From assembly GCA_001897535.1 (NCBI GenBank), contig MKTC01000018.1, forward strand, positions 1 to 64,000: a stretch of DNA of 64,000 nucleotides, written 5' to 3'. The notes beneath the pieces were generated by a model that was not told the DNA's origin, did not search any database, and was given only the letters and a program-made list of their open reading frames with translations. Of this stretch, positions 1-64,000 are shown one piece after another. The translations under genes were made by a program, and so were the position numbers. This DNA comes from Bacteroidetes bacterium 37-13 (lineage in GTDB: Bacteria; Bacteroidota; Bacteroidia; Chitinophagales; LD1). Positions within the stretch are counted from its first letter, which is position 1; every line of letters begins with the position of its first letter.

Positions 1-2
1 AT

Positions 3-122
3 GTAAATACGGTGGGGCAATCACTATACCTTGAGTTGTCTGATATTTCTGCCCGCGGCATTTATATTTTAAGTGTATCTAACAATAAGTTTACCGGTTC
101 GCTAAGGTTGTTGAAAGAGTAG
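3..122 (+). CDS. C-terminal end of a T9SS-secreted protein (partial)
   Basis: The last 39 codons of a gene that enters from the left edge, ending in TAG at 120-122. The readable peptide contains the segment ISARGIYILSVSNNKFTGSL and ends LLKE. The G-I/L-Y followed by a short beta strand and a final basic strand is the usual ending of a type A sorting domain of the type IX secretion system. This tail directs export across the outer membrane and is removed or anchored at the surface. The function of the rest of the protein cannot be known from here. Confidence 0.75.
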   Translation, partial: VNTVGQSLYLELSDISARGIYILSVSNNKFTGSLRLLKE

Positions 123-602
123 AAAAAGGTTGTGAGCCAATCGTTTCATGAAACCATTGTACAATTTGTTTTTCAAGCATTAAACTGCTACTTGTGAACC
201 ATGCAATATGGGTAATATTAGCCGTATTGATATGGTATTCCACTATGTAACCGATGCACACAACCATTTTACTCGAAAATATAATAAACACAAGCGGAGT
301 ATATTTTACGGAAGTTACTTTTAGCAACGGGTTAAAACAAAGGACTAAGTTTCTAAAAGAGTAGAAAATAATACGTAACCAAATAAACAAATTACGGGTA
401 AGGTAGTTTTGTATTGCCGTATAAATTTTATGTGTAAAGGCAAAAAGCAACTATAAAACACGAACTTAACTATATAAATATACAGAATATTTATATGTTA
501 GAATGGAATAATTAAGAGTATTTTTTAAAAAACATATAGGAATTTTAAACTAAAAAATTACTTTAGCACGAAACAATTTTCAAAACAAAAATTTTCTGTG
601 CT
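123..602. other. 480-base gene-poor gap
   Basis: No convincing gene. A 119-codon minus-strand frame crosses most of it, but it overlaps the end of the preceding gene, is dominated by hydrophobic and aromatic codons typical of AT-rich non-coding DNA, and has no recognisable domain. Near the right end, TACTTTAG at 559-566 resembles the Bacteroidota -7 box (TAnnTTTG) and may drive the gene at 603. No clear terminator hairpin was seen after 122. Confidence 0.5.
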
Positions 603-2411
603 ATGAAAAAAATTCTTCTCTCGTTTGGTGCTGCCTTAACTATGTTTTCGGCATCAGCCCAAATAAAACTACTTTTATTGAACAATAGTCCCGATACGGC
701 AGCCGCCAGTGTAGATGTGTATGTAAAGAATGCAAACTTGCCTGGAGGTGAACAAAAAATTATTGATGACTTCGGTTTTAGAACTGCATTTTTTTATGAT
801 CCGGGATTTCCAGTTATTCCAACACCTACAGATGTAGTAGTTGCACCTAAGGGCAGCTCGTCTTCTGCTGATGGTTTCTATACTAAGAGTTTCCCTTCTG
901 GTATTGCAGCAGGAAATTATTTTTTAGTTTTAAATGGTTTGGTTGATACCAACTATGCTGCAACTCCAAACCCTTCAAGTTTACCTCGTGATTTTAATTT
1001 AGAGGTTGTATCTGGCGTAAGTTTCACTTCAAGCAATACTTCGGAAATGGCTTTAACCTTACACAATGGTGTGGTTGATGCACCTGCACAAACTGTACAA
1101 TCTTTTATCACTACAATTCAAATAACACCACGCGATACCGTTGAAGATAATTTAGCTTACGGTTCTACAACAACTTCGGCTCAATATCCTGCAGCACCTA
1201 AGCGCTTGCACTATCACACTACAGGAACCTCTACACCGAGCTATCAAGCCAATGGTAACTTTTTCGGAAGTTTTGGTAATCAAGCTGTAGTTGTGTTTAC
1301 GTCTGGTTTAGTTAATCCACCTGCGGGCGGTGCTACATTTGGTGTGTTTGCCATTCAGCTCCCAGCTGGACAAGCAAATGGACTGGTTCAAGTTTCAGAA
1401 TTACCTAAAGAAAAAGTAGCAGGTGTGGTTCAAGTTTATCACAATGCTGCTGATCCGGCTCTTAAAGATGTTGATTTATATGTTGGTGGAATTAAGCAAG
1501 TAATCGGACTAAGTTTTCGTAAGGCTTTCCAATCAGCAGGTTTTATTCAAGACTTTGATTACAGTATAGATTTACATAAAAAAGACTCTTCAAGCAGTGT
1601 TTTAAATACTAATTTGGTATTTGGTGATGATAGCGTAGTAGCTGTGGTTTCAGGCGTATTAAATGCTTCACAATTTAAAGCAAACCCAGATGGCGAAGCT
1701 ACAGATTTGAATTTTTACTTAAACGAACCGGCTAGAATTTCTGCTGCTACAGGAACTACAAGAATGACCTTGTTTAATGGCTCAACTGATGCTGCTGAAG
1801 TTTCAATTTCTGCACCGGCTTTGGGTGGAATGGTATTAGCTCCAGCTACTAAATATGGTAAATTTACACTTGTTGCTCCAACCGGTATCGGAGCAGATTT
1901 GCCTACGAGCTTAGGTAAAGTAGTGGTAGATTTAAAAATTGATACTACACTTTACAAATCATACTTAGTGCCATTAACTTCTTTTGATGGCAAAGCGGTA
2001 ACAGTTTGTACTTCAGGTTTCTTAGATACTGCAAATAACCAAAATGGAGCTTCGTTTAGAGTTTTTGCAGGTGTACCAGCTTCACCATTCCCGGCTGTTA
2101 TTTTCTTGCAAGATACATCAATTACAACCAGCATTACCAATCCGGCTACTGCTGATATGTCTTTCCGCATGTTTCCAAATCCAGCATCAAGCGAATTGGT
2201 GTTAGGTTTTGATTTGAAAGACCAAGCAAATGTTTCTATCGAAATATTAGACTTAAATGGAAAAGTTGTACAAACAGTTTTAAACGATACTTTCTTGGCT
2301 GGTACTACTTACCACACAGAGAGTGTTAGCAGCCTTTCAAACGGACTTTATTTTGCACGTGTGAAAAGCGGGAATGCCGTTTCTACCTATAAATTCAATG
2401 TTCTTCGCTAA
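603..2411 (+). CDS. Secreted DUF4397-repeat protein with T9SS sorting domain
   Basis: 602 residues. It starts with a signal peptide (MKKILLSFGAALTMFSASA, cleavage before Q). The body contains several DUF4397-like beta units, with recurring segments such as LLLLNNSPDTAAASVDVYV, VVQVYHNAADPALKDVDLYV and MTLFNGSTDAAEVSI. The last 75 residues are a type A T9SS sorting domain beginning FPNPASSELVLGF and ending STYKFNVLR. The family is known from secreted and surface proteins of Bacteroidota, with no defined biochemical activity. It is likely a surface or matrix protein. It is followed by a strong terminator, so it is probably monocistronic. Confidence 0.85.
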   Translation: MKKILLSFGAALTMFSASAQIKLLLLNNSPDTAAASVDVYVKNANLPGGEQKIIDDFGFRTAFFYDPGFPVIPTPTDVVVAPKGSSSSADGFYTKSFPSGIAAGNYFLVLNGLVDTNYAATPNPSSLPRDFNLEVVSGVSFTSSNTSEMALTLHNGVVDAPAQTVQSFITTIQITPRDTVEDNLAYGSTTTSAQYPAAPKRLHYHTTGTSTPSYQANGNFFGSFGNQAVVVFTSGLVNPPAGGATFGVFAIQLPAGQANGLVQVSELPKEKVAGVVQVYHNAADPALKDVDLYVGGIKQVIGLSFRKAFQSAGFIQDFDYSIDLHKKDSSSSVLNTNLVFGDDSVVAVVSGVLNASQFKANPDGEATDLNFYLNEPARISAATGTTRMTLFNGSTDAAEVSISAPALGGMVLAPATKYGKFTLVAPTGIGADLPTSLGKVVVDLKIDTTLYKSYLVPLTSFDGKAVTVCTSGFLDTANNQNGASFRVFAGVPASPFPAVIFLQDTSITTSITNPATADMSFRMFPNPASSELVLGFDLKDQANVSIEILDLNGKVVQTVLNDTFLAGTTYHTESVSSLSNGLYFARVKSGNAVSTYKFNVLR

Positions 2412-2435
2412 GGTGTAAGGAATTAAATTATAGCT

Positions 2436-2471
2436 AAAAAAGGGGAAGTGAGAAATTGCTTCCCTTTTTTT
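2436..2471 (+). terminator. Rho-independent terminator
   Basis: An A-rich 5' arm ending GGGGAAG (2436-2447) faces CTTCCC plus a run of eight T (2459-2472), with one bulged G. It follows the DUF4397 gene by 25 bases. It lies immediately before rsmA, which argues against the upstream TTG at 2456 being the rsmA start. Confidence 0.75.
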
Positions 2472-2491
2472 TGCTCATTATTGCAGCAGAA

Positions 2492-3268
2492 ATGAAAGCC
2501 GGAGCACTCAAAAAATCTTTAGGGCAACACTTTTTACACGATGTAGAAATACAACAAAAAATTGCCGATGCAGTTGGCAATATTGCCGAGTTTGCTACAA
2601 TTATAGAAGTAGGGCCGGGCAAAGGAGCGCTCACTTTTAAGGTATTAGAAAAGCAGCCCAAAAACTATTGGTTAGTTGAGTTAGATAATCGCTGGGCAGA
2701 ATGGCTACGCATAAATGCCGGCATTTATTTCAATAATGGCGAAAGAATTTTGAATGAAGATTTTTTAAACCTTGACTTCAAAAAATTTGAAGCTCCAATT
2801 CATATTATTGGGAATTTTCCGTACAATATTTCATCACAAATAGTTTTTAAAGCAATAGAAGAAAGAGAAAAAGTAACAGCACTCACCGGCATGTTTCAAA
2901 AAGAAGTTGCACTGCGAATTGCAGCATCTCCAGGCACAAAAGATTATGGTGTGCTAAGTATTTTCACGCAGCTTTACTTTGATTGTAAATATTTGTTTGA
3001 TGTGCCGCCACAATGTTTTACTCCACCACCAAAAGTAATGAGTGGTGTAATTACAATTATGCGCCACCACCGCAAGCTAAATTGCGATGAGGCAGATTTT
3101 ACAAAATTGGTAAAGCAGGCATTTACCATGCGCAGAAAAACAATGCGTAATTGTATTCGCCAATTTTTACCTGCCGATTTTTCAAATATTCCATTTTTAG
3201 ATAAGCGCCCGGAGCAACTTAGCATCGAAGATTTTTCACTCTTAACTAACTTGTGTTTTCCAAAATAA
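2492..3268 (+). CDS. rsmA: 16S rRNA (adenine-1518/1519-N6) dimethyltransferase
   Basis: RsmA/KsgA dimethylates two adjacent adenines in the 3' hairpin of 16S rRNA during late 30S assembly, using S-adenosylmethionine. The 258-residue protein has the N-terminal KKSLGQHFLHD signature, the SAM-binding IIEVGPGKGALT motif near residues 37-48, and the catalytic NFPYNISS motif near residue 108, all typical of the family. I chose the ATG at 2492 (MKAGALKKSLGQ) because an in-frame TTG upstream lies inside the terminator hairpin of the preceding gene. purN follows 5 bases after the stop and is probably cotranscribed. Confidence 0.95.
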   Translation: MKAGALKKSLGQHFLHDVEIQQKIADAVGNIAEFATIIEVGPGKGALTFKVLEKQPKNYWLVELDNRWAEWLRINAGIYFNNGERILNEDFLNLDFKKFEAPIHIIGNFPYNISSQIVFKAIEEREKVTALTGMFQKEVALRIAASPGTKDYGVLSIFTQLYFDCKYLFDVPPQCFTPPPKVMSGVITIMRHHRKLNCDEADFTKLVKQAFTMRRKTMRNCIRQFLPADFSNIPFLDKRPEQLSIEDFSLLTNLCFPK

Positions 3269-3273
3269 TTCCC

Positions 3274-3849
3274 ATGAAAAAAGTAGCAGTTTTTGCTTCC
3301 GGCACAGGCAGCAATGCCAAAAATATTATTGAACATTTTAACGGCAGAAATAGCTCAATAGCCAAGGTTGAATTGGTTGTTTGCAATAAAGAAAATGCGG
3401 GTGTACTGCAACATGCAGCCAATGCCGGTGTAGAATCGGTGGTGATTACGAAGCAGCAGTTAAATGATGAATTGTTTATGTTGGAGCTTATGCAAAAGCA
3501 TCAAATTGATTTTATTGTTCTGGCAGGTTTTCTATTACTTATTCCAAAATTTTTAGCAGAAAAATATCACAGAAACATCATCAATATTCACCCGGCTTTG
3601 TTGCCTAAATATGGCGGAAAAGGTATGTACGGCTCGTTTGTTCATCAAGCAGTTTGGGAAAACAGAGAAAAAGAAACAGGAATCACCATTCATTTTGTAA
3701 ACGAAAAGTATGATGAAGGAGATATTATTTTCCAAGCTAAAGCGGCAATAGAAAATAACGATACTCCAACTATAATTGCAAAAAAAGTGCAACAATTAGA
3801 GCATCAATATTTTGTATCAGAAATCGAGAAACTTTTAATTAAGAAATAG
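3274..3849 (+). CDS. purN: Phosphoribosylglycinamide formyltransferase
   Basis: Transfers a formyl group from 10-formyltetrahydrofolate to glycinamide ribonucleotide in purine synthesis. The 191-residue protein has the substrate-binding ASGTGSNAKNI loop at its N-terminus, the NIHPALLPKYGGKGMYG segment with the catalytic Asn-x-His near residue 104, and an EKYDEGDII segment carrying the catalytic Asp near residue 146. An upstream in-frame ATG at 3253 overlaps the end of rsmA. The start at 3274 (MKKVAVFASGTGSN) fits the family length. Confidence 0.95.
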   Translation: MKKVAVFASGTGSNAKNIIEHFNGRNSSIAKVELVVCNKENAGVLQHAANAGVESVVITKQQLNDELFMLELMQKHQIDFIVLAGFLLLIPKFLAEKYHRNIINIHPALLPKYGGKGMYGSFVHQAVWENREKETGITIHFVNEKYDEGDIIFQAKAAIENNDTPTIIAKKVQQLEHQYFVSEIEKLLIKK

Positions 3850-3871
3850 TTTTTAAAAAGGAAATCTTATC

Positions 3872-3879
3872 TAACTTTA
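3872..3879 (+). promoter_or_regulatory. Candidate -7 box for the Fnr-type regulator
   Basis: TAACTTTA matches 7 of 8 positions of the Bacteroidota -7 consensus TAnnTTTG and lies 15 bases before the ATG at 3895. A T-rich stretch about 17 bases upstream could act as the -33 element. Inferred by pattern only. Confidence 0.4.
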
Positions 3880-3894
3880 CGGAATCATTCAGCT

Positions 3895-4608
3895 ATGTCT
3901 AATTTAAAAGAAAATAACCCGGATTGTACCACATGTGTAGCTCATGGGCATTCCTTCTTTAATATTTTGGATAAAGAAGGATTGAGTGAATTGGCGCTGC
4001 ATAAAACTTGCGTAACCTACAAGCGTGGTCAGTTCATTTTTAATGAAAATGGGTTTCCACACGCGCTTTATTGTTTAAATCGCGGCAAGGTGAAACTCTG
4101 CACGATTGGTGTAGATGGCAAAGAACAAATTTTGCGCTTAGTAAAAACAGGCGATATTTTGGGTTATCGCGCGCTAATTTCGAACGAGCGTTACCACTGC
4201 TCGGCAGTTGCAATTGAAGACTCTTCTATTTGTGTGGTGGATAGAAACTATTTTTTGGAAGCTACACGCAAACATCCGCAGTTGCTGTTTGAAGTGGTGA
4301 GGATAATTAGTCGAGATTTAAAAACGGCAGAAGAACATATCGTTTCGCTTTCGCAGCGCAATGTGCGCGAGCGTATGGCAGAAGCACTTTTGTTTTTTAA
4401 GGCAACATTTGGTTTTTTGCCAGATGGGCAAACGCTGAACGTTACTTTTTCGCGCGAAGAAATTGCAGATTATGTGGGCACCTCAACCGAAAGCGCTATT
4501 AGGCTTTTATCAGAATTTAATCAAGATAAAATTATTGAGTTAGACGGAAAAAAAATTAAAATAACCAATCTCCCGAAGCTGCTCAAAACCGCCAATACGA
4601 ATGATTAA
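3895..4608 (+). CDS. Crp/Fnr family transcriptional regulator
   Basis: 237 residues: an N-terminal cyclic-nucleotide-binding-like beta barrel (about residues 30-140), a long dimerisation helix, and a C-terminal winged helix-turn-helix (about 150-230) with the recognition segment EEIADYVGTSTESAIRLLSEF. A Cys-x-x-Cys pair lies at residues 11-14. This recalls the N-terminal cysteines of iron-sulfur Fnr proteins, but the spacing is not that of E. coli FNR, so oxygen or NO sensing is a guess. Usual targets in this family are anaerobic, nitrosative or redox stress genes. It is followed by a small helical protein that could be a target. Confidence 0.85.
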   Translation: MSNLKENNPDCTTCVAHGHSFFNILDKEGLSELALHKTCVTYKRGQFIFNENGFPHALYCLNRGKVKLCTIGVDGKEQILRLVKTGDILGYRALISNERYHCSAVAIEDSSICVVDRNYFLEATRKHPQLLFEVVRIISRDLKTAEEHIVSLSQRNVRERMAEALLFFKATFGFLPDGQTLNVTFSREEIADYVGTSTESAIRLLSEFNQDKIIELDGKKIKITNLPKLLKTANTND

Positions 4609-4669
4609 AATATGAGTAATATCATGTTTTAAATCAGTAAACGTCATACCTTTTTAGTTGTTTATGGTG

Positions 4670-4677
4670 CAACTTTG
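4670..4677 (+). promoter_or_regulatory. Candidate -7 box for the gene at 4700
   Basis: CAACTTTG matches 7 of 8 positions of TAnnTTTG and lies 22 bases before the ATG at 4700. A separate promoter suggests this gene is not simply read through from the regulator upstream. Confidence 0.35.
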
Positions 4678-4699
4678 CATAGTATAAAAAGGTTTTAGT

Positions 4700-5155
4700 A
4701 TGACTGCTCGCAAACAAACTGCCAAATATTTAATTCAGCTTTTAATGAAAGAAGTTTACCCTTCTATTCAGTATCATTTTTTGATGATGGTTTGGAAAGG
4801 CGACTTTTTACTTGAAGAAAAAAAGAGCGGTACCGAAGAGGTTTTAAGCAACTTGCGCACAGAGTTTAATTCGCTTTACACCTACGAAACTAAATTAGTT
4901 TTTCCGGCAGTTTTAAAGGCATTTGATGAAAACACAACTAATCAGCCTTCAAATATTTCTGAGCTAATTGTGCTTACTCAAAAAAAGGAAACTAGAATTA
5001 AACAACTTATCGAAGATTTGAAAGAATCAATGGTATTGCAGGGTGAAGAAAATGCAACTGTTTCGCAGTTGATAGCTACATTTGAAGAGGATTTTTTCCC
5101 TACAAAAGAAGACTGGAACAGTATGGTTTCTAAAGATTTTTCAGCACAAATTTAG
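4700..5155 (+). CDS. Small all-helical protein, possible degenerate hemerythrin-like
   Basis: 151 residues, predicted mostly helical, with no signal peptide or membrane segment. No certain family. The segment LYTYETKLVFPAVLKAF looks like the HMxKEExxLFPAI helix of hemerythrin/RIC-type di-iron proteins, and the spacing of four helices would fit. However, the usual metal-ligand histidines are absent: Tyr stands where His is expected, and only one His remains in the protein. It lies 91 bases after an Fnr-type regulator. The hemerythrin relation is an inference; the gene itself looks real from its codon use and promoter. Confidence 0.65.
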   Translation: MTARKQTAKYLIQLLMKEVYPSIQYHFLMMVWKGDFLLEEKKSGTEEVLSNLRTEFNSLYTYETKLVFPAVLKAFDENTTNQPSNISELIVLTQKKETRIKQLIEDLKESMVLQGEENATVSQLIATFEEDFFPTKEDWNSMVSKDFSAQI

Positions 5156-5172
5156 AGTCTGAGAAATTAGAA

Positions 5173-6996
5173 TTAAAAAGCCTGTAATTCAACTAACTGC
5201 TTATAAATTCCGTTGTGTGCCATTAAACCGATGTGGTTTCCGCGCTCTGCAATTGCACCGTTTTTCATCACAATAATTTCATCGGCAAATTGAATGGTTG
5301 AGAGCCTATGCGCAATCACAATAGAAGTTCTGCCTTTCATCAATTTATTCAATGCTTCTTGTACCAACTTTTCGGAGTTAGAATCTAATGAAGAAGTAGC
5401 TTCGTCTAAAATTAAAATTGGCGGATTCTTTAGTACTGCACGAGCAATAGTTAAGCGCTGTTTTTCGCCACCGCTAAGTTTGCTGCCGCGGTCGCCAATA
5501 TTGGTTTCGTAGCCATTTTCTAAACGCATGATAAAGTCGTGCGCATTAGCAATCTTTGCAGCTTCTTTCACTGCTTCTTTGTTTGCTCCGGGAAAGCCAA
5601 ATGCAATGTTGTTATACACTGTGTCGTTAAATAAAATTGCCTCTTGCGAAACAATGCCAAACAAATCGCGAAGCGAGTGCAGATTAAGGTTTTTGATATT
5701 TTCACCATCAATAAGAACTTCGCCTTTTTGCGGGTCGTAAAAGCGCGGAAGCAAATCAACCATAGTAGATTTCCCTGCGCCACTTTGCCCAACCAAAGCA
5801 ATCATTTTCCCTTTTTCTATTTTTAAATTTACCTGCGATAAAATTTCTTTTTGGTCGAAATTGTTGTAGGCAAAACTTACATTTTTTAGTTCAATAGAAT
5901 GGTGAAAATCTTTAACCGAAATGGGATTTGGAATTTCTTTAATAGAATTTTCGGCATCTAAAATTTCGTAGATTCTATGCGAAGAAGCCAAGCCTTTCTG
6001 TATATTGTAAAACGCATTTGAAAAACTTTTCGCAGGTGGAATAAGCTGCGAAAAAATAACCATAAAACCGATAAAAGTTTCAGCACTCAAAAGTTGTTTG
6101 TCCAATACTAACCTGCCTCCAAACCAAAGTACTGTACACACTACGCATATCGCCAAAAACTCTGTGAGAGGCGAAGAAAGTTCTCTACGCAAAGTGAGGC
6201 GATTGGCAATTTTAAAATGTGAGCTGTTTATTTCTTTGAATTGTGCAGTTTTAAATTTTCCTGCATTGAATGCGTGAATAATGCGCAAGCCGCTAAGCGT
6301 TTCATCAATAATTGAAATTAGAAAACCAAGTTTTTCTTGCCCTTCGGCAGAAGTGCGTTTTAGTTTTTTGCCTATTCTACCAATTATTCCACCGGTTATT
6401 AGCAGCATCACAAACACAAAAATGGTAAGCTGAAAACTCATCATTACCATGGCTCCTAAAAACACAATAATATTTACCGGTTCGCGAAAAAAAATCTCCA
6501 ACACATTCATAATGCTGGTTTCAATTTCTTTTACATCATCGGTCATTCGCGCAATTAAATCGCCCTTTTTTTCTTTGCTGTAATAAGCTAATGGAAGCGA
6601 AAGAATTTTTTTATACAAGTCGTTGCGAATGTCGCGCACTACACCGTTTCGCACAGGGCTCATTACATAAACTGCCAAGAAACGAAACAGGTTTTTTAAG
6701 AAGAAAATAATGGCGGTGATGATGCAAATAAAGAGCAAGCCTTGAGTGGTGCCGCTTTCTTTAATAATGGTACTTAGTTTAAACTCAAAAAAACTAATTG
6801 CAAAATTCGGGCTGAAAGCAAATGTTGGCGCTTCGTTAATGAGTGGTGTTTTGCCAAATAGTAATTGCAAAAACGGAATAAGCATTACAATACTCACGAG
6901 CGAAAATACCACACTCAGCAAGTTGAAAACAACATTAAGCAGCACATTGCTGCGGTAAGGAATTAAGTATCTAAGTAATCGAATAAATTGTTTCAC
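5173..6996 (-). CDS. ABC exporter, fused permease/ATPase, MsbA-like
   Basis: 607 residues. The N-terminal ABC transmembrane domain (about residues 15-330, six membrane helices) is followed by an ATPase domain with Walker A GQSGAGKST near residue 405, signature LSGGEKQR near 509, Walker B ILILDEATSSLD and the H-loop IAHRLST. Homodimers of such half-transporters export lipids, glycolipids or drugs. In Bacteroidota this subtype (start MKQFIRLLRYLIPYRSN) is often annotated as MsbA or a lipid exporter. The substrate is not shown here. The stop is 17 bases from the convergent gene at 4700-5155. Confidence 0.9.
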   Translation of the reverse strand: MKQFIRLLRYLIPYRSNVLLNVVFNLLSVVFSLVSIVMLIPFLQLLFGKTPLINEAPTFAFSPNFAISFFEFKLSTIIKESGTTQGLLFICIITAIIFFLKNLFRFLAVYVMSPVRNGVVRDIRNDLYKKILSLPLAYYSKEKKGDLIARMTDDVKEIETSIMNVLEIFFREPVNIIVFLGAMVMMSFQLTIFVFVMLLITGGIIGRIGKKLKRTSAEGQEKLGFLISIIDETLSGLRIIHAFNAGKFKTAQFKEINSSHFKIANRLTLRRELSSPLTEFLAICVVCTVLWFGGRLVLDKQLLSAETFIGFMVIFSQLIPPAKSFSNAFYNIQKGLASSHRIYEILDAENSIKEIPNPISVKDFHHSIELKNVSFAYNNFDQKEILSQVNLKIEKGKMIALVGQSGAGKSTMVDLLPRFYDPQKGEVLIDGENIKNLNLHSLRDLFGIVSQEAILFNDTVYNNIAFGFPGANKEAVKEAAKIANAHDFIMRLENGYETNIGDRGSKLSGGEKQRLTIARAVLKNPPILILDEATSSLDSNSEKLVQEALNKLMKGRTSIVIAHRLSTIQFADEIIVMKNGAIAERGNHIGLMAHNGIYKQLVELQAF

Positions 6997-7051
6997 TTAT
7001 AGTTTGGTGTTGCTTTGCAAGGTTACAAAACGAAAATGAAACCGAAACATT

Positions 7052-9001
7052 TTATTCAACAATTTTAAATTCTGTTCTGCGGTTGGTGCGGTGGCAGTCG
7101 CAATCGTCTTCTGCGCAATCTTTTATGGCTGAACAATCTTGTAGCAGCACACTTTCGCCATAACCTTTTGCAGTAAGACGCGATTCGTTTATGCCATTTT
7201 CAATTAAAAATTGAACCACATTTTCTGCACGTTTTTGCGAAAGAGATAAGTTGTAATCTTCTTCACCGCGCGAATCGGTGTGCGAAGCAATTTCAATTTT
7301 CAGCGAAGGATTTTTCTTTAATAGTGTAACTACTTCTTGCAACGCTTCTTTAGTTTCTTCGTTTAGTTCAAAGCTATTGAAGTCGAAATAAATATCGGCA
7401 ATGCGGTATGCTTTGTTTCGCTCCACAGCTTGCAAAATAGCAGCAACTTCTGCGGTATCTTCGCTTGAAAATGCTTGTATATTAAATTGCTTTTCAGTAT
7501 TAAAAAAACCATCGCTGCTAAACGAAACGTGGTAAGTTCCATTTTGTGGAAGTTGTTTGAGCAAACCATTTCCACGAAGTGTGAAGAGTGTGCTGTCTGC
7601 TTGGTTTCGCACAATTATTAGCGCATTTGCAATTTTGTTTCCGTTGCTATCTGCGGCAGAAATCCTTAACCAAGGTTTGATGGATTTACTAATTTCAAAC
7701 TCGAAAATATCATCGCAGCAAGTTTCACCTTTCACCGAAAATACTCCCGGGCGGTTGGATACAAAATAGCCTTTCCCATTTTCAAAAAATCTAAAAAACG
7801 ATTCATCGTAACTGCTGTTTAGCGGCTTTGGCAGCGGCTTTGGTTCTGCAAATTTTGCATCGCTAAAGCGCGCATAAAAAACATCTAAACCGCCAAGCGA
7901 AGGCAAGCCTGATGAACTAAAAAAGAGTGTGCCTGTCATTTCATCAAAAAACGGGCTTATTTCATCGCGTGAAGTGTTGATGATTTTTCCTGCATTTTTT
8001 GCAGCAGAAAATTTACCATCTTTTTGGCGCTCAGCATACCAAATATCGTAGCCACCAAAACCTCCGGGTCTGTTGCTTGAAAACCAAAGCAGGTCGCGCC
8101 CGTCAGCGGTTTCGGCTAAAATTGGGTGTGTGCTGGCGTGTAAACCAAAGTTTACTTTTTCTCCCAATTCGTGTTCTGAACTCCATTTTCCTTCTTCGTA
8201 TTTTGCTTGCCAAATGGCACAAATCTGTTCTTGCAATTCACCATAGCAAAGAGAAAAATACAGTTCTTTATATTTTGAGTTAAAAGATAGTGAAGTGAGA
8301 TTGTGGTCGTTTAAATTTAAGTCTGTAAAAAGTTGCGGACGCTCAAAAATGTTACTGTCTTTTTTTGCTTTAAAAAACTGCATTACAGGTTGTTTGTATC
8401 CAGTGTCAGATTTTAAATAAACCAAAGTATCGGAGCGGATAGAAGCAAAGAGTAAATTGCCTTTCCAAACGGTGGGTGATAAATCGCTGTAGCCCGAATT
8501 GATGTAAGAAGGCAGTTGGATAATATTAAAAGTATCGTCTGTGGTTTTGCGCTCCAAGCAGCCAAAAATATCGGTGGTTGCCCAATCTTTAAGCATAGTT
8601 TCTTTGCCTTTGTAGCAACTCAAAAACTGTTTATATTTTTCAGTGGCTTTGGGGTAGTTTCCTAAATTTTTAAGCGCAAGTGCTTCGTAGTAGAGCGAAG
8701 CAGTTAAGCAGCCGGCATCGCTGTTTGCAGATTTGGTGAACCACTTTAACGCTTCTTTGTAATTGCGAATTTTTTGGTTGGCAATGCCTAATTGAAAAAG
8801 CAATTCTGTTTTAGAAGAGTCGCGCTTTACTGCTTCTTCATAATAGCTTAGTGCATCGTAGTAATAACCCTTTTTAAATTCCTTGTTGCCAACGCGCAAG
8901 AGCGATTTAAAATTCATTCCCGGTAGCGAATCGGCAGCTTGCGAAGCTATGCTGCACAAGAGCAAAAAAATGGCAAGTATTTCTTTTCGTTTCAAAAACA
9001 T
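7052..9001 (-). CDS. OmpA-family protein with TPR and PD40 propeller repeats
   Basis: 649 residues from the ATG at 9001, chosen because it begins a clean signal peptide (MFLKRKEILAIFLLLCSIASQA). A 22-codon upstream extension would hide that peptide and covers the promoter box. TPR-like helices (about 35-150) precede PD40/WD40-like strands with FFSSSG and WFSSNRPGG motifs (about 200-430), a small beta domain, and a C-terminal OmpA domain with IYFDFNSFELNEETK and the peptidoglycan-binding SHTDSRGEEDYNLSLSQKRA segment. The architecture anchors an outer-membrane complex to peptidoglycan and resembles PorE/SprE-type proteins of the T9SS. A paralogue lies at 32781-34781. Confidence 0.88.
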   Translation of the reverse strand: MFLKRKEILAIFLLLCSIASQAADSLPGMNFKSLLRVGNKEFKKGYYYDALSYYEEAVKRDSSKTELLFQLGIANQKIRNYKEALKWFTKSANSDAGCLTASLYYEALALKNLGNYPKATEKYKQFLSCYKGKETMLKDWATTDIFGCLERKTTDDTFNIIQLPSYINSGYSDLSPTVWKGNLLFASIRSDTLVYLKSDTGYKQPVMQFFKAKKDSNIFERPQLFTDLNLNDHNLTSLSFNSKYKELYFSLCYGELQEQICAIWQAKYEEGKWSSEHELGEKVNFGLHASTHPILAETADGRDLLWFSSNRPGGFGGYDIWYAERQKDGKFSAAKNAGKIINTSRDEISPFFDEMTGTLFFSSSGLPSLGGLDVFYARFSDAKFAEPKPLPKPLNSSYDESFFRFFENGKGYFVSNRPGVFSVKGETCCDDIFEFEISKSIKPWLRISAADSNGNKIANALIIVRNQADSTLFTLRGNGLLKQLPQNGTYHVSFSSDGFFNTEKQFNIQAFSSEDTAEVAAILQAVERNKAYRIADIYFDFNSFELNEETKEALQEVVTLLKKNPSLKIEIASHTDSRGEEDYNLSLSQKRAENVVQFLIENGINESRLTAKGYGESVLLQDCSAIKDCAEDDCDCHRTNRRTEFKIVE

Positions 9002-9006
9002 TTTAG

Positions 9007-9014
9007 CAAAGGTA
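9007..9014 (-). promoter_or_regulatory. -7 box 5 bases before the OmpA/PD40 start codon
   Basis: On the minus strand TACCTTTG, a perfect TAnnTTTG, followed by CTAAA and the ATG at 9001. With transcription starting about 4-7 bases after the box, the mRNA would be leaderless or nearly so. It also decides the start codon against the longer frame. Confidence 0.6.
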
Positions 9015-9102
9015 ATACTAACTACACCAACAATTTTTTCAAAAATTCCAAATAAGTAATACGGCACTTTTTATGCTTTCATATTTAACTAAAAAAACAG
9101 TA

Positions 9103-9134
9103 TTTAAAACCTTAGTACTAATTCGGTAAGTTTG
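9103..9134 (+). promoter_or_regulatory. Promoter of queD
   Basis: TTTA (9103-9106), a 20-base spacer and TAAGTTTG (9127-9134) fit the Bacteroidota TTTG-N19-21-TAnnTTTG promoter. The ATG of queD is 32 bases downstream. Confidence 0.55.
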
Positions 9135-9166
9135 CAGCGTAAAAGTTTTTTTTAGAAATTGATATA

Positions 9167-9523
9167 ATGGAGATTTACAAAACATTTAAGTTTGAGGCTG
9201 CGCATTTTTTGCCAAACGTTTCTGCAACGCACAAATGCCGAAATATGCACGGTCATTCCTATAAGTTTACAATTTATCTGCAGGGAGAGTTAAATCCGAA
9301 AAGCGGCTGGCTCATTGATTTTCACGATATAAAGTTGGCTGTGCATCCAATTGTGGAAATGCTGGATCACCGCGTGCTAAATGAAATAGAAGGGTTAGAA
9401 AATCCTACAGCAGAAAATATTACCGTTTGGATTTGGAACAAAATAAAACCGCTGTTGCCGCAGCTTTCAAAAGTACACTTGAAAGAAACAGCAACTTCGG
9501 GCTGCATTTACGAAGGAAAATAA
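9167..9523 (+). CDS. queD: 6-carboxytetrahydropterin synthase (QueD/PTPS family)
   Basis: 118 residues, the family's normal length. The zinc-binding histidines appear as AAHFL near residue 13 and MHGHSY near residues 27-30, with the catalytic Cys just before (KCRNMHGH). The DHRVLNEIEGLENPTAENI and LKETATSGCIY segments are typical of this family. QueD converts dihydroneopterin triphosphate to carboxytetrahydropterin for queuosine; close relatives make 6-pyruvoyltetrahydropterin. No other queuosine gene lies in the window, so the assignment rests on sequence alone. Confidence 0.92.
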   Translation: MEIYKTFKFEAAHFLPNVSATHKCRNMHGHSYKFTIYLQGELNPKSGWLIDFHDIKLAVHPIVEMLDHRVLNEIEGLENPTAENITVWIWNKIKPLLPQLSKVHLKETATSGCIYEGK

Positions 9524-9594
9524 TTTGCTGTTCTATATATTTCGCAGAGTATCTCAAACATATAAATAGGAATTTTAGTTCCGAACGAAGTAGC

Positions 9595-9614
9595 GGTTGT
9601 GAGCGCTAACAACC
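9595..9614 (+). terminator. Near-perfect palindrome after queD, possible weak terminator
   Basis: GGTTGT/ACAACC arms enclose an inner AGCGCT palindrome, giving a 20-base near-perfect dyad followed by AATTTTTAT. It is 72 bases after the queD stop and 126 before gcvP. It could be a weak terminator or a protein-binding dyad. Confidence 0.35.
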
Positions 9615-9739
9615 AATTTTTATACGTAGTAGTAAGGATAATCAAATAACTTCCTAACAAAGGTTATTCCGGCACAAATTTTCACGTTTAGCTTGCTATA
9701 TTCGCAGCGCTTTTTAAAAAAACAAAAAATCGCAATACC

Positions 9740-12634
9740 GTGAAAATTTCGCTTACATCTACGGACAATTTTATTAACCGACACATCGGAACTTTTGATG
9801 CAGCAGTAGAAAAACAAATGCTTGCTGCCGTTGGCGTTAATTCTTTAGATGAATTGATTGACCAAACTATTCCGGCAAATATTCGCAGGAAAGACAGCTT
9901 GAATATTCCTGCCGCACAAAGCGAATTTGAATATTTAAAAACACTAAAAACGGTTGCTGCAAAAAACAAGCAATATCGTTCATATATTGGTTTGGGCTAT
10001 TACGGCACAATTACTCCGGCAGCCATTCGTAGAAATGTTTTGGAAAATCCGGGCTGGTACACACAATACACGCCATATCAAGCCGAAATTTCGCAAGGTC
10101 GTTTAGAAGCATTGCTAAATTTCCAAACAATGGTGAGCGATTTAACCGGTTTTCCAATTGCCAATGCTTCGCTTTTAGATGAAGGTACAGCTGCTGCCGA
10201 AGCTATGCACCTTTTTTATGGTGTGAAAAATAAGGCGGAAGAAACAGCAAACAAATTTTTTGTGTCGGAGCTTTGTTTTCCACAAACCATTGATGTGCTT
10301 AAAACACGTGCCGAATTTATCGGTATAGAATTGGTAATTGGCGATCACGAAACCATTCAATTAGACCAAACTTATTTTGGTGCATTGTTGCAATATCCTG
10401 CTGCTGATGGTGCGGTGCTTAACTATCGCACTTTTATTGAACAAGCAAAAGCAGTAGAATGTTATGTAACCCTTGCCACCGATTTAATGGCGATGGCTTT
10501 ACTTACGCCACCTGCTGAATTAGGCGCAGATTGTGCTATTGGTAGTGCTCAGCGCTTTGGAGTGCCAATGGGTTTTGGCGGTCCGCATGCAGCATTTTTT
10601 GCTATTAAAGATGAATACAAACGCATTATTCCGGGAAGAATTATTGGAGTTTCGGTAGATGGAAATGGCAATTCGGCATTGCGCATGGCATTGCAAACCC
10701 GCGAGCAACATATCCGCAGAGAAAAAGCAACTTCCAATATTTGTACGGCACAAGCGCTGCTTGCCATTATGAATGGAATGTATGCAGTTTATCACGGTTC
10801 AGAAGGAATTAAAAATATTGCATTGCGCATCCACGGTTTGGCAAGTGTGTTTGCAAAAGAAGTGCTGGCAATGGGCTACACTTTACATTCCGGCAGCTTT
10901 TTCGATACCGTAACCATCAATTTGCAAGGCAATGAAACTTTGCGTGAAAGCATTCGCAAAAACGCTTTAGAAAGCAGTTTCAATTTTAATTATTCAAAAG
11001 AAAATTTGGTGAGCATCGCTTTTGATGAAACGGTGTTGCCAAGCGATTTACAAGAGTTACTTCAAGTTTTTGCAAAAGCGAAAAACTATACCAATAGCAT
11101 TTCGGTTCCTGCAGAATTAGAAGTGGAATTGCGATGGGAAAAAGACTTGGTTCGCCAATCAAAATACCTTACTCATGCCGTATTTAACTCGCACCACAGC
11201 GAAAGCCGTTTAATGCGCTATATAAAATCTTTAGAAAACAAAGATTTAAGCTTAACCAAAAGTATGATCCCACTTGGTTCATGCACCATGAAACTGAATG
11301 CAGCAGCCGAGTTGGAGCCAATTAGCTGGAGTGAATTTAACCTACATCCTTTTGTGCCGGCAAACCAGGCTGAAGGCTATGCACAAGTAATAAAAGAATT
11401 AGAAAATTATTTGAATGAGATAACCGGTTTTGCAGCCACTTCGCTACAGCCAAATAGCGGAGCACAAGGTGAATATGCCGGATTGTTGGTAATTAGAGCA
11501 TATCAAAAAGATAAAGGCGAAGCACACCGCAATATTGCGCTAATTCCGGCATCGGCACACGGCACAAACCCAGCAACGGCAGTAATGGCAGGCTTAAAAG
11601 TGGTGGTTGTGGCTACCGATAGTTTCGGGAATATTGATTTTGAAGATTTGTGTGCAAAAGCTGAACAACACAAAGAGAACTTGTGTTGCTTAATGGTAAC
11701 TTATCCTTCAACCCACGGAGTTTTTGAACACAAGATAAAAGATATTTGTGCTGTAATTCACGCCAATGGCGGGCAGGTTTATATGGACGGGGCGAACCTA
11801 AACGCACAAGTTGGCTTAACTTCTCCTGCCATAATTGGTGCAGATGTAAACCACATCAATTTACATAAAACATTTGCTATTCCTCATGGTGGTGGCGGAC
11901 CCGGCATGGGGCCAATTTGTGTGGCATCACATTTAGCACCTTACTTGCCGGGCAATCCGGTAGTGAAAGCGGGCGGAGAAAAAGCTATTCACGCGGTGAG
12001 TGCAGCACCTTTTGGCAGCGCTTCTATTTTACTTATTTCTTACGGTTACATTAAAATGTTGGGCGCTTCGGGTGTTACTAATGCTACACGCTACGCTATT
12101 TTAAATGCCAACTATCTTAAATCGAGATTAGAAGAACACTACCAAGTTTTGTATGTAGGAAAAGAACACGGCAGGGTAGCACACGAGTTAATCTTAGATT
12201 TCAGGCAGTTTAAACATACTGTTGGCATAGAAGTAGAAGATGTGGCAAAGCGCTTGATGGATTATGGTTTCCATGCGCCTACGGTTTCTTTCCCTGTAGC
12301 GGGAACGCTGATGATTGAACCAACGGAAAGCGAAGATAAAGCTGAACTCGACCGCTTTTGCGATGCTTTAATTTCAATTAAAAAAGAAATTGAAGCGATA
12401 GAAAATAAAACGGCAGATGCTACTGATAATCCATTAAAAAATGCACCGCACACAGCCGCTTCGGTTCTAAGTGGAAACTGGAATCATTCCTACTCACGCG
12501 AAGAGGCAGTTTATCCATTGCCATATTTGCGCGAAGGAAAGTTTTGGCCAAGTGTGGGCAGGGTAAATAATTCGCATGGCGATAGAAACTTAATTTGTAC
12601 TTGCCCAAGCATTGAGAGCTACGCAGAGGCGTAA
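9740..12634 (+). CDS. gcvP: Glycine dehydrogenase (aminomethyl-transferring), P protein
   Basis: 964 residues, full length for the fused P protein of the glycine cleavage system, which decarboxylates glycine with pyridoxal phosphate and passes the aminomethyl group to GcvH. The N-terminal FINRHIG segment, [18 protein letters not shown], and the PLP-lysine motif [14 protein letters not shown] near residue 710 are all present. The start is GTG at 9740, the only sensible start before [15 protein letters not shown] at 9697-9704 is a possible -7 box. GcvT and GcvH are not in the window. Confidence 0.96.
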
Positions 12635-12641
12635 TGTTTTT

Positions 12642-12848
12642 ATATGTATTTCCGAATAAAAGAAATAAGGTCTGTAGTTCTTCTTCAATCCATTCTTGCA
12701 GTTGCAATTCTTCAACTAAGTTTTCAATATCTTGTATGCCGTAAATGCCAAGACCTTTTTGGAAACTTTCAACCATCTTCATTCTCTTCCAACGATGCGC
12801 AAAAAGTGGATTTTTTATTTTGTTGAAAGCGGCTTTTATTTCTTATAC
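12642..12848 (-). pseudogene. Possible remnant of an unidentified gene
   Basis: On the minus strand this segment reads as a charged, helical peptide (for example KAAFNKIKNPLFAHRWKRMK, then KGLGIYGIQDIENLVEEL) with a composition unlike random AT-rich DNA. It has no stop before it runs antisense into the end of gcvP, and no clear upstream start beyond an internal ATG at 12782. It may be the decayed end of a gene or a short ORF. I do not recognise it. Confidence 0.2.
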
Positions 12849-12865
12849 AAAATTGATTTATAAAT

Positions 12866-12951
12866 TAGTCCAATAATATATTGTATAATGCCGATGAGAT
12901 AATCGTTTAGGACAATGTAATTGGACTATTATGAATATCCAATCGGTATTA
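12866..12951. repeat. Two interleaved inverted repeats (A-B-A'-B')
   Basis: A = TAGTCCAAT (12866-12874) is the exact reverse complement of A' = ATTGGACTA (12920-12928). B = TAATGCCGAT (12886-12895) is the reverse complement of B' = ATCGGTATTA (12942-12951) with one mismatch. The order A-B-A'-B' would give a pseudoknot in RNA rather than nested stems. Confidence 0.6.
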
Positions 12952-13080
12952 CACATTAAGCACAAAAACGAACATAAAATTGTGAAGCTATGCTTGGTTA
13001 AATAAATATCAATACAGCTAAGAATTTATATACTTGCCAAGAGAAGACTATTGCGCAAATAAGTATATTTATCATAGAAA

Positions 13081-13554
13081 ATGGAACGCAATATTGTATT
13101 GAGAAAAGGGAAAATAGAAGATGCAGTTGAACTGCAAAAGCTATTCATTGAAACCATTTCTACCGTTTGTGCTGCCGACTACAACAGCCTACAAATTGAA
13201 GCTTGGATTGCAAATAGAAAAGATAAAAAACTGTGGCAAGAAACATTGCAAAATGAGTTTGTTTTGGTGGCACAGCAACAAAATGAAATTGTGGGCTTTG
13301 CTACGCTAAAGCAAGGAAGTTATCTCAATCTTTTTTATGTTCATAGAAACTACCAGCGGCAAGGAATAGCAAAGCAACTTTTAGCAAATATTGAAGAAGA
13401 GGTTAGGCGATTAAAAGAGAAAACAATAACTGCCGATGTAAGCAAAACCGCGAAGGCGTTTTTTGAACAAGCGGGTTTTAGTTTATTGCAAGAGCAAACT
13501 GTAACACGAAAGGGAGTGGATTTAACTAACTATAAAATGATGAAACTACTTTAA
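13081..13554 (+). CDS. GNAT family N-acetyltransferase
   Basis: 157 residues, one GNAT domain. The acetyl-CoA motif A is clear: LNLFYVHRNYQRQGIAKQLL, with the Q/R-x-x-G-x-A/G signature as RQGIAK near residue 102. The C-terminal KAFFEQAGF is also typical. It starts with ATG and MERNIVLRKGKIEDAVEL. The acceptor substrate cannot be told. It stands alone between a long gap and a convergent two-component system. Confidence 0.85.
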   Translation: MERNIVLRKGKIEDAVELQKLFIETISTVCAADYNSLQIEAWIANRKDKKLWQETLQNEFVLVAQQQNEIVGFATLKQGSYLNLFYVHRNYQRQGIAKQLLANIEEEVRRLKEKTITADVSKTAKAFFEQAGFSLLQEQTVTRKGVDLTNYKMMKLL

Positions 13555-13572
13555 AGAGAAATACCGTAAACA

Positions 13573-14193
13573 TCACTCCACAAACTTCATTTGAGTAGCC
13601 AATTTTACCAATGCGGCAGTGTTTTTTGCATTAAATTTTTCTAAAAGGTGTTTGCGGTGTGTATCAACGGTGGTGGCACTCACAAATAATTTGCTTGCCA
13701 TTTCTGCATTGGTTAATCCTTCGGCTATAAGCTGCAATACTTCCAACTCTCTGCGCGTAAGTATTGGCGTATCTTTATTGCTTGGCTTTTTTATGGTTTC
13801 AGAAGCTTCGGGGCTTAAATATTTTTTGCCTTTCATTACGGTGTTGATTGCCGTAAGCATTTCTTGTTTAGATGCATTTTTTAAAAGATAGCCCATTGCA
13901 CCATTTTCAAGCATTTTAGAAATGTAGCTGAGCTGGTTAAATGTGCTTAATCCAAGAATATGAATTGCTGGATATTTAATTGAAATTTCTTTGCATAATT
14001 CTATACCGCTAACATCTGGCAGGTTGATGTCTAAAAGTATTACATCAGGCTGTTGCTGTTTTAAAAAAGAAAGACAAGTTTCTGCATTATAGGCATATCC
14101 CATCAGGTCAATTTCGGAGTTGCTTTGCAGTATGGCTTTTAAACCTTCTATCACCATAAAATGGTCATCAACAATGTACACTTTAGTTTTCAT
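13573..14193 (-). CDS. NarL/LuxR-type response regulator
   Basis: 206 residues. The receiver domain (about 1-120) shows the acidic pair VDD near residues 9-10, phosphoacceptor Asp in VILLDINLPDVSG near residue 55, and the late Lys in LLKNASKQE. A LuxR helix-turn-helix follows (about 140-200), with LTRRELEVLQLIAEGLTNAEMA. It is cotranscribed with the histidine kinase upstream, with a gap of one base. Ends in TGA, which shows TGA is a normal stop in this genome. Confidence 0.95.
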   Translation of the reverse strand: MKTKVYIVDDHFMVIEGLKAILQSNSEIDLMGYAYNAETCLSFLKQQQPDVILLDINLPDVSGIELCKEISIKYPAIHILGLSTFNQLSYISKMLENGAMGYLLKNASKQEMLTAINTVMKGKKYLSPEASETIKKPSNKDTPILTRRELEVLQLIAEGLTNAEMASKLFVSATTVDTHRKHLLEKFNAKNTAALVKLATQMKFVE

Positions 14194-14194
14194 T

Positions 14195-16168
14195 TCAAAT
14201 TAAATTTAGTTCAATAAAAACAGAGGTGCCTTTTTCGGGTGAAGAGTTTATGCTAATGTTTCCTTTATAGTAATCTACACGCGATTGAATATTTTTCCAA
14301 CCAATTCCGCTTGCAGTTGGCAATGTGTTTTCTTTTTGAAAACCGATGCCGTTATCTTCAACCGTAATAGTAAGTTGGGTTTCAGATGCGCTTAGCTGCA
14401 CAATGGCTTGTGTGGCATTTGCGTGTTTAGTAATATTGTAAAGCAGTTCTTGCACAATTCTGTAAACGGTAATGGAAAGGCTTCTTTCAATGGTTTTATC
14501 TTTTAATCCAAACGACATATACGATACTTTTAAAATGCCGCTTTTGCTGGTTTCTGCGCAGTAGTCGTTGAGCGCTTCGTTTAATCCAAATTTAAGAAGT
14601 GCTTCGGGCATAAGGTTGTGTGCCACACGCCTCATTTCGTTTATGGAGTTATTGAGTAAATGAATGTTGTGTTCAAAAGTATTGGCATCATCAGAGGTCA
14701 TCACCATATTCTCTTTCATGTTGTTGAGTGAATACTTTACGCCCGAAAGCATTCCGCCAAGCCCATCGTGTAAGTCTTTAGCAAGGCGGCTGCGCTCTTG
14801 TTCTTCGCCTTTTAAAATTGCTTCGGTAGCCATAAGTTGTTTTTCGGTTTCTAACTCGCCAATGCGTTGTTGGTGAATTTTTTGGCGTTGTTTATAATTC
14901 CGGTAAGTAAGCAGTGAAATAAGTATAATTGCAAGTGCACTGCCAATAAGAATATAGTTAAGAGTACTCTTTTGGCGAAGTTGAAGTTGTTGTAATTCTT
15001 TCTCAGCTTGTAAGGCTTTTATTTCGCGATCTTTTTGAGCAACCTTAAAACGTATTTCAATTTTGTTTGCTTTTTCTTTCACCTCGTCAGAAGAGATAGA
15101 ATCTGCAAGCTGCATTTTAAGCGCTAAATATTTATAGGCATTAAAGTAGTCTTTATTCAGCAAAAATAATTTCGATGCATTTTCATAGGCATTTTTACGT
15201 CCGAAGCGCATATTGTAAAGAAGAGATTTTTGCAATAAAGTATCGTTCATACTTTGAGCTTCTTGTATTTTCCCGGCTTCTATCAGTGTATTTACAAGTG
15301 GATTTAGTAAAGCTATTTGTTGGTATTTGTCATCATTTTCTACTCCCATTTTATAGGCAGCGTTAAAACTGGCAATTGCTTGTGGATACTGTTTTTTGTT
15401 TTGGTGTATTTGCCCTTGTATTTGATAAAATAAGGCTTGTGAAATGGCGTCTTTTGTTTCAGTTACCAAAGGCTCGGTTTGGTGTAGAATTGCTTCGGCT
15501 TCTGCAAAATTTCCTTGTTGAATATAATGCGTTGCATAATTTAGTTTTCGTCTGGCAATAGAAGCTTTCTCGCCTGATTTTTCGGCTTCTGCAATAGCTT
15601 TTCTATCGTATTCAAATATTTTTTCCGGTTGATTTAGTTCGTTGTAAACTTCTGCCAATCCACTGTAAACAGAGGCTAAAGATTCCGGTTCAATTTTTTC
15701 CAAAACTGCTGCGGCTTTGGTATAGTTTTCAATAGCTTCATCATAGTTTCCTAATTTTAAATTATCTCCTGCATGGTTGTAAAGCAAGTAGGCAAGGTTT
15801 CTTTGAGCGTATCTGCTAGTGTCTTGTGCCAAGTAATAAATTGCCGTATCGGTATAGCGTTTGGCTTCTGCAAAATCACCACGGTCAGAAAAATATAATT
15901 GCAAATAGATATAACCAAGCTCTATACCTCTTTGATGGTTTAATTCTTTACTAATAGAAACTACTTCTTGCATAAAAGGCAACGCCTGCGAAGTATTAGT
16001 GTTTACAGCACTTAGAACATAATCTACTAGCATGTTTAGCCGTGTGGTATCGTGCTGCGGATGCTTGCGAAGTTCTGCTTTAATACTATCTAAAGTTCGT
16101 GTTTGTGCATTTATATTTTGATAATGTAACAAGGAGTTAAGAAGGAGCAGCAACAGTATTTTTTTCAT
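14195..16168 (-). CDS. TPR-containing sensor histidine kinase (HisKA_3/NarX-like)
   Basis: 657 residues. A signal peptide is followed by TPR-like helical repeats (about 30-370) in the periplasm, a membrane helix (LNYILIGSALAIILISLLTY near 405), a short coiled coil, then a HisKA_3 dimerisation domain with the phosphoacceptor His in RLAKDLHDGLGGMLSG and an HATPase domain (NITKHANA, EDNGIGF, SGIGWKNI). It would phosphorylate the adjacent response regulator. The periplasmic TPR sensor type is common in Bacteroidota; the signal is unknown. It is divergent from the lipoprotein at 16344, which is a plausible target. Confidence 0.93.
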   Translation of the reverse strand: MKKILLLLLLNSLLHYQNINAQTRTLDSIKAELRKHPQHDTTRLNMLVDYVLSAVNTNTSQALPFMQEVVSISKELNHQRGIELGYIYLQLYFSDRGDFAEAKRYTDTAIYYLAQDTSRYAQRNLAYLLYNHAGDNLKLGNYDEAIENYTKAAAVLEKIEPESLASVYSGLAEVYNELNQPEKIFEYDRKAIAEAEKSGEKASIARRKLNYATHYIQQGNFAEAEAILHQTEPLVTETKDAISQALFYQIQGQIHQNKKQYPQAIASFNAAYKMGVENDDKYQQIALLNPLVNTLIEAGKIQEAQSMNDTLLQKSLLYNMRFGRKNAYENASKLFLLNKDYFNAYKYLALKMQLADSISSDEVKEKANKIEIRFKVAQKDREIKALQAEKELQQLQLRQKSTLNYILIGSALAIILISLLTYRNYKQRQKIHQQRIGELETEKQLMATEAILKGEEQERSRLAKDLHDGLGGMLSGVKYSLNNMKENMVMTSDDANTFEHNIHLLNNSINEMRRVAHNLMPEALLKFGLNEALNDYCAETSKSGILKVSYMSFGLKDKTIERSLSITVYRIVQELLYNITKHANATQAIVQLSASETQLTITVEDNGIGFQKENTLPTASGIGWKNIQSRVDYYKGNISINSSPEKGTSVFIELNLI

Positions 16169-16225
16169 GGTAGAATATTATGCCAATTTTATGAATACAA
16201 AGGAAATTCAATCGCAATTATCTGT

Positions 16226-16274
16226 TATCCTCTTTTTACATGATTTTCTTTAAAAATTAAAATATCCTCTTTTT
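16226..16274. promoter_or_regulatory. 12-base direct repeat upstream of lipoprotein promoter
   Basis: TATCCTCTTTTT occurs exactly at 16226-16237 and 16263-16274, 37 bases apart. The second copy ends 6 bases before the TTG of a candidate -33 element, the normal place for activator sites. The region is shared with the divergent histidine kinase gene. Confidence 0.45.
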
Positions 16275-16280
16275 CAGGGA

Positions 16281-16311
16281 TTGGAAGAAGTTGCACCGCT
16301 CTCCATTTTTG
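16281..16311 (+). promoter_or_regulatory. Promoter of the beta-helix lipoprotein
   Basis: TTG (16281-16283), a 20-base spacer and CATTTTTG (16304-16311, 7 of 8 to TAnnTTTG) precede the ATG at 16344 by 32 bases. Confidence 0.5.
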
Positions 16312-16343
16312 CATCATTCAATTCACCAAAAAAAAATGATGTT

Positions 16344-17765
16344 ATGAAACGCTTAATATTTTCAACTCTTACTGCAGCGCTGATTTTTGCATCGGCTTGT
16401 AAAAAAGAAGACAACACGGCTCCGACAGGCTTACTACCAACTGTAACAACCACACAACCGATAAAAGTAAACGATTCTACTTATACCTGTGGAGGTAATG
16501 TAACTAATCAGGGCAGCTCTGCCGTTACAGAAAATGGTGTGGTAGGAAGCTTTGACCCTAATCCAAGTATTGATGATCCTAATGATGTAAAGATTTCAAT
16601 TAGCAGTGGTGCTGGTGCATTCTCAACCAATATTGCACCGTTTGAAGTTGGCAAAACTTACTACATAAAAGCTTATGCCATTAACCAAAGCGGTGTTGCA
16701 TACGGGCAAGAAGTTTCTTTCACGGCAGGTGGTGTTATTAACCCAAACGGTTGTAATATAATTGAGGTTACACAAAAAATAACTGCACCAACAACATGGA
16801 CAGAAGGTAATGTTTACGTGATTAAAAATTGGATAGATGTACAAGCCCCACTTGTTATTCAACCCGGTGTAATAGTAAAATTCCTTAATGCAAATTGCGG
16901 TATGGAAATTTATGCAAAAGTTACAGCTGATGCTACTGCTGCTAAGCCTATTGTTTTTACATCTTACAAAGATGATACTTATTGTGGTGACAATAACGGA
17001 GATGGCACTGCAAGTACACCAAGCAAAGGCGACTGGGGCAGACTTACGATGCGTGGCGACCAACACGGCTCGCTCTTTAGGTATTGCAAATTTTTATATG
17101 GTGGTGGAAATGGTGGCGGCAATGTTATTCTTGCGAATACCGGAACAGGTAATATACATGATTTCACTTTCGACCATTGCACTTTTGCACATACCTACGG
17201 AAGCAATAGCAACAACTCTGCGGCATTCAACACAGGGGATATGAAAGATGCATCGGTGAGCGTTCTTACCAACAATGTTTTCTATGACAATGCCATACCC
17301 ATTTACATTAATAGTTATTATGGGTTAGATGCGAGCAACAGTTATCATAACCCTGATAACACAAGCGAAACCAACAGGTACAACGGGATATTTGTTTATG
17401 GAGGCGGAATGAAGGGAATGTCTGTTGTTTATGGCGAAACAGAAGTACCGTATGTATTTAATGTATCGGGAAATGCAACACTCAGTGTTGGCAGTGCCGA
17501 TTTTTTAAAGATAGAAGATAACGTAATACTAAAATTCGGCCAAGCAAGTGCAGCAGTAGATTTAGGAGACTATCGGAACAATGCAAACATAGCTTCTTCT
17601 GTAATTTTTACCTCTTACAGAGATGATACACGTGGTGGCGACACCAATGGAGATGGAAGTACTTCTTCACCGGCTACGGGAGATTGGACCGGATATGGCT
17701 ATTGGACAACCGGTCATGGTAGCTACATTTGGGTTAGTAACAATGTTTTTTATGCAAGCCATTAA
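16344..17765 (+). CDS. Surface lipoprotein with an Ig/FN3-like domain and a parallel beta-helix
   Basis: 473 residues from the ATG at 16344, chosen because it begins a lipoprotein signal (MKRLIFSTLTAALIFASACK; lipobox ASA-C). A beta-sandwich-like domain (about 30-125, with YYIKAYAINQSGVAYG) is followed by a right-handed beta-helix-like region. It contains two copies of a VIFTSY(K/R)DDT..GD.NGDG..S.P..GDW motif near residues 200 and 430, which may bind calcium or carbohydrate. No T9SS tail is present. The family function is unknown. The promoter region contains a direct repeat and is shared with a histidine kinase. Confidence 0.8.
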   Translation: MKRLIFSTLTAALIFASACKKEDNTAPTGLLPTVTTTQPIKVNDSTYTCGGNVTNQGSSAVTENGVVGSFDPNPSIDDPNDVKISISSGAGAFSTNIAPFEVGKTYYIKAYAINQSGVAYGQEVSFTAGGVINPNGCNIIEVTQKITAPTTWTEGNVYVIKNWIDVQAPLVIQPGVIVKFLNANCGMEIYAKVTADATAAKPIVFTSYKDDTYCGDNNGDGTASTPSKGDWGRLTMRGDQHGSLFRYCKFLYGGGNGGGNVILANTGTGNIHDFTFDHCTFAHTYGSNSNNSAAFNTGDMKDASVSVLTNNVFYDNAIPIYINSYYGLDASNSYHNPDNTSETNRYNGIFVYGGGMKGMSVVYGETEVPYVFNVSGNATLSVGSADFLKIEDNVILKFGQASAAVDLGDYRNNANIASSVIFTSYRDDTRGGDTNGDGSTSSPATGDWTGYGYWTTGHGSYIWVSNNVFYASH

Positions 17766-17888
17766 ATAGGCCGGTAAGGGTTGAATTTCCTCTCTAAAAT
17801 TCTTCAAATGAGCGTTATTCCTATTTAGAAAATTACCAGACAAATTGTTTCTTATTGGCTTTTATTACTGAAAGAAATAACAAAAAAC

Positions 17889-17910
17889 CTATTGCATAAT
17901 CTGGGTTCAA
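17889..17910 (+). repeat. Dispersed intergenic repeat, copy 1
   Basis: CTATTGCATAATCTGGGTT followed by CAA. Related copies are at 25875-25892, 36198-36219 and 36337-36358. It lies between convergent genes, directly before a terminator. Confidence 0.6.
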
Positions 17911-17943
17911 AGCAGAAGTAAAACACAAAATTACTTCTGCTTT
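17909..17943. terminator. Bidirectional terminator
   Basis: A 13-base perfect stem, AAAGCAGAAGTAA (17909-17921) with TTACTTCTGCTTT (17931-17943), a 9-base loop and a following T run. It serves the + lipoprotein gene and probably the convergent acpP gene. Confidence 0.85.
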
Positions 17944-17960
17944 TTTTATTTACATTTCAA

Positions 17961-18215
17961 TTATGCTGCTACGTGCTGCATTTTAGCAAACACATAATCA
18001 TAAAGATGGTTGAAGGTAGAAATAGAAGTAAACTCTTCTTGCTTTACTTTTATATTAAAATTTCCTTCTAAAATTACCACCAAATCTATATAGTCTAAGC
18101 TATCTAATTCTAAGGCTTCTTTTAATGTTGCATCTGGTGTAATATCTGCAATATCAACTTCAAACTCCTCTGCTAAATACTCGTTAATTTTACTGCTTAC
18201 TTCTTCTTTGGTCAT
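17961..18215 (-). CDS. Acyl carrier protein, pathway-specific
   Basis: 84 residues. The 4'-phosphopantetheine attachment serine sits in LELDSLDYIDLVVILEGNF near residue 39, in the usual three-helix ACP context. It is the second gene after the ketosynthase (13-base gap), so the two form a pair. An ACP paired with a FabF-like ketosynthase in Bacteroidota is typical of secondary lipid or aryl-polyene/flexirubin-type pathways rather than housekeeping fatty acid synthesis. The assignment to such a pathway is inferred. Confidence 0.9.
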   Translation of the reverse strand: MTKEEVSSKINEYLAEEFEVDIADITPDATLKEALELDSLDYIDLVVILEGNFNIKVKQEEFTSISTFNHLYDYVFAKMQHVAA

Positions 18216-18228
18216 TTCTATTGTGTGT

Positions 18229-19455
18229 TTATTTATTATTCCATTTTTTAACTATCAGCGAAGAATTGGTGCCTCCAAAGCCGAAAGAGTTCGACAAAAA
18301 TATAGAAATTTCTTTTTCTATGGCACTTGTGGCAATATTTAGCTTTGCCGAAAACTCATCGGGGTTTTCAAAATTGATATTTGGTGCCACAAAATTATTT
18401 TGCATCATAATAGAACTGTAAACAATTTCGCTGGCACCTGCCATCCAACATTCGTGGCCTGTCATAGATTTGGTGCTGCTTACTAAAGGATTTGTTTCGC
18501 TAAAAACTTTAAAAATTGCTTGTGCTTCACAGGCATCGCCTTGTGGAGTAGAGGTGGCGTGGGCATTTATATAGTCAATAGCTGAGGCGCTTAATCCGGC
18601 ATCTTTTAAGCACATTTGTAGGGAGCGCATCGGCCCTTCAACCGTTGGGTTAGAAATGTGTGCCCCGTTAGAAGAAAAACCATAGCCGCAGAGTTCTCCA
18701 AGTATGGTTGCTCCACGCTTTTGTGCACTTTCTAAACTTTCAATAATTACAGTTGCTGCACCTCCACTTGGTATCAGACCATCGCGGTCGCGGTCGAAAG
18801 GACGCGATGCTTGCTGTGGGTTATTTTCCCTAATAGAAAATGCACCCAGCGCATCAAAACTTCCCATCGAAAAAATATTGGTTTCCTGTGCGCCACCGCA
18901 AACAATTCTTTCTTGGTAGCCGTGCCTGATAAGCATAAAGGCAATTCCTAAAGCATGTGAACTGCTGGCACAAGCAGCACTTACAGTAAAGTTTATTCCT
19001 TTTAGTTTAAAAATAGTTGCAAGGTTCATATTCACGGTAGAGTTCATGGTTTGGAAAACCGCACCGCTGCCTGCAAAAGCCGTGTTTTTCTTTTCGCGAA
19101 TAATATCGGTAGAAACCACAACACCTTCTGCGGTGCTATCGTTGCCGTAAATAATTCCCGTTTCGTTTTGCTCAATATAATCAGCATCTATTTTAGCCAT
19201 TTCTAAGGCTTCTAAAGTTGCCATGTAAGCGTATTCTCCTTCTTCGGGGAGCATGATTCTGGCTCTTCTATCTAACAAATTTTTTAGTTGCGGTCGTTCT
19301 ACAAAACCTGTGAGTGCAGAGCGATAACCGAAATCTTTCCGCTCTTGGTTAAACACAATTCCCGATTTTCCTTTAAAAAGTGAATCGCGAACTTCACTTA
19401 CGTTTTTGCCTAAACAACTCCAAATTCCCAAACCGGTTATTACTACTCTATTCAC
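18229..19455 (-). CDS. Beta-ketoacyl-ACP synthase, FabF-like, aryl-polyene/flexirubin type
   Basis: 408 residues from GTG at 19455 (MNRVVITGLGIWSCLGKN); an in-frame TTG seven codons upstream is less likely. The catalytic Cys lies in VSAACASSSHALG near residue 162, and the His residues in NAHATSTPQGD and SMTGHECWMAGASE. The family usually shows GHLLGAAG at the last motif. The GHECWMAGASEI form recalls ketosynthases of flexirubin/aryl polyene clusters. It condenses acyl-ACP with malonyl-ACP, with the adjacent ACP as likely partner. The pathway is an inference from motif and neighbour. Confidence 0.88.
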   Translation of the reverse strand: MNRVVITGLGIWSCLGKNVSEVRDSLFKGKSGIVFNQERKDFGYRSALTGFVERPQLKNLLDRRARIMLPEEGEYAYMATLEALEMAKIDADYIEQNETGIIYGNDSTAEGVVVSTDIIREKKNTAFAGSGAVFQTMNSTVNMNLATIFKLKGINFTVSAACASSSHALGIAFMLIRHGYQERIVCGGAQETNIFSMGSFDALGAFSIRENNPQQASRPFDRDRDGLIPSGGAATVIIESLESAQKRGATILGELCGYGFSSNGAHISNPTVEGPMRSLQMCLKDAGLSASAIDYINAHATSTPQGDACEAQAIFKVFSETNPLVSSTKSMTGHECWMAGASEIVYSSIMMQNNFVAPNINFENPDEFSAKLNIATSAIEKEISIFLSNSFGFGGTNSSLIVKKWNNK

Positions 19456-19535
19456 GCTTTCTAAAAATAAATACAAAGCGAAGGTGCAGAAAATACAGTA
19501 TATTTTCGGTTACAAATGTTGCAATTTCTTACTTC

Positions 19536-20702
19536 CTATAAAATCTTGGTGAGCAGTGCCGCAAAAAATCCATCAAATCCGGTTTGTGCCGGAGAAAAGT
19601 TAAGCGTACTTTTTAACTGAAACTTATCGCCAAACTCATTCAAGAAGCGTTCAATTTGTTTTTCGTTTTCCGATGGAAAAATGCTGCAAGTAACATAAAG
19701 CATTGTGCCGCCCGGTTTTAGCATATTGTGGTAGGTTGAAAGAATTTTCCATTGCAAGTTTTGAAGCTCTGTAAGTTGTGTTTCGCTGAGTTTGAATTTG
19801 CTGTCAGGTTTTCTGCGAAACACACCTGAGCCGCTACATGGAACATCTAAAAGCAGCTTGTCGGCTTTGTTTTCAAGCTGCGCAAAAATAGTAGCGTTTG
19901 CTTCTGCTGTAGTAATATTTTTTGCTCCTGCTCGTTGCGCTCTTTTGTTGAGTTCTTTCAATTTGTTTTCAAAAATATCTAAGGCATAAATCTTGCCTTT
20001 GTTTTTCATTTCGGCAGCCAAGTGCAAAGTTTTACCTCCGGCTCCGGCACAAGCATCAATTACAATTTCACAAGGTTCGGCTTGCAGTAGTGGCACTATT
20101 TTTTGCGAATTAAAATCTTGAATTTCTACTAAGCCGTTTTGATAAGCTTTTGTGCTTTTTATATTTCTTCTTCCGCTAAGCACAATGGTATTTCCTACGG
20201 TTTCAAACTCTATGTTTTCTGCTTCTAATTGCGAAATGCAGTTTTCAAAAGTTGTTTTAAGTGTGTTGGCTCTCAGGCAAACTTTTGCAGTTGTGTGCAT
20301 TGCCTGCATTTCTTGCTGCCAAGTGTTTTCTCCCAATTCTTTTACTCCAAAATCATCTAACCAATCGGGGATAGAAAGTTCAATTTTTCGCTCAGCTTTT
20401 TCGATAGGAAAGTTTAATGCAAAGCCTTTAAATTCTTCCCATTCAGGCAATTCAATACCTTGTAGTTTTAGTCTTGTTGCCAACAAAAAATATGGATTAC
20501 TACTTTGTGCACAATGTGCCAACCAACGTTGATTGCGCACAATTTCGTAAATATTTTCGGCAATAAAATGCCTATCGCGTGCACCCCAACTTTTGTTTGA
20601 AATCAAAAGCGCTTCAACCACTTGCTCGGCATGGCTTCCATCAAAAATAATTTCGGATAGTGCTTGAGTAACAGCAGCTACTAAATTTCGGTGTAGTTTC
20701 AT
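19536..20702 (-). CDS. RsmB/NOP2-type RNA (cytosine-5) methyltransferase
   Basis: 388 residues from the ATG at 20702, whose A is shared with the TAA of sppA (TAATG). Such overlap suggests translational coupling and decides against the upstream start at 20735. A helical N-terminal NusB-like/RNA-binding part is followed by a SAM-dependent domain with DACAGAGGKTLHLA near residue 228, the LLDVPCSGSGVFRRKP motif and the catalytic TCSIFPSENE motif. It methylates cytosine in rRNA or tRNA. The exact target (such as 16S C967) cannot be assigned by reading. Confidence 0.92.
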   Translation of the reverse strand: MKLHRNLVAAVTQALSEIIFDGSHAEQVVEALLISNKSWGARDRHFIAENIYEIVRNQRWLAHCAQSSNPYFLLATRLKLQGIELPEWEEFKGFALNFPIEKAERKIELSIPDWLDDFGVKELGENTWQQEMQAMHTTAKVCLRANTLKTTFENCISQLEAENIEFETVGNTIVLSGRRNIKSTKAYQNGLVEIQDFNSQKIVPLLQAEPCEIVIDACAGAGGKTLHLAAEMKNKGKIYALDIFENKLKELNKRAQRAGAKNITTAEANATIFAQLENKADKLLLDVPCSGSGVFRRKPDSKFKLSETQLTELQNLQWKILSTYHNMLKPGGTMLYVTCSIFPSENEKQIERFLNEFGDKFQLKSTLNFSPAQTGFDGFFAALLTKIL

Positions 20703-22459
20703 TAAAGAGATTCTGCTTCCATTGGCATTCTGCACTGTACGCCACTCATTTGTTTTAAGCGGTTTACGGCATTGAAAATTTCATATTGTGCGCCTAAAGT
20801 TTCTTTTATCCAGCTGGTTTTCATTTCAGCAAAACTTTCAGAAATTTTATCGGCAAAAGATTTTTCTTCAGGGTAATATTTCACTTTGTAATCTTTAAGA
20901 CTTGCTTTTTTCACCGTGTAAGCAATGGCATCGTTTAAGCTGCCAACTTCATCAGCAAGGTTTCTTTCAATAGCTTGCTCTCCGGTCCAAACTCTGCCCT
21001 GTGCAATTTTTTCAATAGCAGCAGTATCGGTTTTTCTGCCATCGGCAACGCGTTGGCGAAAAGTGCTGTAAACTTGCTCAACACTTTTTTGAATCACGGC
21101 ACTTTCAAACGCATCTAAAGGCTTTAAACCACCGCCAAAGTTTGCATGTTTAGAAAGCGCAACTTCATCGGTAGTAATACCAATTTTTTCGTTCAAAAGT
21201 TTTTTGAAATTCGGTATTAAACCAAACACGCCAATAGAGCCTGTAATAGTATTTGGTTGCACAAATATTCTATCAGAAGCGCAAGAAATATAATATCCAC
21301 CAGAAGCTGCCACATCGCCAAACGAAGCAATTACAGGCTTTTTCTCTTTTGCTAAAATAATTTCGCGCCAAATTAAATCGCTGGCAACGGCACTTCCGCC
21401 TGGTGAGTTTACACGAATTACAATCGCTTTTACTTTTTCATCTTCGCGCAGTTTGCGAATAAGTTTTGCAACTCTGTCGCCACCAATTTCGGTGTCTTGT
21501 CCTTCGCCATCTACAATATTTCCTTGTAGCATTACCACGGCAACTTTATTTGATGATTCGCTCTTGTCATCTTTTTGAATGTTGCTGGCATATTTTGCAA
21601 GTTCCACAAACTCTAAATCTTTAGTTTCTTTTATGCCTGTTTTATCTTTAAAGAGTGTGAGCAGTTGGTCGAAATAAAGTGCATCATCTACCAAGCCTAA
21701 CTGTTTGCATTCATCAGCTGTAGTGGCTTTTAGGCTATCTAAGATGTTTTGAAAAGTTTCGGGAGAAATTTTTCGTTGTTCAGAAATTTCTTTTACAAAA
21801 TGGCTTTGCAAACCACCTAAAATCATGGTGAGTTGTTCGCGGTTTGGTTCGCTCATATTGTTTCTAATGAAAGGCTCAATAGCGCTTTTAAAACTTCCTA
21901 CGTGATATTCTTGAACTTCGATTCCTGCTTTCTCAAATGCATTTTTGAAGTAAGTGAGTTGAGTGCCCATGCCACGCAATTCGATGTAACCATTTTTATC
22001 TAAATAAACTTTGTCGGCAACAGAAGCCAAGTAGTAGCTTTTTTGCGAAGTGATAACGCCATAAGCATAAACGAATTTTCCTGATTTTTTAAAATCTAAA
22101 AGTTGATTGCGCACAGCTTCTAATGTGGCGTATCCATTCATGTTTATGCCCATCGGCAAATAAATTCCGGCAATGTTTTTATCTGTTTTTGCCAGTTCGA
22201 TTGATTTCAAAACATCAGCCAAGCCCAACGAAACTTTTGGTTTAAAACTGGTAAAATCCATGTCTTGAAAAGGATTGTCGTTTGTTTGCTCAGGAATAGT
22301 ATAATTTACGTCTAATTTTAGAATAGAATTAGCCGGAACAGAAACTACTTTTTTGCCGCTTGCCGAAGATGCAATACCTACCAGAAGCGCAAAAGAAATT
22401 AAGGTAAAAAGAAAAATACCTACAATCGTAGCGAGTGTGAATTTTAAAAATTGTTTCAT
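20702..22459 (-). CDS. sppA: Signal peptide peptidase SppA, 67-kDa type
   Basis: 585 residues, the long two-domain form. An N-terminal membrane anchor (about residues 7-30) precedes tandem S49 peptidase domains. The catalytic Lys is expected in the SQKSYYLAS region of the first domain, and the nucleophile Ser lies in AASGGYYISCASDRI in the second. The enzyme degrades cleaved signal peptides in the membrane. It overlaps the downstream methyltransferase by one base and is divergent from folK, with about 50 bases between. Confidence 0.94.
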   Translation of the reverse strand: MKQFLKFTLATIVGIFLFTLISFALLVGIASSASGKKVVSVPANSILKLDVNYTIPEQTNDNPFQDMDFTSFKPKVSLGLADVLKSIELAKTDKNIAGIYLPMGINMNGYATLEAVRNQLLDFKKSGKFVYAYGVITSQKSYYLASVADKVYLDKNGYIELRGMGTQLTYFKNAFEKAGIEVQEYHVGSFKSAIEPFIRNNMSEPNREQLTMILGGLQSHFVKEISEQRKISPETFQNILDSLKATTADECKQLGLVDDALYFDQLLTLFKDKTGIKETKDLEFVELAKYASNIQKDDKSESSNKVAVVMLQGNIVDGEGQDTEIGGDRVAKLIRKLREDEKVKAIVIRVNSPGGSAVASDLIWREIILAKEKKPVIASFGDVAASGGYYISCASDRIFVQPNTITGSIGVFGLIPNFKKLLNEKIGITTDEVALSKHANFGGGLKPLDAFESAVIQKSVEQVYSTFRQRVADGRKTDTAAIEKIAQGRVWTGEQAIERNLADEVGSLNDAIAYTVKKASLKDYKVKYYPEEKSFADKISESFAEMKTSWIKETLGAQYEIFNAVNRLKQMSGVQCRMPMEAESL

Positions 22460-22497
22460 AAAATATGAATGGAATAAAAATGTGCTGCAATAATAAA

Positions 22498-22505
22498 TAT
22501 TTTTG
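22498..22505 (+). promoter_or_regulatory. -7 box immediately before folK
   Basis: TATTTTTG, a perfect TAnnTTTG, abuts an ATG at 22506 and lies 6 bases before the ATG at 22512 that fits the family. Transcription would start at or within the start codon region, implying a leaderless folK mRNA. Confidence 0.6.
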
Positions 22506-22511
22506 ATGCGA

Positions 22512-23009
22512 ATGAAGGTTTACTTATTACTTGGTTCCAATATTGAGCCGCGAATTGAATACATCAATTTAACTTTGCAGTTGATTGAAGAAAGTGTTGG
22601 CAGAATTGAGAAAGCCTCACAGTTATATAAAACTGCCGCGTGGGGCAACGAAAACCAAGAAGATTTTTTGAATAAAGCAATATGCGTAAACACCGAATTA
22701 GTGCCCCAAAAGCTGCTAAGCGAAATAAAGTTAATTGAAGTAAAAGTAGGTCGCCAAACCCGTGAAAGATGGGGCAAGCGCGAAATTGATATTGATATTT
22801 TATTGATAGAAAATTTGGTGGTAAAAACCTCGCAACTCGAAGTGCCGCATCCGCAATTGCATTTACGTAATTTTGCTTTGCTGCCGCTTAAGGAAATTGC
22901 TCCCAATATTATTCACCCTACTTTGATTAAAACGATAGACGAACTTGCAGCAAGCTGTGCAGATATAAAAGCGGTAGAAATATTTAGCCCCAATAAAAAA
23001 ACGCAGTAA
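22512..23009 (+). CDS. folK: HPPK, 2-amino-4-hydroxy-6-hydroxymethyldihydropteridine diphosphokinase
   Basis: 165 residues from the ATG at 22512 (MKVYLLLGSNIEPR). The upstream starts at 22503 and 22506 overlap the promoter box. It has the GSN motif, the ATP-binding ERWGKREIDIDILLIENL region, and the VPHPQLHLRNFALLPLKEIAP C-terminal signature. It transfers pyrophosphate to the pterin before dihydropteroate synthesis. The stop codon lies inside the stem of a terminator shared with the convergent citrate synthase gene. Confidence 0.95.
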   Translation: MKVYLLLGSNIEPRIEYINLTLQLIEESVGRIEKASQLYKTAAWGNENQEDFLNKAICVNTELVPQKLLSEIKLIEVKVGRQTRERWGKREIDIDILLIENLVVKTSQLEVPHPQLHLRNFALLPLKEIAPNIIHPTLIKTIDELAASCADIKAVEIFSPNKKTQ

Positions 23010-23032
23010 ACAAATTGCTTACTGCGTTTTTT
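22995..23032. terminator. Bidirectional terminator between folK and gltA
   Basis: ACGCAGTAA with a leading A run (22995-23009) pairs with TTACTGCGTTTTTT (23019-23032). The folK TAA forms part of the 5' arm. A runs on one side and T runs on the other let it work in both directions. Confidence 0.88.
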
Positions 23033-23051
23033 ATTTTGATTTATTGCTGTC

Positions 23052-24338
23052 TTATTTTCTATCTGCAATATTTGTAAAAGCACGTTGTGTGTAGCCGGTA
23101 TAAATTTGGCGTGGGCGACCGATGTTTTCGTTTCTTTCGCGCAATTCTTTCCATTGTGCAATCCAGCCCGGAAGTCTTCCAAGTGCAAACAATACTGTAA
23201 ACATTGGTGTAGGAAATCCTAATGCTTTGTAAATAATTCCTGAATAGAAATCTACATTCGGATAAAGTTTTCTTTCTACAAAATATGGGTCGTTTAGAGC
23301 AACTTCTTCCAATTCTTTTGCAATGGCAAGCAGCGGATCGTTCACTCCTAATTTAGCTAAAATATTATCGCAAGCTACTTTAATAATTTTGGCACGTGGG
23401 TCGAAGTTTTTGTAAACTCTGTGCCCGAAACCAAATAGCAAACGCTTTTTATCTTTTGCTTCGGCAACTGCTCTTTTTACATCGCCACCTGCATTGGTGC
23501 GAATGTCTTCTAACATTTCTAACACTTCTTGGTTTGCGCCACCGTGTCTTGGTCCCCAAAGTGCAGCGATGCCTGCAGCAATTGAAGCATATAAATTTGC
23601 ATGAGATGAACCTACGATACGCACAGTAGAAGCGGAACAGTTTTGCTCATGGTCTGCGTGCAAAATTAAAAGCTTGTTCATGGCATCTACAATAACCGGA
23701 TCGGCTATATATTCTTCAGATACATTGCCAAATGTCATGTAAAGGAAGTTGGTAACGTAGTCGTATTTATTTTGCGGATAAAGTACCGGATGTCCTTTTC
23801 CTTTTTTGTGAATCATGGCACACATGGTAGTCATTTTCGCTAATAGGCGAATAACGGTTAGGTTTGTTTCTTCCGGCTTTTTGTTTGGATTTAATGAATC
23901 CGGATAAAAGGAAGAAAGTGCCGACATCATGGTCATGAGTTGCCCCATTGGGTGCGAACCGGTAGGGAAAACTTCAAACACTTTTACCAAGTTTTCGTGT
24001 ACTAAAGTGTGTTTAGAAATTGAGCCTTCAAATTCGCTTAATTGTGTTTGTGTAGGCAATTCACCATAAAGCAATAAATAGATAACTTCTACAAAAGAAG
24101 CTTTTGAGGCAAGATCTTCAATAGTATAACCTCTATAGTGCAAAATTCCTTTTTCCCCATCTAAAAATGTGATATTGCTTATTGTGCTACCCGTGTTTTT
24201 GTAGCCTTCATCAAAAGTTATTAAGCCAGAATCGGAACGCAGTTTAGAAATGTCTATTGCACTTTCATTTTCTGTGCCTGTGATTATCGGTAATTCGTAT
24301 GATTTGCCACCGTACGAGAGTGTTGCTGTTTCTGCCAT
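23052..24338 (-). CDS. gltA: Citrate synthase
   Basis: 428 residues, the length of hexameric type II bacterial citrate synthases. The catalytic histidines appear in ADHEQNCSASTVRIVGSS and WGPRHGGANQEV, and in the GFGHRVYKNFDPRA signature; the catalytic Asp region is near NVDFYSG. It condenses acetyl-CoA with oxaloacetate at the entry to the TCA cycle. The start is ATG (MAETATLSYGGKSYELP). A perfect -7 box lies 37 bases upstream. Confidence 0.97.
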   Translation of the reverse strand: MAETATLSYGGKSYELPIITGTENESAIDISKLRSDSGLITFDEGYKNTGSTISNITFLDGEKGILHYRGYTIEDLASKASFVEVIYLLLYGELPTQTQLSEFEGSISKHTLVHENLVKVFEVFPTGSHPMGQLMTMMSALSSFYPDSLNPNKKPEETNLTVIRLLAKMTTMCAMIHKKGKGHPVLYPQNKYDYVTNFLYMTFGNVSEEYIADPVIVDAMNKLLILHADHEQNCSASTVRIVGSSHANLYASIAAGIAALWGPRHGGANQEVLEMLEDIRTNAGGDVKRAVAEAKDKKRLLFGFGHRVYKNFDPRAKIIKVACDNILAKLGVNDPLLAIAKELEEVALNDPYFVERKLYPNVDFYSGIIYKALGFPTPMFTVLFALGRLPGWIAQWKELRERNENIGRPRQIYTGYTQRAFTNIADRK

Positions 24339-24375
24339 TTTTTTACAATTTATTGTTCAAAATTTCAAAGTGCGC

Positions 24376-24383
24376 CAAAGGTA
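24376..24383 (-). promoter_or_regulatory. -7 box of gltA
   Basis: TACCTTTG on the minus strand, an exact TAnnTTTG, 37 bases before the start codon. No clear -33 TTG at the expected distance was seen. Confidence 0.5.
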
Positions 24384-24522
24384 ATATTTGACTTTAATTT
24401 ACATAGTTATGAAACTATAAAAAGCTATTTTTTTAAAAGGTGAATGAATTTATACCCTGAACACATGCTTTTTGCAGGTGTATAACATCTGTTATTCTTG
24501 CAATAAATGTATGGTTTCATAT

Positions 24523-25821
24523 TTATTTTTCTAACCCAAAGCATTTTCTGAGATACTCGTTCAAAAATTTGTTTTCGGGATCAAATTCGGCTCGTAGCGC
24601 TAAGAACTTTTCAAAGTTAGAATATTGCTGTTTTAAGTAGCTGCTATTTACATTCGAGAGTTTTCCCCAGTGTGGTCGTCCGTTGTGCTTGGTGGCAAAG
24701 GTTTCAAACTTCTTCAAATTTGTTTCCCAGTTTTCGTGTTTGTAGGCATAGAAACCAATCCAGATGGTATCTCTTCCATAGCAACTGCTTAGCCAAAAAT
24801 TGTCTGCTTTAGTGAAGCGAATTTCTTGTATAAAACTCAGGTTTAGTTTTTCTGTTTCAACAAAAGTCTTATAGTCTTTTAAAATAGCTTTTGCATCTTT
24901 TAAATCAAAAGCCCATTCGGTTTCTAAATGTTTTGGCGGCTCAGGTACAATAAACACATTTTCGCTTTCAGCAATTCTATTTAGGTAATGAATTTGTGAA
25001 GTTAAAAATCGGTTTGCTGCATGGGTTAAATTCGGAAAAAACTTGCAAAGCAGCACAACAAATCTATAAACCAAAACAGAAAGTATTCTATCTTGAAATA
25101 ATCTTCGCAGGCGGCTGTCGTTGGTCTTTTTATTTGTTTGTTGAAATTGATAGATAATTGTCTTTTCAGTAGGTGGAAGCCACCAAAATTTAAAGTAGTC
25201 GTTTTGTGTTAAATAAGTATTGAGATTTTCTATTACAGTTTCAAATGGAATAGTTTGCGTTTCATCAGCTATATTAAAAGCACTTACTGCTTGAATTACA
25301 ACTTCGGACACCACACCAAGGCAACCTAAATTCACAATACTTGCTGCGTATAAATCGGGAGTGCTTTGTTTGTTGATTGTAATTTTTTCTCCATTGGCTT
25401 TTAGGAGTGTGAGTTCAACAATTTGTGAACCTAAAATTTGAAAATTTAAGCCCGTGCCGTGCGTTCCGGTTGAAATAGCGCCTGCAATAGATTGTTGGTC
25501 AATTGAACCTAAATTTTCGAGTGAAAGTTGATGTTGTTTTAGTGCTTTAATAAGTTGCCAAAGTTTAATGCCTGCCTGTGCTCTAACCTGCTTTGTTTCT
25601 TTGTTTATTTCGAGAATTTTGTTGTAAAAATCTAAGTTGAGCAAAATACCTTTGGTGATGCAAAGTGGCGACCACGAATGCCCGGAACCTACAACTCTTA
25701 TCTTGGAATTGGTCTTAATGATAGTAATAATTTCTTCTTCAGTTTTGGGCTGAAAATAATTTGTGGAAGATGATTTTATGTTTTCGCCCCAGTTGCTAAA
25801 ACTTAATTGTTGAACATTCAT
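24523..25821 (-). CDS. FAD-binding aldonolactone oxidase-family protein
   Basis: 432 residues. The N-terminal FAD-binding type 4 domain has RVVGSGHSWSPLC (the His normally binds FAD covalently) and GSIDQQSIAGAISTGTHGTG. The C-terminal ALO domain ends with the family motif around GRPHWGKLSNVNS. Family members oxidise aldonolactones or sugar alcohols, such as L-gulono-1,4-lactone, D-arabinono-1,4-lactone or xylitol, with oxygen as acceptor. The substrate cannot be assigned. There is no signal peptide. It is divergent from a PrsW protease. Confidence 0.88.
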   Translation of the reverse strand: MNVQQLSFSNWGENIKSSSTNYFQPKTEEEIITIIKTNSKIRVVGSGHSWSPLCITKGILLNLDFYNKILEINKETKQVRAQAGIKLWQLIKALKQHQLSLENLGSIDQQSIAGAISTGTHGTGLNFQILGSQIVELTLLKANGEKITINKQSTPDLYAASIVNLGCLGVVSEVVIQAVSAFNIADETQTIPFETVIENLNTYLTQNDYFKFWWLPPTEKTIIYQFQQTNKKTNDSRLRRLFQDRILSVLVYRFVVLLCKFFPNLTHAANRFLTSQIHYLNRIAESENVFIVPEPPKHLETEWAFDLKDAKAILKDYKTFVETEKLNLSFIQEIRFTKADNFWLSSCYGRDTIWIGFYAYKHENWETNLKKFETFATKHNGRPHWGKLSNVNSSYLKQQYSNFEKFLALRAEFDPENKFLNEYLRKCFGLEK

Positions 25822-25874
25822 AAACTATATATGTGCAATATACTAAGATGCAATTAGTGAATACAAATTTTGAT

Positions 25875-25892
25875 TGAACCCAGATTTTGCAA
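25875..25892 (-). repeat. Dispersed intergenic repeat, copy 2
   Basis: TTGAACCCAGATTTTGCA on the + strand, the reverse orientation of copy 1 with one internal change. It lies between two divergent genes. Confidence 0.5.
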
Positions 25893-25920
25893 ACCGAGCG
25901 AAATTTTGTGTATAAATCTT

Positions 25921-25928
25921 TAACATTG
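25921..25928 (+). promoter_or_regulatory. -7 box 4 bases before the PrsW start codon
   Basis: TAACATTG (7 of 8 to TAnnTTTG), then GCGA and ATG at 25933. Suggests a leaderless mRNA. Confidence 0.45.
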
Positions 25929-25932
25929 GCGA

Positions 25933-26643
25933 ATGAATGAAGTGATGTCGCTTTTGGCATTAGCATTAGCGCCTGCTATTTATCTTGCTATTGTAATTTA
26001 CGGACACGATAAATATTCGCCCGAGCCAAAAAGAATTTTACTGGTGGCATTTCTTTGGGGTTGCTTTAGTGTGGTGCCGGCTTTGGCATTAGAAACTTGG
26101 GCAGCCAGTTTTGGACATGGTATTTCGACTAACATTTTTAAAACTGCTTTTTATGCTTTCGTGGTAGTTGCTTTTAGTGAAGAGCTAAGCAAGTTTTTGA
26201 TGTTGCGTTTTCACGCTTATCGGCAACCGGAGTTTAACGAGCCGTTTGATGGAATTGTGTATGCTGCTTTTGTGGCACTTGGTTTTGCTGCGGTAGAAAA
26301 TATCGCTTATGTATTGATGCACGGTTTTGGCACCGGAATACTTAGAATGTTTACGGCTGTTCCTGCACATTTTTCGTTTGGCGTAATTATGGGCTACTAT
26401 GTAGGCAAAGCAAAGTTTCATCCTGAAAAGAAAAATGTTTTGCTATTGCAAGGTCTTTTGTATGCAACATTTATGCACGGTGCATACGACTTTTTTGTGA
26501 TGCAACAAAATTTCCCTTCGCTAAGCATTCTTACATTTGGCGTGCTCATTATGAGTTGGCGCATTAGCAAAAATTCAATTGCTGAATTGAAATCGGACAG
26601 CAAGTTTAGGTTTCATAATCGGGCTAATGAAAATACTTGGTGA
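25933..26643 (+). CDS. PrsW-family intramembrane metalloprotease
   Basis: 236 residues with about seven membrane helices. The family's motifs are visible: FSEELSKFLMLR (Glu-Glu) near residue 80, FDGIVYAAFVALGFAAVENI near 100, PAHFSFGVIMGYY with a His, and LLYATFMHGAYDF with another His. These are expected metal ligands of PrsW/CPBP-type proteases. PrsW cleaves anti-sigma factors in Bacillus; the substrate here is unknown. Its 3' end overlaps the convergent gene by 20 bases. The stop is TGA. Confidence 0.87.
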   Translation: MNEVMSLLALALAPAIYLAIVIYGHDKYSPEPKRILLVAFLWGCFSVVPALALETWAASFGHGISTNIFKTAFYAFVVVAFSEELSKFLMLRFHAYRQPEFNEPFDGIVYAAFVALGFAAVENIAYVLMHGFGTGILRMFTAVPAHFSFGVIMGYYVGKAKFHPEKKNVLLLQGLLYATFMHGAYDFFVMQQNFPSLSILTFGVLIMSWRISKNSIAELKSDSKFRFHNRANENTW

Positions 26644-28105
26644 TGGCACATTCTATCCAAGTTAAAACCATTGTATCTTCAGAAGAAGAGAAGCTGTATT
26701 TTGCTTTTTTAAATTGCTTAATTAGCGCTGCTTTTTGTGTGTAGTTTTTATTAAGAATGGCATACAAAGCAGCATAAAATAGTAGTTGAATTTCTTTGTT
26801 TTTAAAGTGCGCTTTCACGTCATCTGTTTCAAATATTTTGCGGGCTTCTATTTTCTTTCCAACCAAAAGAAGTGTTTGTGCTTTTAAGAAAGTAGCAGCA
26901 GTTTCCAATTCTTTTAGCTGTTGCTTTTTACACTGGTCAATAAACAAATTGATATTTTTCAAAATGCTTTTGGCATCAAAGTTTTTGGGTGAAATATGTA
27001 ATGTAGAAGCCACATTTGCTAATTCGCAAAATGCTCTGGCTATTCTAGAAGCGTAATTATTATCGCGTAGAAAACTAAAATAGTGCTGTACCGTAGCAAA
27101 TGCAGTTTGGCTATCCTGCGCAAGTATATTTGCATGAATGGTATTTGTAATCAATATTTCATTCAACATTTTTTTATTGTTGTGCGTATTGTTAACGGCA
27201 CTTTTTAAAAGCTCGTTAAGCATAGCTGCTGCTTCTTTAAACCGTAATTGTTTAAATAAGAAAATAGCCTCCAGTTCCTTAATTTTAAATTGTTGTTTTT
27301 GCTGAAAGTCGGCCGAAAAGCTTATGATAGGAATATTTGGATTGCTATTCATAATTTTGGTGGCAGCGGCAAAGTGCCGTGCTATTGCATAGCTTTTAAT
27401 TTGCGAATTTTTACCACCGGAGCCGGCTTTGTAGTATGCTGCCACAAAATTGTAAATGAGTCTAAAGCGCGGATAATTTTTATGTGTTCTCGCAATAATA
27501 TCCATTTGCTTAAAGTAAGATTGTGTAGCGCCAATTCCTTGTTGAACATTAACTTCGTAAATACGTCTTGCTAAAAGTTTTTGTTTTGAAAGTGCGATAT
27601 AAAGTTCAGTAGCCTCTTCAAATTTTGAATACATTTTTTTAGTTTCTGAAAATCTATTTAATGCTTGTGCAGCTTGTATTCGCATATCTGAGATTTCTGG
27701 TAGCAGTTCAAAAATATTGTTGGAAAAACATTGTTGTTCCAATGTTTCTAATGCTTTGGCAGCTTGCGCTATTTCTCCTTTATCCATCAACTGCTTGCAA
27801 AATTCTTTTGCCATTTCTTCTTGTGCTAGCTTATGACTGCTTTGTGTTTTGCTGCTTTGTAGAAATATTTCATAAAGTTTTTTACGCAGTTTGTAGAAGC
27901 GATTTTCGGCAATAGTATAATGCAACATATCTTGTTTGCCATATACTGCCAATACCAGTGTTTTTGTTTTAAGTGGCTCGCTATTCCATTCTCTAAATTT
28001 TTGTGCTAATTTTTTTAATAATAGTGATTGTTCTATTTTGCCCAATAGTTGTTGCCAGTCAGCTTCACTAAGGTTTTTAATTTTCTGTAGTAGTAATTCA
28101 TTCAT
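26624..28105 (-). CDS. Unrecognised all-helical repeat protein
   Basis: 493 residues, no signal peptide and no membrane helices. It is predicted almost entirely helical with TPR-like helical hairpins (for example KALETLEQQCFSNNIFELLP). The N-terminal 90 residues contain many Lys, Leu and Tyr in heptad-like spacing (ENRFYKLRKKLYEIFLQ). I do not recognise a family. It may be a scaffold or a Bacteroidota-specific protein. The 3' end overlaps the convergent prsW-like gene by 20 bases. It is divergent from the DedA gene. Confidence 0.75.
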   Translation of the reverse strand: MNELLLQKIKNLSEADWQQLLGKIEQSLLLKKLAQKFREWNSEPLKTKTLVLAVYGKQDMLHYTIAENRFYKLRKKLYEIFLQSSKTQSSHKLAQEEMAKEFCKQLMDKGEIAQAAKALETLEQQCFSNNIFELLPEISDMRIQAAQALNRFSETKKMYSKFEEATELYIALSKQKLLARRIYEVNVQQGIGATQSYFKQMDIIARTHKNYPRFRLIYNFVAAYYKAGSGGKNSQIKSYAIARHFAAATKIMNSNPNIPIISFSADFQQKQQFKIKELEAIFLFKQLRFKEAAAMLNELLKSAVNNTHNNKKMLNEILITNTIHANILAQDSQTAFATVQHYFSFLRDNNYASRIARAFCELANVASTLHISPKNFDAKSILKNINLFIDQCKKQQLKELETAATFLKAQTLLLVGKKIEARKIFETDDVKAHFKNKEIQLLFYAALYAILNKNYTQKAALIKQFKKAKYSFSSSEDTMVLTWIECAITKYFH

Positions 28106-28290
28106 ATTTTATGAACTCATAATTTTTAATTTATTCTAGGAAAAACGAAGCTATGACATTGATTTTTTAAAATATTGAAATTCAATATAGCATAAAATTA
28201 AAAAGTTGAAATAAAAGCAAAAGGATTTGTAAAGAAAATTGAAACGTTATGCAATTAGCAACAATTTATATTCCACATCAGTTAAAAGGT

Positions 28291-28298
28291 TACTTTCG
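28291..28298 (+). promoter_or_regulatory. -7 box 7 bases before the DedA start codon
   Basis: TACTTTCG (TAnnTTCG variant), then CAGCCTT and ATG at 28306. It lies inside the longer possible frame that starts at 28249 and supports the shorter start. Confidence 0.5.
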
Positions 28299-28305
28299 CA
28301 GCCTT

Positions 28306-28962
28306 ATGGAATATATTGGAGCGTTAGTAGATTTTATCTTGCATATTGATAAGCACTTAATTGATTTAGTAGCTAATTATCATCATTGGGTATATTTAAT
28401 TTTATTCCTTATCATTTTTGTAGAAACAGGATTAGTGGTTATGCCTTTTTTGCCGGGAGATTCTTTGCTCTTTGCAACCGGAATGTTGGCAGCACAAGGT
28501 GCGGGCATAAATGTATGGACAGTTATTGTTATATTACTGGTCGCTGCCATTTTGGGCGATGCTTGTAATTACTTTATCGGCAGATTTGCAGGTGAAAAAT
28601 TTATTCAATTTAAGCTCTTTGGAAAGCAATTAGTAAAGCCGGAATACATTCAAAAAACACACGAGTTTTATGATAAACATGGGCCTCAAACCATTATCAT
28701 TGCTCGTTTTGTACCTATTGTTAGAACATTTGCGCCTTTTGTAGCCGGCATTGGCCACATGAAGTACAATATTTTTGCTTTATACAATGTTATAGGTGGC
28801 GCTATTTGGATTATTGGAATAACCCTATTGGGTTACTTTTTAGGAGAAATAGATATTATTAAAAATAATTTTGAAAAGGTTGTTTTTATCATTATCGGTA
28901 TTTCGGTTTTGCCTATTGTGTATGGTGTGCTAAAAGAACGAATGGCAAAAAAGAAGGTGTAA
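28306..28962 (+). CDS. DedA/VTT-domain membrane protein
   Basis: 218 residues from the ATG at 28306 (MEYIGALVDFILHIDKHL). The longer frame from 28249 adds 19 residues unlike the family and covers the promoter box. The family motifs FVETGLVVMPFLPGDSLLF, GDACNYFIGRFAGEK and ARFVPIVRTFAPFVAGIGHM are clear, with about five membrane segments. DedA proteins act in envelope homeostasis; some move undecaprenyl phosphate or phospholipids between leaflets. The exact substrate is not shown. Confidence 0.9.
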   Translation: MEYIGALVDFILHIDKHLIDLVANYHHWVYLILFLIIFVETGLVVMPFLPGDSLLFATGMLAAQGAGINVWTVIVILLVAAILGDACNYFIGRFAGEKFIQFKLFGKQLVKPEYIQKTHEFYDKHGPQTIIIARFVPIVRTFAPFVAGIGHMKYNIFALYNVIGGAIWIIGITLLGYFLGEIDIIKNNFEKVVFIIIGISVLPIVYGVLKERMAKKKV

Positions 28963-29039
28963 ATTTTTGTGAAGCAATAGAGCGTGTAGTTAATCTTTAA
29001 ATTGAAAATATTATCCGTATAAAAACAAAAAGGATATAT

Positions 29040-30017
29040 ATGAAACAGTTACTTACACTTTCATTTGCACTAATAATTGCAACTTGCGCCATCGCACAGC
29101 CTACTCCAGTTGGCCATCTTACTATCTTTTCAGAAAATGGAGATAAATTCTTTTTAATTCTAAATGGTGAGCGCCAAAACAATGTGGCAGAAACCAATTT
29201 AAGAATAGAAGATTTGAACCAACCTTATTACAATGCCAAAGTAATTTTTGAAGACAAAACATTGCCAGAAATAAGCAAAAACTATTTGGCAATTGGCGAT
29301 GCAGAAGGGCATTTTATGGATGTTACCTACAAAATTAAGAAGGATAAAAAAGGCACGCCAAAGTTGAATTACTTTTCTATGATTCCGGTGCAGCAAGGAT
29401 TTATAGCACCAAATAATGTTACCGTAATTCGCTATGGGCAGCCAACACCACCTCCAACTCCGGTTCCTACACCTACACACACGCATATCCAAACTACAAC
29501 ACCTTCCACCACAATAGTTCAGCAAACAACAACTACTAGAACCGGCACTACCGAAAATGTAAATATGAATGTTGGCGTTCTGGGTGTTGGCTTGAACGTA
29601 ACTATCAACGACCCACTTTTAAATGGAACAACTACCACTACTACTCGCACCACTACAACTACCACCACAGGCTATCCTGAACATACGCACCAACATCAGC
29701 CACCGGTAAACAGAGGTTGTAATGGCAACTATCCAATGTCGAGCAGCGATTTCCAAAGTGCTTTGCAAACTATTAGCAAACAAGGTTTTGATGAAACAAA
29801 ACTTTCTACTGCAAAGACTATTGCAGGAAAACAATGCCTTTCTACTGCACAAATTGTACAGATATGCAAAGCATTTGGGTTTGAACAATCGAAATTAGAT
29901 TTTGCAAAATTTGCTTACGCTCGTTGCACTGATCAAGCCAGCTACTTTAAAGTAAATGATGTATTCGGCTTTAGCAGCAGTGTTGATGAACTTAACCAAC
30001 ACATCAATAATAACTAG
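29040..30017 (+). CDS. Secreted DUF4476 protein with Thr/Pro-rich linker
   Basis: 325 residues. A signal peptide (MKQLLTLSFALIIATCAIA) is followed by a beta-rich domain (about 22-125), a Pro/Thr linker with long Thr runs (about 130-235), and a C-terminal DUF4476 helical domain (about 245-320) with the segment FDETKLSTAKTIAGK. DUF4476 is known from Bacteroidota and some eukaryotes, with no function assigned. The linker suggests an extended surface or periplasmic protein. It ends at a strong terminator shared with the convergent scoA gene. Confidence 0.8.
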   Translation: MKQLLTLSFALIIATCAIAQPTPVGHLTIFSENGDKFFLILNGERQNNVAETNLRIEDLNQPYYNAKVIFEDKTLPEISKNYLAIGDAEGHFMDVTYKIKKDKKGTPKLNYFSMIPVQQGFIAPNNVTVIRYGQPTPPPTPVPTPTHTHIQTTTPSTTIVQQTTTTRTGTTENVNMNVGVLGVGLNVTINDPLLNGTTTTTTRTTTTTTTGYPEHTHQHQPPVNRGCNGNYPMSSSDFQSALQTISKQGFDETKLSTAKTIAGKQCLSTAQIVQICKAFGFEQSKLDFAKFAYARCTDQASYFKVNDVFGFSSSVDELNQHINNN

Positions 30018-30042
30018 GTCTAAAACTATAGCTGAAAATTGT

Positions 30043-30084
30043 ATCTCAGATGAAATAAAAAGTAACTGCTATTTCATCTGAGAT
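30043..30084. terminator. Bidirectional terminator
   Basis: ATCTCAGATGAAATA (30043-30057) pairs perfectly with TATTTCATCTGAGAT (30070-30084), followed by a T run. A 15-base stem and 12-base loop between convergent genes. Confidence 0.9.
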
Positions 30085-30087
30085 TTT

Positions 30088-30783
30088 TTATTTCCTAACT
30101 GTGCGTTGTTCGATGCGCTTCTCAAAAACTTCACCTTTAAAAATTCTGTTTACATAAATTCCCGGTGTGTGAATTTCATTTGGGTGCAGTTCGCCAGCAG
30201 GCACTAATTCTTCCACTTCTGCAATGGTAATTTTTCCAGCCATCGCCATCATAGGATTAAAATTGCGCGCTGTGCCTCTAAATATTAAATTGCCCGAAGT
30301 GTCGCCTTTCCATGCTTTTACAATAGCAAAATCGCTGTTGAAGGCGGTTTCCATTAAGTATTCTTTTCCATCAAAAACGCGTGTTTCCTTGCCTTCGGCA
30401 ACTTCGGTGCCTACACCAGCAGGCGTGTAAAATGCAGGAATACCGTAACCGGTCATCATGCAGCGCGTAGCTAAAGTTCCTTGTGGTATCAATTCCACTT
30501 CTAATTCTCCTTGCAGCAACTGGCGCTCAAACTCTGCGTTTTCACCCACGTAGCTTGCAATCATTTTTTTTATTTGATGTTTTTTTAGCAACAAGCCGAG
30601 TCCAAAATCATCTACTCCAGCATTGTTCGAAATGCAGGTTAAACCTTTCACCCCTTTATTAACTAATGCAGCGATGCAGTTTTCGGGAATGCCGCACAAA
30701 CCAAAACCGCCCAACATAATTGTGGCATTATCCTGAATATCTTTTATGGCTTCTTCAGCTCCGCTTACAACTTTGTTTATCAT
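30088..30783 (-). CDS. scoA: 3-oxoacid CoA-transferase, subunit A
   Basis: 231 residues, the full A subunit of succinyl-CoA:3-ketoacid CoA-transferase. The N-terminal [16 protein letters not shown] and the [12 protein letters not shown] segment are typical, followed by [13 protein letters not shown] and [21 protein letters not shown]. It moves CoA between succinyl-CoA and acetoacetate together with subunit B, which carries the catalytic Glu. Subunit B, usually next door, is not in this window. A perfect -7 box lies 4 bases before the start, so it has its own promoter although it is close behind another minus-strand gene. Confidence 0.93.
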
Positions 30784-30787
30784 GCTT

Positions 30788-30795
30788 CAAACCTA
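30788..30795 (-). promoter_or_regulatory. -7 box 4 bases before the scoA start codon
   Basis: TAGGTTTG on the minus strand, an exact TAnnTTTG, then AAGC and the ATG at 30783. Suggests a leaderless scoA mRNA. Confidence 0.6.
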
Positions 30796-30808
30796 CATAA
30801 TTTTTCTT

Positions 30809-31600
30809 TCAGAAAGAATAAAACAAAGCCTTGCCATCTTTAATGAGCAACAGTGAATTTTTACCAAATACGGCTTGTGAAAAATTTTCTTCAGGAAGTG
30901 CCGTGAGTGCTACTGTTGCAAGCGAAAGCATATTATAGGAATATAGTTTTTGGTTATCGGCATAAATAATGTTTCGCTCTGTTAATTGAAATTTGGTTAA
31001 GCCGAGAATGGGAATAGTTTTTTGATAGCTTCCAAAAATATCGAATACTAAAATGCCTAAACTGCTATCGTTCATAAAAACACGATTGTCATATTCCAGC
31101 AAAAAATTAGGTGCAGGAATGGTGTTTAATACATTGTTTAAACTTTGGCTTTCGCGAAGTATTGTACCTGTTTCGTCAATCTTTTTCAGCTTTAGAGCAG
31201 CAATATCGTAGAACCAAATTCTGCCATCTGTTGAACCACAAACCGCACCAACAGAAGAATAGCCTAACTGCAAAAAATCGTAAGTAACCAATGGAGAAAG
31301 AAAACGGTCGAGAATTACTGCTTTCATCACATCGGGAAAATAAACTACAATTTTCAGTGGGTTAGTAACATCAATGCTTCCAATACTTCCATAACGAAAT
31401 TCTTCATAAGGATAAAGCATTTTGCCATCAGATGAATACTTGAAAAGTTTGTGTGGAGAAGCTAAATAATAATTTCCGAATTTATCAATAGTGGCAATCG
31501 TAGCATCGCTTGAAACGCTTGATAGTAAATGATATTCAGTCTGCTGTTGCGCAAAAATCGGAATAGAAAAAAGCAAAAAAAGAGAGGCTAAAATTTTCAT
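30809..31600 (-). CDS. Secreted or periplasmic beta-propeller-like protein
   Basis: 263 residues. It has a signal peptide (MKILASLFLLFSIPIFA) and no lipobox. Repeated short beta segments such as IDKFGNYYLASPHKLFKYSSDGK and GSTDGRIWFYDIAALKLKKID look like propeller blades. No catalytic motif is seen and the function is unknown. The ATG overlaps the lpxH stop by 4 bases (ATGA), so it is translationally coupled to lpxH. That coupling hints at a role in the envelope. Confidence 0.8.
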   Translation of the reverse strand: MKILASLFLLFSIPIFAQQQTEYHLLSSVSSDATIATIDKFGNYYLASPHKLFKYSSDGKMLYPYEEFRYGSIGSIDVTNPLKIVVYFPDVMKAVILDRFLSPLVTYDFLQLGYSSVGAVCGSTDGRIWFYDIAALKLKKIDETGTILRESQSLNNVLNTIPAPNFLLEYDNRVFMNDSSLGILVFDIFGSYQKTIPILGLTKFQLTERNIIYADNQKLYSYNMLSLATVALTALPEENFSQAVFGKNSLLLIKDGKALFYSF

Positions 31601-32340
31601 GGCTTAAAGAATTTTAGTTCGGTTTTGTCTCCATCAAAAACAGCATAAGAATTATGGTGAATCCAATCGCCCAAATTGATGTAAGTGCTTTTTTCATTTA
31701 GTTGAATTTGCAGCGGCAAATGGCGATGCCCGAAAATAAAATAATCGAAATGAGCATTTGTAAGTTTGCGTTTGCAGTATTGCACTAACCATTCACGCGC
31801 TTCGCCTAAAAATTTTTCTTCTGCTATTTCACCATTTCCAAATCGGCTTTTTTTTGAAAAATAACTACCGAGTTTCATGCCAATATCAGGGTGAAGCCAA
31901 CGAAAAGCAAATTGTGCTAAAGGATTGGTGAATAACTTTTTCATTCGCTTGTAACCTTTGTCGTCAGGACCTAAACCATCACCATGTCCGATAAAAAACT
32001 TTTTGCCATTCCATTCGCGTTCTATTGGTTTGTAGTGAACGGTTGCGCCTAATTCTCTTTCTAAATATCCGTGCATCCACAAATCGTGGTTGCCGGTAAA
32101 AATATGAACTGGAATACCGCTATCGCAAAGTGCGGCAATCTTACCTTGCAGGCGCACAAATCCTTTGGGAACAACGGTTTCGTATTCGTGCCAAAAATCA
32201 AAAATATCACCCACTAAAAATATCTCATCTGCATCGACAGCTACGGTTTTTAACCATTGAATAAAAACAGCTTCACGTTGCTTGGAACTAGCAAAATCCG
32301 GTGTGCCTAAATGCAAATCTGATGCAAAGTAAATGCGCAT
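31597..32340 (-). CDS. lpxH: UDP-2,3-diacylglucosamine diphosphatase
   Basis: 247 residues, metallophosphoesterase fold. The metal-binding motifs are in order: FASDLHLG, GDIFDFWHEY, GNHDLWMHGYLE, GHGDGLGPDDKGYK and FGHRHLPL. Bacteroidota LpxH-like enzymes hydrolyse UDP-2,3-diacylglucosamine to lipid X in lipid A synthesis. In this group the product is often annotated simply as a UDP-diacylglucosamine diphosphatase. TATTTTGC lies 8 bases before the ATG and may be a -7 box. Confidence 0.88.
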   Translation of the reverse strand: MRIYFASDLHLGTPDFASSKQREAVFIQWLKTVAVDADEIFLVGDIFDFWHEYETVVPKGFVRLQGKIAALCDSGIPVHIFTGNHDLWMHGYLERELGATVHYKPIEREWNGKKFFIGHGDGLGPDDKGYKRMKKLFTNPLAQFAFRWLHPDIGMKLGSYFSKKSRFGNGEIAEEKFLGEAREWLVQYCKRKLTNAHFDYFIFGHRHLPLQIQLNEKSTYINLGDWIHHNSYAVFDGDKTELKFFKP

Positions 32341-32378
32341 GTGTGCTGCAAAATAGCAATTTTATCACTAAAAGAATT

Positions 32379-32777
32379 TTAGCTTTTCCCTCGCATAGCA
32401 AAAGCAATAATGTGCCCGTCTAAATCTGCAAAATAGCAAACGGTATCGCCCCAGTTTCGAGCTTCAATCGGGCTGATGAGTTTTGCACCACTGCGAAGGG
32501 CATTTTCAAATTCGAGTTCAATATTTTCAACTAATAAATAAAGTTCGCATCGCGGTATACCGTTGCCACTGCTTGGGTTTGGCGTTTTGCCTAAAAGTAT
32601 TTTTTCAATTCCGGCATTGGGCATCAATCCAAGTTTACAGTTTTTGGAAACAGTAAATTCTGTCATTCCGGGAACATTTAAAGTTGGCTGTATGCGAAAT
32701 AATTTAGTATAAAATTCTGTACTTGCCTGTTGGCTGCTTACGTAAAGAATAGTTTCAAAATGCGCAATGTGTTTCAT
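32379..32777 (-). CDS. VOC-family (glyoxalase/bleomycin resistance-like) protein
   Basis: 132 residues with two beta-alpha-beta-beta-beta modules of the vicinal oxygen chelate fold: FETILYVSSQQASTEFYTKLF and the C-terminal WGDTVCYFADLDGHIIAFA. The usual metal-binding positions (H/Q and E) are not certain, and the protein may be metal-free. The substrate is unknown. It starts 3 bases after the stop of the OmpA/PD40 gene and precedes lpxH in the same direction, so it lies within a probable operon. Confidence 0.82.
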   Translation of the reverse strand: MKHIAHFETILYVSSQQASTEFYTKLFRIQPTLNVPGMTEFTVSKNCKLGLMPNAGIEKILLGKTPNPSSGNGIPRCELYLLVENIELEFENALRSGAKLISPIEARNWGDTVCYFADLDGHIIAFAMRGKS

Positions 32778-32780
32778 TCA

Positions 32781-34781
32781 TTATTTTTTTTGCTGCACAC
32801 CTAAAACATTAAATTCTGTTCTTCTGTTTAATGCTCTTCCTTCCTCAGAATCTTTTCCATCTGGCAAAGTATTTGGTGCAATCGGGCGGCTCTCGCCATA
32901 AGGTTTGTTTGCCAAATTTGTTGCAGGAATTTGTTTGCTAAGCAGGAATTTTACAACTGCCGCACCTCTTCGTTCGCTTAATTTTAAGTTATATTTTTCA
33001 TCGCCCTTGCTATCGGTGTGCGAGCCAACTTCAATACTATATTGCGGAAATTTGGTATAGAAATCTATAACTTTTTGTAAGCTGTCAGGAGCAGAAGCCG
33101 TGAGTTGAAATTTGTCGAAATCCCAAAAAACAGTAGCAAGTTTTTCGCCAGTGTAATCTTTTACGCTATCTAAAACAAAATTAAAAGTGAAAGTGTCGTT
33201 TTGCTGCAAACCAATAGTAGAAATGGTTCTTTCCAAGTCTGCAACACCTTCTCGTTTCACTACTAATTTGTAATGGGTTTCGGTTTCTAAATCGAAAAAG
33301 AATTTGCCATCAGTAGCTTGTGTGTAGCCGGCTTGTGTTCCATTAGTGGTATTTAATAAAGAAATAGTAGCATCGTTTACAGTTTGTTTGGTATCGTTTT
33401 GCCAGCGCACAATTTCCCCCTTCACAGCAGGGTAAATCTTAAAAGTTTCTATTGCCCAAATATCATCGTTGCAAGTGGTGCAGTTGCTGTTGGTAACAGA
33501 GTTTCTGTTGCTAATTAAAAAGCCTGTATTTTTTCTATCGAAGTAAGAAAATCCATAATCATCTGCTCCGCTATTCACAGGCATTCCCAAGTTTTTCGGG
33601 TCCAAGAAATCTCCAATTACCAAGCGCTGTGCCGAAAAAATATCGTAGCCACCCAAACCTCCCATTTTGTTTGAACTAAAATAGAGTAGATTGGTTTCGT
33701 AATCATAAAACGGAGCAATTTCATCATCTTTGGTATTTATGGGAGCGCCTAATGCTTTAGCTCTCTGAAATGTGCCATCGCTATTGCGAACAGCATAAAA
33801 AATATCGTAACCTTTGTTTGCGTTTCTGTTGCTGCTAAAAAACAAAGCTTCTTCGCCACCTGGAGCTTTTCCCACACTTGGCCAAAGATTATCAGCAGTA
33901 GGTAAATTGATGCTGCTGTTTAGTTTCGTGGCTTTTTGCCAAGTGTTATTTACTAAATCACTTTTGTAAATATCACAACGCAATTTTAATGGAAGCGCTT
34001 CGGAACAAACACTGAAATAAAGCGTTTTCCCATCATCAGAAAATGAAGGTGTGGCAAGGTGAAGATTTTCTGAATTTTCAGCTAAACCAGAAAAAATTCC
34101 TTTCGCTTGCCATACTTTTCCTGCACTTTCGGCAAGTTGCAAAGTGGCGTTATTTGCAAAGCTAAATTGCTTTTTTGAAATAGTTTTTATGCTATTGTCC
34201 CATTGCGAGAACAATAAATCTTTTCGATTTAAAAATGCAACACTTTGTTCATCAAGCGCTGTGTTTATACCATTTTCCAAATGCAAAACTTTAAACTCTT
34301 TTTTTATTGAAGTATCGGTTTGTGTCAATCCAAAGTTGCAACCTTCCATTGCCTTTTTTGCAGCTTTTACCAATTCTGAATACTTATCGTTTGTTGCGAT
34401 TTCTCTAAACTGCTTAAACACCGCAAGTGCTTCACTATATTTTTGCTGTTGTTGTAAAGCAATGGCCTTTTTGTAAAGCAGTTCAGGCTTTTTGTGCTTT
34501 TTATCTTTTTCAACTAATAGAGAAAAATAGTGCTCTGCGGCTGCATAATTTCGCGCTTCCAATTCTGCCGGAGCAAGTATTTTTACTAAACTCTTATTGC
34601 CTTGTTTTTTTGCTTCAGCAGCTTCTAAGTAATTGATAGAAGCTTCCAGCGCGCCTTTCTTTAGCAACTTTTTACCAGTAGATTTATTTTTTCCTGTGCT
34701 TAAATTTTCAGGAGATTTTAATTGCGCATTGATGTAAAGAATACTAATGGAAAAGAAGAAGAAAAGTAAAGTTTTTTTCAT
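32781..34781 (-). CDS. OmpA-family protein with TPR and PD40 repeats (paralogue)
   Basis: 666 residues with the same order as the protein at 7052-9001: signal peptide (MKKTLLFFFFSISILYINAQ), TPR-like helices (about 35-150), PD40 strands with LYFSVCSE, LFFSSNRNANKGYD and LYFSSNKMGGLGGYD (about 250-430), a beta domain and a C-terminal OmpA domain (VFWDFDKFQL, SHTDSKGDEKYNLKLSERRG). It probably ties an outer-membrane machine to peptidoglycan. It is the first gene of a run with the VOC protein, lpxH and the propeller-like protein. Confidence 0.88.
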   Translation of the reverse strand: MKKTLLFFFFSISILYINAQLKSPENLSTGKNKSTGKKLLKKGALEASINYLEAAEAKKQGNKSLVKILAPAELEARNYAAAEHYFSLLVEKDKKHKKPELLYKKAIALQQQQKYSEALAVFKQFREIATNDKYSELVKAAKKAMEGCNFGLTQTDTSIKKEFKVLHLENGINTALDEQSVAFLNRKDLLFSQWDNSIKTISKKQFSFANNATLQLAESAGKVWQAKGIFSGLAENSENLHLATPSFSDDGKTLYFSVCSEALPLKLRCDIYKSDLVNNTWQKATKLNSSINLPTADNLWPSVGKAPGGEEALFFSSNRNANKGYDIFYAVRNSDGTFQRAKALGAPINTKDDEIAPFYDYETNLLYFSSNKMGGLGGYDIFSAQRLVIGDFLDPKNLGMPVNSGADDYGFSYFDRKNTGFLISNRNSVTNSNCTTCNDDIWAIETFKIYPAVKGEIVRWQNDTKQTVNDATISLLNTTNGTQAGYTQATDGKFFFDLETETHYKLVVKREGVADLERTISTIGLQQNDTFTFNFVLDSVKDYTGEKLATVFWDFDKFQLTASAPDSLQKVIDFYTKFPQYSIEVGSHTDSKGDEKYNLKLSERRGAAVVKFLLSKQIPATNLANKPYGESRPIAPNTLPDGKDSEEGRALNRRTEFNVLGVQQKK

Positions 34782-34923
34782 TGTGTAATTGATTGTGGAA
34801 GATTACGCAAGGCAGTATTTTGGATAATACAATTTTACAGGTTTGCTTTAAATGCAAGAAGTGATATTGTTTACATGAAAACATTGCCAACGCGAAACGA
34901 ATAAAAAAGTAAACGAATACAGC

Positions 34924-34931
34924 TATATTCG
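34924..34931 (+). promoter_or_regulatory. -7 box 3 bases before the DUF2851 start codon
   Basis: TATATTCG (TAnnTTCG variant), then GGC and ATG at 34935. The family start (MTESLLHYLWKFRLFN) fits this ATG, so the transcript is probably leaderless. Confidence 0.55.
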
Positions 34932-34934
34932 GGC

Positions 34935-36218
34935 ATGACCGAGTCTCTATTACACTATTTATGGAAGTTTCGCCTTTTTAACTCTAATGCACTTTTTGCA
35001 AAATCTGGAGAAGAGGTGGAAATTATCAATTGCGGTACACACAACCACAACAGCGGACCAGATTTTTTTAATGCAAAAATTAAAATTGGCAACAAAACTT
35101 GGGCTGGAAATGTGGAAATTCATACCGATGGCAAAGAATGGTATGCACACAAACATCACTTAGATGCAGCATACAAGAATGTGGTGCTGCATGTAGTTTT
35201 AGAAGCAGAGGATTTATTTTTTAAATGCTTGGAAAACGACACTATTCCATGTTTGGAATTGAAGGGCAGAATAGACGAAAAATTACTTGCCCGCTACGAC
35301 TATTTAATGCGAAGCGAATTGCCTTTTCCTTGTGCTGCCTCACTAAAAAATGTAGATGAGTTTACACAGCAAAATATGTTGGAAAGAGTTGCCATTGAGC
35401 GCTTAGAAAACAAAACAAAACATATTGAAACGCAACTAAAAACTACAAATGGAGATTGGGAGCAAGTGTGCTGGCAAACTTTGGCGCGCTATTTGGGAAG
35501 CGGCATTCACGGTGATGCGCTAGAGCTTACGGCAGCCAATATTCCAATAAAAACAATTGCAAAACACAGCGATAATGTTTTGCAAATTGAAGCAATGATT
35601 TTTGGTGTGGCAGGAATGTTGAATAAGAGTTTTGCAAATGATTATCCAAATGAATTGAAGCGTGAATTTAATTACTTAAAACGCTTGCACAGCTTGCCAG
35701 AATTGAATAAGGAAATTTTTAAATGGGCAAAAACGCGCCCTGCAAATTTTCCTACTATTCGCTTGGCACAACTTGCTGCATTGGCACAAAATATTCAGCA
35801 TATCTTCTCAAAACTATTGAAAGGTGATGTACAATTCATAAATACTTTTTTGAGCAAACTTGAAGTAAATAGCTATTGGAAAAATCATTTTAGATTTGAT
35901 GAAGAAGCAGAAAATAAATTTTCTTCAATCGGTAAAAGCACGGTTCAAGTTATTACCATAAACGCTATTGTGCCATTGCTTTTTGCTTATGGTAAAAACA
36001 CAGGGAACGAAATACTTACAGAGAAAGCATTAGATATTTTGCGGCAATACAAACCCGAAGTAAATACCACAATAAGTTTATATAAAAAGTATGGAATGGC
36101 AGCTCCAAATGCTTTGTTTACACAAGGAATTTTACAACTTAAAAGCAATTACTGCGATAAAAAGCAATGCATAAATTGTAGTATTGGAAATAGTATTTTA
36201 ACCCAGATTATGCAATAG
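34935..36218 (+). CDS. DUF2851 family protein
   Basis: 427 residues. The N-terminal segment with LHYLWKFRLFNSNAL, the NHNSGPDFFNAKIKIGNKTW core and GNVEIHTDGKEWYAHKHHLDAAY matches the Bacteroidota DUF2851 family. The C-terminus has a cluster of cysteines (YCDKKQCINCSIGNSIL) that could bind a metal or a 4Fe-4S centre. The conserved acidic and histidine residues suggest a nuclease-like fold, but no activity is established. Its last codons form one arm of an inverted-repeat element. Confidence 0.9.
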   Translation: MTESLLHYLWKFRLFNSNALFAKSGEEVEIINCGTHNHNSGPDFFNAKIKIGNKTWAGNVEIHTDGKEWYAHKHHLDAAYKNVVLHVVLEAEDLFFKCLENDTIPCLELKGRIDEKLLARYDYLMRSELPFPCAASLKNVDEFTQQNMLERVAIERLENKTKHIETQLKTTNGDWEQVCWQTLARYLGSGIHGDALELTAANIPIKTIAKHSDNVLQIEAMIFGVAGMLNKSFANDYPNELKREFNYLKRLHSLPELNKEIFKWAKTRPANFPTIRLAQLAALAQNIQHIFSKLLKGDVQFINTFLSKLEVNSYWKNHFRFDEEAENKFSSIGKSTVQVITINAIVPLLFAYGKNTGNEILTEKALDILRQYKPEVNTTISLYKKYGMAAPNALFTQGILQLKSNYCDKKQCINCSIGNSILTQIMQ

Positions 36219-36219
36219 A
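36198..36219 (-). repeat. Dispersed repeat, copy 3; left arm of inverted-repeat element
   Basis: AACCCAGATTATGCAATAGA at 36200-36219. It is the reverse complement of copy 4 with one mismatch over 20 bases. It includes the end of the DUF2851 gene, so the gene's stop codon is part of the repeat. Confidence 0.65.
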
Positions 36220-36356
36220 TTCTTTACTACGATAAAATACTACTTTATATCTGCTTCAACTGCTCAGAAACCATAATTCATTATGCTTTTATCGCATTTT
36301 TGCAGATATTTTGTATTATTTCATCTCGCTTAAATTTCTATTGCGTAATCTGGGTT
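36200..36356. repeat. 157-bp element bounded by 20-bp inverted repeats
   Basis: The outer arms 36200-36219 and 36337-36356 match 19 of 20. Inside, CGATAAAA (36230-36237) pairs with TTTTATCG (36287-36294), and ATATCTGC (36247-36254) with GCAGATAT (36302-36309); these two inner pairs interleave. There is no coding capacity. It could be a small non-autonomous element or a structured untranslated region. No target-site duplication was identified. Confidence 0.5.
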
Positions 36357-36358
36357 TA
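36337..36358 (+). repeat. Dispersed repeat, copy 4; right arm
   Basis: TCTATTGCGTAATCTGGGTT at 36337-36356, one base different from the reverse complement of copy 3. It ends 7 bases before the stop of the convergent radC gene. Confidence 0.6.
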
Positions 36359-36363
36359 AGGAA

Positions 36364-37059
36364 CTAAAGCAAGCCTTCATTTGCAAAACTAAAGAAGTTT
36401 TTGCCGCCAATAATAATGTGATCGTAAAGTGTAATTTCCATCAATTTGCAAGCCTCTTTTAGTTGCTGTGTTATCTTTTTATCTTCTTGCGAAGGCGAAG
36501 TGTTTCCGCTCGGATGGTTGTGTGCCAAAACAATACTGGAGCATAAATTTAGAATAGCTTCTTTCAAAATCATTTTGGTATCAACCACAGTACCGGCAAT
36601 GCCTCCTGAACTAATTTGAACTTTTTTAATTAGCTCATTTCTGCGATTGAGCAGTAAAACCATAAACACTTCGTGAGGTAAATCTGCTAAGTGTGGCTGC
36701 AAAATTTCAAATGCATCGTTTGGTGATTTCACCATTGCTTTTTGCAATACATTTTCTGCTTGTCGCCTTCTGCCGAGTTCCAATGTTGCAATAATTGAAA
36801 TGGCTTTTGCATCGCCAATTCCTTTAAAATTTTTCAACGATTCAATATCTTTTTTACCCAACTCGTACAAGCTGTTTTGTACGGAATGTAAGAGGCGTTT
36901 GGCTAAATCTACTGCGGTTTCTTTATCGTTTCCCGATCCGAGAATAATAGCAAGTAACTCCGCATCGCTGAGAGCGCTTTTACCTTTTAAAATCAACTTT
37001 TCGCGGGGGCGATCTTCTTCAGCCCAACTTTTAATTCCTAATGGTGAGGTGTTTTCCAT
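36364..37059 (-). CDS. radC: RadC-family JAB-domain protein
   Basis: 231 residues from the ATG at 37059 (MENTSPLGIKSWAEEDRPREKLI); five extra codons upstream are unlikely. A helix-hairpin-helix region (KNFKGIGDAKAISIIATLELGRR) precedes a JAMM domain with the metal-binding HNHPSGNTSPSQED motif. The family was named for DNA repair in E. coli, but its biochemical role is not settled. It is complete and of normal length. Confidence 0.93.
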   Translation of the reverse strand: MENTSPLGIKSWAEEDRPREKLILKGKSALSDAELLAIILGSGNDKETAVDLAKRLLHSVQNSLYELGKKDIESLKNFKGIGDAKAISIIATLELGRRRQAENVLQKAMVKSPNDAFEILQPHLADLPHEVFMVLLLNRRNELIKKVQISSGGIAGTVVDTKMILKEAILNLCSSIVLAHNHPSGNTSPSQEDKKITQQLKEACKLMEITLYDHIIIGGKNFFSFANEGLL

Positions 37060-37203
37060 TTCATAAAGAAACACTTAAAAATGAATAAACATTCAAACTA
37101 TACCCAACAAATTTGATGTAGTAAGAAATATGAAATATGTGTATTTTTTGCTTTTGTTTTTTGGTATCAATTCGCATCAAGAAATATTTAAAAACAAAAT
37201 GCG

Positions 37204-37734
37204 ATGATGAAAAATTTTTTATTAGGTATTGTGGCTTGCACTTTACTATTAGGCTCTTGCAAAAAAGATAGCGGTAGCACAAAATCAAACCCAAAAGGAC
37301 TTTCTGATAATAGTTTTAAAATTATTAAACCCGATGGTAGTGAACAAACAGTAACAATTAGCAATGTAAGTATGGTTACTAACAATGAATTTTCCTACAT
37401 TGCAAGATTTAGCGTTGGCGCTGCAAGTACTTACGATAGAGTGGCAGTTGGCTTTAGTTCTATGCCTGCAGATGGTGAATATCCTGTTATGCAACCTCCT
37501 AATGGACATACTTCAGAGTTACCGGCAGGAAAAGCACAACAAAACACCACTTTTGATGGCGTAAATTATTTTACCACAACTGCCAGCAGTGGAGTGGTAA
37601 CAATAAGTACAGTAAACGGGAAAAAGAAAGTAACTTTTGAGAACTTAGAACTTTCTAAAATCGGAACTGTTGTTGCCGGAGGTACTGATTTGCCGGTTGG
37701 TTCAAAAATTACAGGCGTAATAGTTCAACCATAA
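37204..37734 (+). CDS. Small lipoprotein of unknown function
   Basis: 176 residues (or 175 from the adjacent ATG at 37207). A lipoprotein signal peptide ends LLLGS-C, followed by KKDSGSTKSNPKGLSD. The mature part is beta-rich with no known motif (for example FKIIKPDGSEQTVTISNVS). The charge after the Cys lacks the acidic run that often marks surface export, so it may face the periplasm. It is convergent with the PBP1A gene. Confidence 0.75.
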   Translation: MMKNFLLGIVACTLLLGSCKKDSGSTKSNPKGLSDNSFKIIKPDGSEQTVTISNVSMVTNNEFSYIARFSVGAASTYDRVAVGFSSMPADGEYPVMQPPNGHTSELPAGKAQQNTTFDGVNYFTTTASSGVVTISTVNGKKKVTFENLELSKIGTVVAGGTDLPVGSKITGVIVQP

Positions 37735-37749
37735 AGGTAAAACAGTTCT

Positions 37750-39957
37750 TTAATCATAATCGTTTCCTACTTTTTTGGTTCCGGTATTTTGATTGTACTT
37801 GTTACAGTCAAATAAAGAAGGGTTCAGGTCTTCGGGAATTGGAAATACATCTTTGGCATTAAAGTCTGCGGCAAAATGTGTGCTGTCGTTCAAAACTCTT
37901 TGAAAAAAATATGCCCAAACCGGCAATGCCATTGTAGCGCCTTGCCCGTACTGCATAGCGCGGAAGCGAATGTAGCGGTCATCGCAACCGGTCCAACTTC
38001 CGGCAACTAAATGTGGTGTTGCGCCAATAAACCAACCATCGGCATAGTTTGAAGTGGTTCCGGTTTTGCCGATAATATCGCCTGGCAATTTGTATTTATA
38101 GCGCAAGCGAACTCCGGTTCCATGCTGCACTACACCGCGCAACAATTCAACCATGGTGTAGTTGGTGTTTTCATTAAAAACTTCTTTTTGCTGAGCGGTA
38201 AATTCACCCACAACATTGCCATTTCTATCTTCAATTCTGGTTACAAAAATAGGTTGGGTATAAACGCCATTATTGGCAAATGTGGCGTAAGCGCCAACCA
38301 TTTCAAACAAAGAAATATCTGCTGAGCCTAATGCAATGGAAGGTTGCGCAGGAATTTCGCTACTTATTCCCATGTTTCGCGCAAGTTGAATTACTGCATC
38401 AGGAGTCATTTCGTGCATTAAATAAGCGGTTACGGTGTTAATTGAATTTGCCAAGGCTTCTTTTAATGTAAGCATTCCACCGTATTTGTTGTCGCTGTTT
38501 TTTGGTGTCCAATCTTGCAATAGTCCAAAGCGCGGATCTCCGGCTTCAAAAGTTACGGGTTGGTTTGGTACTTTAAAGCAAGGCGAATAGCCTTTATCGC
38601 GAATAGCGGTGGCATATACAAATGGTTTAAAGGTTGAACCAACTTGCCTTTTGGTGTTGATGTTTACGTGGTCAAATTGAAAATAGCGATAGTCCATACC
38701 GCCCGCCCACGCTCTAATGTAACCGTTTGCAGGATCTATAGCCATGAAACCATTTTGCAAAATCATGTGGTAGTAACGTAGAGAATCTGCTGGAGTCATT
38801 AAAGTGTCTTTATCACCACCGTAAGCAAATATTTTCATTTTCACAGGCGTGGTCATTACTTTGTCAATTTCACTTCGGTTTAAGCCACCTTCGTGCATGT
38901 CTTTGTAGCGCTCACAATGTGTGTAAATAGCTTCCCATTCTTTTTTAAAATCTTTCCAAGGATCTTTATCTTTCCAATGTTCAAAAAATATTTTTTGAAG
39001 TTCACTCAAATGTTGCTCTTGTGCTTCTTCTGCGTAGCGCTGCAAGCGCGAATCAAGCGTAACATAAATGCGCAAACCATCGCGGTATAAATTGTACGAA
39101 GTACCATCTGGCTTTTTATTTTTCTCTAAATAATCTTTGAGCCATAAGCGCAAGTATTCTCTAAAATAAGGAGCTAAGCCGCTTTCGTGTGTCTGTGGTT
39201 GAAAGTTAAGCGCTATCGGCTTTTTGCTAAGTGTATCAAACTGTGTTTTGGTTAGAAAATCATATTTGTGCATTTGTGCGAGTACCACATTTCTTCTATT
39301 GAAAGAGGCTTGCGGATGCAAACGTGGATTATACTGATACGGTGCTTTCAACATACCAACAAGCACTGCCGATTCTTCAACTTTAAGTGAATCTACAGGC
39401 TTGCCGAAATAAGTTTGGGCAGCAGATTTAATACCGAAAGCATTGTCGCTAAATTCTACGGTATTCAAATACATGGCAAAAATTTCTTGCTTAGTATAAG
39501 AATGTTCTAAGCGCGTGGCAATAATCCATTCTTTAAATTTTCGTATTACTAATTGAAATTTATTTAAGCGCTCTCGGGGAAAAAGATTTTTTGCCAACTG
39601 TTGTGTGATGGTACTTGCGCCACCTTTTGTGCCACCCGAAAATAAGGTGCGCAACAATGCTCTAAAATCAATTCCGGCATGTTCTTCAAAGCGAACATCT
39701 TCGGTTGCTAAAAGTGCTTGTCGTAAATTCTGTGGCAAGTGAGAGTAATCTACATTACTTCTATTTTGTGTGTAATATTTTCCAATTATCACACCATCGG
39801 TAGAAATAATTTCTGTTGCTAAACTGCTTTCGGGATTTTCGAGTTCTTCAAAATTGGGAAGGCTTCCAAAATATTCTGCATTAAGCATGTAAAAGAATAG
39901 CGTAAAACAAGCTATTCCAACCAAAAATAGCGCCCAAAAGATTTTTAAAAATTTCAC
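37750..39957 (-). CDS. Penicillin-binding protein 1A, bifunctional
   Basis: 735 residues: an N-terminal membrane anchor (about residues 5-25), a GT51 transglycosylase domain with EDVRFEEHAGID and GGASTITQQLAKNLF near residues 80-120, and a class A transpeptidase domain with SxxK in STFKPFVYATA, SxN in SINTVTA and KTGTTSN. It polymerises and crosslinks peptidoglycan. The start is GTG at 39957, 4 bases after a perfect -7 box. An alternative in-frame start is not evident. Confidence 0.95.
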   Translation of the reverse strand: MKFLKIFWALFLVGIACFTLFFYMLNAEYFGSLPNFEELENPESSLATEIISTDGVIIGKYYTQNRSNVDYSHLPQNLRQALLATEDVRFEEHAGIDFRALLRTLFSGGTKGGASTITQQLAKNLFPRERLNKFQLVIRKFKEWIIATRLEHSYTKQEIFAMYLNTVEFSDNAFGIKSAAQTYFGKPVDSLKVEESAVLVGMLKAPYQYNPRLHPQASFNRRNVVLAQMHKYDFLTKTQFDTLSKKPIALNFQPQTHESGLAPYFREYLRLWLKDYLEKNKKPDGTSYNLYRDGLRIYVTLDSRLQRYAEEAQEQHLSELQKIFFEHWKDKDPWKDFKKEWEAIYTHCERYKDMHEGGLNRSEIDKVMTTPVKMKIFAYGGDKDTLMTPADSLRYYHMILQNGFMAIDPANGYIRAWAGGMDYRYFQFDHVNINTKRQVGSTFKPFVYATAIRDKGYSPCFKVPNQPVTFEAGDPRFGLLQDWTPKNSDNKYGGMLTLKEALANSINTVTAYLMHEMTPDAVIQLARNMGISSEIPAQPSIALGSADISLFEMVGAYATFANNGVYTQPIFVTRIEDRNGNVVGEFTAQQKEVFNENTNYTMVELLRGVVQHGTGVRLRYKYKLPGDIIGKTGTTSNYADGWFIGATPHLVAGSWTGCDDRYIRFRAMQYGQGATMALPVWAYFFQRVLNDSTHFAADFNAKDVFPIPEDLNPSLFDCNKYNQNTGTKKVGNDYD

Positions 39958-39961
39958 TCTC

Positions 39962-39969
39962 CAAACGTA
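39962..39969 (-). promoter_or_regulatory. -7 box 4 bases before the PBP1A start codon
   Basis: TACGTTTG on the minus strand, an exact TAnnTTTG, then GAGA and GTG at 39957. This implies a leaderless mRNA starting at or next to GTG. Confidence 0.6.
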
Positions 39970-40000
39970 AAAGAATTTTGATAAAAATGGGTTAAAAATA

Positions 40001-40031
40001 AAAGCCTTCGGAGGTCATTACCGAAGGCTTT
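40001..40031 (-). terminator. Terminator of the lipoprotein gene at 40090
   Basis: AAAGCCTTCGG (40001-40011) pairs perfectly with CCGAAGGCTTT (40021-40031). On the minus strand the stem is followed by TTTTATTTTT, so it ends the upstream lipoprotein transcript before the PBP1A promoter. Confidence 0.88.
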
Positions 40032-40089
40032 AGCAAAGAATTATTTGTGTGTAATAGCGGGGTTGTGTCGTAGTATTATTCGGAGCCGA

Positions 40090-40872
40090 TTATTTTAAAG
40101 ACACAGATTTTGTTGAGCAAGTTTCGCGTATGTAGTAGTATTTCTTTGCGTTTTGGGTGAAGCTGGTAACTCTGTATGCCGCAGCTTGTACTATACCAGC
40201 ATTATCACCTTTGCCTAAAGAGCCTACTTCAGCAGCAGTGAAAGTGTAAGAAAGTTGTGGAGCAGTAATATGGGTTATACTTTTTGAAGGCCCGTGCATT
40301 ACCCAAATTACTGAATCACAATTTGTAGGTAAGCTTGGTACACTAACGGTATAGCTGTTCGAAGTAGTTACGTTATCAGAGCTTGAAATTCTACCAATTA
40401 CAGGCATTGTGCCGCTTAAGCTTTGGTTAAAAGCCGGCACATCGCTGCTTCCTGAAACTTTCCAATTGTAAGTAGAAACACCTGAAGTGGCAATTCCCAT
40501 ATCACTTCCATCTGGTACACCTTTTGGTGTAAACGCATAGGCGTTATTAGAAGCTTTCGTAAGCGCAGAATCTTGTACTGAAATATTGCCTGCATCTACA
40601 AAAGTAGAACTTCCAGTGCTGTTGCTAAAGAATGCAACTGCAGTTCCCATATCGAAATCAATTGGAGGAATAGTAATTCCCGGCACAGTAGCAGGCGTAG
40701 AGAAAGTAGTTTGTACACGAATAACACCCAGTGCACCGTAAGCATCAGAAGGTGTGTTTACTTGTGGTGGTGTATTCAATGAACTAGATGGCGTAGTATT
40801 GTTGTTGGTTTTGTTACAAGAAGTAACTGCAAACAACCCGAAGGCTAATAGAGAAAAGAATAATTTTTTCAT
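40090..40872 (-). CDS. Lipoprotein, paralogue of the gene at 57703
   Basis: 260 residues with a lipoprotein signal (MKKLFFSLLAFGLFAVTSCN; lipobox VTS-C) and an Asn/Thr/Pro-rich linker. The beta-rich body shares blocks with the protein at 57703-58461: an (A/G)FFxNS(T/S)G block, NWxV, SIxxI/V near the last third, and LG.G...G(I/L)(V/I)Q, ending in a strand. The domain is not one I can name. It probably acts at the outer membrane. The promoter box TACGTTTG is at 40904-40911. Confidence 0.78.
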   Translation of the reverse strand: MKKLFFSLLAFGLFAVTSCNKTNNNTTPSSSLNTPPQVNTPSDAYGALGVIRVQTTFSTPATVPGITIPPIDFDMGTAVAFFSNSTGSSTFVDAGNISVQDSALTKASNNAYAFTPKGVPDGSDMGIATSGVSTYNWKVSGSSDVPAFNQSLSGTMPVIGRISSSDNVTTSNSYTVSVPSLPTNCDSVIWVMHGPSKSITHITAPQLSYTFTAAEVGSLGKGDNAGIVQAAAYRVTSFTQNAKKYYYIRETCSTKSVSLK

Positions 40873-40903
40873 TGTAGAATAATTTAGTTTGTGAAATGTG
40901 ATG

Positions 40904-40911
40904 CAAACGTA
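40904..40911 (-). promoter_or_regulatory. -7 box of the lipoprotein gene at 40090
   Basis: TACGTTTG on the minus strand, an exact TAnnTTTG, about 31 bases before the ATG at 40872. In contrast to several neighbours, this transcript would have a leader. Confidence 0.5.
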
Positions 40912-40968
40912 TTATTCCAATTTTGTAAGTAGGAGGATAGAGTAAGAAACAGGTGATTTTTGGAAAAA

Positions 40969-41886
40969 CTATTTATTACTGTATTCAAACAAGAATTTTT
41001 TATCCGCATCAGAAAGGCTATCGTAGCCTGAGCGAGAAATTTGGTCTAAAATACTATCTAAACGTTCTTGTTCGGTAAGAATTTCTGATGTTGCACGAGA
41101 TGGTTTTATGGCGTGTTCTCTTAAGTTTTTAATTCTTTCCTGCTGTAATATTTTTACCCGTTCTCTTTCTTCAAATGGAGCGCTAACCACTTCTGCTACT
41201 TTGGTAATTGGCTGCGAAATATCTATTCCATTTCGCAAAGCGCGAATAAACAACCAGCCGCAGAAAGCTCCACCTAAATGCGCAATGTAACCTCCTGCAT
41301 TTCCGCGTGGAATACTAATAATATCAATAAGCAACGTAAATAAAGCAATGTACTTAATGCGAACATCTCCTAATAGAATTATGCGAACTTGATGGTTTGG
41401 ATTAAGCGCTACAGCACCAAACACAATAGCTAAAACACTTGCAGATGCACCAATTAAAACAGCGCTGCCAACATTAGTTTTAAATACCGGAATTAAGTTA
41501 AAAGAAGCAACATAAAATAGCGCACCGCAAATGCCGCCTAATAAATACAGTGGGAGAATTTTTTTATCACCCAAGTACAATACGAAAATTTCTCCAAACC
41601 AATAGAGCCAAAGCATATTAAAAATGATATGAAAAAAGCCTTCGTGCACAAACATGTAACTGAATATTGCCCAAGGTTGTTTTACTATTGCTTGAAGTGA
41701 TGCAGGCAGCGATAAGTTGTGGAGTATAAGCGAGTAAGTAGTATTGTTTTGAAAAAGGAAAAAGCCAAGTTTTAAAATGTTGATGAAAAAGAAAATGCCC
41801 ACATTTAGAAATATAAGTTTAGTTACCATATCTCCTTCGCGAAAACGGTAGCGCAAATCTTCTACTATGGAATTTCCGTAAACCAA
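40969..41886 (-). CDS. Rhomboid-family intramembrane serine protease
   Basis: 305 residues, with about six membrane helices and a basic cytoplasmic tail. The catalytic Ser lies in the GASAS motif (VLIGASASVLAIVFG) and the His in GYIAHLGGAFCGWLF; the L1-loop region NMLWLYWFGEIF is also present. It cleaves membrane proteins within the bilayer; the substrate is unknown. The start is TTG at 41886, because the N-terminal SIVEDLRYRFREGD segment looks family-conserved; the next ATG is at 41829. TACCTTAG at 41901-41908 is a possible -7 box. Confidence 0.88.
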   Translation of the reverse strand: MVYGNSIVEDLRYRFREGDMVTKLIFLNVGIFFFINILKLGFFLFQNNTTYSLILHNLSLPASLQAIVKQPWAIFSYMFVHEGFFHIIFNMLWLYWFGEIFVLYLGDKKILPLYLLGGICGALFYVASFNLIPVFKTNVGSAVLIGASASVLAIVFGAVALNPNHQVRIILLGDVRIKYIALFTLLIDIISIPRGNAGGYIAHLGGAFCGWLFIRALRNGIDISQPITKVAEVVSAPFEERERVKILQQERIKNLREHAIKPSRATSEILTEQERLDSILDQISRSGYDSLSDADKKFLFEYSNK

Positions 41887-41972
41887 TTTTTAGTTTTTTA
41901 CTAAGGTAAATTTCTTTTTAAAAATTGAAATGAATACACTAAAAGTTTTAGAGAATTTGAGATAAAATAAAA

Positions 41973-43109
41973 TTAACTACTTAATATTTTAAACAGTTCA
42001 AAAACCTTATCTGTCATTGTTTGCCAAGAGTATTTTACTTTTTCCAGTTTCACATTGTCGCGCATTACAAATTCGCGGTGGTTGGCATAAAAATCTACAA
42101 TAGCATCGGCAATGGAAAGTTCGTTTGGCTCCACCACATAACCTACTTTTCCGTTGGGAACAATTTCGGGTAAACCTCCAACATTGGTAACCAACATCGG
42201 GCGATTGAAATGATAGCAAATCTGCGTAACTCCGCTTTGTGTAGCATGTTTATACGGCTGTGTTACTAAATCGGCTGCACAGAAATAATTTCGCACTTCA
42301 TCATCTGGAATAAAATCTGTTTTTAGAATAATTTTATCGTGCAGATTCCGGTTTTCAATCAGCTCTAAATAGGGTTTAGAATCGGTGTAAAATTCACCTG
42401 CAATAATCAACTTCATATTTAAGTTGCGCACACGTTCATCAGCCATAGCTTTTAGAAGCAAATCCAAACCTTTGTAGTCGCGAATGAAACCAAAAAACAA
42501 AATGTATTCTGTGCTTATTTCAAGTCCTAATTTTTCGTAAGCATCTGCTTTAAAAATGGGTTCGCCAAAGTTATCGAATAGCGGATGAGGATTAAAGAAG
42601 CGTGGTTTTTTTGTGTCAAATTTATCTAAGTCATTCAGCACACTTTTGCTCATGGCAATAAAGGCATCAACGCTATTCACAAAGTACCGAATAAGCGAAA
42701 GGTCGCCAATTCTTTTTTCGTGCGGAATCACATTGTCTAAAATTGAAATTACTTTAGTTTTTTTGTTGCGCTTTGCCAAGCGGGCAATGGTTCCTAAGCA
42801 AGGAGCCATAAAAGGTAGCCAAAATTTTATTATCAATAAATCGGCATTCAGCTTGGCAATTTCTTTCCCAACAGCATACCAATTTAATGGGTTAATCGAG
42901 TTTACTTTTACATGAATATATAAATCGTCCGGAGCGGGCTGGTCGCTGTATTGAGTTGTTCCGGGGAATAAAAATTCGGGATACTGCAAACTGAAAGTAT
43001 AAATCTGTACGCTGTGCCCTTGCTTAATAAATTCGCGCGCCAAACGTTCGTTGTAAGCAGCCAAACCTCCGCGCAAAGGGTGAGCAGAACCAAGAATTAC
43101 AATTTTCAT
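41973..43109 (-). CDS. Glycosyltransferase family 4 protein
   Basis: 378 residues, GT-B fold. The N-terminal acceptor domain begins MKIVILGSAHPLRGGLAAYNERLAREF. The C-terminal donor domain has LFFGFIRDYKGLDLLLKAM and the TQPYKHATQSGVTQICYHFNRPML segment, where a sugar-nucleotide-binding Glu is expected in the E-x7-E-type motif (partly QSGVTQ here). It likely builds a surface polysaccharide or glycolipid, but no polysaccharide cluster adjoins it. Confidence 0.87.
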   Translation of the reverse strand: MKIVILGSAHPLRGGLAAYNERLAREFIKQGHSVQIYTFSLQYPEFLFPGTTQYSDQPAPDDLYIHVKVNSINPLNWYAVGKEIAKLNADLLIIKFWLPFMAPCLGTIARLAKRNKKTKVISILDNVIPHEKRIGDLSLIRYFVNSVDAFIAMSKSVLNDLDKFDTKKPRFFNPHPLFDNFGEPIFKADAYEKLGLEISTEYILFFGFIRDYKGLDLLLKAMADERVRNLNMKLIIAGEFYTDSKPYLELIENRNLHDKIILKTDFIPDDEVRNYFCAADLVTQPYKHATQSGVTQICYHFNRPMLVTNVGGLPEIVPNGKVGYVVEPNELSIADAIVDFYANHREFVMRDNVKLEKVKYSWQTMTDKVFELFKILSS

Positions 43110-43116
43110 GTAGCAG

Positions 43117-43124
43117 CAAATATG
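43117..43124 (-). promoter_or_regulatory. -7 box 7 bases before the glycosyltransferase start codon
   Basis: CATATTTG on the minus strand (7 of 8 to TAnnTTTG), then CTGCTAC and ATG at 43109. Confidence 0.4.
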
Positions 43125-43241
43125 CGTGAAGAGATTGTGTATCGCAAAATCTTTATGCTCAAACTCTAATTATTTCCAAACTCAAGATATTAGCAGCGTT
43201 AAATACTTTTCTTTTTTAAATTTCGTACTCAAAACCTAAAA

Positions 43242-44210
43242 GTGGTGGAGCAGAAAACACAAAGCAATAAAGATTACTTTTTGAATTTGAATGACAATGC
43301 AAGAAAAGTCATTTTTATTTTGGCAGTTGTATTCTGTTTGTCGCCTATTGCTTCGCCACCAATTGCTTTGCTTTTGGGTATAGTGCTGGCACAACTTATT
43401 GGGCATCCATTTCTTCAATACAATTCAAAAACGGTGCGCTTGCTGTTGCAAGTTTCGGTAGTTGGTTTAGGTTTTGGCATGAATGTAAACACCGCATTAA
43501 AAGCCGGAAAAGAAGGTTTTTTATTTACGGTTGTTTCTATTTTCGGTACGCTTATTTTGGGTTATTTTCTCGGTAAACTTTTTAAGATAAATGAAAAAAC
43601 ATCTTTTCTTGTTTCTACCGGTACAGCAATTTGCGGAGGCAGTGCCATTGCTGCAGTTTCACCAGTAATTAAAGCAGAAGAAAAACAAATAAGTGTTGCT
43701 TTGGGTATTGTGTTTATTCTAAATTCGGTGGCGTTGCTCGTGTTCCCGATGGTTGGCAAACAACTACAACTTTCGCAAGCAGATTTTGGGCTTTGGAGCG
43801 CCATTGCCATACACGATACAAGCTCGGTGGTTGGCGCAGCAAGTGTGTATGGAAACGAAGCGCTGCAAATTGCAACAACCGTAAAATTGGCACGTGCTTT
43901 ATGGATTATTCCTGTGGCATTTTTGAGTGGTATCTTCTTTAAGTCTAAAGACCAGAAAATTCAAATTCCTTATTTTATTGGATTGTTTGTGTTGGCAATT
44001 TTCATTAATACTTATGTACCATTTGTGCAAGATTTTAGTAGCAGTATTGTTGCTGTTGCTAAAAAAGGATTAACGGTTACTTTATTTTTAATCGGGGCAG
44101 GCTTATCTAAAAAAACAATAAGTTCGGTAGGCTTTAATCCAATTTTACAAGGATTTATTTTATGGGTAGCTATTTCGGTTTCATCGCTTTTGGCAATACT
44201 TTTTTTGTAG
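43242..44210 (+). CDS. YeiH/UPF0324-family membrane transporter
   Basis: 322 residues, about ten membrane helices. Family motifs are present: VGLGFGMNVNTALKAG, TAICGGSAIAAVSPVIKA near residue 130, and SAIAIHDTSSVVGAA. The family is annotated as putative sulfate exporters; function is poorly tested. The start is one of two tandem GTG codons at 43242 and 43245, with no better ATG. TAAATTTC at 43217-43224 is a possible -7 box. Confidence 0.88.
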   Translation: MVEQKTQSNKDYFLNLNDNARKVIFILAVVFCLSPIASPPIALLLGIVLAQLIGHPFLQYNSKTVRLLLQVSVVGLGFGMNVNTALKAGKEGFLFTVVSIFGTLILGYFLGKLFKINEKTSFLVSTGTAICGGSAIAAVSPVIKAEEKQISVALGIVFILNSVALLVFPMVGKQLQLSQADFGLWSAIAIHDTSSVVGAASVYGNEALQIATTVKLARALWIIPVAFLSGIFFKSKDQKIQIPYFIGLFVLAIFINTYVPFVQDFSSSIVAVAKKGLTVTLFLIGAGLSKKTISSVGFNPILQGFILWVAISVSSLLAILFL

Positions 44211-44225
44211 TAACATAAAGCAAAA

Positions 44226-44253
44226 AAGCTCCTGCAAAACATTTGCGGAGCTT
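44226..44253 (-). terminator. Terminator of the bTHX gene
   Basis: AAGCTCCTGCAAA (44226-44238) pairs with TTTGCGGAGCTT (44242-44253) with one bulge. On the minus strand it is followed by six T. Confidence 0.75.
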
Positions 44254-44279
44254 CTAAAAATTATTTTTCTTTTAAGAAA

Positions 44280-44513
44280 CTATTCTGCGCTATCTGCTTT
44301 TTTCTTTGGAGCAGCAGCCTTTTTAGCCGGAGCTTTTTTGGCTACTTTTTTCTCTGTAGTTTCTGCGGCAGCCTTTTTAGGTTTGGCTGCTTTAGCTGCT
44401 ACTGTTGTTTCTTCTGCCGAAGCAGTAGTTTTTTTTACTTTTTGCGGACGTGAATTGCCAAAAGAGCCTTTGAAAATCTTACCCTTGCGGCTGCGTTTAT
44501 CTCCTCTTCCCAT
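44280..44513 (-). CDS. 30S ribosomal protein bTHX with histone-H1-like tail
   Basis: 77 residues. The first 25 (MGRGDKRSRKGKIFKGSFG and NSRP) match the bTHX family, small basic proteins bound at the head of the 30S subunit, which usually stop after about 27 residues. Here about 50 more residues follow, rich in Lys, Ala and Pro with AKKAPAKKAAAPKKK repeats like the tail of histone H1 or bacterial H1-like proteins. The extension may bind rRNA or DNA, or simply be disordered. It is flanked by its own -7 box (44539-44546) and terminator. Confidence 0.85.
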   Translation of the reverse strand: MGRGDKRSRKGKIFKGSFGNSRPQKVKKTTASAEETTVAAKAAKPKKAAAETTEKKVAKKAPAKKAAAPKKKADSAE

Positions 44514-44538
44514 GTTCTTTATTTAATTTTATTGCGTG

Positions 44539-44546
44539 CGAAGATA
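44539..44546 (-). promoter_or_regulatory. -7 box of the bTHX gene
   Basis: TATCTTCG on the minus strand (TAnnTTCG variant), 25 bases before the ATG at 44513. Confidence 0.45.
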
Positions 44547-44837
44547 AATTTTTTACTAAGTATTCAAATTATACAGTAGAAGTTTTATTGCGTAGCAAAG
44601 CCTTACAAAGATTAAAGAACTCCAACCTTTTTCACTATGGCTGCATGATGCTGCTGCTGAGAAAATATAAATATTTACACAGATAATCTTGTTATGTAAG
44701 TTGCTTTTTTGGGAAAATGAACCTTTTTAAAGAGTAATCGTATAAAGTAAATATTAAGAGCTATAAGATTCTTTATTTTTACCATTATTTTATTATTATA
44801 GCGCTAAATGAATATAACGGATAAAAAAACTCGACTC
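44547..44837. other. AT-rich intergenic gap
   Basis: 291 bases of AT-rich DNA without a gene and without a clear terminator or dyad. It lies between the bTHX promoter and the start of the disrupted collar-protein gene. No confident promoter was seen for the latter. Confidence 0.5.
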
Positions 44838-44948
44838 ATGAATAACTATTGATTATTAGCAGCAATTGTATTATTTTCAATTACATCTTCTTACTCCCAA
44901 AGCGGCAGGGTAGGAATTGGCACTTCTAATCCCGAACAAAAATTAGAT
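44838..44948 (+). pseudogene. 5' part of the collar-protein gene, broken by a TGA codon
   Basis: In the same frame as the gene at 44949, an ATG at 44838 begins MNNY, then TGA (44850-44852), then LLAAIVLFSITSSYSQSGR and the rest of a normal N-terminus (VGIGTSNPEQKLDVAGN). Changing TGA to TTA would give a perfect signal peptide. No ATG, GTG or TTG lies between the stop and GTG at 44949. The gene is therefore broken, or the base call is wrong. Confidence 0.7.
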
Positions 44949-46409
44949 GTGGCAGGAAATGCCAAAGCCAACGACAAAGTAATAGGCACACGCGGTTTTG
45001 TGGCAGGAAATGTTACTGCCGATACAGCAAAAGCTATTTTTAGTACAGATATTACCAATAAAGGCTTTTATATACCGCGTTTAACTACTTCCCAAAAAAA
45101 TGCTTTATCTCCGGCATCTGCCAATAAAGGCTTGCTGGTATTTGATACTGATTTAAACCGCACCGATTTTTGGAGCGGTACTGCTTGGAAAGCCGTAGGT
45201 GATGGAGCAGGCGGCCCGCCAACCGGAGCAGCCGGTGGCGATTTAACCGGAAACTATCCTGCCCCAATAGTAGATGCAGGAAAAATAGACAATACCAAAT
45301 TAGCAAATGATGCAGTAACAACTGCAAAAATTGCAAATAATGCAGTAACCATTGCCAAACTGCCAAGCGGGGCAACAAGCACAACCTTTTTGCGTGGCGA
45401 TGGCACATGGGTAAATAATTCTATACCGCAAGGTGTAATAGTAATGTGGAGCGGCACAAAAGCAAATATACCAACTGGTTGGGCATTATGCGATGGCAGC
45501 AGCGGCACTCCCGACTTAACCGATAGGTTTATAATGGGAGTAAGCTCTACTTACGATATAAACACTACGGGAGGTGCAAACAACACAACGCTTACCACTG
45601 CCCAGTTGCCCTCGCATACACATGGTTTTACCACAGGCTCTACCACTCCAAGTATGACATTTGCAGGTGCGGCTTTAGGCAATCACTCTCACGCAGCAAC
45701 ATTTACAGGTGCAGCTTTAGGCGACCACTCTCACACTGCAACATTTGCAGGTGCAGCTTTAGGAACCCATACGCACACTGCTACTTTCGCAGGCAATTCC
45801 GTTACTTCTTCTTCTAATGGCACACACACACATTCTATTGATCCTCCTTCTACTAATACAAATAGTACAGGAGCACATACACACACAGTTTCAGGCACGG
45901 CTGCAAGTGCTGGTGCACATACACACGAGTTAAACTTAGCTGACAATGGTTGGCCAGATGGTTCTGGAGATAGACAAAATAATTATTATATGATGGCTCC
46001 CACTAGAGGAAGCAATACCACACATAATGGAACCTTTAGTGCTGGAGCACATACCCACTCCGTTTCAGGTACTGCTGCGAGTACCGGAGATCACGCGCAC
46101 TCTTTAGATATTGCAGCATTCAGCTCGGCAAATGCCGGAGCGCATACACATACTTTAACTGCTACGGGTACGGTAAGCGTAACTGCCGCTTCTGCCGGTA
46201 CACCCGCAGGTTCAGTGAGTGTTGCAAATGCTTCTGCCGGTACACCCGCAGGTTCGGTGAGTGTTGCAAATGCTTCTGCCGGTACGCCTTCAGGTACTAT
46301 TTCCGGTGGCGCACATACACATACTGGCACTACAAATGCCACAGGCACAGGCACACCTATTGATAACCGCCCTGCCTTTTTTAAACTGGCTTTTATTATA
46401 AAGCTTTAG
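44949..46409 (+). CDS. Tail-collar-domain secreted protein with His-Thr-rich repeats (5'-disrupted)
   Basis: 486 residues in the frame open from GTG at 44949; the true protein should begin at 44838. The N-terminus (VGIGTSNPEQKLDVAG upstream, then FYIPRLTTSQKNALSPASANKGLLVFDTD) is common in Bacteroidota surface proteins. A phage tail collar domain follows (PQGVIVMWSGTKANIPTGWALCDGSSG, about 160-200). The rest is a fibre-like array with many HTH, HSH and THTH units, including a 42-bp DNA tandem repeat, and a C-terminus GTPIDNRPAFFKLAFIIKL that resembles tail-fibre endings. It is probably a surface fibre. Confidence 0.75.
   Translation: MAGNAKANDKVIGTRGFVAGNVTADTAKAIFSTDITNKGFYIPRLTTSQKNALSPASANKGLLVFDTDLNRTDFWSGTAWKAVGDGAGGPPTGAAGGDLTGNYPAPIVDAGKIDNTKLANDAVTTAKIANNAVTIAKLPSGATSTTFLRGDGTWVNNSIPQGVIVMWSGTKANIPTGWALCDGSSGTPDLTDRFIMGVSSTYDINTTGGANNTTLTTAQLPSHTHGFTTGSTTPSMTFAGAALGNHSHAATFTGAALGDHSHTATFAGAALGTHTHTATFAGNSVTSSSNGTHTHSIDPPSTNTNSTGAHTHTVSGTAASAGAHTHELNLADNGWPDGSGDRQNNYYMMAPTRGSNTTHNGTFSAGAHTHSVSGTAASTGDHAHSLDIAAFSSANAGAHTHTLTATGTVSVTAASAGTPAGSVSVANASAGTPAGSVSVANASAGTPSGTISGGAHTHTGTTNATGTGTPIDNRPAFFKLAFIIKL
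46188..46298 (+). repeat. 42-bp tandem repeat, about 2.6 copies
   Basis: Two full 42-base units (46188-46229 and 46230-46271) and a partial third, starting GCTTCTGCCGGTAC. They encode ASAGTPAGSVSVAN twice and then ASAGTPSG. The first two differ at one base. Confidence 0.85.
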
Positions 46410-46425
46410 CCAAGATATTTTATAC

Positions 46426-46496
46426 CCTACCGAATTTAAACGCATACCAATAGCAGCATTAAAATAAGGTATTAGAGAGGAACAAAAATCGGTAGG
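46426..46496. repeat. Long hairpin between convergent genes
   Basis: CCTACCGA (46426-46433) and TCGGTAGG (46489-46496) are perfect inverted repeats, enclosing a smaller ATACC/GGTAT pair (46444-46448 and 46468-46472). It fills the gap between the collar gene and xth. It may help end transcription, but a T run is lacking. Confidence 0.4.
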
Positions 46497-46501
46497 AGGT
46501 T

Positions 46502-47281
46502 TTACAAAGCTAACTTGCACAAAATAGGGCAATGGTCGCTGTGCTTGGCTTCGGGCAAAATACCTGCTTCTGTAATATTGTTGCGTAGGCTGTCGGTGGC
46601 GGCAATGTAATCTATACGCCAGCCTTTGTTGTTTGCACGGGCATTTGCGCGGTAGCTCCACCAACTGTATTGGTTCAGCGCTTTTGGGTTTTTAAAACGA
46701 AAACTATCGGTAAATCCGGTAGTAAAATACTTTTCCATCCAAGCGCGCTCTTCGGGTTTAAAACCGGAAACATCTTTGTTGCGCACCGGGTCGTGAATAT
46801 CAATGGCAGTATGGCAAATATTGTAATCTCCGGCTACAATTATCCGCTTTCTTTCCTTGTTTAAGTGATGTATGTAGTTATAAAAATCTTCTAAGTATTG
46901 CATTTTCACTGCTTGGCGTTCATCGCCTGTGGTGCCGCTCGGAAAGTAAGCACTCATCACACTTAGGTCGCCAAAATCCAATCTCAAATTTCGCCCTTCA
47001 CTATCAAATGGTTCGTAACCAATTCCTTCAACAATATTATCCGGTTTTACTTTGGTAAAAATTCCCACTCCGCTATATCCCTTTTTCACCGCAGGAAAAA
47101 TATAACAATGGTAGCCTAATGCTTTAAATGGCTCATCAGAAAAATCTTCGCGGCTCACTTTTATTTCTTGCAGGCACACAATATCTGCATCAATGGTTTT
47201 TAGCCAACTGCTCAACCCTTTGGTTTCTGCGGAGCGCACTCCATTTACGTTGTAAGATAGTATGGTTAAATTTTTCATCAT
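46502..47281 (-). CDS. xth: Exodeoxyribonuclease III
   Basis: 259 residues from the ATG at 47281 or the adjacent one at 47278 (MKNLTILSYNVNGVRSA); the open frame extends 21 codons upstream but adds no homology. Family motifs: LQEIK, GDYNICHTAIDIHDP, NQYSWWSYR and SDHCPI, the endonuclease/exonuclease/phosphatase fold with Asn, Glu, Asp and His active-site residues. It cleaves at abasic sites in base excision repair and removes 3' blocks. Confidence 0.95.
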   Translation of the reverse strand: MMKNLTILSYNVNGVRSAETKGLSSWLKTIDADIVCLQEIKVSREDFSDEPFKALGYHCYIFPAVKKGYSGVGIFTKVKPDNIVEGIGYEPFDSEGRNLRLDFGDLSVMSAYFPSGTTGDERQAVKMQYLEDFYNYIHHLNKERKRIIVAGDYNICHTAIDIHDPVRNKDVSGFKPEERAWMEKYFTTGFTDSFRFKNPKALNQYSWWSYRANARANNKGWRIDYIAATDSLRNNITEAGILPEAKHSDHCPILCKLAL

Positions 47282-47337
47282 CAATTTTTGTGCATAATAC
47301 GGCATTTTATTATTTAATAATTCACAAGTTAAATGAA

Positions 47338-47368
47338 TTTGCACATTCGGGGATTTAATTTAGGTTTG
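47338..47368 (+). promoter_or_regulatory. Consensus promoter of the TonB receptor gene
   Basis: TTTG (47338-47341), a 19-base spacer and TAGGTTTG (47361-47368) match the Bacteroidota housekeeping promoter exactly. The ATG at 47409 is 40 bases downstream. Confidence 0.75.
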
Positions 47369-47408
47369 CCCGTCTTGAAAATTTTTGGTTAAAATTATAC
47401 AAACGAAC

Positions 47409-49892
47409 ATGAAGCAAATTTTTGCACTTTTAATTACGCTCTCCGTTATTACACTCCATGCTCAAAATGCCAAATTAGTTGGTAAGGTTACTGATGAACA
47501 AGGCGAAGGCTTAATTAGCGCCAACGTTATTGTGAACGCCTCAAAAGGCTTAGGAGCTGTTACCGATTACGATGGCAATTACGAACTTTCGCTTCCTGCT
47601 GGCACTTATTCCGTACTATATAAGTATGTGGGCAAAGATGAAAAACGCATTAAAGTAACTTTAGCCGAAGGCGAAACTAAAACATTGAATGTGAAGCTTG
47701 CAGAAAGTGAAAGACTAATGGATGTGGTGGTTGTAACCGGAAGTAAATACGAAAAGAAAATGAGTGAGGAAACCGTTTCCATTGACGTATTGAAAAGTGA
47801 CCTCTTAAAAAACAATAACTTAAACTCTTTAGATGCAGGTATGAACCGTGTGCCGGGAGTTACTGTTGTGGACGGGCAGGCAAATATTCGCGGTGGCGCG
47901 GGCTGGAGCTATGGTGCAGGTAGCCGCGTAGCAATTTTGTACGATGATATGCCGATAATGAGTGCCGATGCTGCCGATGCAAAATGGAGTGCCATTCCGG
48001 TTGAAAATATTGAACAAGTAGAAATTATTAAAGGTGCGGCATCTGCACTTTACGGTTCTTCCGCTTTAAATGGTATTATCAATGCGCGTACAGCGGTTCC
48101 GGGAAACGAACCATACACTCGCATACAGATGTCAGCCGGTTTGTACGAAGGTCCACGAGCTAATTCGTCTATGGCTAAAACTTGGGATAGCAAAACACAT
48201 GCTTTTGGAAACCTTAACTTTGCTGATAGAAGAAAATTAGGGCAAGTAGATTTAGTAACCGGTGTTGCTTACGATGGCAATAAAGGATATTTAGACTCAA
48301 GTGATGCAAGTTGGATTAGAGCAAATGCCAAAATCCGCTGGCGCGTGAAGCAAGTGCAAGGCTTAACCATGGGCGTAAACGTTACTGCATATCATAGCTG
48401 GGGAAAAACATTTTTTATTTGGGCAGGTATTGACTCTTTGGCATATAAACCATTGCCTAATTCAGTAAGTGTTTATAGAACTTTTCGTGCAACCGTAGAT
48501 CCATTTGTTGATTACTACGACAAACACGAAAACCACTTTTTGTTGCGCGGAAGAATTTTTACTTCTCCAAACTATAACAACACAGGGCAAGGTTCTATTC
48601 CTACCAAGTATTATGGAGAATTTCAATACTCAAGACCATTTTTCCAAAAGAAAGAAAACTTTAACCTGAACTTTATGGCAGGATTGGTTGGAACGCACGA
48701 TAAAGTTTCCAGCCCGGAAGGTGCAAGCGGCTCTTTATTTGGAAACAAAGTGGGCTACAGCGCTGCTGTTTATGCGCAAGTGGATATGAAAATTATTAAA
48801 ACCCTAAACATTACTTTAGGTACTCGTTGGGAATATTTCCAAATTGAAAAAGATAATAGCTTAAAAGATTTACCTTATCCTGTGTTCCGCGTAGGCGCAA
48901 ACTACCAAGCAGCAGAAGCAACTTATATTAGAGCATCTTTTGGGCAAGGTTTCCGTTACCCAACTATTGCTGAAAAATATATCCGCACAAGCGTGGGCGC
49001 AATCGGTATTTATCCAAACCCTAAAGTGAAGCCTGAAAAAGGTTACAGTGCAGAGTTAGGTTTAAAGCAAGGGTTTAAGTTTGGCAAATGGAGTGGATTT
49101 GTTGATGTGGCAGGTTTTTACAACGGCTACACCAATATGATGGAATTTACATTCGGGCAGTTCGGAAACACAATGTACGATATTGTTGGCGGAGCAGCTA
49201 ACCCTAACTATCGCCCCAATAAACCGCTCGACCCATTGTTTGGTGTTGGATTTTCTTCGCAAAATATTGGCAACATAAGAATTTTGGGAACTGAAATTTT
49301 GGGAGCTGTAAACGGTCAAGTAGGCAACGATGTTACTATGAACTTTATATTTGGTTACACCTTTATTGACCCTAAAGTTGCAAAAGCTGATTGGGAGAAA
49401 AATGACTTAGAACTATATAATGTATTTGGCGACAAAGTAAGAGTTGCCGGTAAAGACACCTCTCAAGTTGCCAATACAAATTCTTACGCAGCAACTTCTT
49501 CATCTGCTACCAATGTGTTGAAGTATAGAAACAAGCATACTTTCCGTTTCGATTACACAGTTAGGTACAAAGTGATTGAGTGGAATTTTAATATGCAATA
49601 CAATAGCTATGTTGAAAATATTGACTATGCTTTTGCCAGTGAGCTTTTTGTTGGTTTTGAAAAAGGATTTAATGCATCACCGTTCTCAGGCTTGTCAGAA
49701 TACCGTAAAAGACAAGAAAACAAAGCAATAAAAGGCGATATGATTTTAAATACCACTTTCTCTTGGAACATAACACCCAAACTAAAAGTTGGTTTCTTAA
49801 TTAAAAACTTGTTGAACTGGGAATACACCTACCGCATGGGTTACTATGGTGAACCAAGAAACTATACCGCACAATTCTCTTACCAATTTTAA
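47409..49892 (+). CDS. TonB-dependent receptor with carboxypeptidase-regulatory-like domain
   Basis: 827 residues from the ATG at 47409, which begins the signal peptide MKQIFALLITLSVITLHAQ. A carboxypeptidase-D regulatory-like beta domain (about 20-100) precedes the plug domain, with NSLDAGMNRVPGVTVVDGQANIRGGAGWSYGAGSRVAI and the conserved IEQVEIIKGAASALYGSSALNGIIN, then a 22-strand barrel ending with an aromatic residue (AQFSYQF). It imports a ligand across the outer membrane using TonB energy. The lipoprotein 24 bases downstream may be its partner. No SusD homologue is present, and the substrate is unknown. Confidence 0.94.
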   Translation: MKQIFALLITLSVITLHAQNAKLVGKVTDEQGEGLISANVIVNASKGLGAVTDYDGNYELSLPAGTYSVLYKYVGKDEKRIKVTLAEGETKTLNVKLAESERLMDVVVVTGSKYEKKMSEETVSIDVLKSDLLKNNNLNSLDAGMNRVPGVTVVDGQANIRGGAGWSYGAGSRVAILYDDMPIMSADAADAKWSAIPVENIEQVEIIKGAASALYGSSALNGIINARTAVPGNEPYTRIQMSAGLYEGPRANSSMAKTWDSKTHAFGNLNFADRRKLGQVDLVTGVAYDGNKGYLDSSDASWIRANAKIRWRVKQVQGLTMGVNVTAYHSWGKTFFIWAGIDSLAYKPLPNSVSVYRTFRATVDPFVDYYDKHENHFLLRGRIFTSPNYNNTGQGSIPTKYYGEFQYSRPFFQKKENFNLNFMAGLVGTHDKVSSPEGASGSLFGNKVGYSAAVYAQVDMKIIKTLNITLGTRWEYFQIEKDNSLKDLPYPVFRVGANYQAAEATYIRASFGQGFRYPTIAEKYIRTSVGAIGIYPNPKVKPEKGYSAELGLKQGFKFGKWSGFVDVAGFYNGYTNMMEFTFGQFGNTMYDIVGGAANPNYRPNKPLDPLFGVGFSSQNIGNIRILGTEILGAVNGQVGNDVTMNFIFGYTFIDPKVAKADWEKNDLELYNVFGDKVRVAGKDTSQVANTNSYAATSSSATNVLKYRNKHTFRFDYTVRYKVIEWNFNMQYNSYVENIDYAFASELFVGFEKGFNASPFSGLSEYRKRQENKAIKGDMILNTTFSWNITPKLKVGFLIKNLLNWEYTYRMGYYGEPRNYTAQFSYQF

Positions 49893-49916
49893 TTACCGAA
49901 AAGCAATTAACAAAAC

Positions 49917-50378
49917 ATGAAAAATATATTAGTAATAGCTGCACTTTGCTGCTTTGTTATAGTTCAAAATGCGTGCAATAAACCAGATGCAGGAAACATA
50001 GTTGAGGGAACTTACAAATTTGTTTCTACTACAAACTATATCACATACAAGTACAAAGTTGTAGCAGACACTTTTCAACTAACTTTTTTGGATCAACAAT
50101 TCTTTTTTGCCGATCCATATCCACAAGCAATCATTACCAAAACAAGTACAACAGAAGCAACTTTTCGTCAAGAAGTTCCTGGAGATACGATGAGTTTTGA
50201 TAATGTGAAGTTGTATTTAGAGGGTGGCGGCACATTATTAAAAGGACCAACTGTGAATGGCAAATACTTAAACGGTTCAGTTATTGGGTATGAATTAAAA
50301 TACGAAATTATTGATACAACGAATAAAACAATAATAATGGTTACAGGAGTTGAAACACCTAAAGGTCAATTCCACTAA
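49917..50378 (+). CDS. Small lipoprotein next to the TonB receptor
   Basis: 153 residues with a lipoprotein signal ending QNA-C (MKNILVIAALCCFVIVQNAC). The mature part is beta-rich (GTYKFVSTTNYITYKYKVVADTFQLTF) with no recognised motif. It starts 24 bases after the TonB receptor, is followed by a terminator, and is probably cotranscribed. A role as an accessory surface or periplasmic partner of the receptor is an inference from position. Confidence 0.78.
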   Translation: MKNILVIAALCCFVIVQNACNKPDAGNIVEGTYKFVSTTNYITYKYKVVADTFQLTFLDQQFFFADPYPQAIITKTSTTEATFRQEVPGDTMSFDNVKLYLEGGGTLLKGPTVNGKYLNGSVIGYELKYEIIDTTNKTIIMVTGVETPKGQFH

Positions 50379-50403
50379 TAGCAGTAATATAAACAAACGA
50401 AAG

Positions 50404-50433
50404 AAAAAGCCACCAATAAAAAGGTGGCTTTTT
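50404..50433 (+). terminator. Terminator of the TonB receptor/lipoprotein operon
   Basis: AAAAAGCCACC (50404-50414) pairs with GGTGGCTTTTT (50423-50433) with an 8-base loop and a T run. An in-frame ATG for dinB at 50424 lies inside this hairpin, which rules it out as the start. Confidence 0.88.
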
Positions 50434-50447
50434 TATTGTCATTCTTG

Positions 50448-50455
50448 TACCTTCG
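50448..50455 (+). promoter_or_regulatory. -7 box 4 bases before the dinB GTG start
   Basis: TACCTTCG (TAnnTTCG variant), then TTTG and GTG at 50460. Suggests a leaderless dinB mRNA. Confidence 0.5.
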
Positions 50456-50459
50456 TTTG

Positions 50460-51656
50460 GTGGAGCAGCAACGGTATATTTTACATGCAGATTTAGATTC
50501 TTTTTTTGTATCGGTTGAAAGAATTTTAGACCCATCGCTGGTAGGCAAACCGGTGATTGTTGGCGGCTCTGCAAATCGTGGTGTGGTAGCTTCTTGCAGC
50601 TACGAAGCAAGAGCCTTTGGCGTACATTCTGCTATGCCTTCAAAACAAGCTCAAAAACTATGCCCTCAGGCTATTTTTGTTTCAGGAAGTTCGGCAGAAT
50701 ACAGCCGATATTCTAAGTGGGTTTCTTCCATTATTGCCGACATGACACCGCTTTATGAAAAAGCTTCTATTGATGAGTTTTACATAGACCTTTCCGGAAT
50801 GGAAAAATTTTTTGGCTGCTATAGTTATGGGCAAAAAATTCGCAGTAGAATAATGGAAGAAACCAAGTTGCCAATTTCATTTGGGCTTTCAGCAAATAAA
50901 ATGATAGCAAAAATGGCAACCAATCAAGCAAAACCAAACGGACACCTTTTTATTCCACAAGAAAAAATTCTTGATTTTATTTCACCACTTTCAATACGTA
51001 AAATTCCTTTTTTGGGAGAAAAAACAGAGCAAGTGTTGAACCAAACTGGAGTAAAAACCATTGCTGAACTTCGTGAAGTTTCATTAGAGAAATTGGTGAA
51101 GCAATTCGGAAAACAAGGTATGTTTTTATACAATAGCGCAAGAGGCATCAATCGCAGTTTAGTTGAGCCGTATCAAGAATCGAAATCGCTGAGTGTGGAA
51201 CGCACTTTTGATATTGACACCAACCAAAAAGAATGGCTTGAAAAAGTAATTGTTATGCTTGCCGAAAAGTTGGCTCAAGAACTTCGTAAAGAAGAAATGC
51301 TAACTTCTTGTATCACACTAAAATTGCGCTTCCCCGATTTCAAAACCATAACCAAGCAAACGCAAATAAGCTATACTGCTTCTACCAAAAAACTAACAGA
51401 AAGTCTTCTTCATTTGTTTCAAGATTTCTACAAAACAGGAACTAAAATTCGCTTGTTGGGAATTAGATTTTCTGAACTCATAAAAGGCAATCAACAGTCG
51501 GAAATGTTTAATGAAGAACAAACAGATTTATACAAAGCAATTGATGAAGTGAAACTAAAGTACGGCTTTGGTAAAATATCGGTAGCGGAAAATTTAGATA
51601 TGGGAAATGTGAAACGCAATCAAGATGTACGCTCTGCAAGCGAAAAAGATGAATAG
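50460..51656 (+). CDS. dinB: DNA polymerase IV (Y-family)
   Basis: 398 residues from GTG at 50460, giving MEQQRYILHADLDSFFVSVERI. The ATG at 50424 lies in the preceding terminator and adds a non-family N-terminus. The catalytic acids are in HADLDSFF and SIDEFYIDLSG; the YSRYS segment, the helix-hairpin-helix thumb (IRKIPFLGEKTEQVLNQTGV) and the little-finger domain follow. It copies across DNA lesions and lacks proofreading. No LexA-like box was recognised. Confidence 0.95.
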   Translation: MEQQRYILHADLDSFFVSVERILDPSLVGKPVIVGGSANRGVVASCSYEARAFGVHSAMPSKQAQKLCPQAIFVSGSSAEYSRYSKWVSSIIADMTPLYEKASIDEFYIDLSGMEKFFGCYSYGQKIRSRIMEETKLPISFGLSANKMIAKMATNQAKPNGHLFIPQEKILDFISPLSIRKIPFLGEKTEQVLNQTGVKTIAELREVSLEKLVKQFGKQGMFLYNSARGINRSLVEPYQESKSLSVERTFDIDTNQKEWLEKVIVMLAEKLAQELRKEEMLTSCITLKLRFPDFKTITKQTQISYTASTKKLTESLLHLFQDFYKTGTKIRLLGIRFSELIKGNQQSEMFNEEQTDLYKAIDEVKLKYGFGKISVAENLDMGNVKRNQDVRSASEKDE

Positions 51657-51808
51657 TTGAAGGTTTCTTCTAACCCAAATTTTCAATAAAAATTTTGTGT
51701 AACAAAACTACATAGAAACTTATTTTTTTCTTTGTTTAGCAACGGAAGTAGAATTCTTTACATCTCTATTTCTATTAGTATATTTTAATCGGGAAAAATC
51801 AATTTTTA

Positions 51809-54800
51809 ATGAAAAAAATTCTACCTGCAATTCTTGCTTTTTTATTTGCATTTGCAGCTCAGAAATCTAACGCAACCCACTTGATGGGCGCTGACCTCAC
51901 TTACGAGTGTTTAGGCTCTGGTCAGTATAAGCTTACACTTAAAGTTTATCGCGACTGCCGTGGTGTTGATGCAGGTTCGTTTCAATCGGTATCGTATAAA
52001 TCAACACAGTGTAATGTAACCAGTTCGGTTTCTATGCAATTGGTAACGGGCTTTCCAAGAGATATTACGCCAACTTGCCCGGGACAAAGTTCTGTTTGCC
52101 AAAACGGAAATTTACCTTACGGAGTACAAGAATTTGTTTATCAAGGAACCGTAACTTTACCTCCGGGTTGCGGTAACGATTGGGTTTTTGGCTGGACAAG
52201 CTGTTGCAGAAACAATGCGATAAACACACTCACCAATCCGGGCAGCAACGATATGTATGTAACTACTACCATAGATAATACTTTAAGCCCGTGTAATAGT
52301 TCCCCAATTTTTACGGTACCGCCCGTGCCTTTTACTTGTATCAATCAGCCTGTAAGTTTTAACCCGGGAGGAACAGATTTAGATGGCGACTCTTTAGCTT
52401 TTTCTTTTGCAACACCGCAGCAAACTTCCGGAAACGTAACCTACAAAAATCCATATAACGTAAATAACCCACTTGCAACCAGTGGCGGAATCACTATAAA
52501 TTCAACAAATGGAGATGTGAACTTTACGCCCACTCAAACTCAAGTAGCGGTTATTGCGGTACAAATAAAAGAATACAGAAATGGGCAGCTCATTAGTACT
52601 ATTGTTCGCGATATTCAATACACCATAATAAACTGCAGCAATCAAAACCCAACTGCTTCTGGCATAAACGGAACATCTAACACTACTACTTCAATTTACG
52701 CAGGGCAAAATATTTGTTTCGATGTGAATAGTAACGATGCCGATGCAGGAGATGTAGTAACCATGAATTGGGATCAATCTATTCCCGGAGCAACATTCAC
52801 AAGCACTTCAGCCAATCACCCAACCGGAACATTTTGCTGGCAAACCACACAAGCAGATACGGGAACACATATTTTTACAGTTACGGTAAAAGATAATAAC
52901 TGCCCTATTACCGGACAAGGAACTCGTTCTTATACCATTGTTGTTTTGCCTTGTCCGCAGCCACCTGCGGTAGGCGGACCCGATGTGTCGCTTTGCCCGG
53001 GACAAACTACAACGCTAAGCGGCTCTACTACTGCACCTCCCGCTAATGTACAAAGTTATGTATGGGGCGATGGGGTAACTACACACAACGGACAAACTTG
53101 GGCAGTAAATCCGGTACAAACTACGGTTTATACATTTTCAGTTACTTACACTGATGGTTGTGTAAAAACAGATCAAGTTTTAGTAAAAAGAAGTGTTACA
53201 CCAAGTGTTACTGTTTTTCCTGCCAATGCTACTTTGTGTGCCGGAGCTTCTATTCAGCTTACTGCTACTACTAATGGTGCGGTAACGCAAAAGTGGTTTC
53301 CTTCAGCAGGTTTAAATTGCGACACTTGTAAAGTTGTAGTTGCTTCACCAACTAACAGTACAGTTTACAAAGTAGTAGCTTACAATGTAGATGGTTGTCC
53401 GAGTGATACGGCTATCGTAAATATTACGAGCAGCCCACCGCCACCACCGCAAAGTTGCCAAGTAATTTATGCTACACCAACAGGCACAGGAACCGGAGGA
53501 ATGGCAGATCCTACTAATTTAAAAGGCGCTATCGCAAAAGCACAGTGCAACAATGCCTTAATAAAATTGGCAGTAGGAACTTACACCATTGATAGTGCCA
53601 TAACCAATATTAGCAGTTACACCACAATGGAAGGCGGACACGACCCGACTACATGGACAAAAACAAGTACTCCGGGCGCTACAAGAATCTATAGAAGTGC
53701 TTTAAATATGGAAGGAACAACTATTGCTGAAAAAAGATTGGTTGCAATTTACATGAATAGCCAATCCTATTTCAGATTTCAAGATTTAACTTTTGAAACT
53801 GCCGATTGTCCGGCACTTTTACCTGCAGACAGTTCCGGTTATAGCAACTATGTTTTTCATATTACCAATTGCTCTAATTACGATTTTGTGCGATGCCAAA
53901 TAATACCCGGCAAAGCTACCGGAGGTAGAAACGGGATTAATGGTGTGGGATTAACCGGCACAGGCGGAGTTGGAGGCGCAGGAGCTAATGGCAATCCAAA
54001 CACGGGTTGTAATTTAGTAACCAATGCGGGAACAGCAGGAACAGCAGGTTCAAATGGAGGAGGCGCAGGAGGCGCAGGAGGTGTAGCAGCAATAGGTGAT
54101 GGATGTAACATTTTCGGTTGCGGTGCAGATGCCATGAGCGGTGGAAATGGTGGAAATGGAATTGCCGGAGTTGTAGGAACAGATGGACCCGCAACAAATC
54201 CAACCGCGCCTACTACAACTCAGTTTTTCCAAGTAGGAGGAAAGGGAATTGACGGCACAAATGGAAGCGCAGGAGGCGGTGGCGGTGGAGGCGGTGGAGG
54301 CACTAAAGGCACTGATTGTACCTGTAGCATAAACGGAACTCCCAATGGTGGTAATGGCGGAAATGGCGGAAATGGTGGAGCGGCAGGAACTGCCGGATTT
54401 GGCGGTGGTGGCTGCTTTGCCGTATATTTATTTAATAACGGTGCAGGAGCCAAATTCACAGATTGCGATATCAATACAAACCTTGCGGGAGCGGGTGGAA
54501 ATGGCGGAATAGGAGTAGCTGGAACGGCAGGAACACCTGGAGCCATAGGTATTACCACTACAGGTTCATGTAGCAGCTCCAAAGGTGGAAACGGTGGAAA
54601 TGGCGGAAATGGCGGAAAAGGCGGCAATGGACAACCGGGAGCTAATGGTGCAAGTGCAGGAATAGTTTCAAACGGTATTGTGCCTGTTGTTATCAATGGT
54701 GGCACTTCGCAAACTATTAGCATAGGAATAAACAATCCTACTAAATTTAATTTGGCTGCCCAGCCTACTATTTCAGCCACCAACACAAATTGTACCTATC

Positions 54801-57634
54801 GGAATATTACTTTTTCTTCTGCCTCGGCAGGTGCTTGGAATTTTGGCGCAGGCGGTTCGCCAAATACCGGAAATGGCGCAAGTGTTACACTTCAATATAC
54901 AGCCTTTGGTAGAAAAGATATTGTTTACAGCAGTAATAATTACACTGGTTTCACCATTATTCCAATAGATGCAAACAGCTATGTGCCGGATATTGATGCT
55001 TCGGCAACAAGAATTGGCGTATCTGATACTTTTGTGCTTTGCCAAGGTCAAATCGCAGATTTTTATGGTGTGATTCCCGGTGCAGATTCTTTCTTTTGGG
55101 ATTTTGGAGGAGCTTTAGCTGTAAATACTTACGCTGGTCCTCAATACGATGAAGTTTTAGGCTTGAAATTTAATACGCCTGGAATTTTTAAAGTGAAAAT
55201 GCGCATCAGCACATCATGTTGCGGTTATTCACCTTATGATTCAGTTTATGTGTGGGTTGATCCATATCCAACATTAGCATTTAATGGCTATTTGGGTTAC
55301 TGCCCGGGCGATAGCGCTACGATTACGGCTACTGGAGCAGTGCGATATGAATGGACACCACCAACTTATTTAAGTAGTACAACCGCAGCAACCGTAGTGG
55401 CAAAACCACCAACCAATTTTAATTATTTCTTAACCGGATATAGTGCTTCAGGTTTATGCGTTGCCGACACGTTTTTTGAAGTAGTGGTGAAGCCGCCACC
55501 AACGCTTAGTTTTGTAACTACTCCTGCCACTTGTGGGCCAACAGGAACCATAAAAGCAGTTCCAAATCCTACAGGAAGTTATGTTTATGCTTGGCAATCG
55601 CCAATTGCAGATACTGATTCTTTTGTAACAGGATTAGGTGTTGGAGGATATAACGTAACAGTTACCGATAATTCAACAGGCTGTACTGCAATTGGAAATG
55701 GTGTAATTGGCGCAGGCAGCGGGCTCACAGCTTATATTGATAGTTTAACTCCGGTTTTATGTAACGGTGCTTGCAACGGAACAATTCGAGTTGCCGGCAT
55801 TGGCGGCAGCGGAAACAATAGTTTTGCATGGAGCAGCGGACAAGCAACAAGAGCAATTACAGGACTTTGTCCCGGAAAATATACGGTAACGGTAACAGAT
55901 TTATCTTCTAATTGCACAGCAATAGCAAGCGGAGATATTTTTGAACCACAACCGATAGTTCCAGTACTGTTAGATACAACTGGAACTACTTGCCCTTCGG
56001 CTTGCGATGGCGCGGCAACTGTTGATGCAAGTGGCGGAACCGGAACCATGACGGTGGTGTGGGCACTTGCCGGAAATCCAACCGGAAACACACAAGATAG
56101 TTTGTGTGCCGGACCTACTAAAGCTTATATGGTTGATGCGAATAATTGTATTGACTCTTTAGAATTTATTATTCCGGGCCCTCCGGCTTCTACCTTTATC
56201 GATTCTGTAATTACAAATGTTAGTTGCTTTGGTGGAAACAATGGAGCGATTGATATAACAATATCAGGATTGAGTGGACCTTGGACAACAGCTTGGAGCA
56301 ACGGAGTAGCAACGGAAGATATTGCAAATTTAGCTGCCGGCTGCTACACGGTAACTGTTCACGATATTACAAACTGTGCTGCCGCTTCGGCAACTATTTG
56401 TGTGAAAGAGCCTGCGCAATTAGCAGTAACAGATTCTACGGTGAATATTGCTTGCAATGGTGAAACTAACGGTTGTATTTATGTGAAACCTTCAGGAGGA
56501 ACACGAGCTTACAGCTATACTTGGTCTAATTCAACTTCCGATTCTACTGCATGCAATTTAGCCGCAGGAAGTTACAGCGTAACAGTTACAGATGCCAACA
56601 ATTGTACGGCTGCTCTTCAAAACATAAACATTACCGAACCAACGCCTTTAGCTTTAAGCGTGGCTACAACTCCGGTTTCGTGTAAAGATTTTAGCGATGG
56701 CACAGTTGCGGCAACTGCAAGTGGAGGAACGCCAACTTATCACTACAATTGGAATCCCGCAAATGCAGATAGCAGTGCAATTTCTGGATTGGTTTCAGGA
56801 CTTTATAATCTTACGGTTACGGATAGCAGAGGCTGCACCATTGATACACAAAATATTTTTGTAAATGAACTTCCGGGAATTACACTCATGCCTTTGGTGA
56901 TGAATGTGCTTTGCCCGCCTTTAGAAAACGGAGCGATTTACATGGTGCAAACTGGTGCTATCGGAAATGTAACTTACCAATGGAGCAATGGTGCGCTTAC
57001 GCAAGATATTACGAGCCTTCCTTCAGGAACATATTCCGTAACGGTGAGCGACAGCAGAAACTGCAAAGCAGATACAACTTTAGAAGTACTAAACGATTCT
57101 ATTTTCAAAATATATGCTTCGCCAAACGATACATTTATTCCGCTTGGTGGCAAGGTGAAAATTGAAGTAGCCAATTCGCCCGGAACACAAGTATCAAGCT
57201 ATATTTACAGGCCAAACCAATATTTAAGTTGCGGAAATTGCGCCACAACTATTGCTTCGCCATTAGCTTCAATGCCATACGTTATTACGGGAATTGATAC
57301 CAACGGCTGTGTGTGGGAAGATACCGTAAATATTACAGTAATTCCTGATTATCCGGTGTTTGTTCCTAATGCTTTTAGCCCGGGAGGAAACGATAACAGA
57401 AATGCGTTTTTTGAATTGTATGGAAACAAAGATGCGTGGAAACAAATGCACATTCAAATATTCAACCGCTGGGGCGAAAAAGTATATGATACCTACGACA
57501 AAAACTTTAAGTGGGACGGAATGTACAACGGGCAATATTTGCCGGGCGGTGTGTATGTTTATTCTTTAAAAATTACTTGGATTGATAATTATTCAAAGAA
57601 TGACTTTAAAGGAAGTATCACGCTATTACGCTAA
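51809..57634 (+). CDS. Giant gliding-motility-type adhesin (SprB repeats, CHU_C terminus)
   Basis: 1941 residues. A signal peptide is followed by the SprB/CHU-type opening (HLMGADLTYECLGSGQYKLTLKVYRDCRG), Ig/cadherin-like and PKD-like domains (about 150-550), and a parallel beta-helix-like region (about 550-700). A glycine- and asparagine-rich segment of GGNGG repeats (about 703-950) comes next, then more beta domains and about seven SprB-like repeats (about 1235-1760, such as CFGGNNGAIDITISGLSGPW). The C-terminal gliding-motility-associated CHU_C/T9SS type B domain (FVPNAFSPGGNDNRN, FNRWGEKVYDT, WDGMYNGQYLPGGVY) exports it. It probably works as a surface adhesin. Confidence 0.93.
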   Translation: MKKILPAILAFLFAFAAQKSNATHLMGADLTYECLGSGQYKLTLKVYRDCRGVDAGSFQSVSYKSTQCNVTSSVSMQLVTGFPRDITPTCPGQSSVCQNGNLPYGVQEFVYQGTVTLPPGCGNDWVFGWTSCCRNNAINTLTNPGSNDMYVTTTIDNTLSPCNSSPIFTVPPVPFTCINQPVSFNPGGTDLDGDSLAFSFATPQQTSGNVTYKNPYNVNNPLATSGGITINSTNGDVNFTPTQTQVAVIAVQIKEYRNGQLISTIVRDIQYTIINCSNQNPTASGINGTSNTTTSIYAGQNICFDVNSNDADAGDVVTMNWDQSIPGATFTSTSANHPTGTFCWQTTQADTGTHIFTVTVKDNNCPITGQGTRSYTIVVLPCPQPPAVGGPDVSLCPGQTTTLSGSTTAPPANVQSYVWGDGVTTHNGQTWAVNPVQTTVYTFSVTYTDGCVKTDQVLVKRSVTPSVTVFPANATLCAGASIQLTATTNGAVTQKWFPSAGLNCDTCKVVVASPTNSTVYKVVAYNVDGCPSDTAIVNITSSPPPPPQSCQVIYATPTGTGTGGMADPTNLKGAIAKAQCNNALIKLAVGTYTIDSAITNISSYTTMEGGHDPTTWTKTSTPGATRIYRSALNMEGTTIAEKRLVAIYMNSQSYFRFQDLTFETADCPALLPADSSGYSNYVFHITNCSNYDFVRCQIIPGKATGGRNGINGVGLTGTGGVGGAGANGNPNTGCNLVTNAGTAGTAGSNGGGAGGAGGVAAIGDGCNIFGCGADAMSGGNGGNGIAGVVGTDGPATNPTAPTTTQFFQVGGKGIDGTNGSAGGGGGGGGGGTKGTDCTCSINGTPNGGNGGNGGNGGAAGTAGFGGGGCFAVYLFNNGAGAKFTDCDINTNLAGAGGNGGIGVAGTAGTPGAIGITTTGSCSSSKGGNGGNGGNGGKGGNGQPGANGASAGIVSNGIVPVVINGGTSQTISIGINNPTKFNLAAQPTISATNTNCTYRNITFSSASAGAWNFGAGGSPNTGNGASVTLQYTAFGRKDIVYSSNNYTGFTIIPIDANSYVPDIDASATRIGVSDTFVLCQGQIADFYGVIPGADSFFWDFGGALAVNTYAGPQYDEVLGLKFNTPGIFKVKMRISTSCCGYSPYDSVYVWVDPYPTLAFNGYLGYCPGDSATITATGAVRYEWTPPTYLSSTTAATVVAKPPTNFNYFLTGYSASGLCVADTFFEVVVKPPPTLSFVTTPATCGPTGTIKAVPNPTGSYVYAWQSPIADTDSFVTGLGVGGYNVTVTDNSTGCTAIGNGVIGAGSGLTAYIDSLTPVLCNGACNGTIRVAGIGGSGNNSFAWSSGQATRAITGLCPGKYTVTVTDLSSNCTAIASGDIFEPQPIVPVLLDTTGTTCPSACDGAATVDASGGTGTMTVVWALAGNPTGNTQDSLCAGPTKAYMVDANNCIDSLEFIIPGPPASTFIDSVITNVSCFGGNNGAIDITISGLSGPWTTAWSNGVATEDIANLAAGCYTVTVHDITNCAAASATICVKEPAQLAVTDSTVNIACNGETNGCIYVKPSGGTRAYSYTWSNSTSDSTACNLAAGSYSVTVTDANNCTAALQNINITEPTPLALSVATTPVSCKDFSDGTVAATASGGTPTYHYNWNPANADSSAISGLVSGLYNLTVTDSRGCTIDTQNIFVNELPGITLMPLVMNVLCPPLENGAIYMVQTGAIGNVTYQWSNGALTQDITSLPSGTYSVTVSDSRNCKADTTLEVLNDSIFKIYASPNDTFIPLGGKVKIEVANSPGTQVSSYIYRPNQYLSCGNCATTIASPLASMPYVITGIDTNGCVWEDTVNITVIPDYPVFVPNAFSPGGNDNRNAFFELYGNKDAWKQMHIQIFNRWGEKVYDTYDKNFKWDGMYNGQYLPGGVYVYSLKITWIDNYSKNDFKGSITLLR

Positions 57635-57702
57635 ACATGTTTTTATGGTGAAACTTTTAATTTCTATTTGAATTTTTATTTTCACCTCACAGTAAATAAA
57701 AA

Positions 57703-58461
57703 ATGAAAACAATATTCCTCTCTTTATCAGTTGCGGTAGCAATTGCGTTTGGTGCTACATCTTGCAACAAAACAGAAGAAAACAATGTGCCAACGCCAAA
57801 GAACACAGCGCCTGCTACATCAATTCCTGATGATGCCGGTTTCTTTTTTAAGTCTTCGCTTTTTTATGTTTCAAGCACCAATGCTTACGGACAAAGCAGC
57901 GAGTACAAAGTAGGAGATGGTTTTGGATTTTTCAAAAATAGTTCCGGGCAAAAAGTGAATGCCGGAGATGTTACACTCAACACTTGGCCATTGGAAAAAG
58001 ATGGCGAAGGCAATTACAAATTTAAAAATTTAGGCAATGTGCCAGAGGGCGTTTCTTTCACTAATAACTGGGCTGTTTGGCAAGCAACGGGCGATACTGC
58101 TACCGGAATTCCTGTAGTAAACGTTACTGATGGAACACCTTTCCCTGCAAAGCCAACTATTCAGGATAAAAAGATAAACACTCAAGAAAATTTTATACTC
58201 ATGGCTGGCGATACCATTATTGCTGACTCTACTGTTTTTGTGCTTTCTGGACCAAATGCCAGCATACGTAAGGTAAAAGGGCCAAATGCTAAGAGCTGTG
58301 TTTTCTCTAAAGAAGAAATGCAAACTTTAGGTACAGGCAGGTCGCTTGGCTTAATTCAAATTTCACCGTTTACAACTGTATTAGATACCGCTGCTGTTCC
58401 AGGTTTCAAAACCTATTTCCAAAAGCAAGTGGTGTACTCTAAATACGTGGATTTAGAATAA
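57703..58461 (+). CDS. Lipoprotein, paralogue of the gene at 40090
   Basis: 252 residues, lipoprotein signal ending ATS-C (MKTIFLSLSVAVAIAFGATSC), then an Asn/Pro-rich linker. The rest aligns by eye with the protein at 40090-40872: GFGFFKNSSGQKVNAGDV against AVAFFSNSTGSSTFVDAGNI, NWAVWQATG against NWKVSGSSD, and SIRKVKGPNAKSCVFSKEEM against SITHITAPQLSYTFTAAEV. The function is unknown. It lies 68 bases after the giant adhesin, in the same direction, so it may be read from the same transcript. Confidence 0.78.
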   Translation: MKTIFLSLSVAVAIAFGATSCNKTEENNVPTPKNTAPATSIPDDAGFFFKSSLFYVSSTNAYGQSSEYKVGDGFGFFKNSSGQKVNAGDVTLNTWPLEKDGEGNYKFKNLGNVPEGVSFTNNWAVWQATGDTATGIPVVNVTDGTPFPAKPTIQDKKINTQENFILMAGDTIIADSTVFVLSGPNASIRKVKGPNAKSCVFSKEEMQTLGTGRSLGLIQISPFTTVLDTAAVPGFKTYFQKQVVYSKYVDLE

Positions 58462-58616
58462 TGCTTAGCAGCGTTTAGAGTAGTTTTTTTGGTTTTAGGA
58501 GTGATTAAAGTAATATCTTTACATATAGAGGGTAAGGGAGTTGTCGTATTTTTTAATTTAAAAGATTATTATTTCTTTTGATAAGGAAATCTCTTTTAAA
58601 CTCTAAATTCTGTGTT

Positions 58617-59390
58617 ATGAAAAAGCTATTCATAATCGGTTTGTTTTTATCCCTCTTTTGTGCTAAAGGTTATTCACTGGATACGTTACGACTATGTGAA
58701 GCTATTAGTGGGCATTCTGTGTGTAATGGATTACTAGGATATGTTAGCTTCAATGGTGTTAGTGTTTCTGAGCCTGGCACAATATTTCCTGCTGGAACAG
58801 AAGGAGTGGCAACTGCCCATTGTGTAACCTCTGGAATGTGGTCGGTTGGGTACGACACAAGTTTTTATGTAATAATTTATGGCAAGCCTAAAATATGTGC
58901 AATAACGAGTGACTCCAATAATCATTCTGTAATTTATATTGACAGTTCTTGGCTGCCTGGGATCGCCTCAATAACGGTAAAACGGAAAGCAACAACTAAT
59001 TCGTGGCAAACAGTAGGCACTATTAACCCAGGAGATAGTTTAGTGTTTACAGACATCACAGCCAATACAGCTTCACAGCAATATACTTATAAATTAGAAG
59101 GAGGTTTTTGTTCAGAAGGTAACCAAATAACTACAATACACTTGCAAGCAAATGGTAATAATTTAAGCTGGAATGGGGCAGATCCTAACTTACGTGGTTA
59201 TTATATTTATAAGCGAAATAGTTTGGGGAGTTTTAGCTTGATTGATAGCACTGCGAGTCTTACATATACAGATCCAAACTTCCAGAATGGCGATGAATAT
59301 TTTATTGGTATGTTTATAATGATAATGGATGTCAATCTACAGCGTGGAGAAGCGCAAAAACGCCATTATTTATTAAATCAAATCGCTTAA
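58617..59390 (+). CDS. Secreted FN3-like protein, truncated by a frameshift
   Basis: 257 residues from the ATG at 58617, which begins a signal peptide (MKKLFIIGLFLSLFCAKGYS). Beta-sandwich domains follow, with a fibronectin-III-like segment (WNGADPNLRGYYIYKRNSLG, near 195). The last 30 residues after GDEYFI are out of frame. The correct continuation and a T9SS tail are in another frame up to 59617 (see next entry). The frame breaks in a run of four T at 59300-59303. Confidence 0.75.
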   Translation: MKKLFIIGLFLSLFCAKGYSLDTLRLCEAISGHSVCNGLLGYVSFNGVSVSEPGTIFPAGTEGVATAHCVTSGMWSVGYDTSFYVIIYGKPKICAITSDSNNHSVIYIDSSWLPGIASITVKRKATTNSWQTVGTINPGDSLVFTDITANTASQQYTYKLEGGFCSEGNQITTIHLQANGNNLSWNGADPNLRGYYIYKRNSLGSFSLIDSTASLTYTDPNFQNGDEYFIGMFIMIMDVNLQRGEAQKRHYLLNQIA

Positions 59391-59617
59391 CTGTCAATAT
59401 TTCGGGAATTGATGAAACAAAAGTTATAGTAAATAAATATTATGTGAGTAGTAATGTATTAAATGTAATGCTAAATAAAGCAAGCGATATATATATAAGA
59501 GATGTTTTAGGGAGAGAAATAGTTCATGAGTATAGTAGTAATCTTTCACTTCCACTTACCTCTGGTCTTTATATTATGAATGTTGGGGCAAGGGGATTTA
59601 AAGTTCTAATTCCTTAG
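59300..59617 (+). pseudogene. Out-of-frame C-terminal part with T9SS sorting domain
   Basis: Read in the shifted frame from the T run at 59300-59303, the DNA gives WYVYNDNGCQSTAWRSAKTP and then VNKYYVSSNVLNVMLNKASD, DIYIRDVLGREIVHEYSSN and LTSGLYIMNVGARGFKVLIP, ending with TAG at 59615-59617. This is a standard FN3 end and T9SS type A tail. Adding one T to the run would restore one frame (GDEYFYWYVYNDNG). It is either a true frameshift, a phase-variable tract or a base-calling error. Confidence 0.8.
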
Positions 59618-59689
59618 TAGGTTCTACTTTAAATTGTTTTTTAGAGACTCTAATTTAGGAGTGAATAAACATTTAAGTTGAAGAGGCTA

Positions 59690-61288
59690 TTACTTCAACC
59701 GCTTCATTAAGTTTTTTCCTGTAATGGCAGAAGCGGTGAGCAATCCGGCAGAAAGCGCTCCGCCCACACCACAGCTCACAATATCTTGCCCGGTTAAATA
59801 CAAGTTTTTAATTGGTGATTTTGGGCGCAAAAAAGTTTGGCTAAAGCGCTTCACATCGTGGTTAATGCCATATAATTCACCTACTTCGTAATTAGTGAAA
59901 TGCTTGGTGCTTAGTGGTGTAGAGAGTTCGTAATAATCAATTTTATCGCGCAGTTGCGGTTCTTGCTCAAATAGTTTTTCGAGTAGTCGCTGGCTTAGTT
60001 TTTCTTTTTGCGCTTCGTAATCTTGTCCTCTTTTTTTCCAAGGTTGGTTGCTCCATGCTGCGTACCATTCGTAAGGCGCAAGCGTAACAATTTCAATAGT
60101 GGAGCGTTCAGGAAATTCAGCCTCCCAAGCAGGATCTTTTGCCGATGGAAATGATATATAAACAACAGGAATTTCGCTATCCGGATTGGCGAGATAGTTT
60201 TTAATATTTAGATCGTGGTCGTAGTTATCAGGAAATATCCAATAGTTTGCTTTGCCCAAATTCAACGAAGATTTTGAATGCCTTAACCCGATGTAAAGAC
60301 ACACATGCCCAACAGAAGGAGTAAGCTGCGTTAGTTTTTTATCTAAATGATTTTGCTGCACAATTTCTTTCGGCAGCAATTTTTTGAAAGTGGTATTTAT
60401 TCCGGTATTGCTCACAATAGTTGGCGCAAAATATTCTTCTCCGCTTTCCATTTTCACACCAATAGCTTTGTTGTTTTTTAAAATAATTTCTTTTACTGGA
60501 GCGTTTACAAAAATTTCGCCTCCGGCTTCACAAATAGCAGGTGCAATAGTTTCAAATATTTTTCCTGCACCGCCAACAGGATAATTTCCACCGCGCATGT
60601 AATGTTTTGCTAAAATGGCGTGCATCATAAAACTGCTTTCGGCAGGAGGTAAACCATAGTCGCCAAACTGCCCTGTGAGCACGGCAATCAACTTTCTATT
60701 TTGTGTAATAGATTGCAAAACTTCCAAAGTGGTTTTGTTCCATTTCAATGCTTTTTTACGAAGCCAAGTACTCAAAAACGGCTGCAAAAATCGAGGCAAT
60801 AACTTCTCGGTAAAAAAGCCCATTTGCGCTCGCTGTGCATCGTAAATTGCTTGCACATAATGGTCTATTGCCAGTTGGTCATTTGGCTCAGGAAAATAGG
60901 TTTTTAGTTTAGCCTTAAACTCTTCTTTACCTTTTGCATAATCGTAAACTTCTTTACCGAAAATCATTTTGTCGTAAACTTCACCCATGTCTGCCCATTT
61001 CAGTTGGTCGTTGCTCAGGTATTTAAAAAGCTTAGTCATCAAATTTTTCTCGTTCTGCATTTCGCCAACATAGTGAATGCCCACATCCCACAAATAACCT
61101 CTGCGCATATAAGCATGTGTGAACCCTCCGGCTGTGTAGTGCTGTTCCAAAACAAGCACGCGCTTTCCTTCTTTTGCAAGCAAGGCAGCAGTTGCCGTTC
61201 CGCCCATTCCGGAGCCAACCACAATTACATCAAAATTGTCTGAAGGTTTATGTGTGAGAAACGATTTTACGTGCTTTGATTTCACCAT
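59690..61288 (-). CDS. FAD-dependent oxidoreductase, RetSat/CrtI-like
   Basis: 532 residues. The N-terminal dinucleotide-binding motif VIVVGSGMGGTATAALLAKEGKRVLVLEQHYTAGG is followed by the GYLWDVGIHYVGE segment typical of the all-trans-retinol 13,14-reductase-like branch of the phytoene desaturase family. The C-terminal FAD contact is NLYLTGQDIVSCGVGGALSAG. It saturates or desaturates polyene-like substrates. It is divergent from an acyltransferase and dehydratase pair that may belong to the same polyene or lipid pathway. The substrate is not known. Confidence 0.88.
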   Translation of the reverse strand: MVKSKHVKSFLTHKPSDNFDVIVVGSGMGGTATAALLAKEGKRVLVLEQHYTAGGFTHAYMRRGYLWDVGIHYVGEMQNEKNLMTKLFKYLSNDQLKWADMGEVYDKMIFGKEVYDYAKGKEEFKAKLKTYFPEPNDQLAIDHYVQAIYDAQRAQMGFFTEKLLPRFLQPFLSTWLRKKALKWNKTTLEVLQSITQNRKLIAVLTGQFGDYGLPPAESSFMMHAILAKHYMRGGNYPVGGAGKIFETIAPAICEAGGEIFVNAPVKEIILKNNKAIGVKMESGEEYFAPTIVSNTGINTTFKKLLPKEIVQQNHLDKKLTQLTPSVGHVCLYIGLRHSKSSLNLGKANYWIFPDNYDHDLNIKNYLANPDSEIPVVYISFPSAKDPAWEAEFPERSTIEIVTLAPYEWYAAWSNQPWKKRGQDYEAQKEKLSQRLLEKLFEQEPQLRDKIDYYELSTPLSTKHFTNYEVGELYGINHDVKRFSQTFLRPKSPIKNLYLTGQDIVSCGVGGALSAGLLTASAITGKNLMKRLK

Positions 61289-61375
61289 GTTGCAATGTTT
61301 TTAGCAGGTTGAAGAAAAACAGTTTTTACGAATAAGTAAATCTAAAATTTTATATTTCAGTATTGCTAATTGTGG

Positions 61376-61406
61376 TTTCGGTAGTGTGCTATTTTTTTTA
61401 TTTTTG
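61376..61406 (+). promoter_or_regulatory. Candidate promoter of the acyltransferase/dehydratase operon
   Basis: TTT (61376-61378), a 20-base spacer and TATTTTTG (61399-61406, exact TAnnTTTG) lie about 72 bases before the ATG at 61479. Confidence 0.4.
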
Positions 61407-61478
61407 CTGCAGAAGAAACACTTTGCACACACTGCAAAACCACCTTTAATTTTTAAAAATATCCGAACCTGAATTACA

Positions 61479-62351
61479 ATGGCTGAATGGGAGGGAAAAT
61501 CGAGAGGAACGCCTTTGGGCTATAGAATTTTTGTTTTTATTCTGTCAAATTTTGGTGTTTATCCTGCTTATTTGTTGCTTACTTTTGTGGCGATTTATTA
61601 TGTGTTTTTTTCCTCAAAAACCACACCGCACATCATTAGTTTTTATACTAAAAGAATTGGCTGGAGCAAGTTAAAAGCATGGTGGAAATTATATGTTACT
61701 TATCACCTAATTGGGCAAACGCTTATTGATAGAGTTGCCGTAACCGCAGGTTTGAGCAAGCAAATAAAAACAGCGCTGCAAGGAAACGAAAACATAAAGG
61801 AATTAGTGAAAAGAAACCAAGGTGGAATTTTGCTTAGCTCGCATTTTGGCAATTGGGGAATTGCGGCACATCGACTTATGAATTATGGCAGTGATGTGAA
61901 TGTATTGGTTTACGATACCGAACACGAGCAGATTAAGCAATATCTGAGTGGTGTTACCGGTGGTATAAAGTTTAAAGCTATTGTAATTAAAAACGACCTT
62001 TCGCATATTTATGAAATAGGCGAAGCGCTGCAACGAAACGAAGTTATTTGCATGACTGCCGATAGATATTTGCCCGGAAACAGAACGGTGAGCGCAAAGT
62101 TTTTTAATGAAGAAGCACTTTTCCCTGCAGGGCCTTTTCAGCTTATTAAATCTTTTAAAGTTCCTTACACTTTTGTGTATGGTGTGAAAACAGGATTAAC
62201 ACAATACGATTTTTTCGCGAAGCCGATAAGAGAAGTTACACCAAAAACTACTTTGCAAGATATTGTGAACGATTACGCTCAGGACTTAGAAGGCATGGCA
62301 AAAAAATATCCTGAACAATGGTTTAATTATTTCGATTTTTGGAAAAAATAA
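61479..62351 (+). CDS. LpxL/HtrB-like lipid acyltransferase with an altered active site
   Basis: 290 residues, a membrane anchor near the N-terminus (about 15-45), then an acyltransferase domain. The family's H-x4-D/E motif is normally HFGNWE or similar. Here the segment is SSHFGNWGIAAHR (near residue 120), with Gly at the acidic position (codon GGA; GAA would give Glu). The next family region, TADRYLPGNRTVSAKFFNEEALFPAG, is preserved. LpxL enzymes acylate lipid A; this branch in polyene-type clusters may transfer an acyl or polyene group. Activity is doubtful with the Gly. Confidence 0.85.
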   Translation: MAEWEGKSRGTPLGYRIFVFILSNFGVYPAYLLLTFVAIYYVFFSSKTTPHIISFYTKRIGWSKLKAWWKLYVTYHLIGQTLIDRVAVTAGLSKQIKTALQGNENIKELVKRNQGGILLSSHFGNWGIAAHRLMNYGSDVNVLVYDTEHEQIKQYLSGVTGGIKFKAIVIKNDLSHIYEIGEALQRNEVICMTADRYLPGNRTVSAKFFNEEALFPAGPFQLIKSFKVPYTFVYGVKTGLTQYDFFAKPIREVTPKTTLQDIVNDYAQDLEGMAKKYPEQWFNYFDFWKK

Positions 62352-62357
62352 TCACTT

Positions 62358-62786
62358 ATGAAACTGCCAATTTCCGGTGCTGTACTTTGGGATTTGATAC
62401 CACAAAAAAATCCATTTGTTTTAATTTCTACCATCGAAGAAATAGAAGGAAATAAATGCACAACTACTTTTTTGGTTGAAGAAAACCATGTGATGGTAAA
62501 TAATAATACACTTACCGAAGGCGGTTTAATAGAGAATATTGCACAAACTTGTGCCGCCAAAGCCGGCTACGAAAGTGTGTTGGAAGGCAAGCCAATTCCG
62601 CTTGGTTTTATTGGTGATGTACGCAATTTTGCTTGCAAAAGTTTACCTAAAACCGGAAGTATAATTTCTACCATTATAGAAGTGGAACACAAAGTGTTTA
62701 ATACATTTATTATTTCCGGAGTGGTGTATGAAAATGGAAATGAAATTGCGTGCTGCAAAATGAAAGTATTTGAAGAAGAGAAGTAA
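62358..62786 (+). CDS. FabZ-like 3-hydroxyacyl-ACP dehydratase
   Basis: 142 residues, single hot-dog fold. LWDLIPQKNPFVLIST corresponds to the FabZ LLPHRYPFLLVD region, with Gln in place of His. The segment NHVMVNNNTLTEGGLIENIAQ corresponds to the FabZ HFPGxPxxPGVLxxEAxAQ region and keeps a His and a Glu at about the catalytic spacing. It starts 6 bases after the acyltransferase, so the two are cotranscribed. Such divergent dehydratases occur in aryl polyene/flexirubin pathways, which fits the neighbour. Confidence 0.87.
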   Translation: MKLPISGAVLWDLIPQKNPFVLISTIEEIEGNKCTTTFLVEENHVMVNNNTLTEGGLIENIAQTCAAKAGYESVLEGKPIPLGFIGDVRNFACKSLPKTGSIISTIIEVEHKVFNTFIISGVVYENGNEIACCKMKVFEEEK

Positions 62787-62803
62787 ATTTTATTCTCTCA
62801 AGT

Positions 62804-63565
62804 TTATACTTCTAATGTTAATCCATCGTAAGCGATAAAGAAATTTTTTGGGAGTGTAGCTTGCCGAGTTTCATGTGTTCCGGCATGGTGACTGATATGA
62901 ATAAAATAAACTTTTTTTGGGTTCAGTTCTGTAGCAAGTTCAATAGCTTGAGCAAATGTAAGGTGCGAATGATGCTCTTGGTCGCGCAAAGCATTCAGTA
63001 CTAAAACATCTAAGTTTTTCAACTTTTCTTTTTCGCTTGGTGCAATGGTTTTGCAATCGGTTACGTAAGCAAAATTCCCCATTCTAAAACCCAACACAGG
63101 CATTTCTGCGTGCATCACTTCGGCAGGTGTAATTGCCAAATCGCCAATGCTGAATGGTGCATTTGAAATGCGTTTAAAATTCACTTTGGGTAAATACGGA
63201 TAATTAGTTTTTCTAAAAACGTAAGCGTGTAATTCTCTAATTCCTTCTTCAGAAAATTCGTTGCAGTAAATATCAATTGGCTTTTGCAAAATAAAGTTGA
63301 GCGAACGAATTTCATCTAAACCGCCAATGTGGTCGCGGTGCGGATGCGTAACTAAAATAGCATCGAGCGTTTTAATGTTTTCGCGTAAAAACTGTTGGCG
63401 CAAATCTGGACCCATATCCACCAAAAGTTTCAGGTTTTCTGTTTCTACAAAAATAGAACAGCGCAGGCGGTTATCTCGTGGGTCGCTGCTGGTACAAACT
63501 TCGCAACTACAGCCTATTTGTGGTATTCCTGAACTTGTGCCTGTGCCTAAAAAAGTAATTTTCAC
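62804..63565 (-). CDS. MBL-fold hydrolase, PhnP-like
   Basis: 253 residues, metallo-beta-lactamase fold. The N-terminus FLGTGTSSGIPQIGCSCEVC and the SSDPRDNRLRCS segment mark the PhnP/phosphoribosyl cyclic phosphate phosphodiesterase branch, with a cysteine cluster that can bind an extra zinc. The metal motif is THPHRDHIGGLDEI near residue 76; further ligands lie in VMHAEM and the final HISHHAGTHE. In phosphonate-using bacteria PhnP works with a C-P lyase, but no phn gene is nearby, so the substrate may differ. Confidence 0.88.
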   Translation of the reverse strand: MKITFLGTGTSSGIPQIGCSCEVCTSSDPRDNRLRCSIFVETENLKLLVDMGPDLRQQFLRENIKTLDAILVTHPHRDHIGGLDEIRSLNFILQKPIDIYCNEFSEEGIRELHAYVFRKTNYPYLPKVNFKRISNAPFSIGDLAITPAEVMHAEMPVLGFRMGNFAYVTDCKTIAPSEKEKLKNLDVLVLNALRDQEHHSHLTFAQAIELATELNPKKVYFIHISHHAGTHETRQATLPKNFFIAYDGLTLEV

Positions 63566-63573
63566 GGTAGTAA

Positions 63574-63855
63574 TTATCCGAAAAGCGTTTCAGCTTTTGA
63601 GCTTAAAATTTTTAGATATAAATTTCGCGTGTCTTCGGTTAAAGCTTCCGGAACAACATTTATTTCGGTAAGTATTTCCATTAAGCTATTTATTTTCGCT
63701 TCTATGTCGTGAAATTTATTGATAACTACTACACGCTTACTTTCCAGCACGCAATAGCCATTGTTGAAATTACCTTTTTCATAGCGAACCGAATAGCCGC
63801 TTTCTTCGTAAATGTCTTCAATTTTTTTCAGCAATGCGGCATTGTACTTAAACAT
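63574..63855 (-). CDS. Small conserved hypothetical protein
   Basis: 93 residues, mixed helix and strand, no signal peptide or membrane segment. It begins MFKYNAALLKKIEDIYEESG and contains GNFNNGYCVLESKRVVVINKF. It is immediately upstream of the PhnP-like gene (8-base gap) and probably in one operon with it. I do not recognise a family with a function. Confidence 0.75.
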   Translation of the reverse strand: MFKYNAALLKKIEDIYEESGYSVRYEKGNFNNGYCVLESKRVVVINKFHDIEAKINSLMEILTEINVVPEALTEDTRNLYLKILSSKAETLFG

Positions 63856-63944
63856 AATCCTACTTCAATTTTTATTTCTGAAAAGCATAAGTGAATATGC
63901 TAAACTTGCAACGAATTTAATGTTTTATCGCAAGCGGTTTAATT

Positions 63945-64000
63945 ATGAAGAAACAAACACTGTTGATATTTCTTTTTCCATTGTTTTTAATGGCACAGCA
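63945..64000 (+). CDS. N-terminus of a secreted protein (partial)
   Basis: An ATG at 63945 begins MKKQTLLIFLFPLFLMAQ, a clear signal peptide with cleavage after Ala or Gln, and the gene runs off the right edge. TAAACTTG at 63901-63908 (7 of 8 to TAnnTTTG) may be the -7 box. The mature function cannot be seen. Confidence 0.7.
   Translation, partial: MKKQTLLIFLFPLFLMAQ

Follow-up and report, generated by a model that had tools for sequence, protein, structure and literature searches.

A probable recent silencing by an in-frame TGA in a family of exported, phage-fibre-like surface proteins of Bacteroidetes bacterium 37-13

Introduction

Two described systems frame the gene considered here. The first is the tip of the long tail fibre of phage T4, gp37, in which HxH motifs are iron-binding according to PMC11705849. 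The second is the in-frame stop codon of bacterial genes: PMC7918605 describes such stops as tending to be short-lived, on approximately the scale of population polymorphism, and argues that some of them are read through. A small search of the open-access literature for signal-peptide-bearing tail collar proteins of the Bacteroidetes, and for sigma-54-regulated surface proteins of that group, returned no description of the family to which the gene belongs.

The gene lies in a 64,000-nucleotide stretch of DNA at the start of contig MKTC01000018.1 of Bacteroidetes bacterium 37-13 (hereafter the window, contig C18 in our numbering), in whose coordinates all positions are given unless another contig is named. 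It combines a bacterial leader, a tail-fibre-like tip and a stop codon within the leader, and we ask below what that stop most probably represents.

The interrupted reading frame

On the plus strand the gene opens with ATG AAT AAC TAT and an in-frame TGA (44838-44852, the stop itself at 44850-44852), where the homologues have sense codons, and continues directly with TTA TTA GCA GCA ATT. The original prediction placed this TGA within the leader and saw no start codon between it and GTG 44949, and both statements are confirmed: the GTG is the first in-frame ATG, GTG or TTG downstream of the stop. The frame beyond the TGA is open as predicted, but its length had been given as 486 residues, which is the count from GTG 44949; counted from the TGA, the sole internal stop, there are 518 sense codons, and the frame closes at the gene's normal end, a TAG at 46407-46409 (plus strand).

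The remainder of the signal peptide (LLAAIVLFSITSSYSQ, 44853-44900, plus strand) aligns to the signal peptides of paralogues. It is followed by the family N-terminal domain, which starts SGRVGIGTSNPEQKLDVAG and occupies 44901-45245 (plus strand; the 3' limit is approximate), and then by a C-terminal region resembling phage tail fibres and collars (45387-46406, plus strand). The signal peptide had been described as otherwise perfect, and this did not hold: MNNY contains no basic residue, whereas residues 2-5 of the 13 intact homologues include K or H, with R as well in one of them. An upstream in-frame ATG opening ten codons (MNITDKKTRL, 44808-44837, plus strand) would make the n-region of the leader basic, with the same TGA still following.

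TGA as a stop codon in this genome

The claim that TGA is a normal stop elsewhere in the window was borne out. It ends five of the 39 window open reading frames of at least 200 aa, and in four of these a Pfam domain is complete before the TGA (PrsW, histidine kinase and response regulator, as originally named, and a metallophosphoesterase), while the fifth has no Pfam match. These genes bear directly on recoding, whether as selenocysteine or through use of TGA as a sense codon throughout the genome, for which the open frame itself speaks and nothing beyond. No tRNA-Sec was found above threshold, the eight best sub-threshold matches being ordinary tRNAs (ARAGORN), and the UCA anticodon is absent from 32 tRNA matches (150 of 265 first-look candidates scored). 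Since TGA ends ordinary genes and neither kind of tRNA was found, the earlier judgement that recoding is unlikely stands, and we regard it as barely credible.

A multicopy family with exported leaders

The genome that contains the window (G000; 43 contigs, 3.12 Mb, 100% complete) was queried with the post-stop piece of the protein. Five paralogues (two on C23 and one each on C40, C27 and C16) match it with 60-68% identity over 175-194 residues, beginning from within the signal peptide, and two more distant paralogues, on C13 and C20, bring the intact paralogues in the genome to at least seven. Their open frames run to 719-920 codons and share a layout in which a leader of about 20 residues is followed by SGRVGIG; five continue with TSNPEQKLDVAGSAKANDKVIGTRGFVAG, and the C-termini vary among the five close paralogues. 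Matches of some kind were found in 33 of the 60 genomes searched, G000 counted. The window copy has the conserved N-terminal domain (SGRVGIG...) behind a signal peptide that characterizes this exported fibre-like family of the genus. Given its identity to five paralogues, and the placement of the ATG-to-TGA stretch at the homologues' first codons, the window gene model is firmly protein-coding and not a chance frame. The intact members would be exported by means of the leader and would form fibres that sit on the cell surface or extend from it.

With codons numbered from the chosen ATG, every one of the 13 intact homologues has a sense codon at position 5 (Leu and Tyr in four each; Phe, Val, Ile, Asn and Arg in one each). 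Because the window copy has TGA at this codon and none of the 13 is stopped there, its leader is interrupted and it is, as written, a broken copy of the family and not a working member. At the DNA level the leader's hydrophobic core aligns with the paralogues, but the stretch 5' of it resembles them only weakly: the score of codons 1-11 was reached by 11 of 1000 shuffles against C27, 28 against C16, 82 against the first C23 copy (C23a), 86 against C40 and 571 against the second C23 copy (C23b).

Conservation beyond the stop

The shared domain still bears the imprint of purifying selection: dN/dS between the window copy and eight homologues is 0.068-0.100, which falls within the 0.047-0.225 of the remaining 28 pairs, values that are averages, mostly over time preceding the stop. 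Within a 103-column shared core the window copy has two private changes at the 81 columns that are invariant in the other eight, and the corresponding number for the others is 0-4. Stops are produced by 119 of the 4662 possible single changes, and under neutral drift the probability of no further stop in 518 codons is approximately 0.14 at 5% divergence and 0.02 at 10%. With the post-stop frame conserved and no second stop in it, the loss would be recent, unless the base is an error. A collection of genome contigs in which a strain-level comparison was sought yielded only two distant matches, and a collection of viral contigs yielded no exact match around the codon and eight distant phage-type loci.

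A post-stop dN/dS far under 1 is also a signature that PMC7918605 takes as a sign of readthrough. A leaky stop, decoded by a near-cognate tRNA such as tRNA-Trp, would throttle expression without abolishing it and would leave a little exported protein, and a Trp-like residue would presumably suit the hydrophobic leader. We consider such leakage quite improbable: the averages reach back beyond the stop, no homologue examined shares it, and the single tRNA-Trp (CCA), inspected by eye, has five pairs in its anticodon stem, the outermost being G-U, so that the four-pair, UGA-reading form described in PMC13092985 is not evident. An extension of this idea, in which the TGA would be a tolerated throttle or noise switch and rare readthrough would show this particular tip in few cells or molecules as part of a sigma-54-controlled fibre repertoire, is compatible with the conserved frame, and we hold it to be decidedly improbable.

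The sigma-54-type box of the closest relatives

A box of the sigma-54 type (-24/-12; TTGGCAY-N4-YTTG) lies 47-79 bases 5' of the ATG in nine of the 13 intact homologues, including all eight of the closest. The carriers are found in G000 on C16, C20, C23 (two), C27 and C40, and in a second genome of the genus, G002, on C1 (three). The pattern occurs 19 times in G000 compared with eight for the reversed control, six of the 19 being upstream of family genes, and 24 times in G002 compared with six, three of them upstream of family members; G000 holds one match to the sigma-54 DNA-binding family. A search of the region upstream of the window copy (44514-44837, plus strand) found no TTGGCAY-N4-YTTG box, and the window copy thus lacks a feature that marks the closest subfamily and not all members. 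Its absence does not prove silence, as four of the 13 intact homologues (C13, G2C9, G2C5 and G2d) are likewise without it; so is a collar gene on C12.

Two candidate remnants of a box were rejected. The best weight-matrix match in the 150 upstream bases, at 44778, was equalled by 92 of 1000 shuffles and is not claimed as a decayed sigma-54 box, and the sequence nearest to the consensus (8/11, at -149, equalled by 19 of 500 shuffles) has a -24 element without GG.

Exchange among copies

The missing promoter box and the blocked leader would also suit a silent, promoterless and leaderless cassette, whose tip would pass to siblings that are expressed, through recombination at the N-terminal domain that all of them share, and in keeping with this the N-terminal block has 77-82% DNA identity to five paralogues of the same genome with differing C-termini. 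However, in the first 620 nt the window copy has no exact tract longer than 26 bp in common with any of eight homologues, whereas three sibling pairs share tracts of 107-145 bp; the inverted repeats found comprise only three imperfect 14-nt pairs; and the tip occurs in none of the eight homologues whose C-termini were compared. A donor cassette is, in our judgement, highly improbable.

The sibling pairs with long exact tracts (C40/C16 and C23a/C23b in G000, and G2a/G2c on C1 of G002) are divergent outside those tracts, which suggests recent conversion or duplication. Gene conversion of the window copy from its siblings was considered and rejected, its exact tracts being too short. Phase variation by inversion or slippage was rejected as well: no tandem repeat lies at the TGA, the tandem repeats being C-terminal, and for inversion there are only the three weak 14-nt pairs.

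The genomic site and other collar-type sequences

The gene for 30S ribosomal protein THX (44280-44513, minus strand) flanks the collar gene on the left, and a gene of the endonuclease/exonuclease/phosphatase family (exonuclease III type; 46502-47344, minus strand) flanks it on the right. In G002 these two flanking genes lie approximately 0.1 kb apart with nothing between them, as compared with approximately 2 kb in the window, where the collar gene lies inside (compared loci: window 44280-47344 and G002:C1:178273-180006). The genus is represented by three genomes, one per species, and the site comparison rests on G002, the only one of the relatives with an exonuclease locus read in which THX stands beside the exonuclease (loci read approximately 1.5 kb out, with a short THX query). 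The collar gene may have been gained at the window site or lost in G002; either would account for the difference.

Elsewhere in G000, C12 carries a collar gene with an intact frame of 418 codons, and C31 carries the relic of a second collar-type gene (285073-285423, minus strand, inside locus L040), which is interrupted by a TGA and lacks the N-terminal part. On the window's own contig, C18:75000-76301 (L141) holds a 434-codon, lipoprotein-like frame in which 213 codons precede the first ATG, and for which a TTG start near the beginning is plausible.

Is the base correct?

The TGA may be a base error of the assembly, or a minority variant turned consensus, with the gene intact in most cells. 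Such an error would leave the frame otherwise untouched and conserved, as is seen here, and the conserved frame, being equally expected where a single base of an intact gene has been misread, counts in this respect against silencing. Many of the pseudogenes with internal stops that appear in assemblies are artefactual according to PMC11017572, whose authors state that metagenome-assembled genomes were left out of their assessment. On the other side, the window copy is also without the promoter box of its closest relatives, and the collar-type relic on C31 is not explicable by one base error. Moreover, a same-frame scan by eye of 61 chosen open frames (at least 120 codons) across 84 kb of contig C18 (the window plus 20 kb) revealed no other clearly broken frame, so that the assembly shows no obvious burden of errors. 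We consider a wrong or minority base unlikely, though well within what should be allowed for.

Recent silencing as the preferred explanation

The reading that we favour, at a rough probability of 0.6, is that the window gene is a recently silenced copy of a multicopy, birth-and-death family of exported fibre-like surface proteins. It is supported by the stop itself, by siblings that are intact, by conservation of the frame, by the lack of the box, by the empty site in G002 and by one other collar gene that has decayed. Translation would halt after MNNY, before the leader's hydrophobic core is reached, and the first usual start codon at which it could resume is GTG 44949; since a protein begun there or later would have no leader, the exported product would be lost. 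The missing sibling box suggests that transcription of the window copy may be altered as well. We infer that the base is real and the gene silent, and likewise the order in which the events took place. Inactivation, a population variant and an error had originally been put forward as the likely explanations, and with intact relatives present, the box missing and the gene absent at the G002 site, all three are still live.

As a single event this silencing would matter little: it would be ordinary, a nonsense codon in just one member of a repeated surface-protein family. It would nevertheless illustrate cleanly the turnover of a bacterial family some of whose members have phage-fibre-like tips, and it is a warning not to annotate the gene as broken or as intact until reads support the base. 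The family, which combines a shared exported N-terminal domain, varied C-termini and a common sigma-54-like box, may merit more attention than the stop.

Comparison with known systems

The window gene resembles bacterial pseudogenes with a single internal stop in having one nonsense codon inside a conserved frame that is otherwise intact, and in having intact homologues. With the intact paralogues of its own genome (C23 (two), C40, C27, C16, C20 and C13) it has in common the type of leader and the start of the N-terminal domain (SGRVGIGTSNPEQKLDVAG... in five, SGRVGIG in C20 and C13); they differ from it in their unbroken frames, in their other C-termini and, in six of seven, in the sigma-54-like box.

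The closest likeness of the C-terminal region is to the tips of phage long tail fibres, as in T4 gp37 (PDB 2xgf). The tip matches PHROGs tail-fibre families (best E 1.2e-22), and residues 179-441 of the post-stop piece align to the PDB chains 9qgo, 6ov6, 2xgf and 9nxk (E 9e-9 to 2e-5), although the score for Pfam Collar, 20.8 bits, falls below the curated gathering cut-off of 24 bits; searches of plasmid and phage collections returned only partial tail-fibre matches. Like gp37 the window protein has HxH motifs, 11 of them in its tip. Unlike the phage tips, that of the window protein comes after an N-terminal domain common to bacterial paralogues, itself behind a bacterial signal peptide, and its gene has no phage or tail-module neighbourhood, its immediate neighbours being a ribosomal-protein gene and a gene of the exonuclease type.
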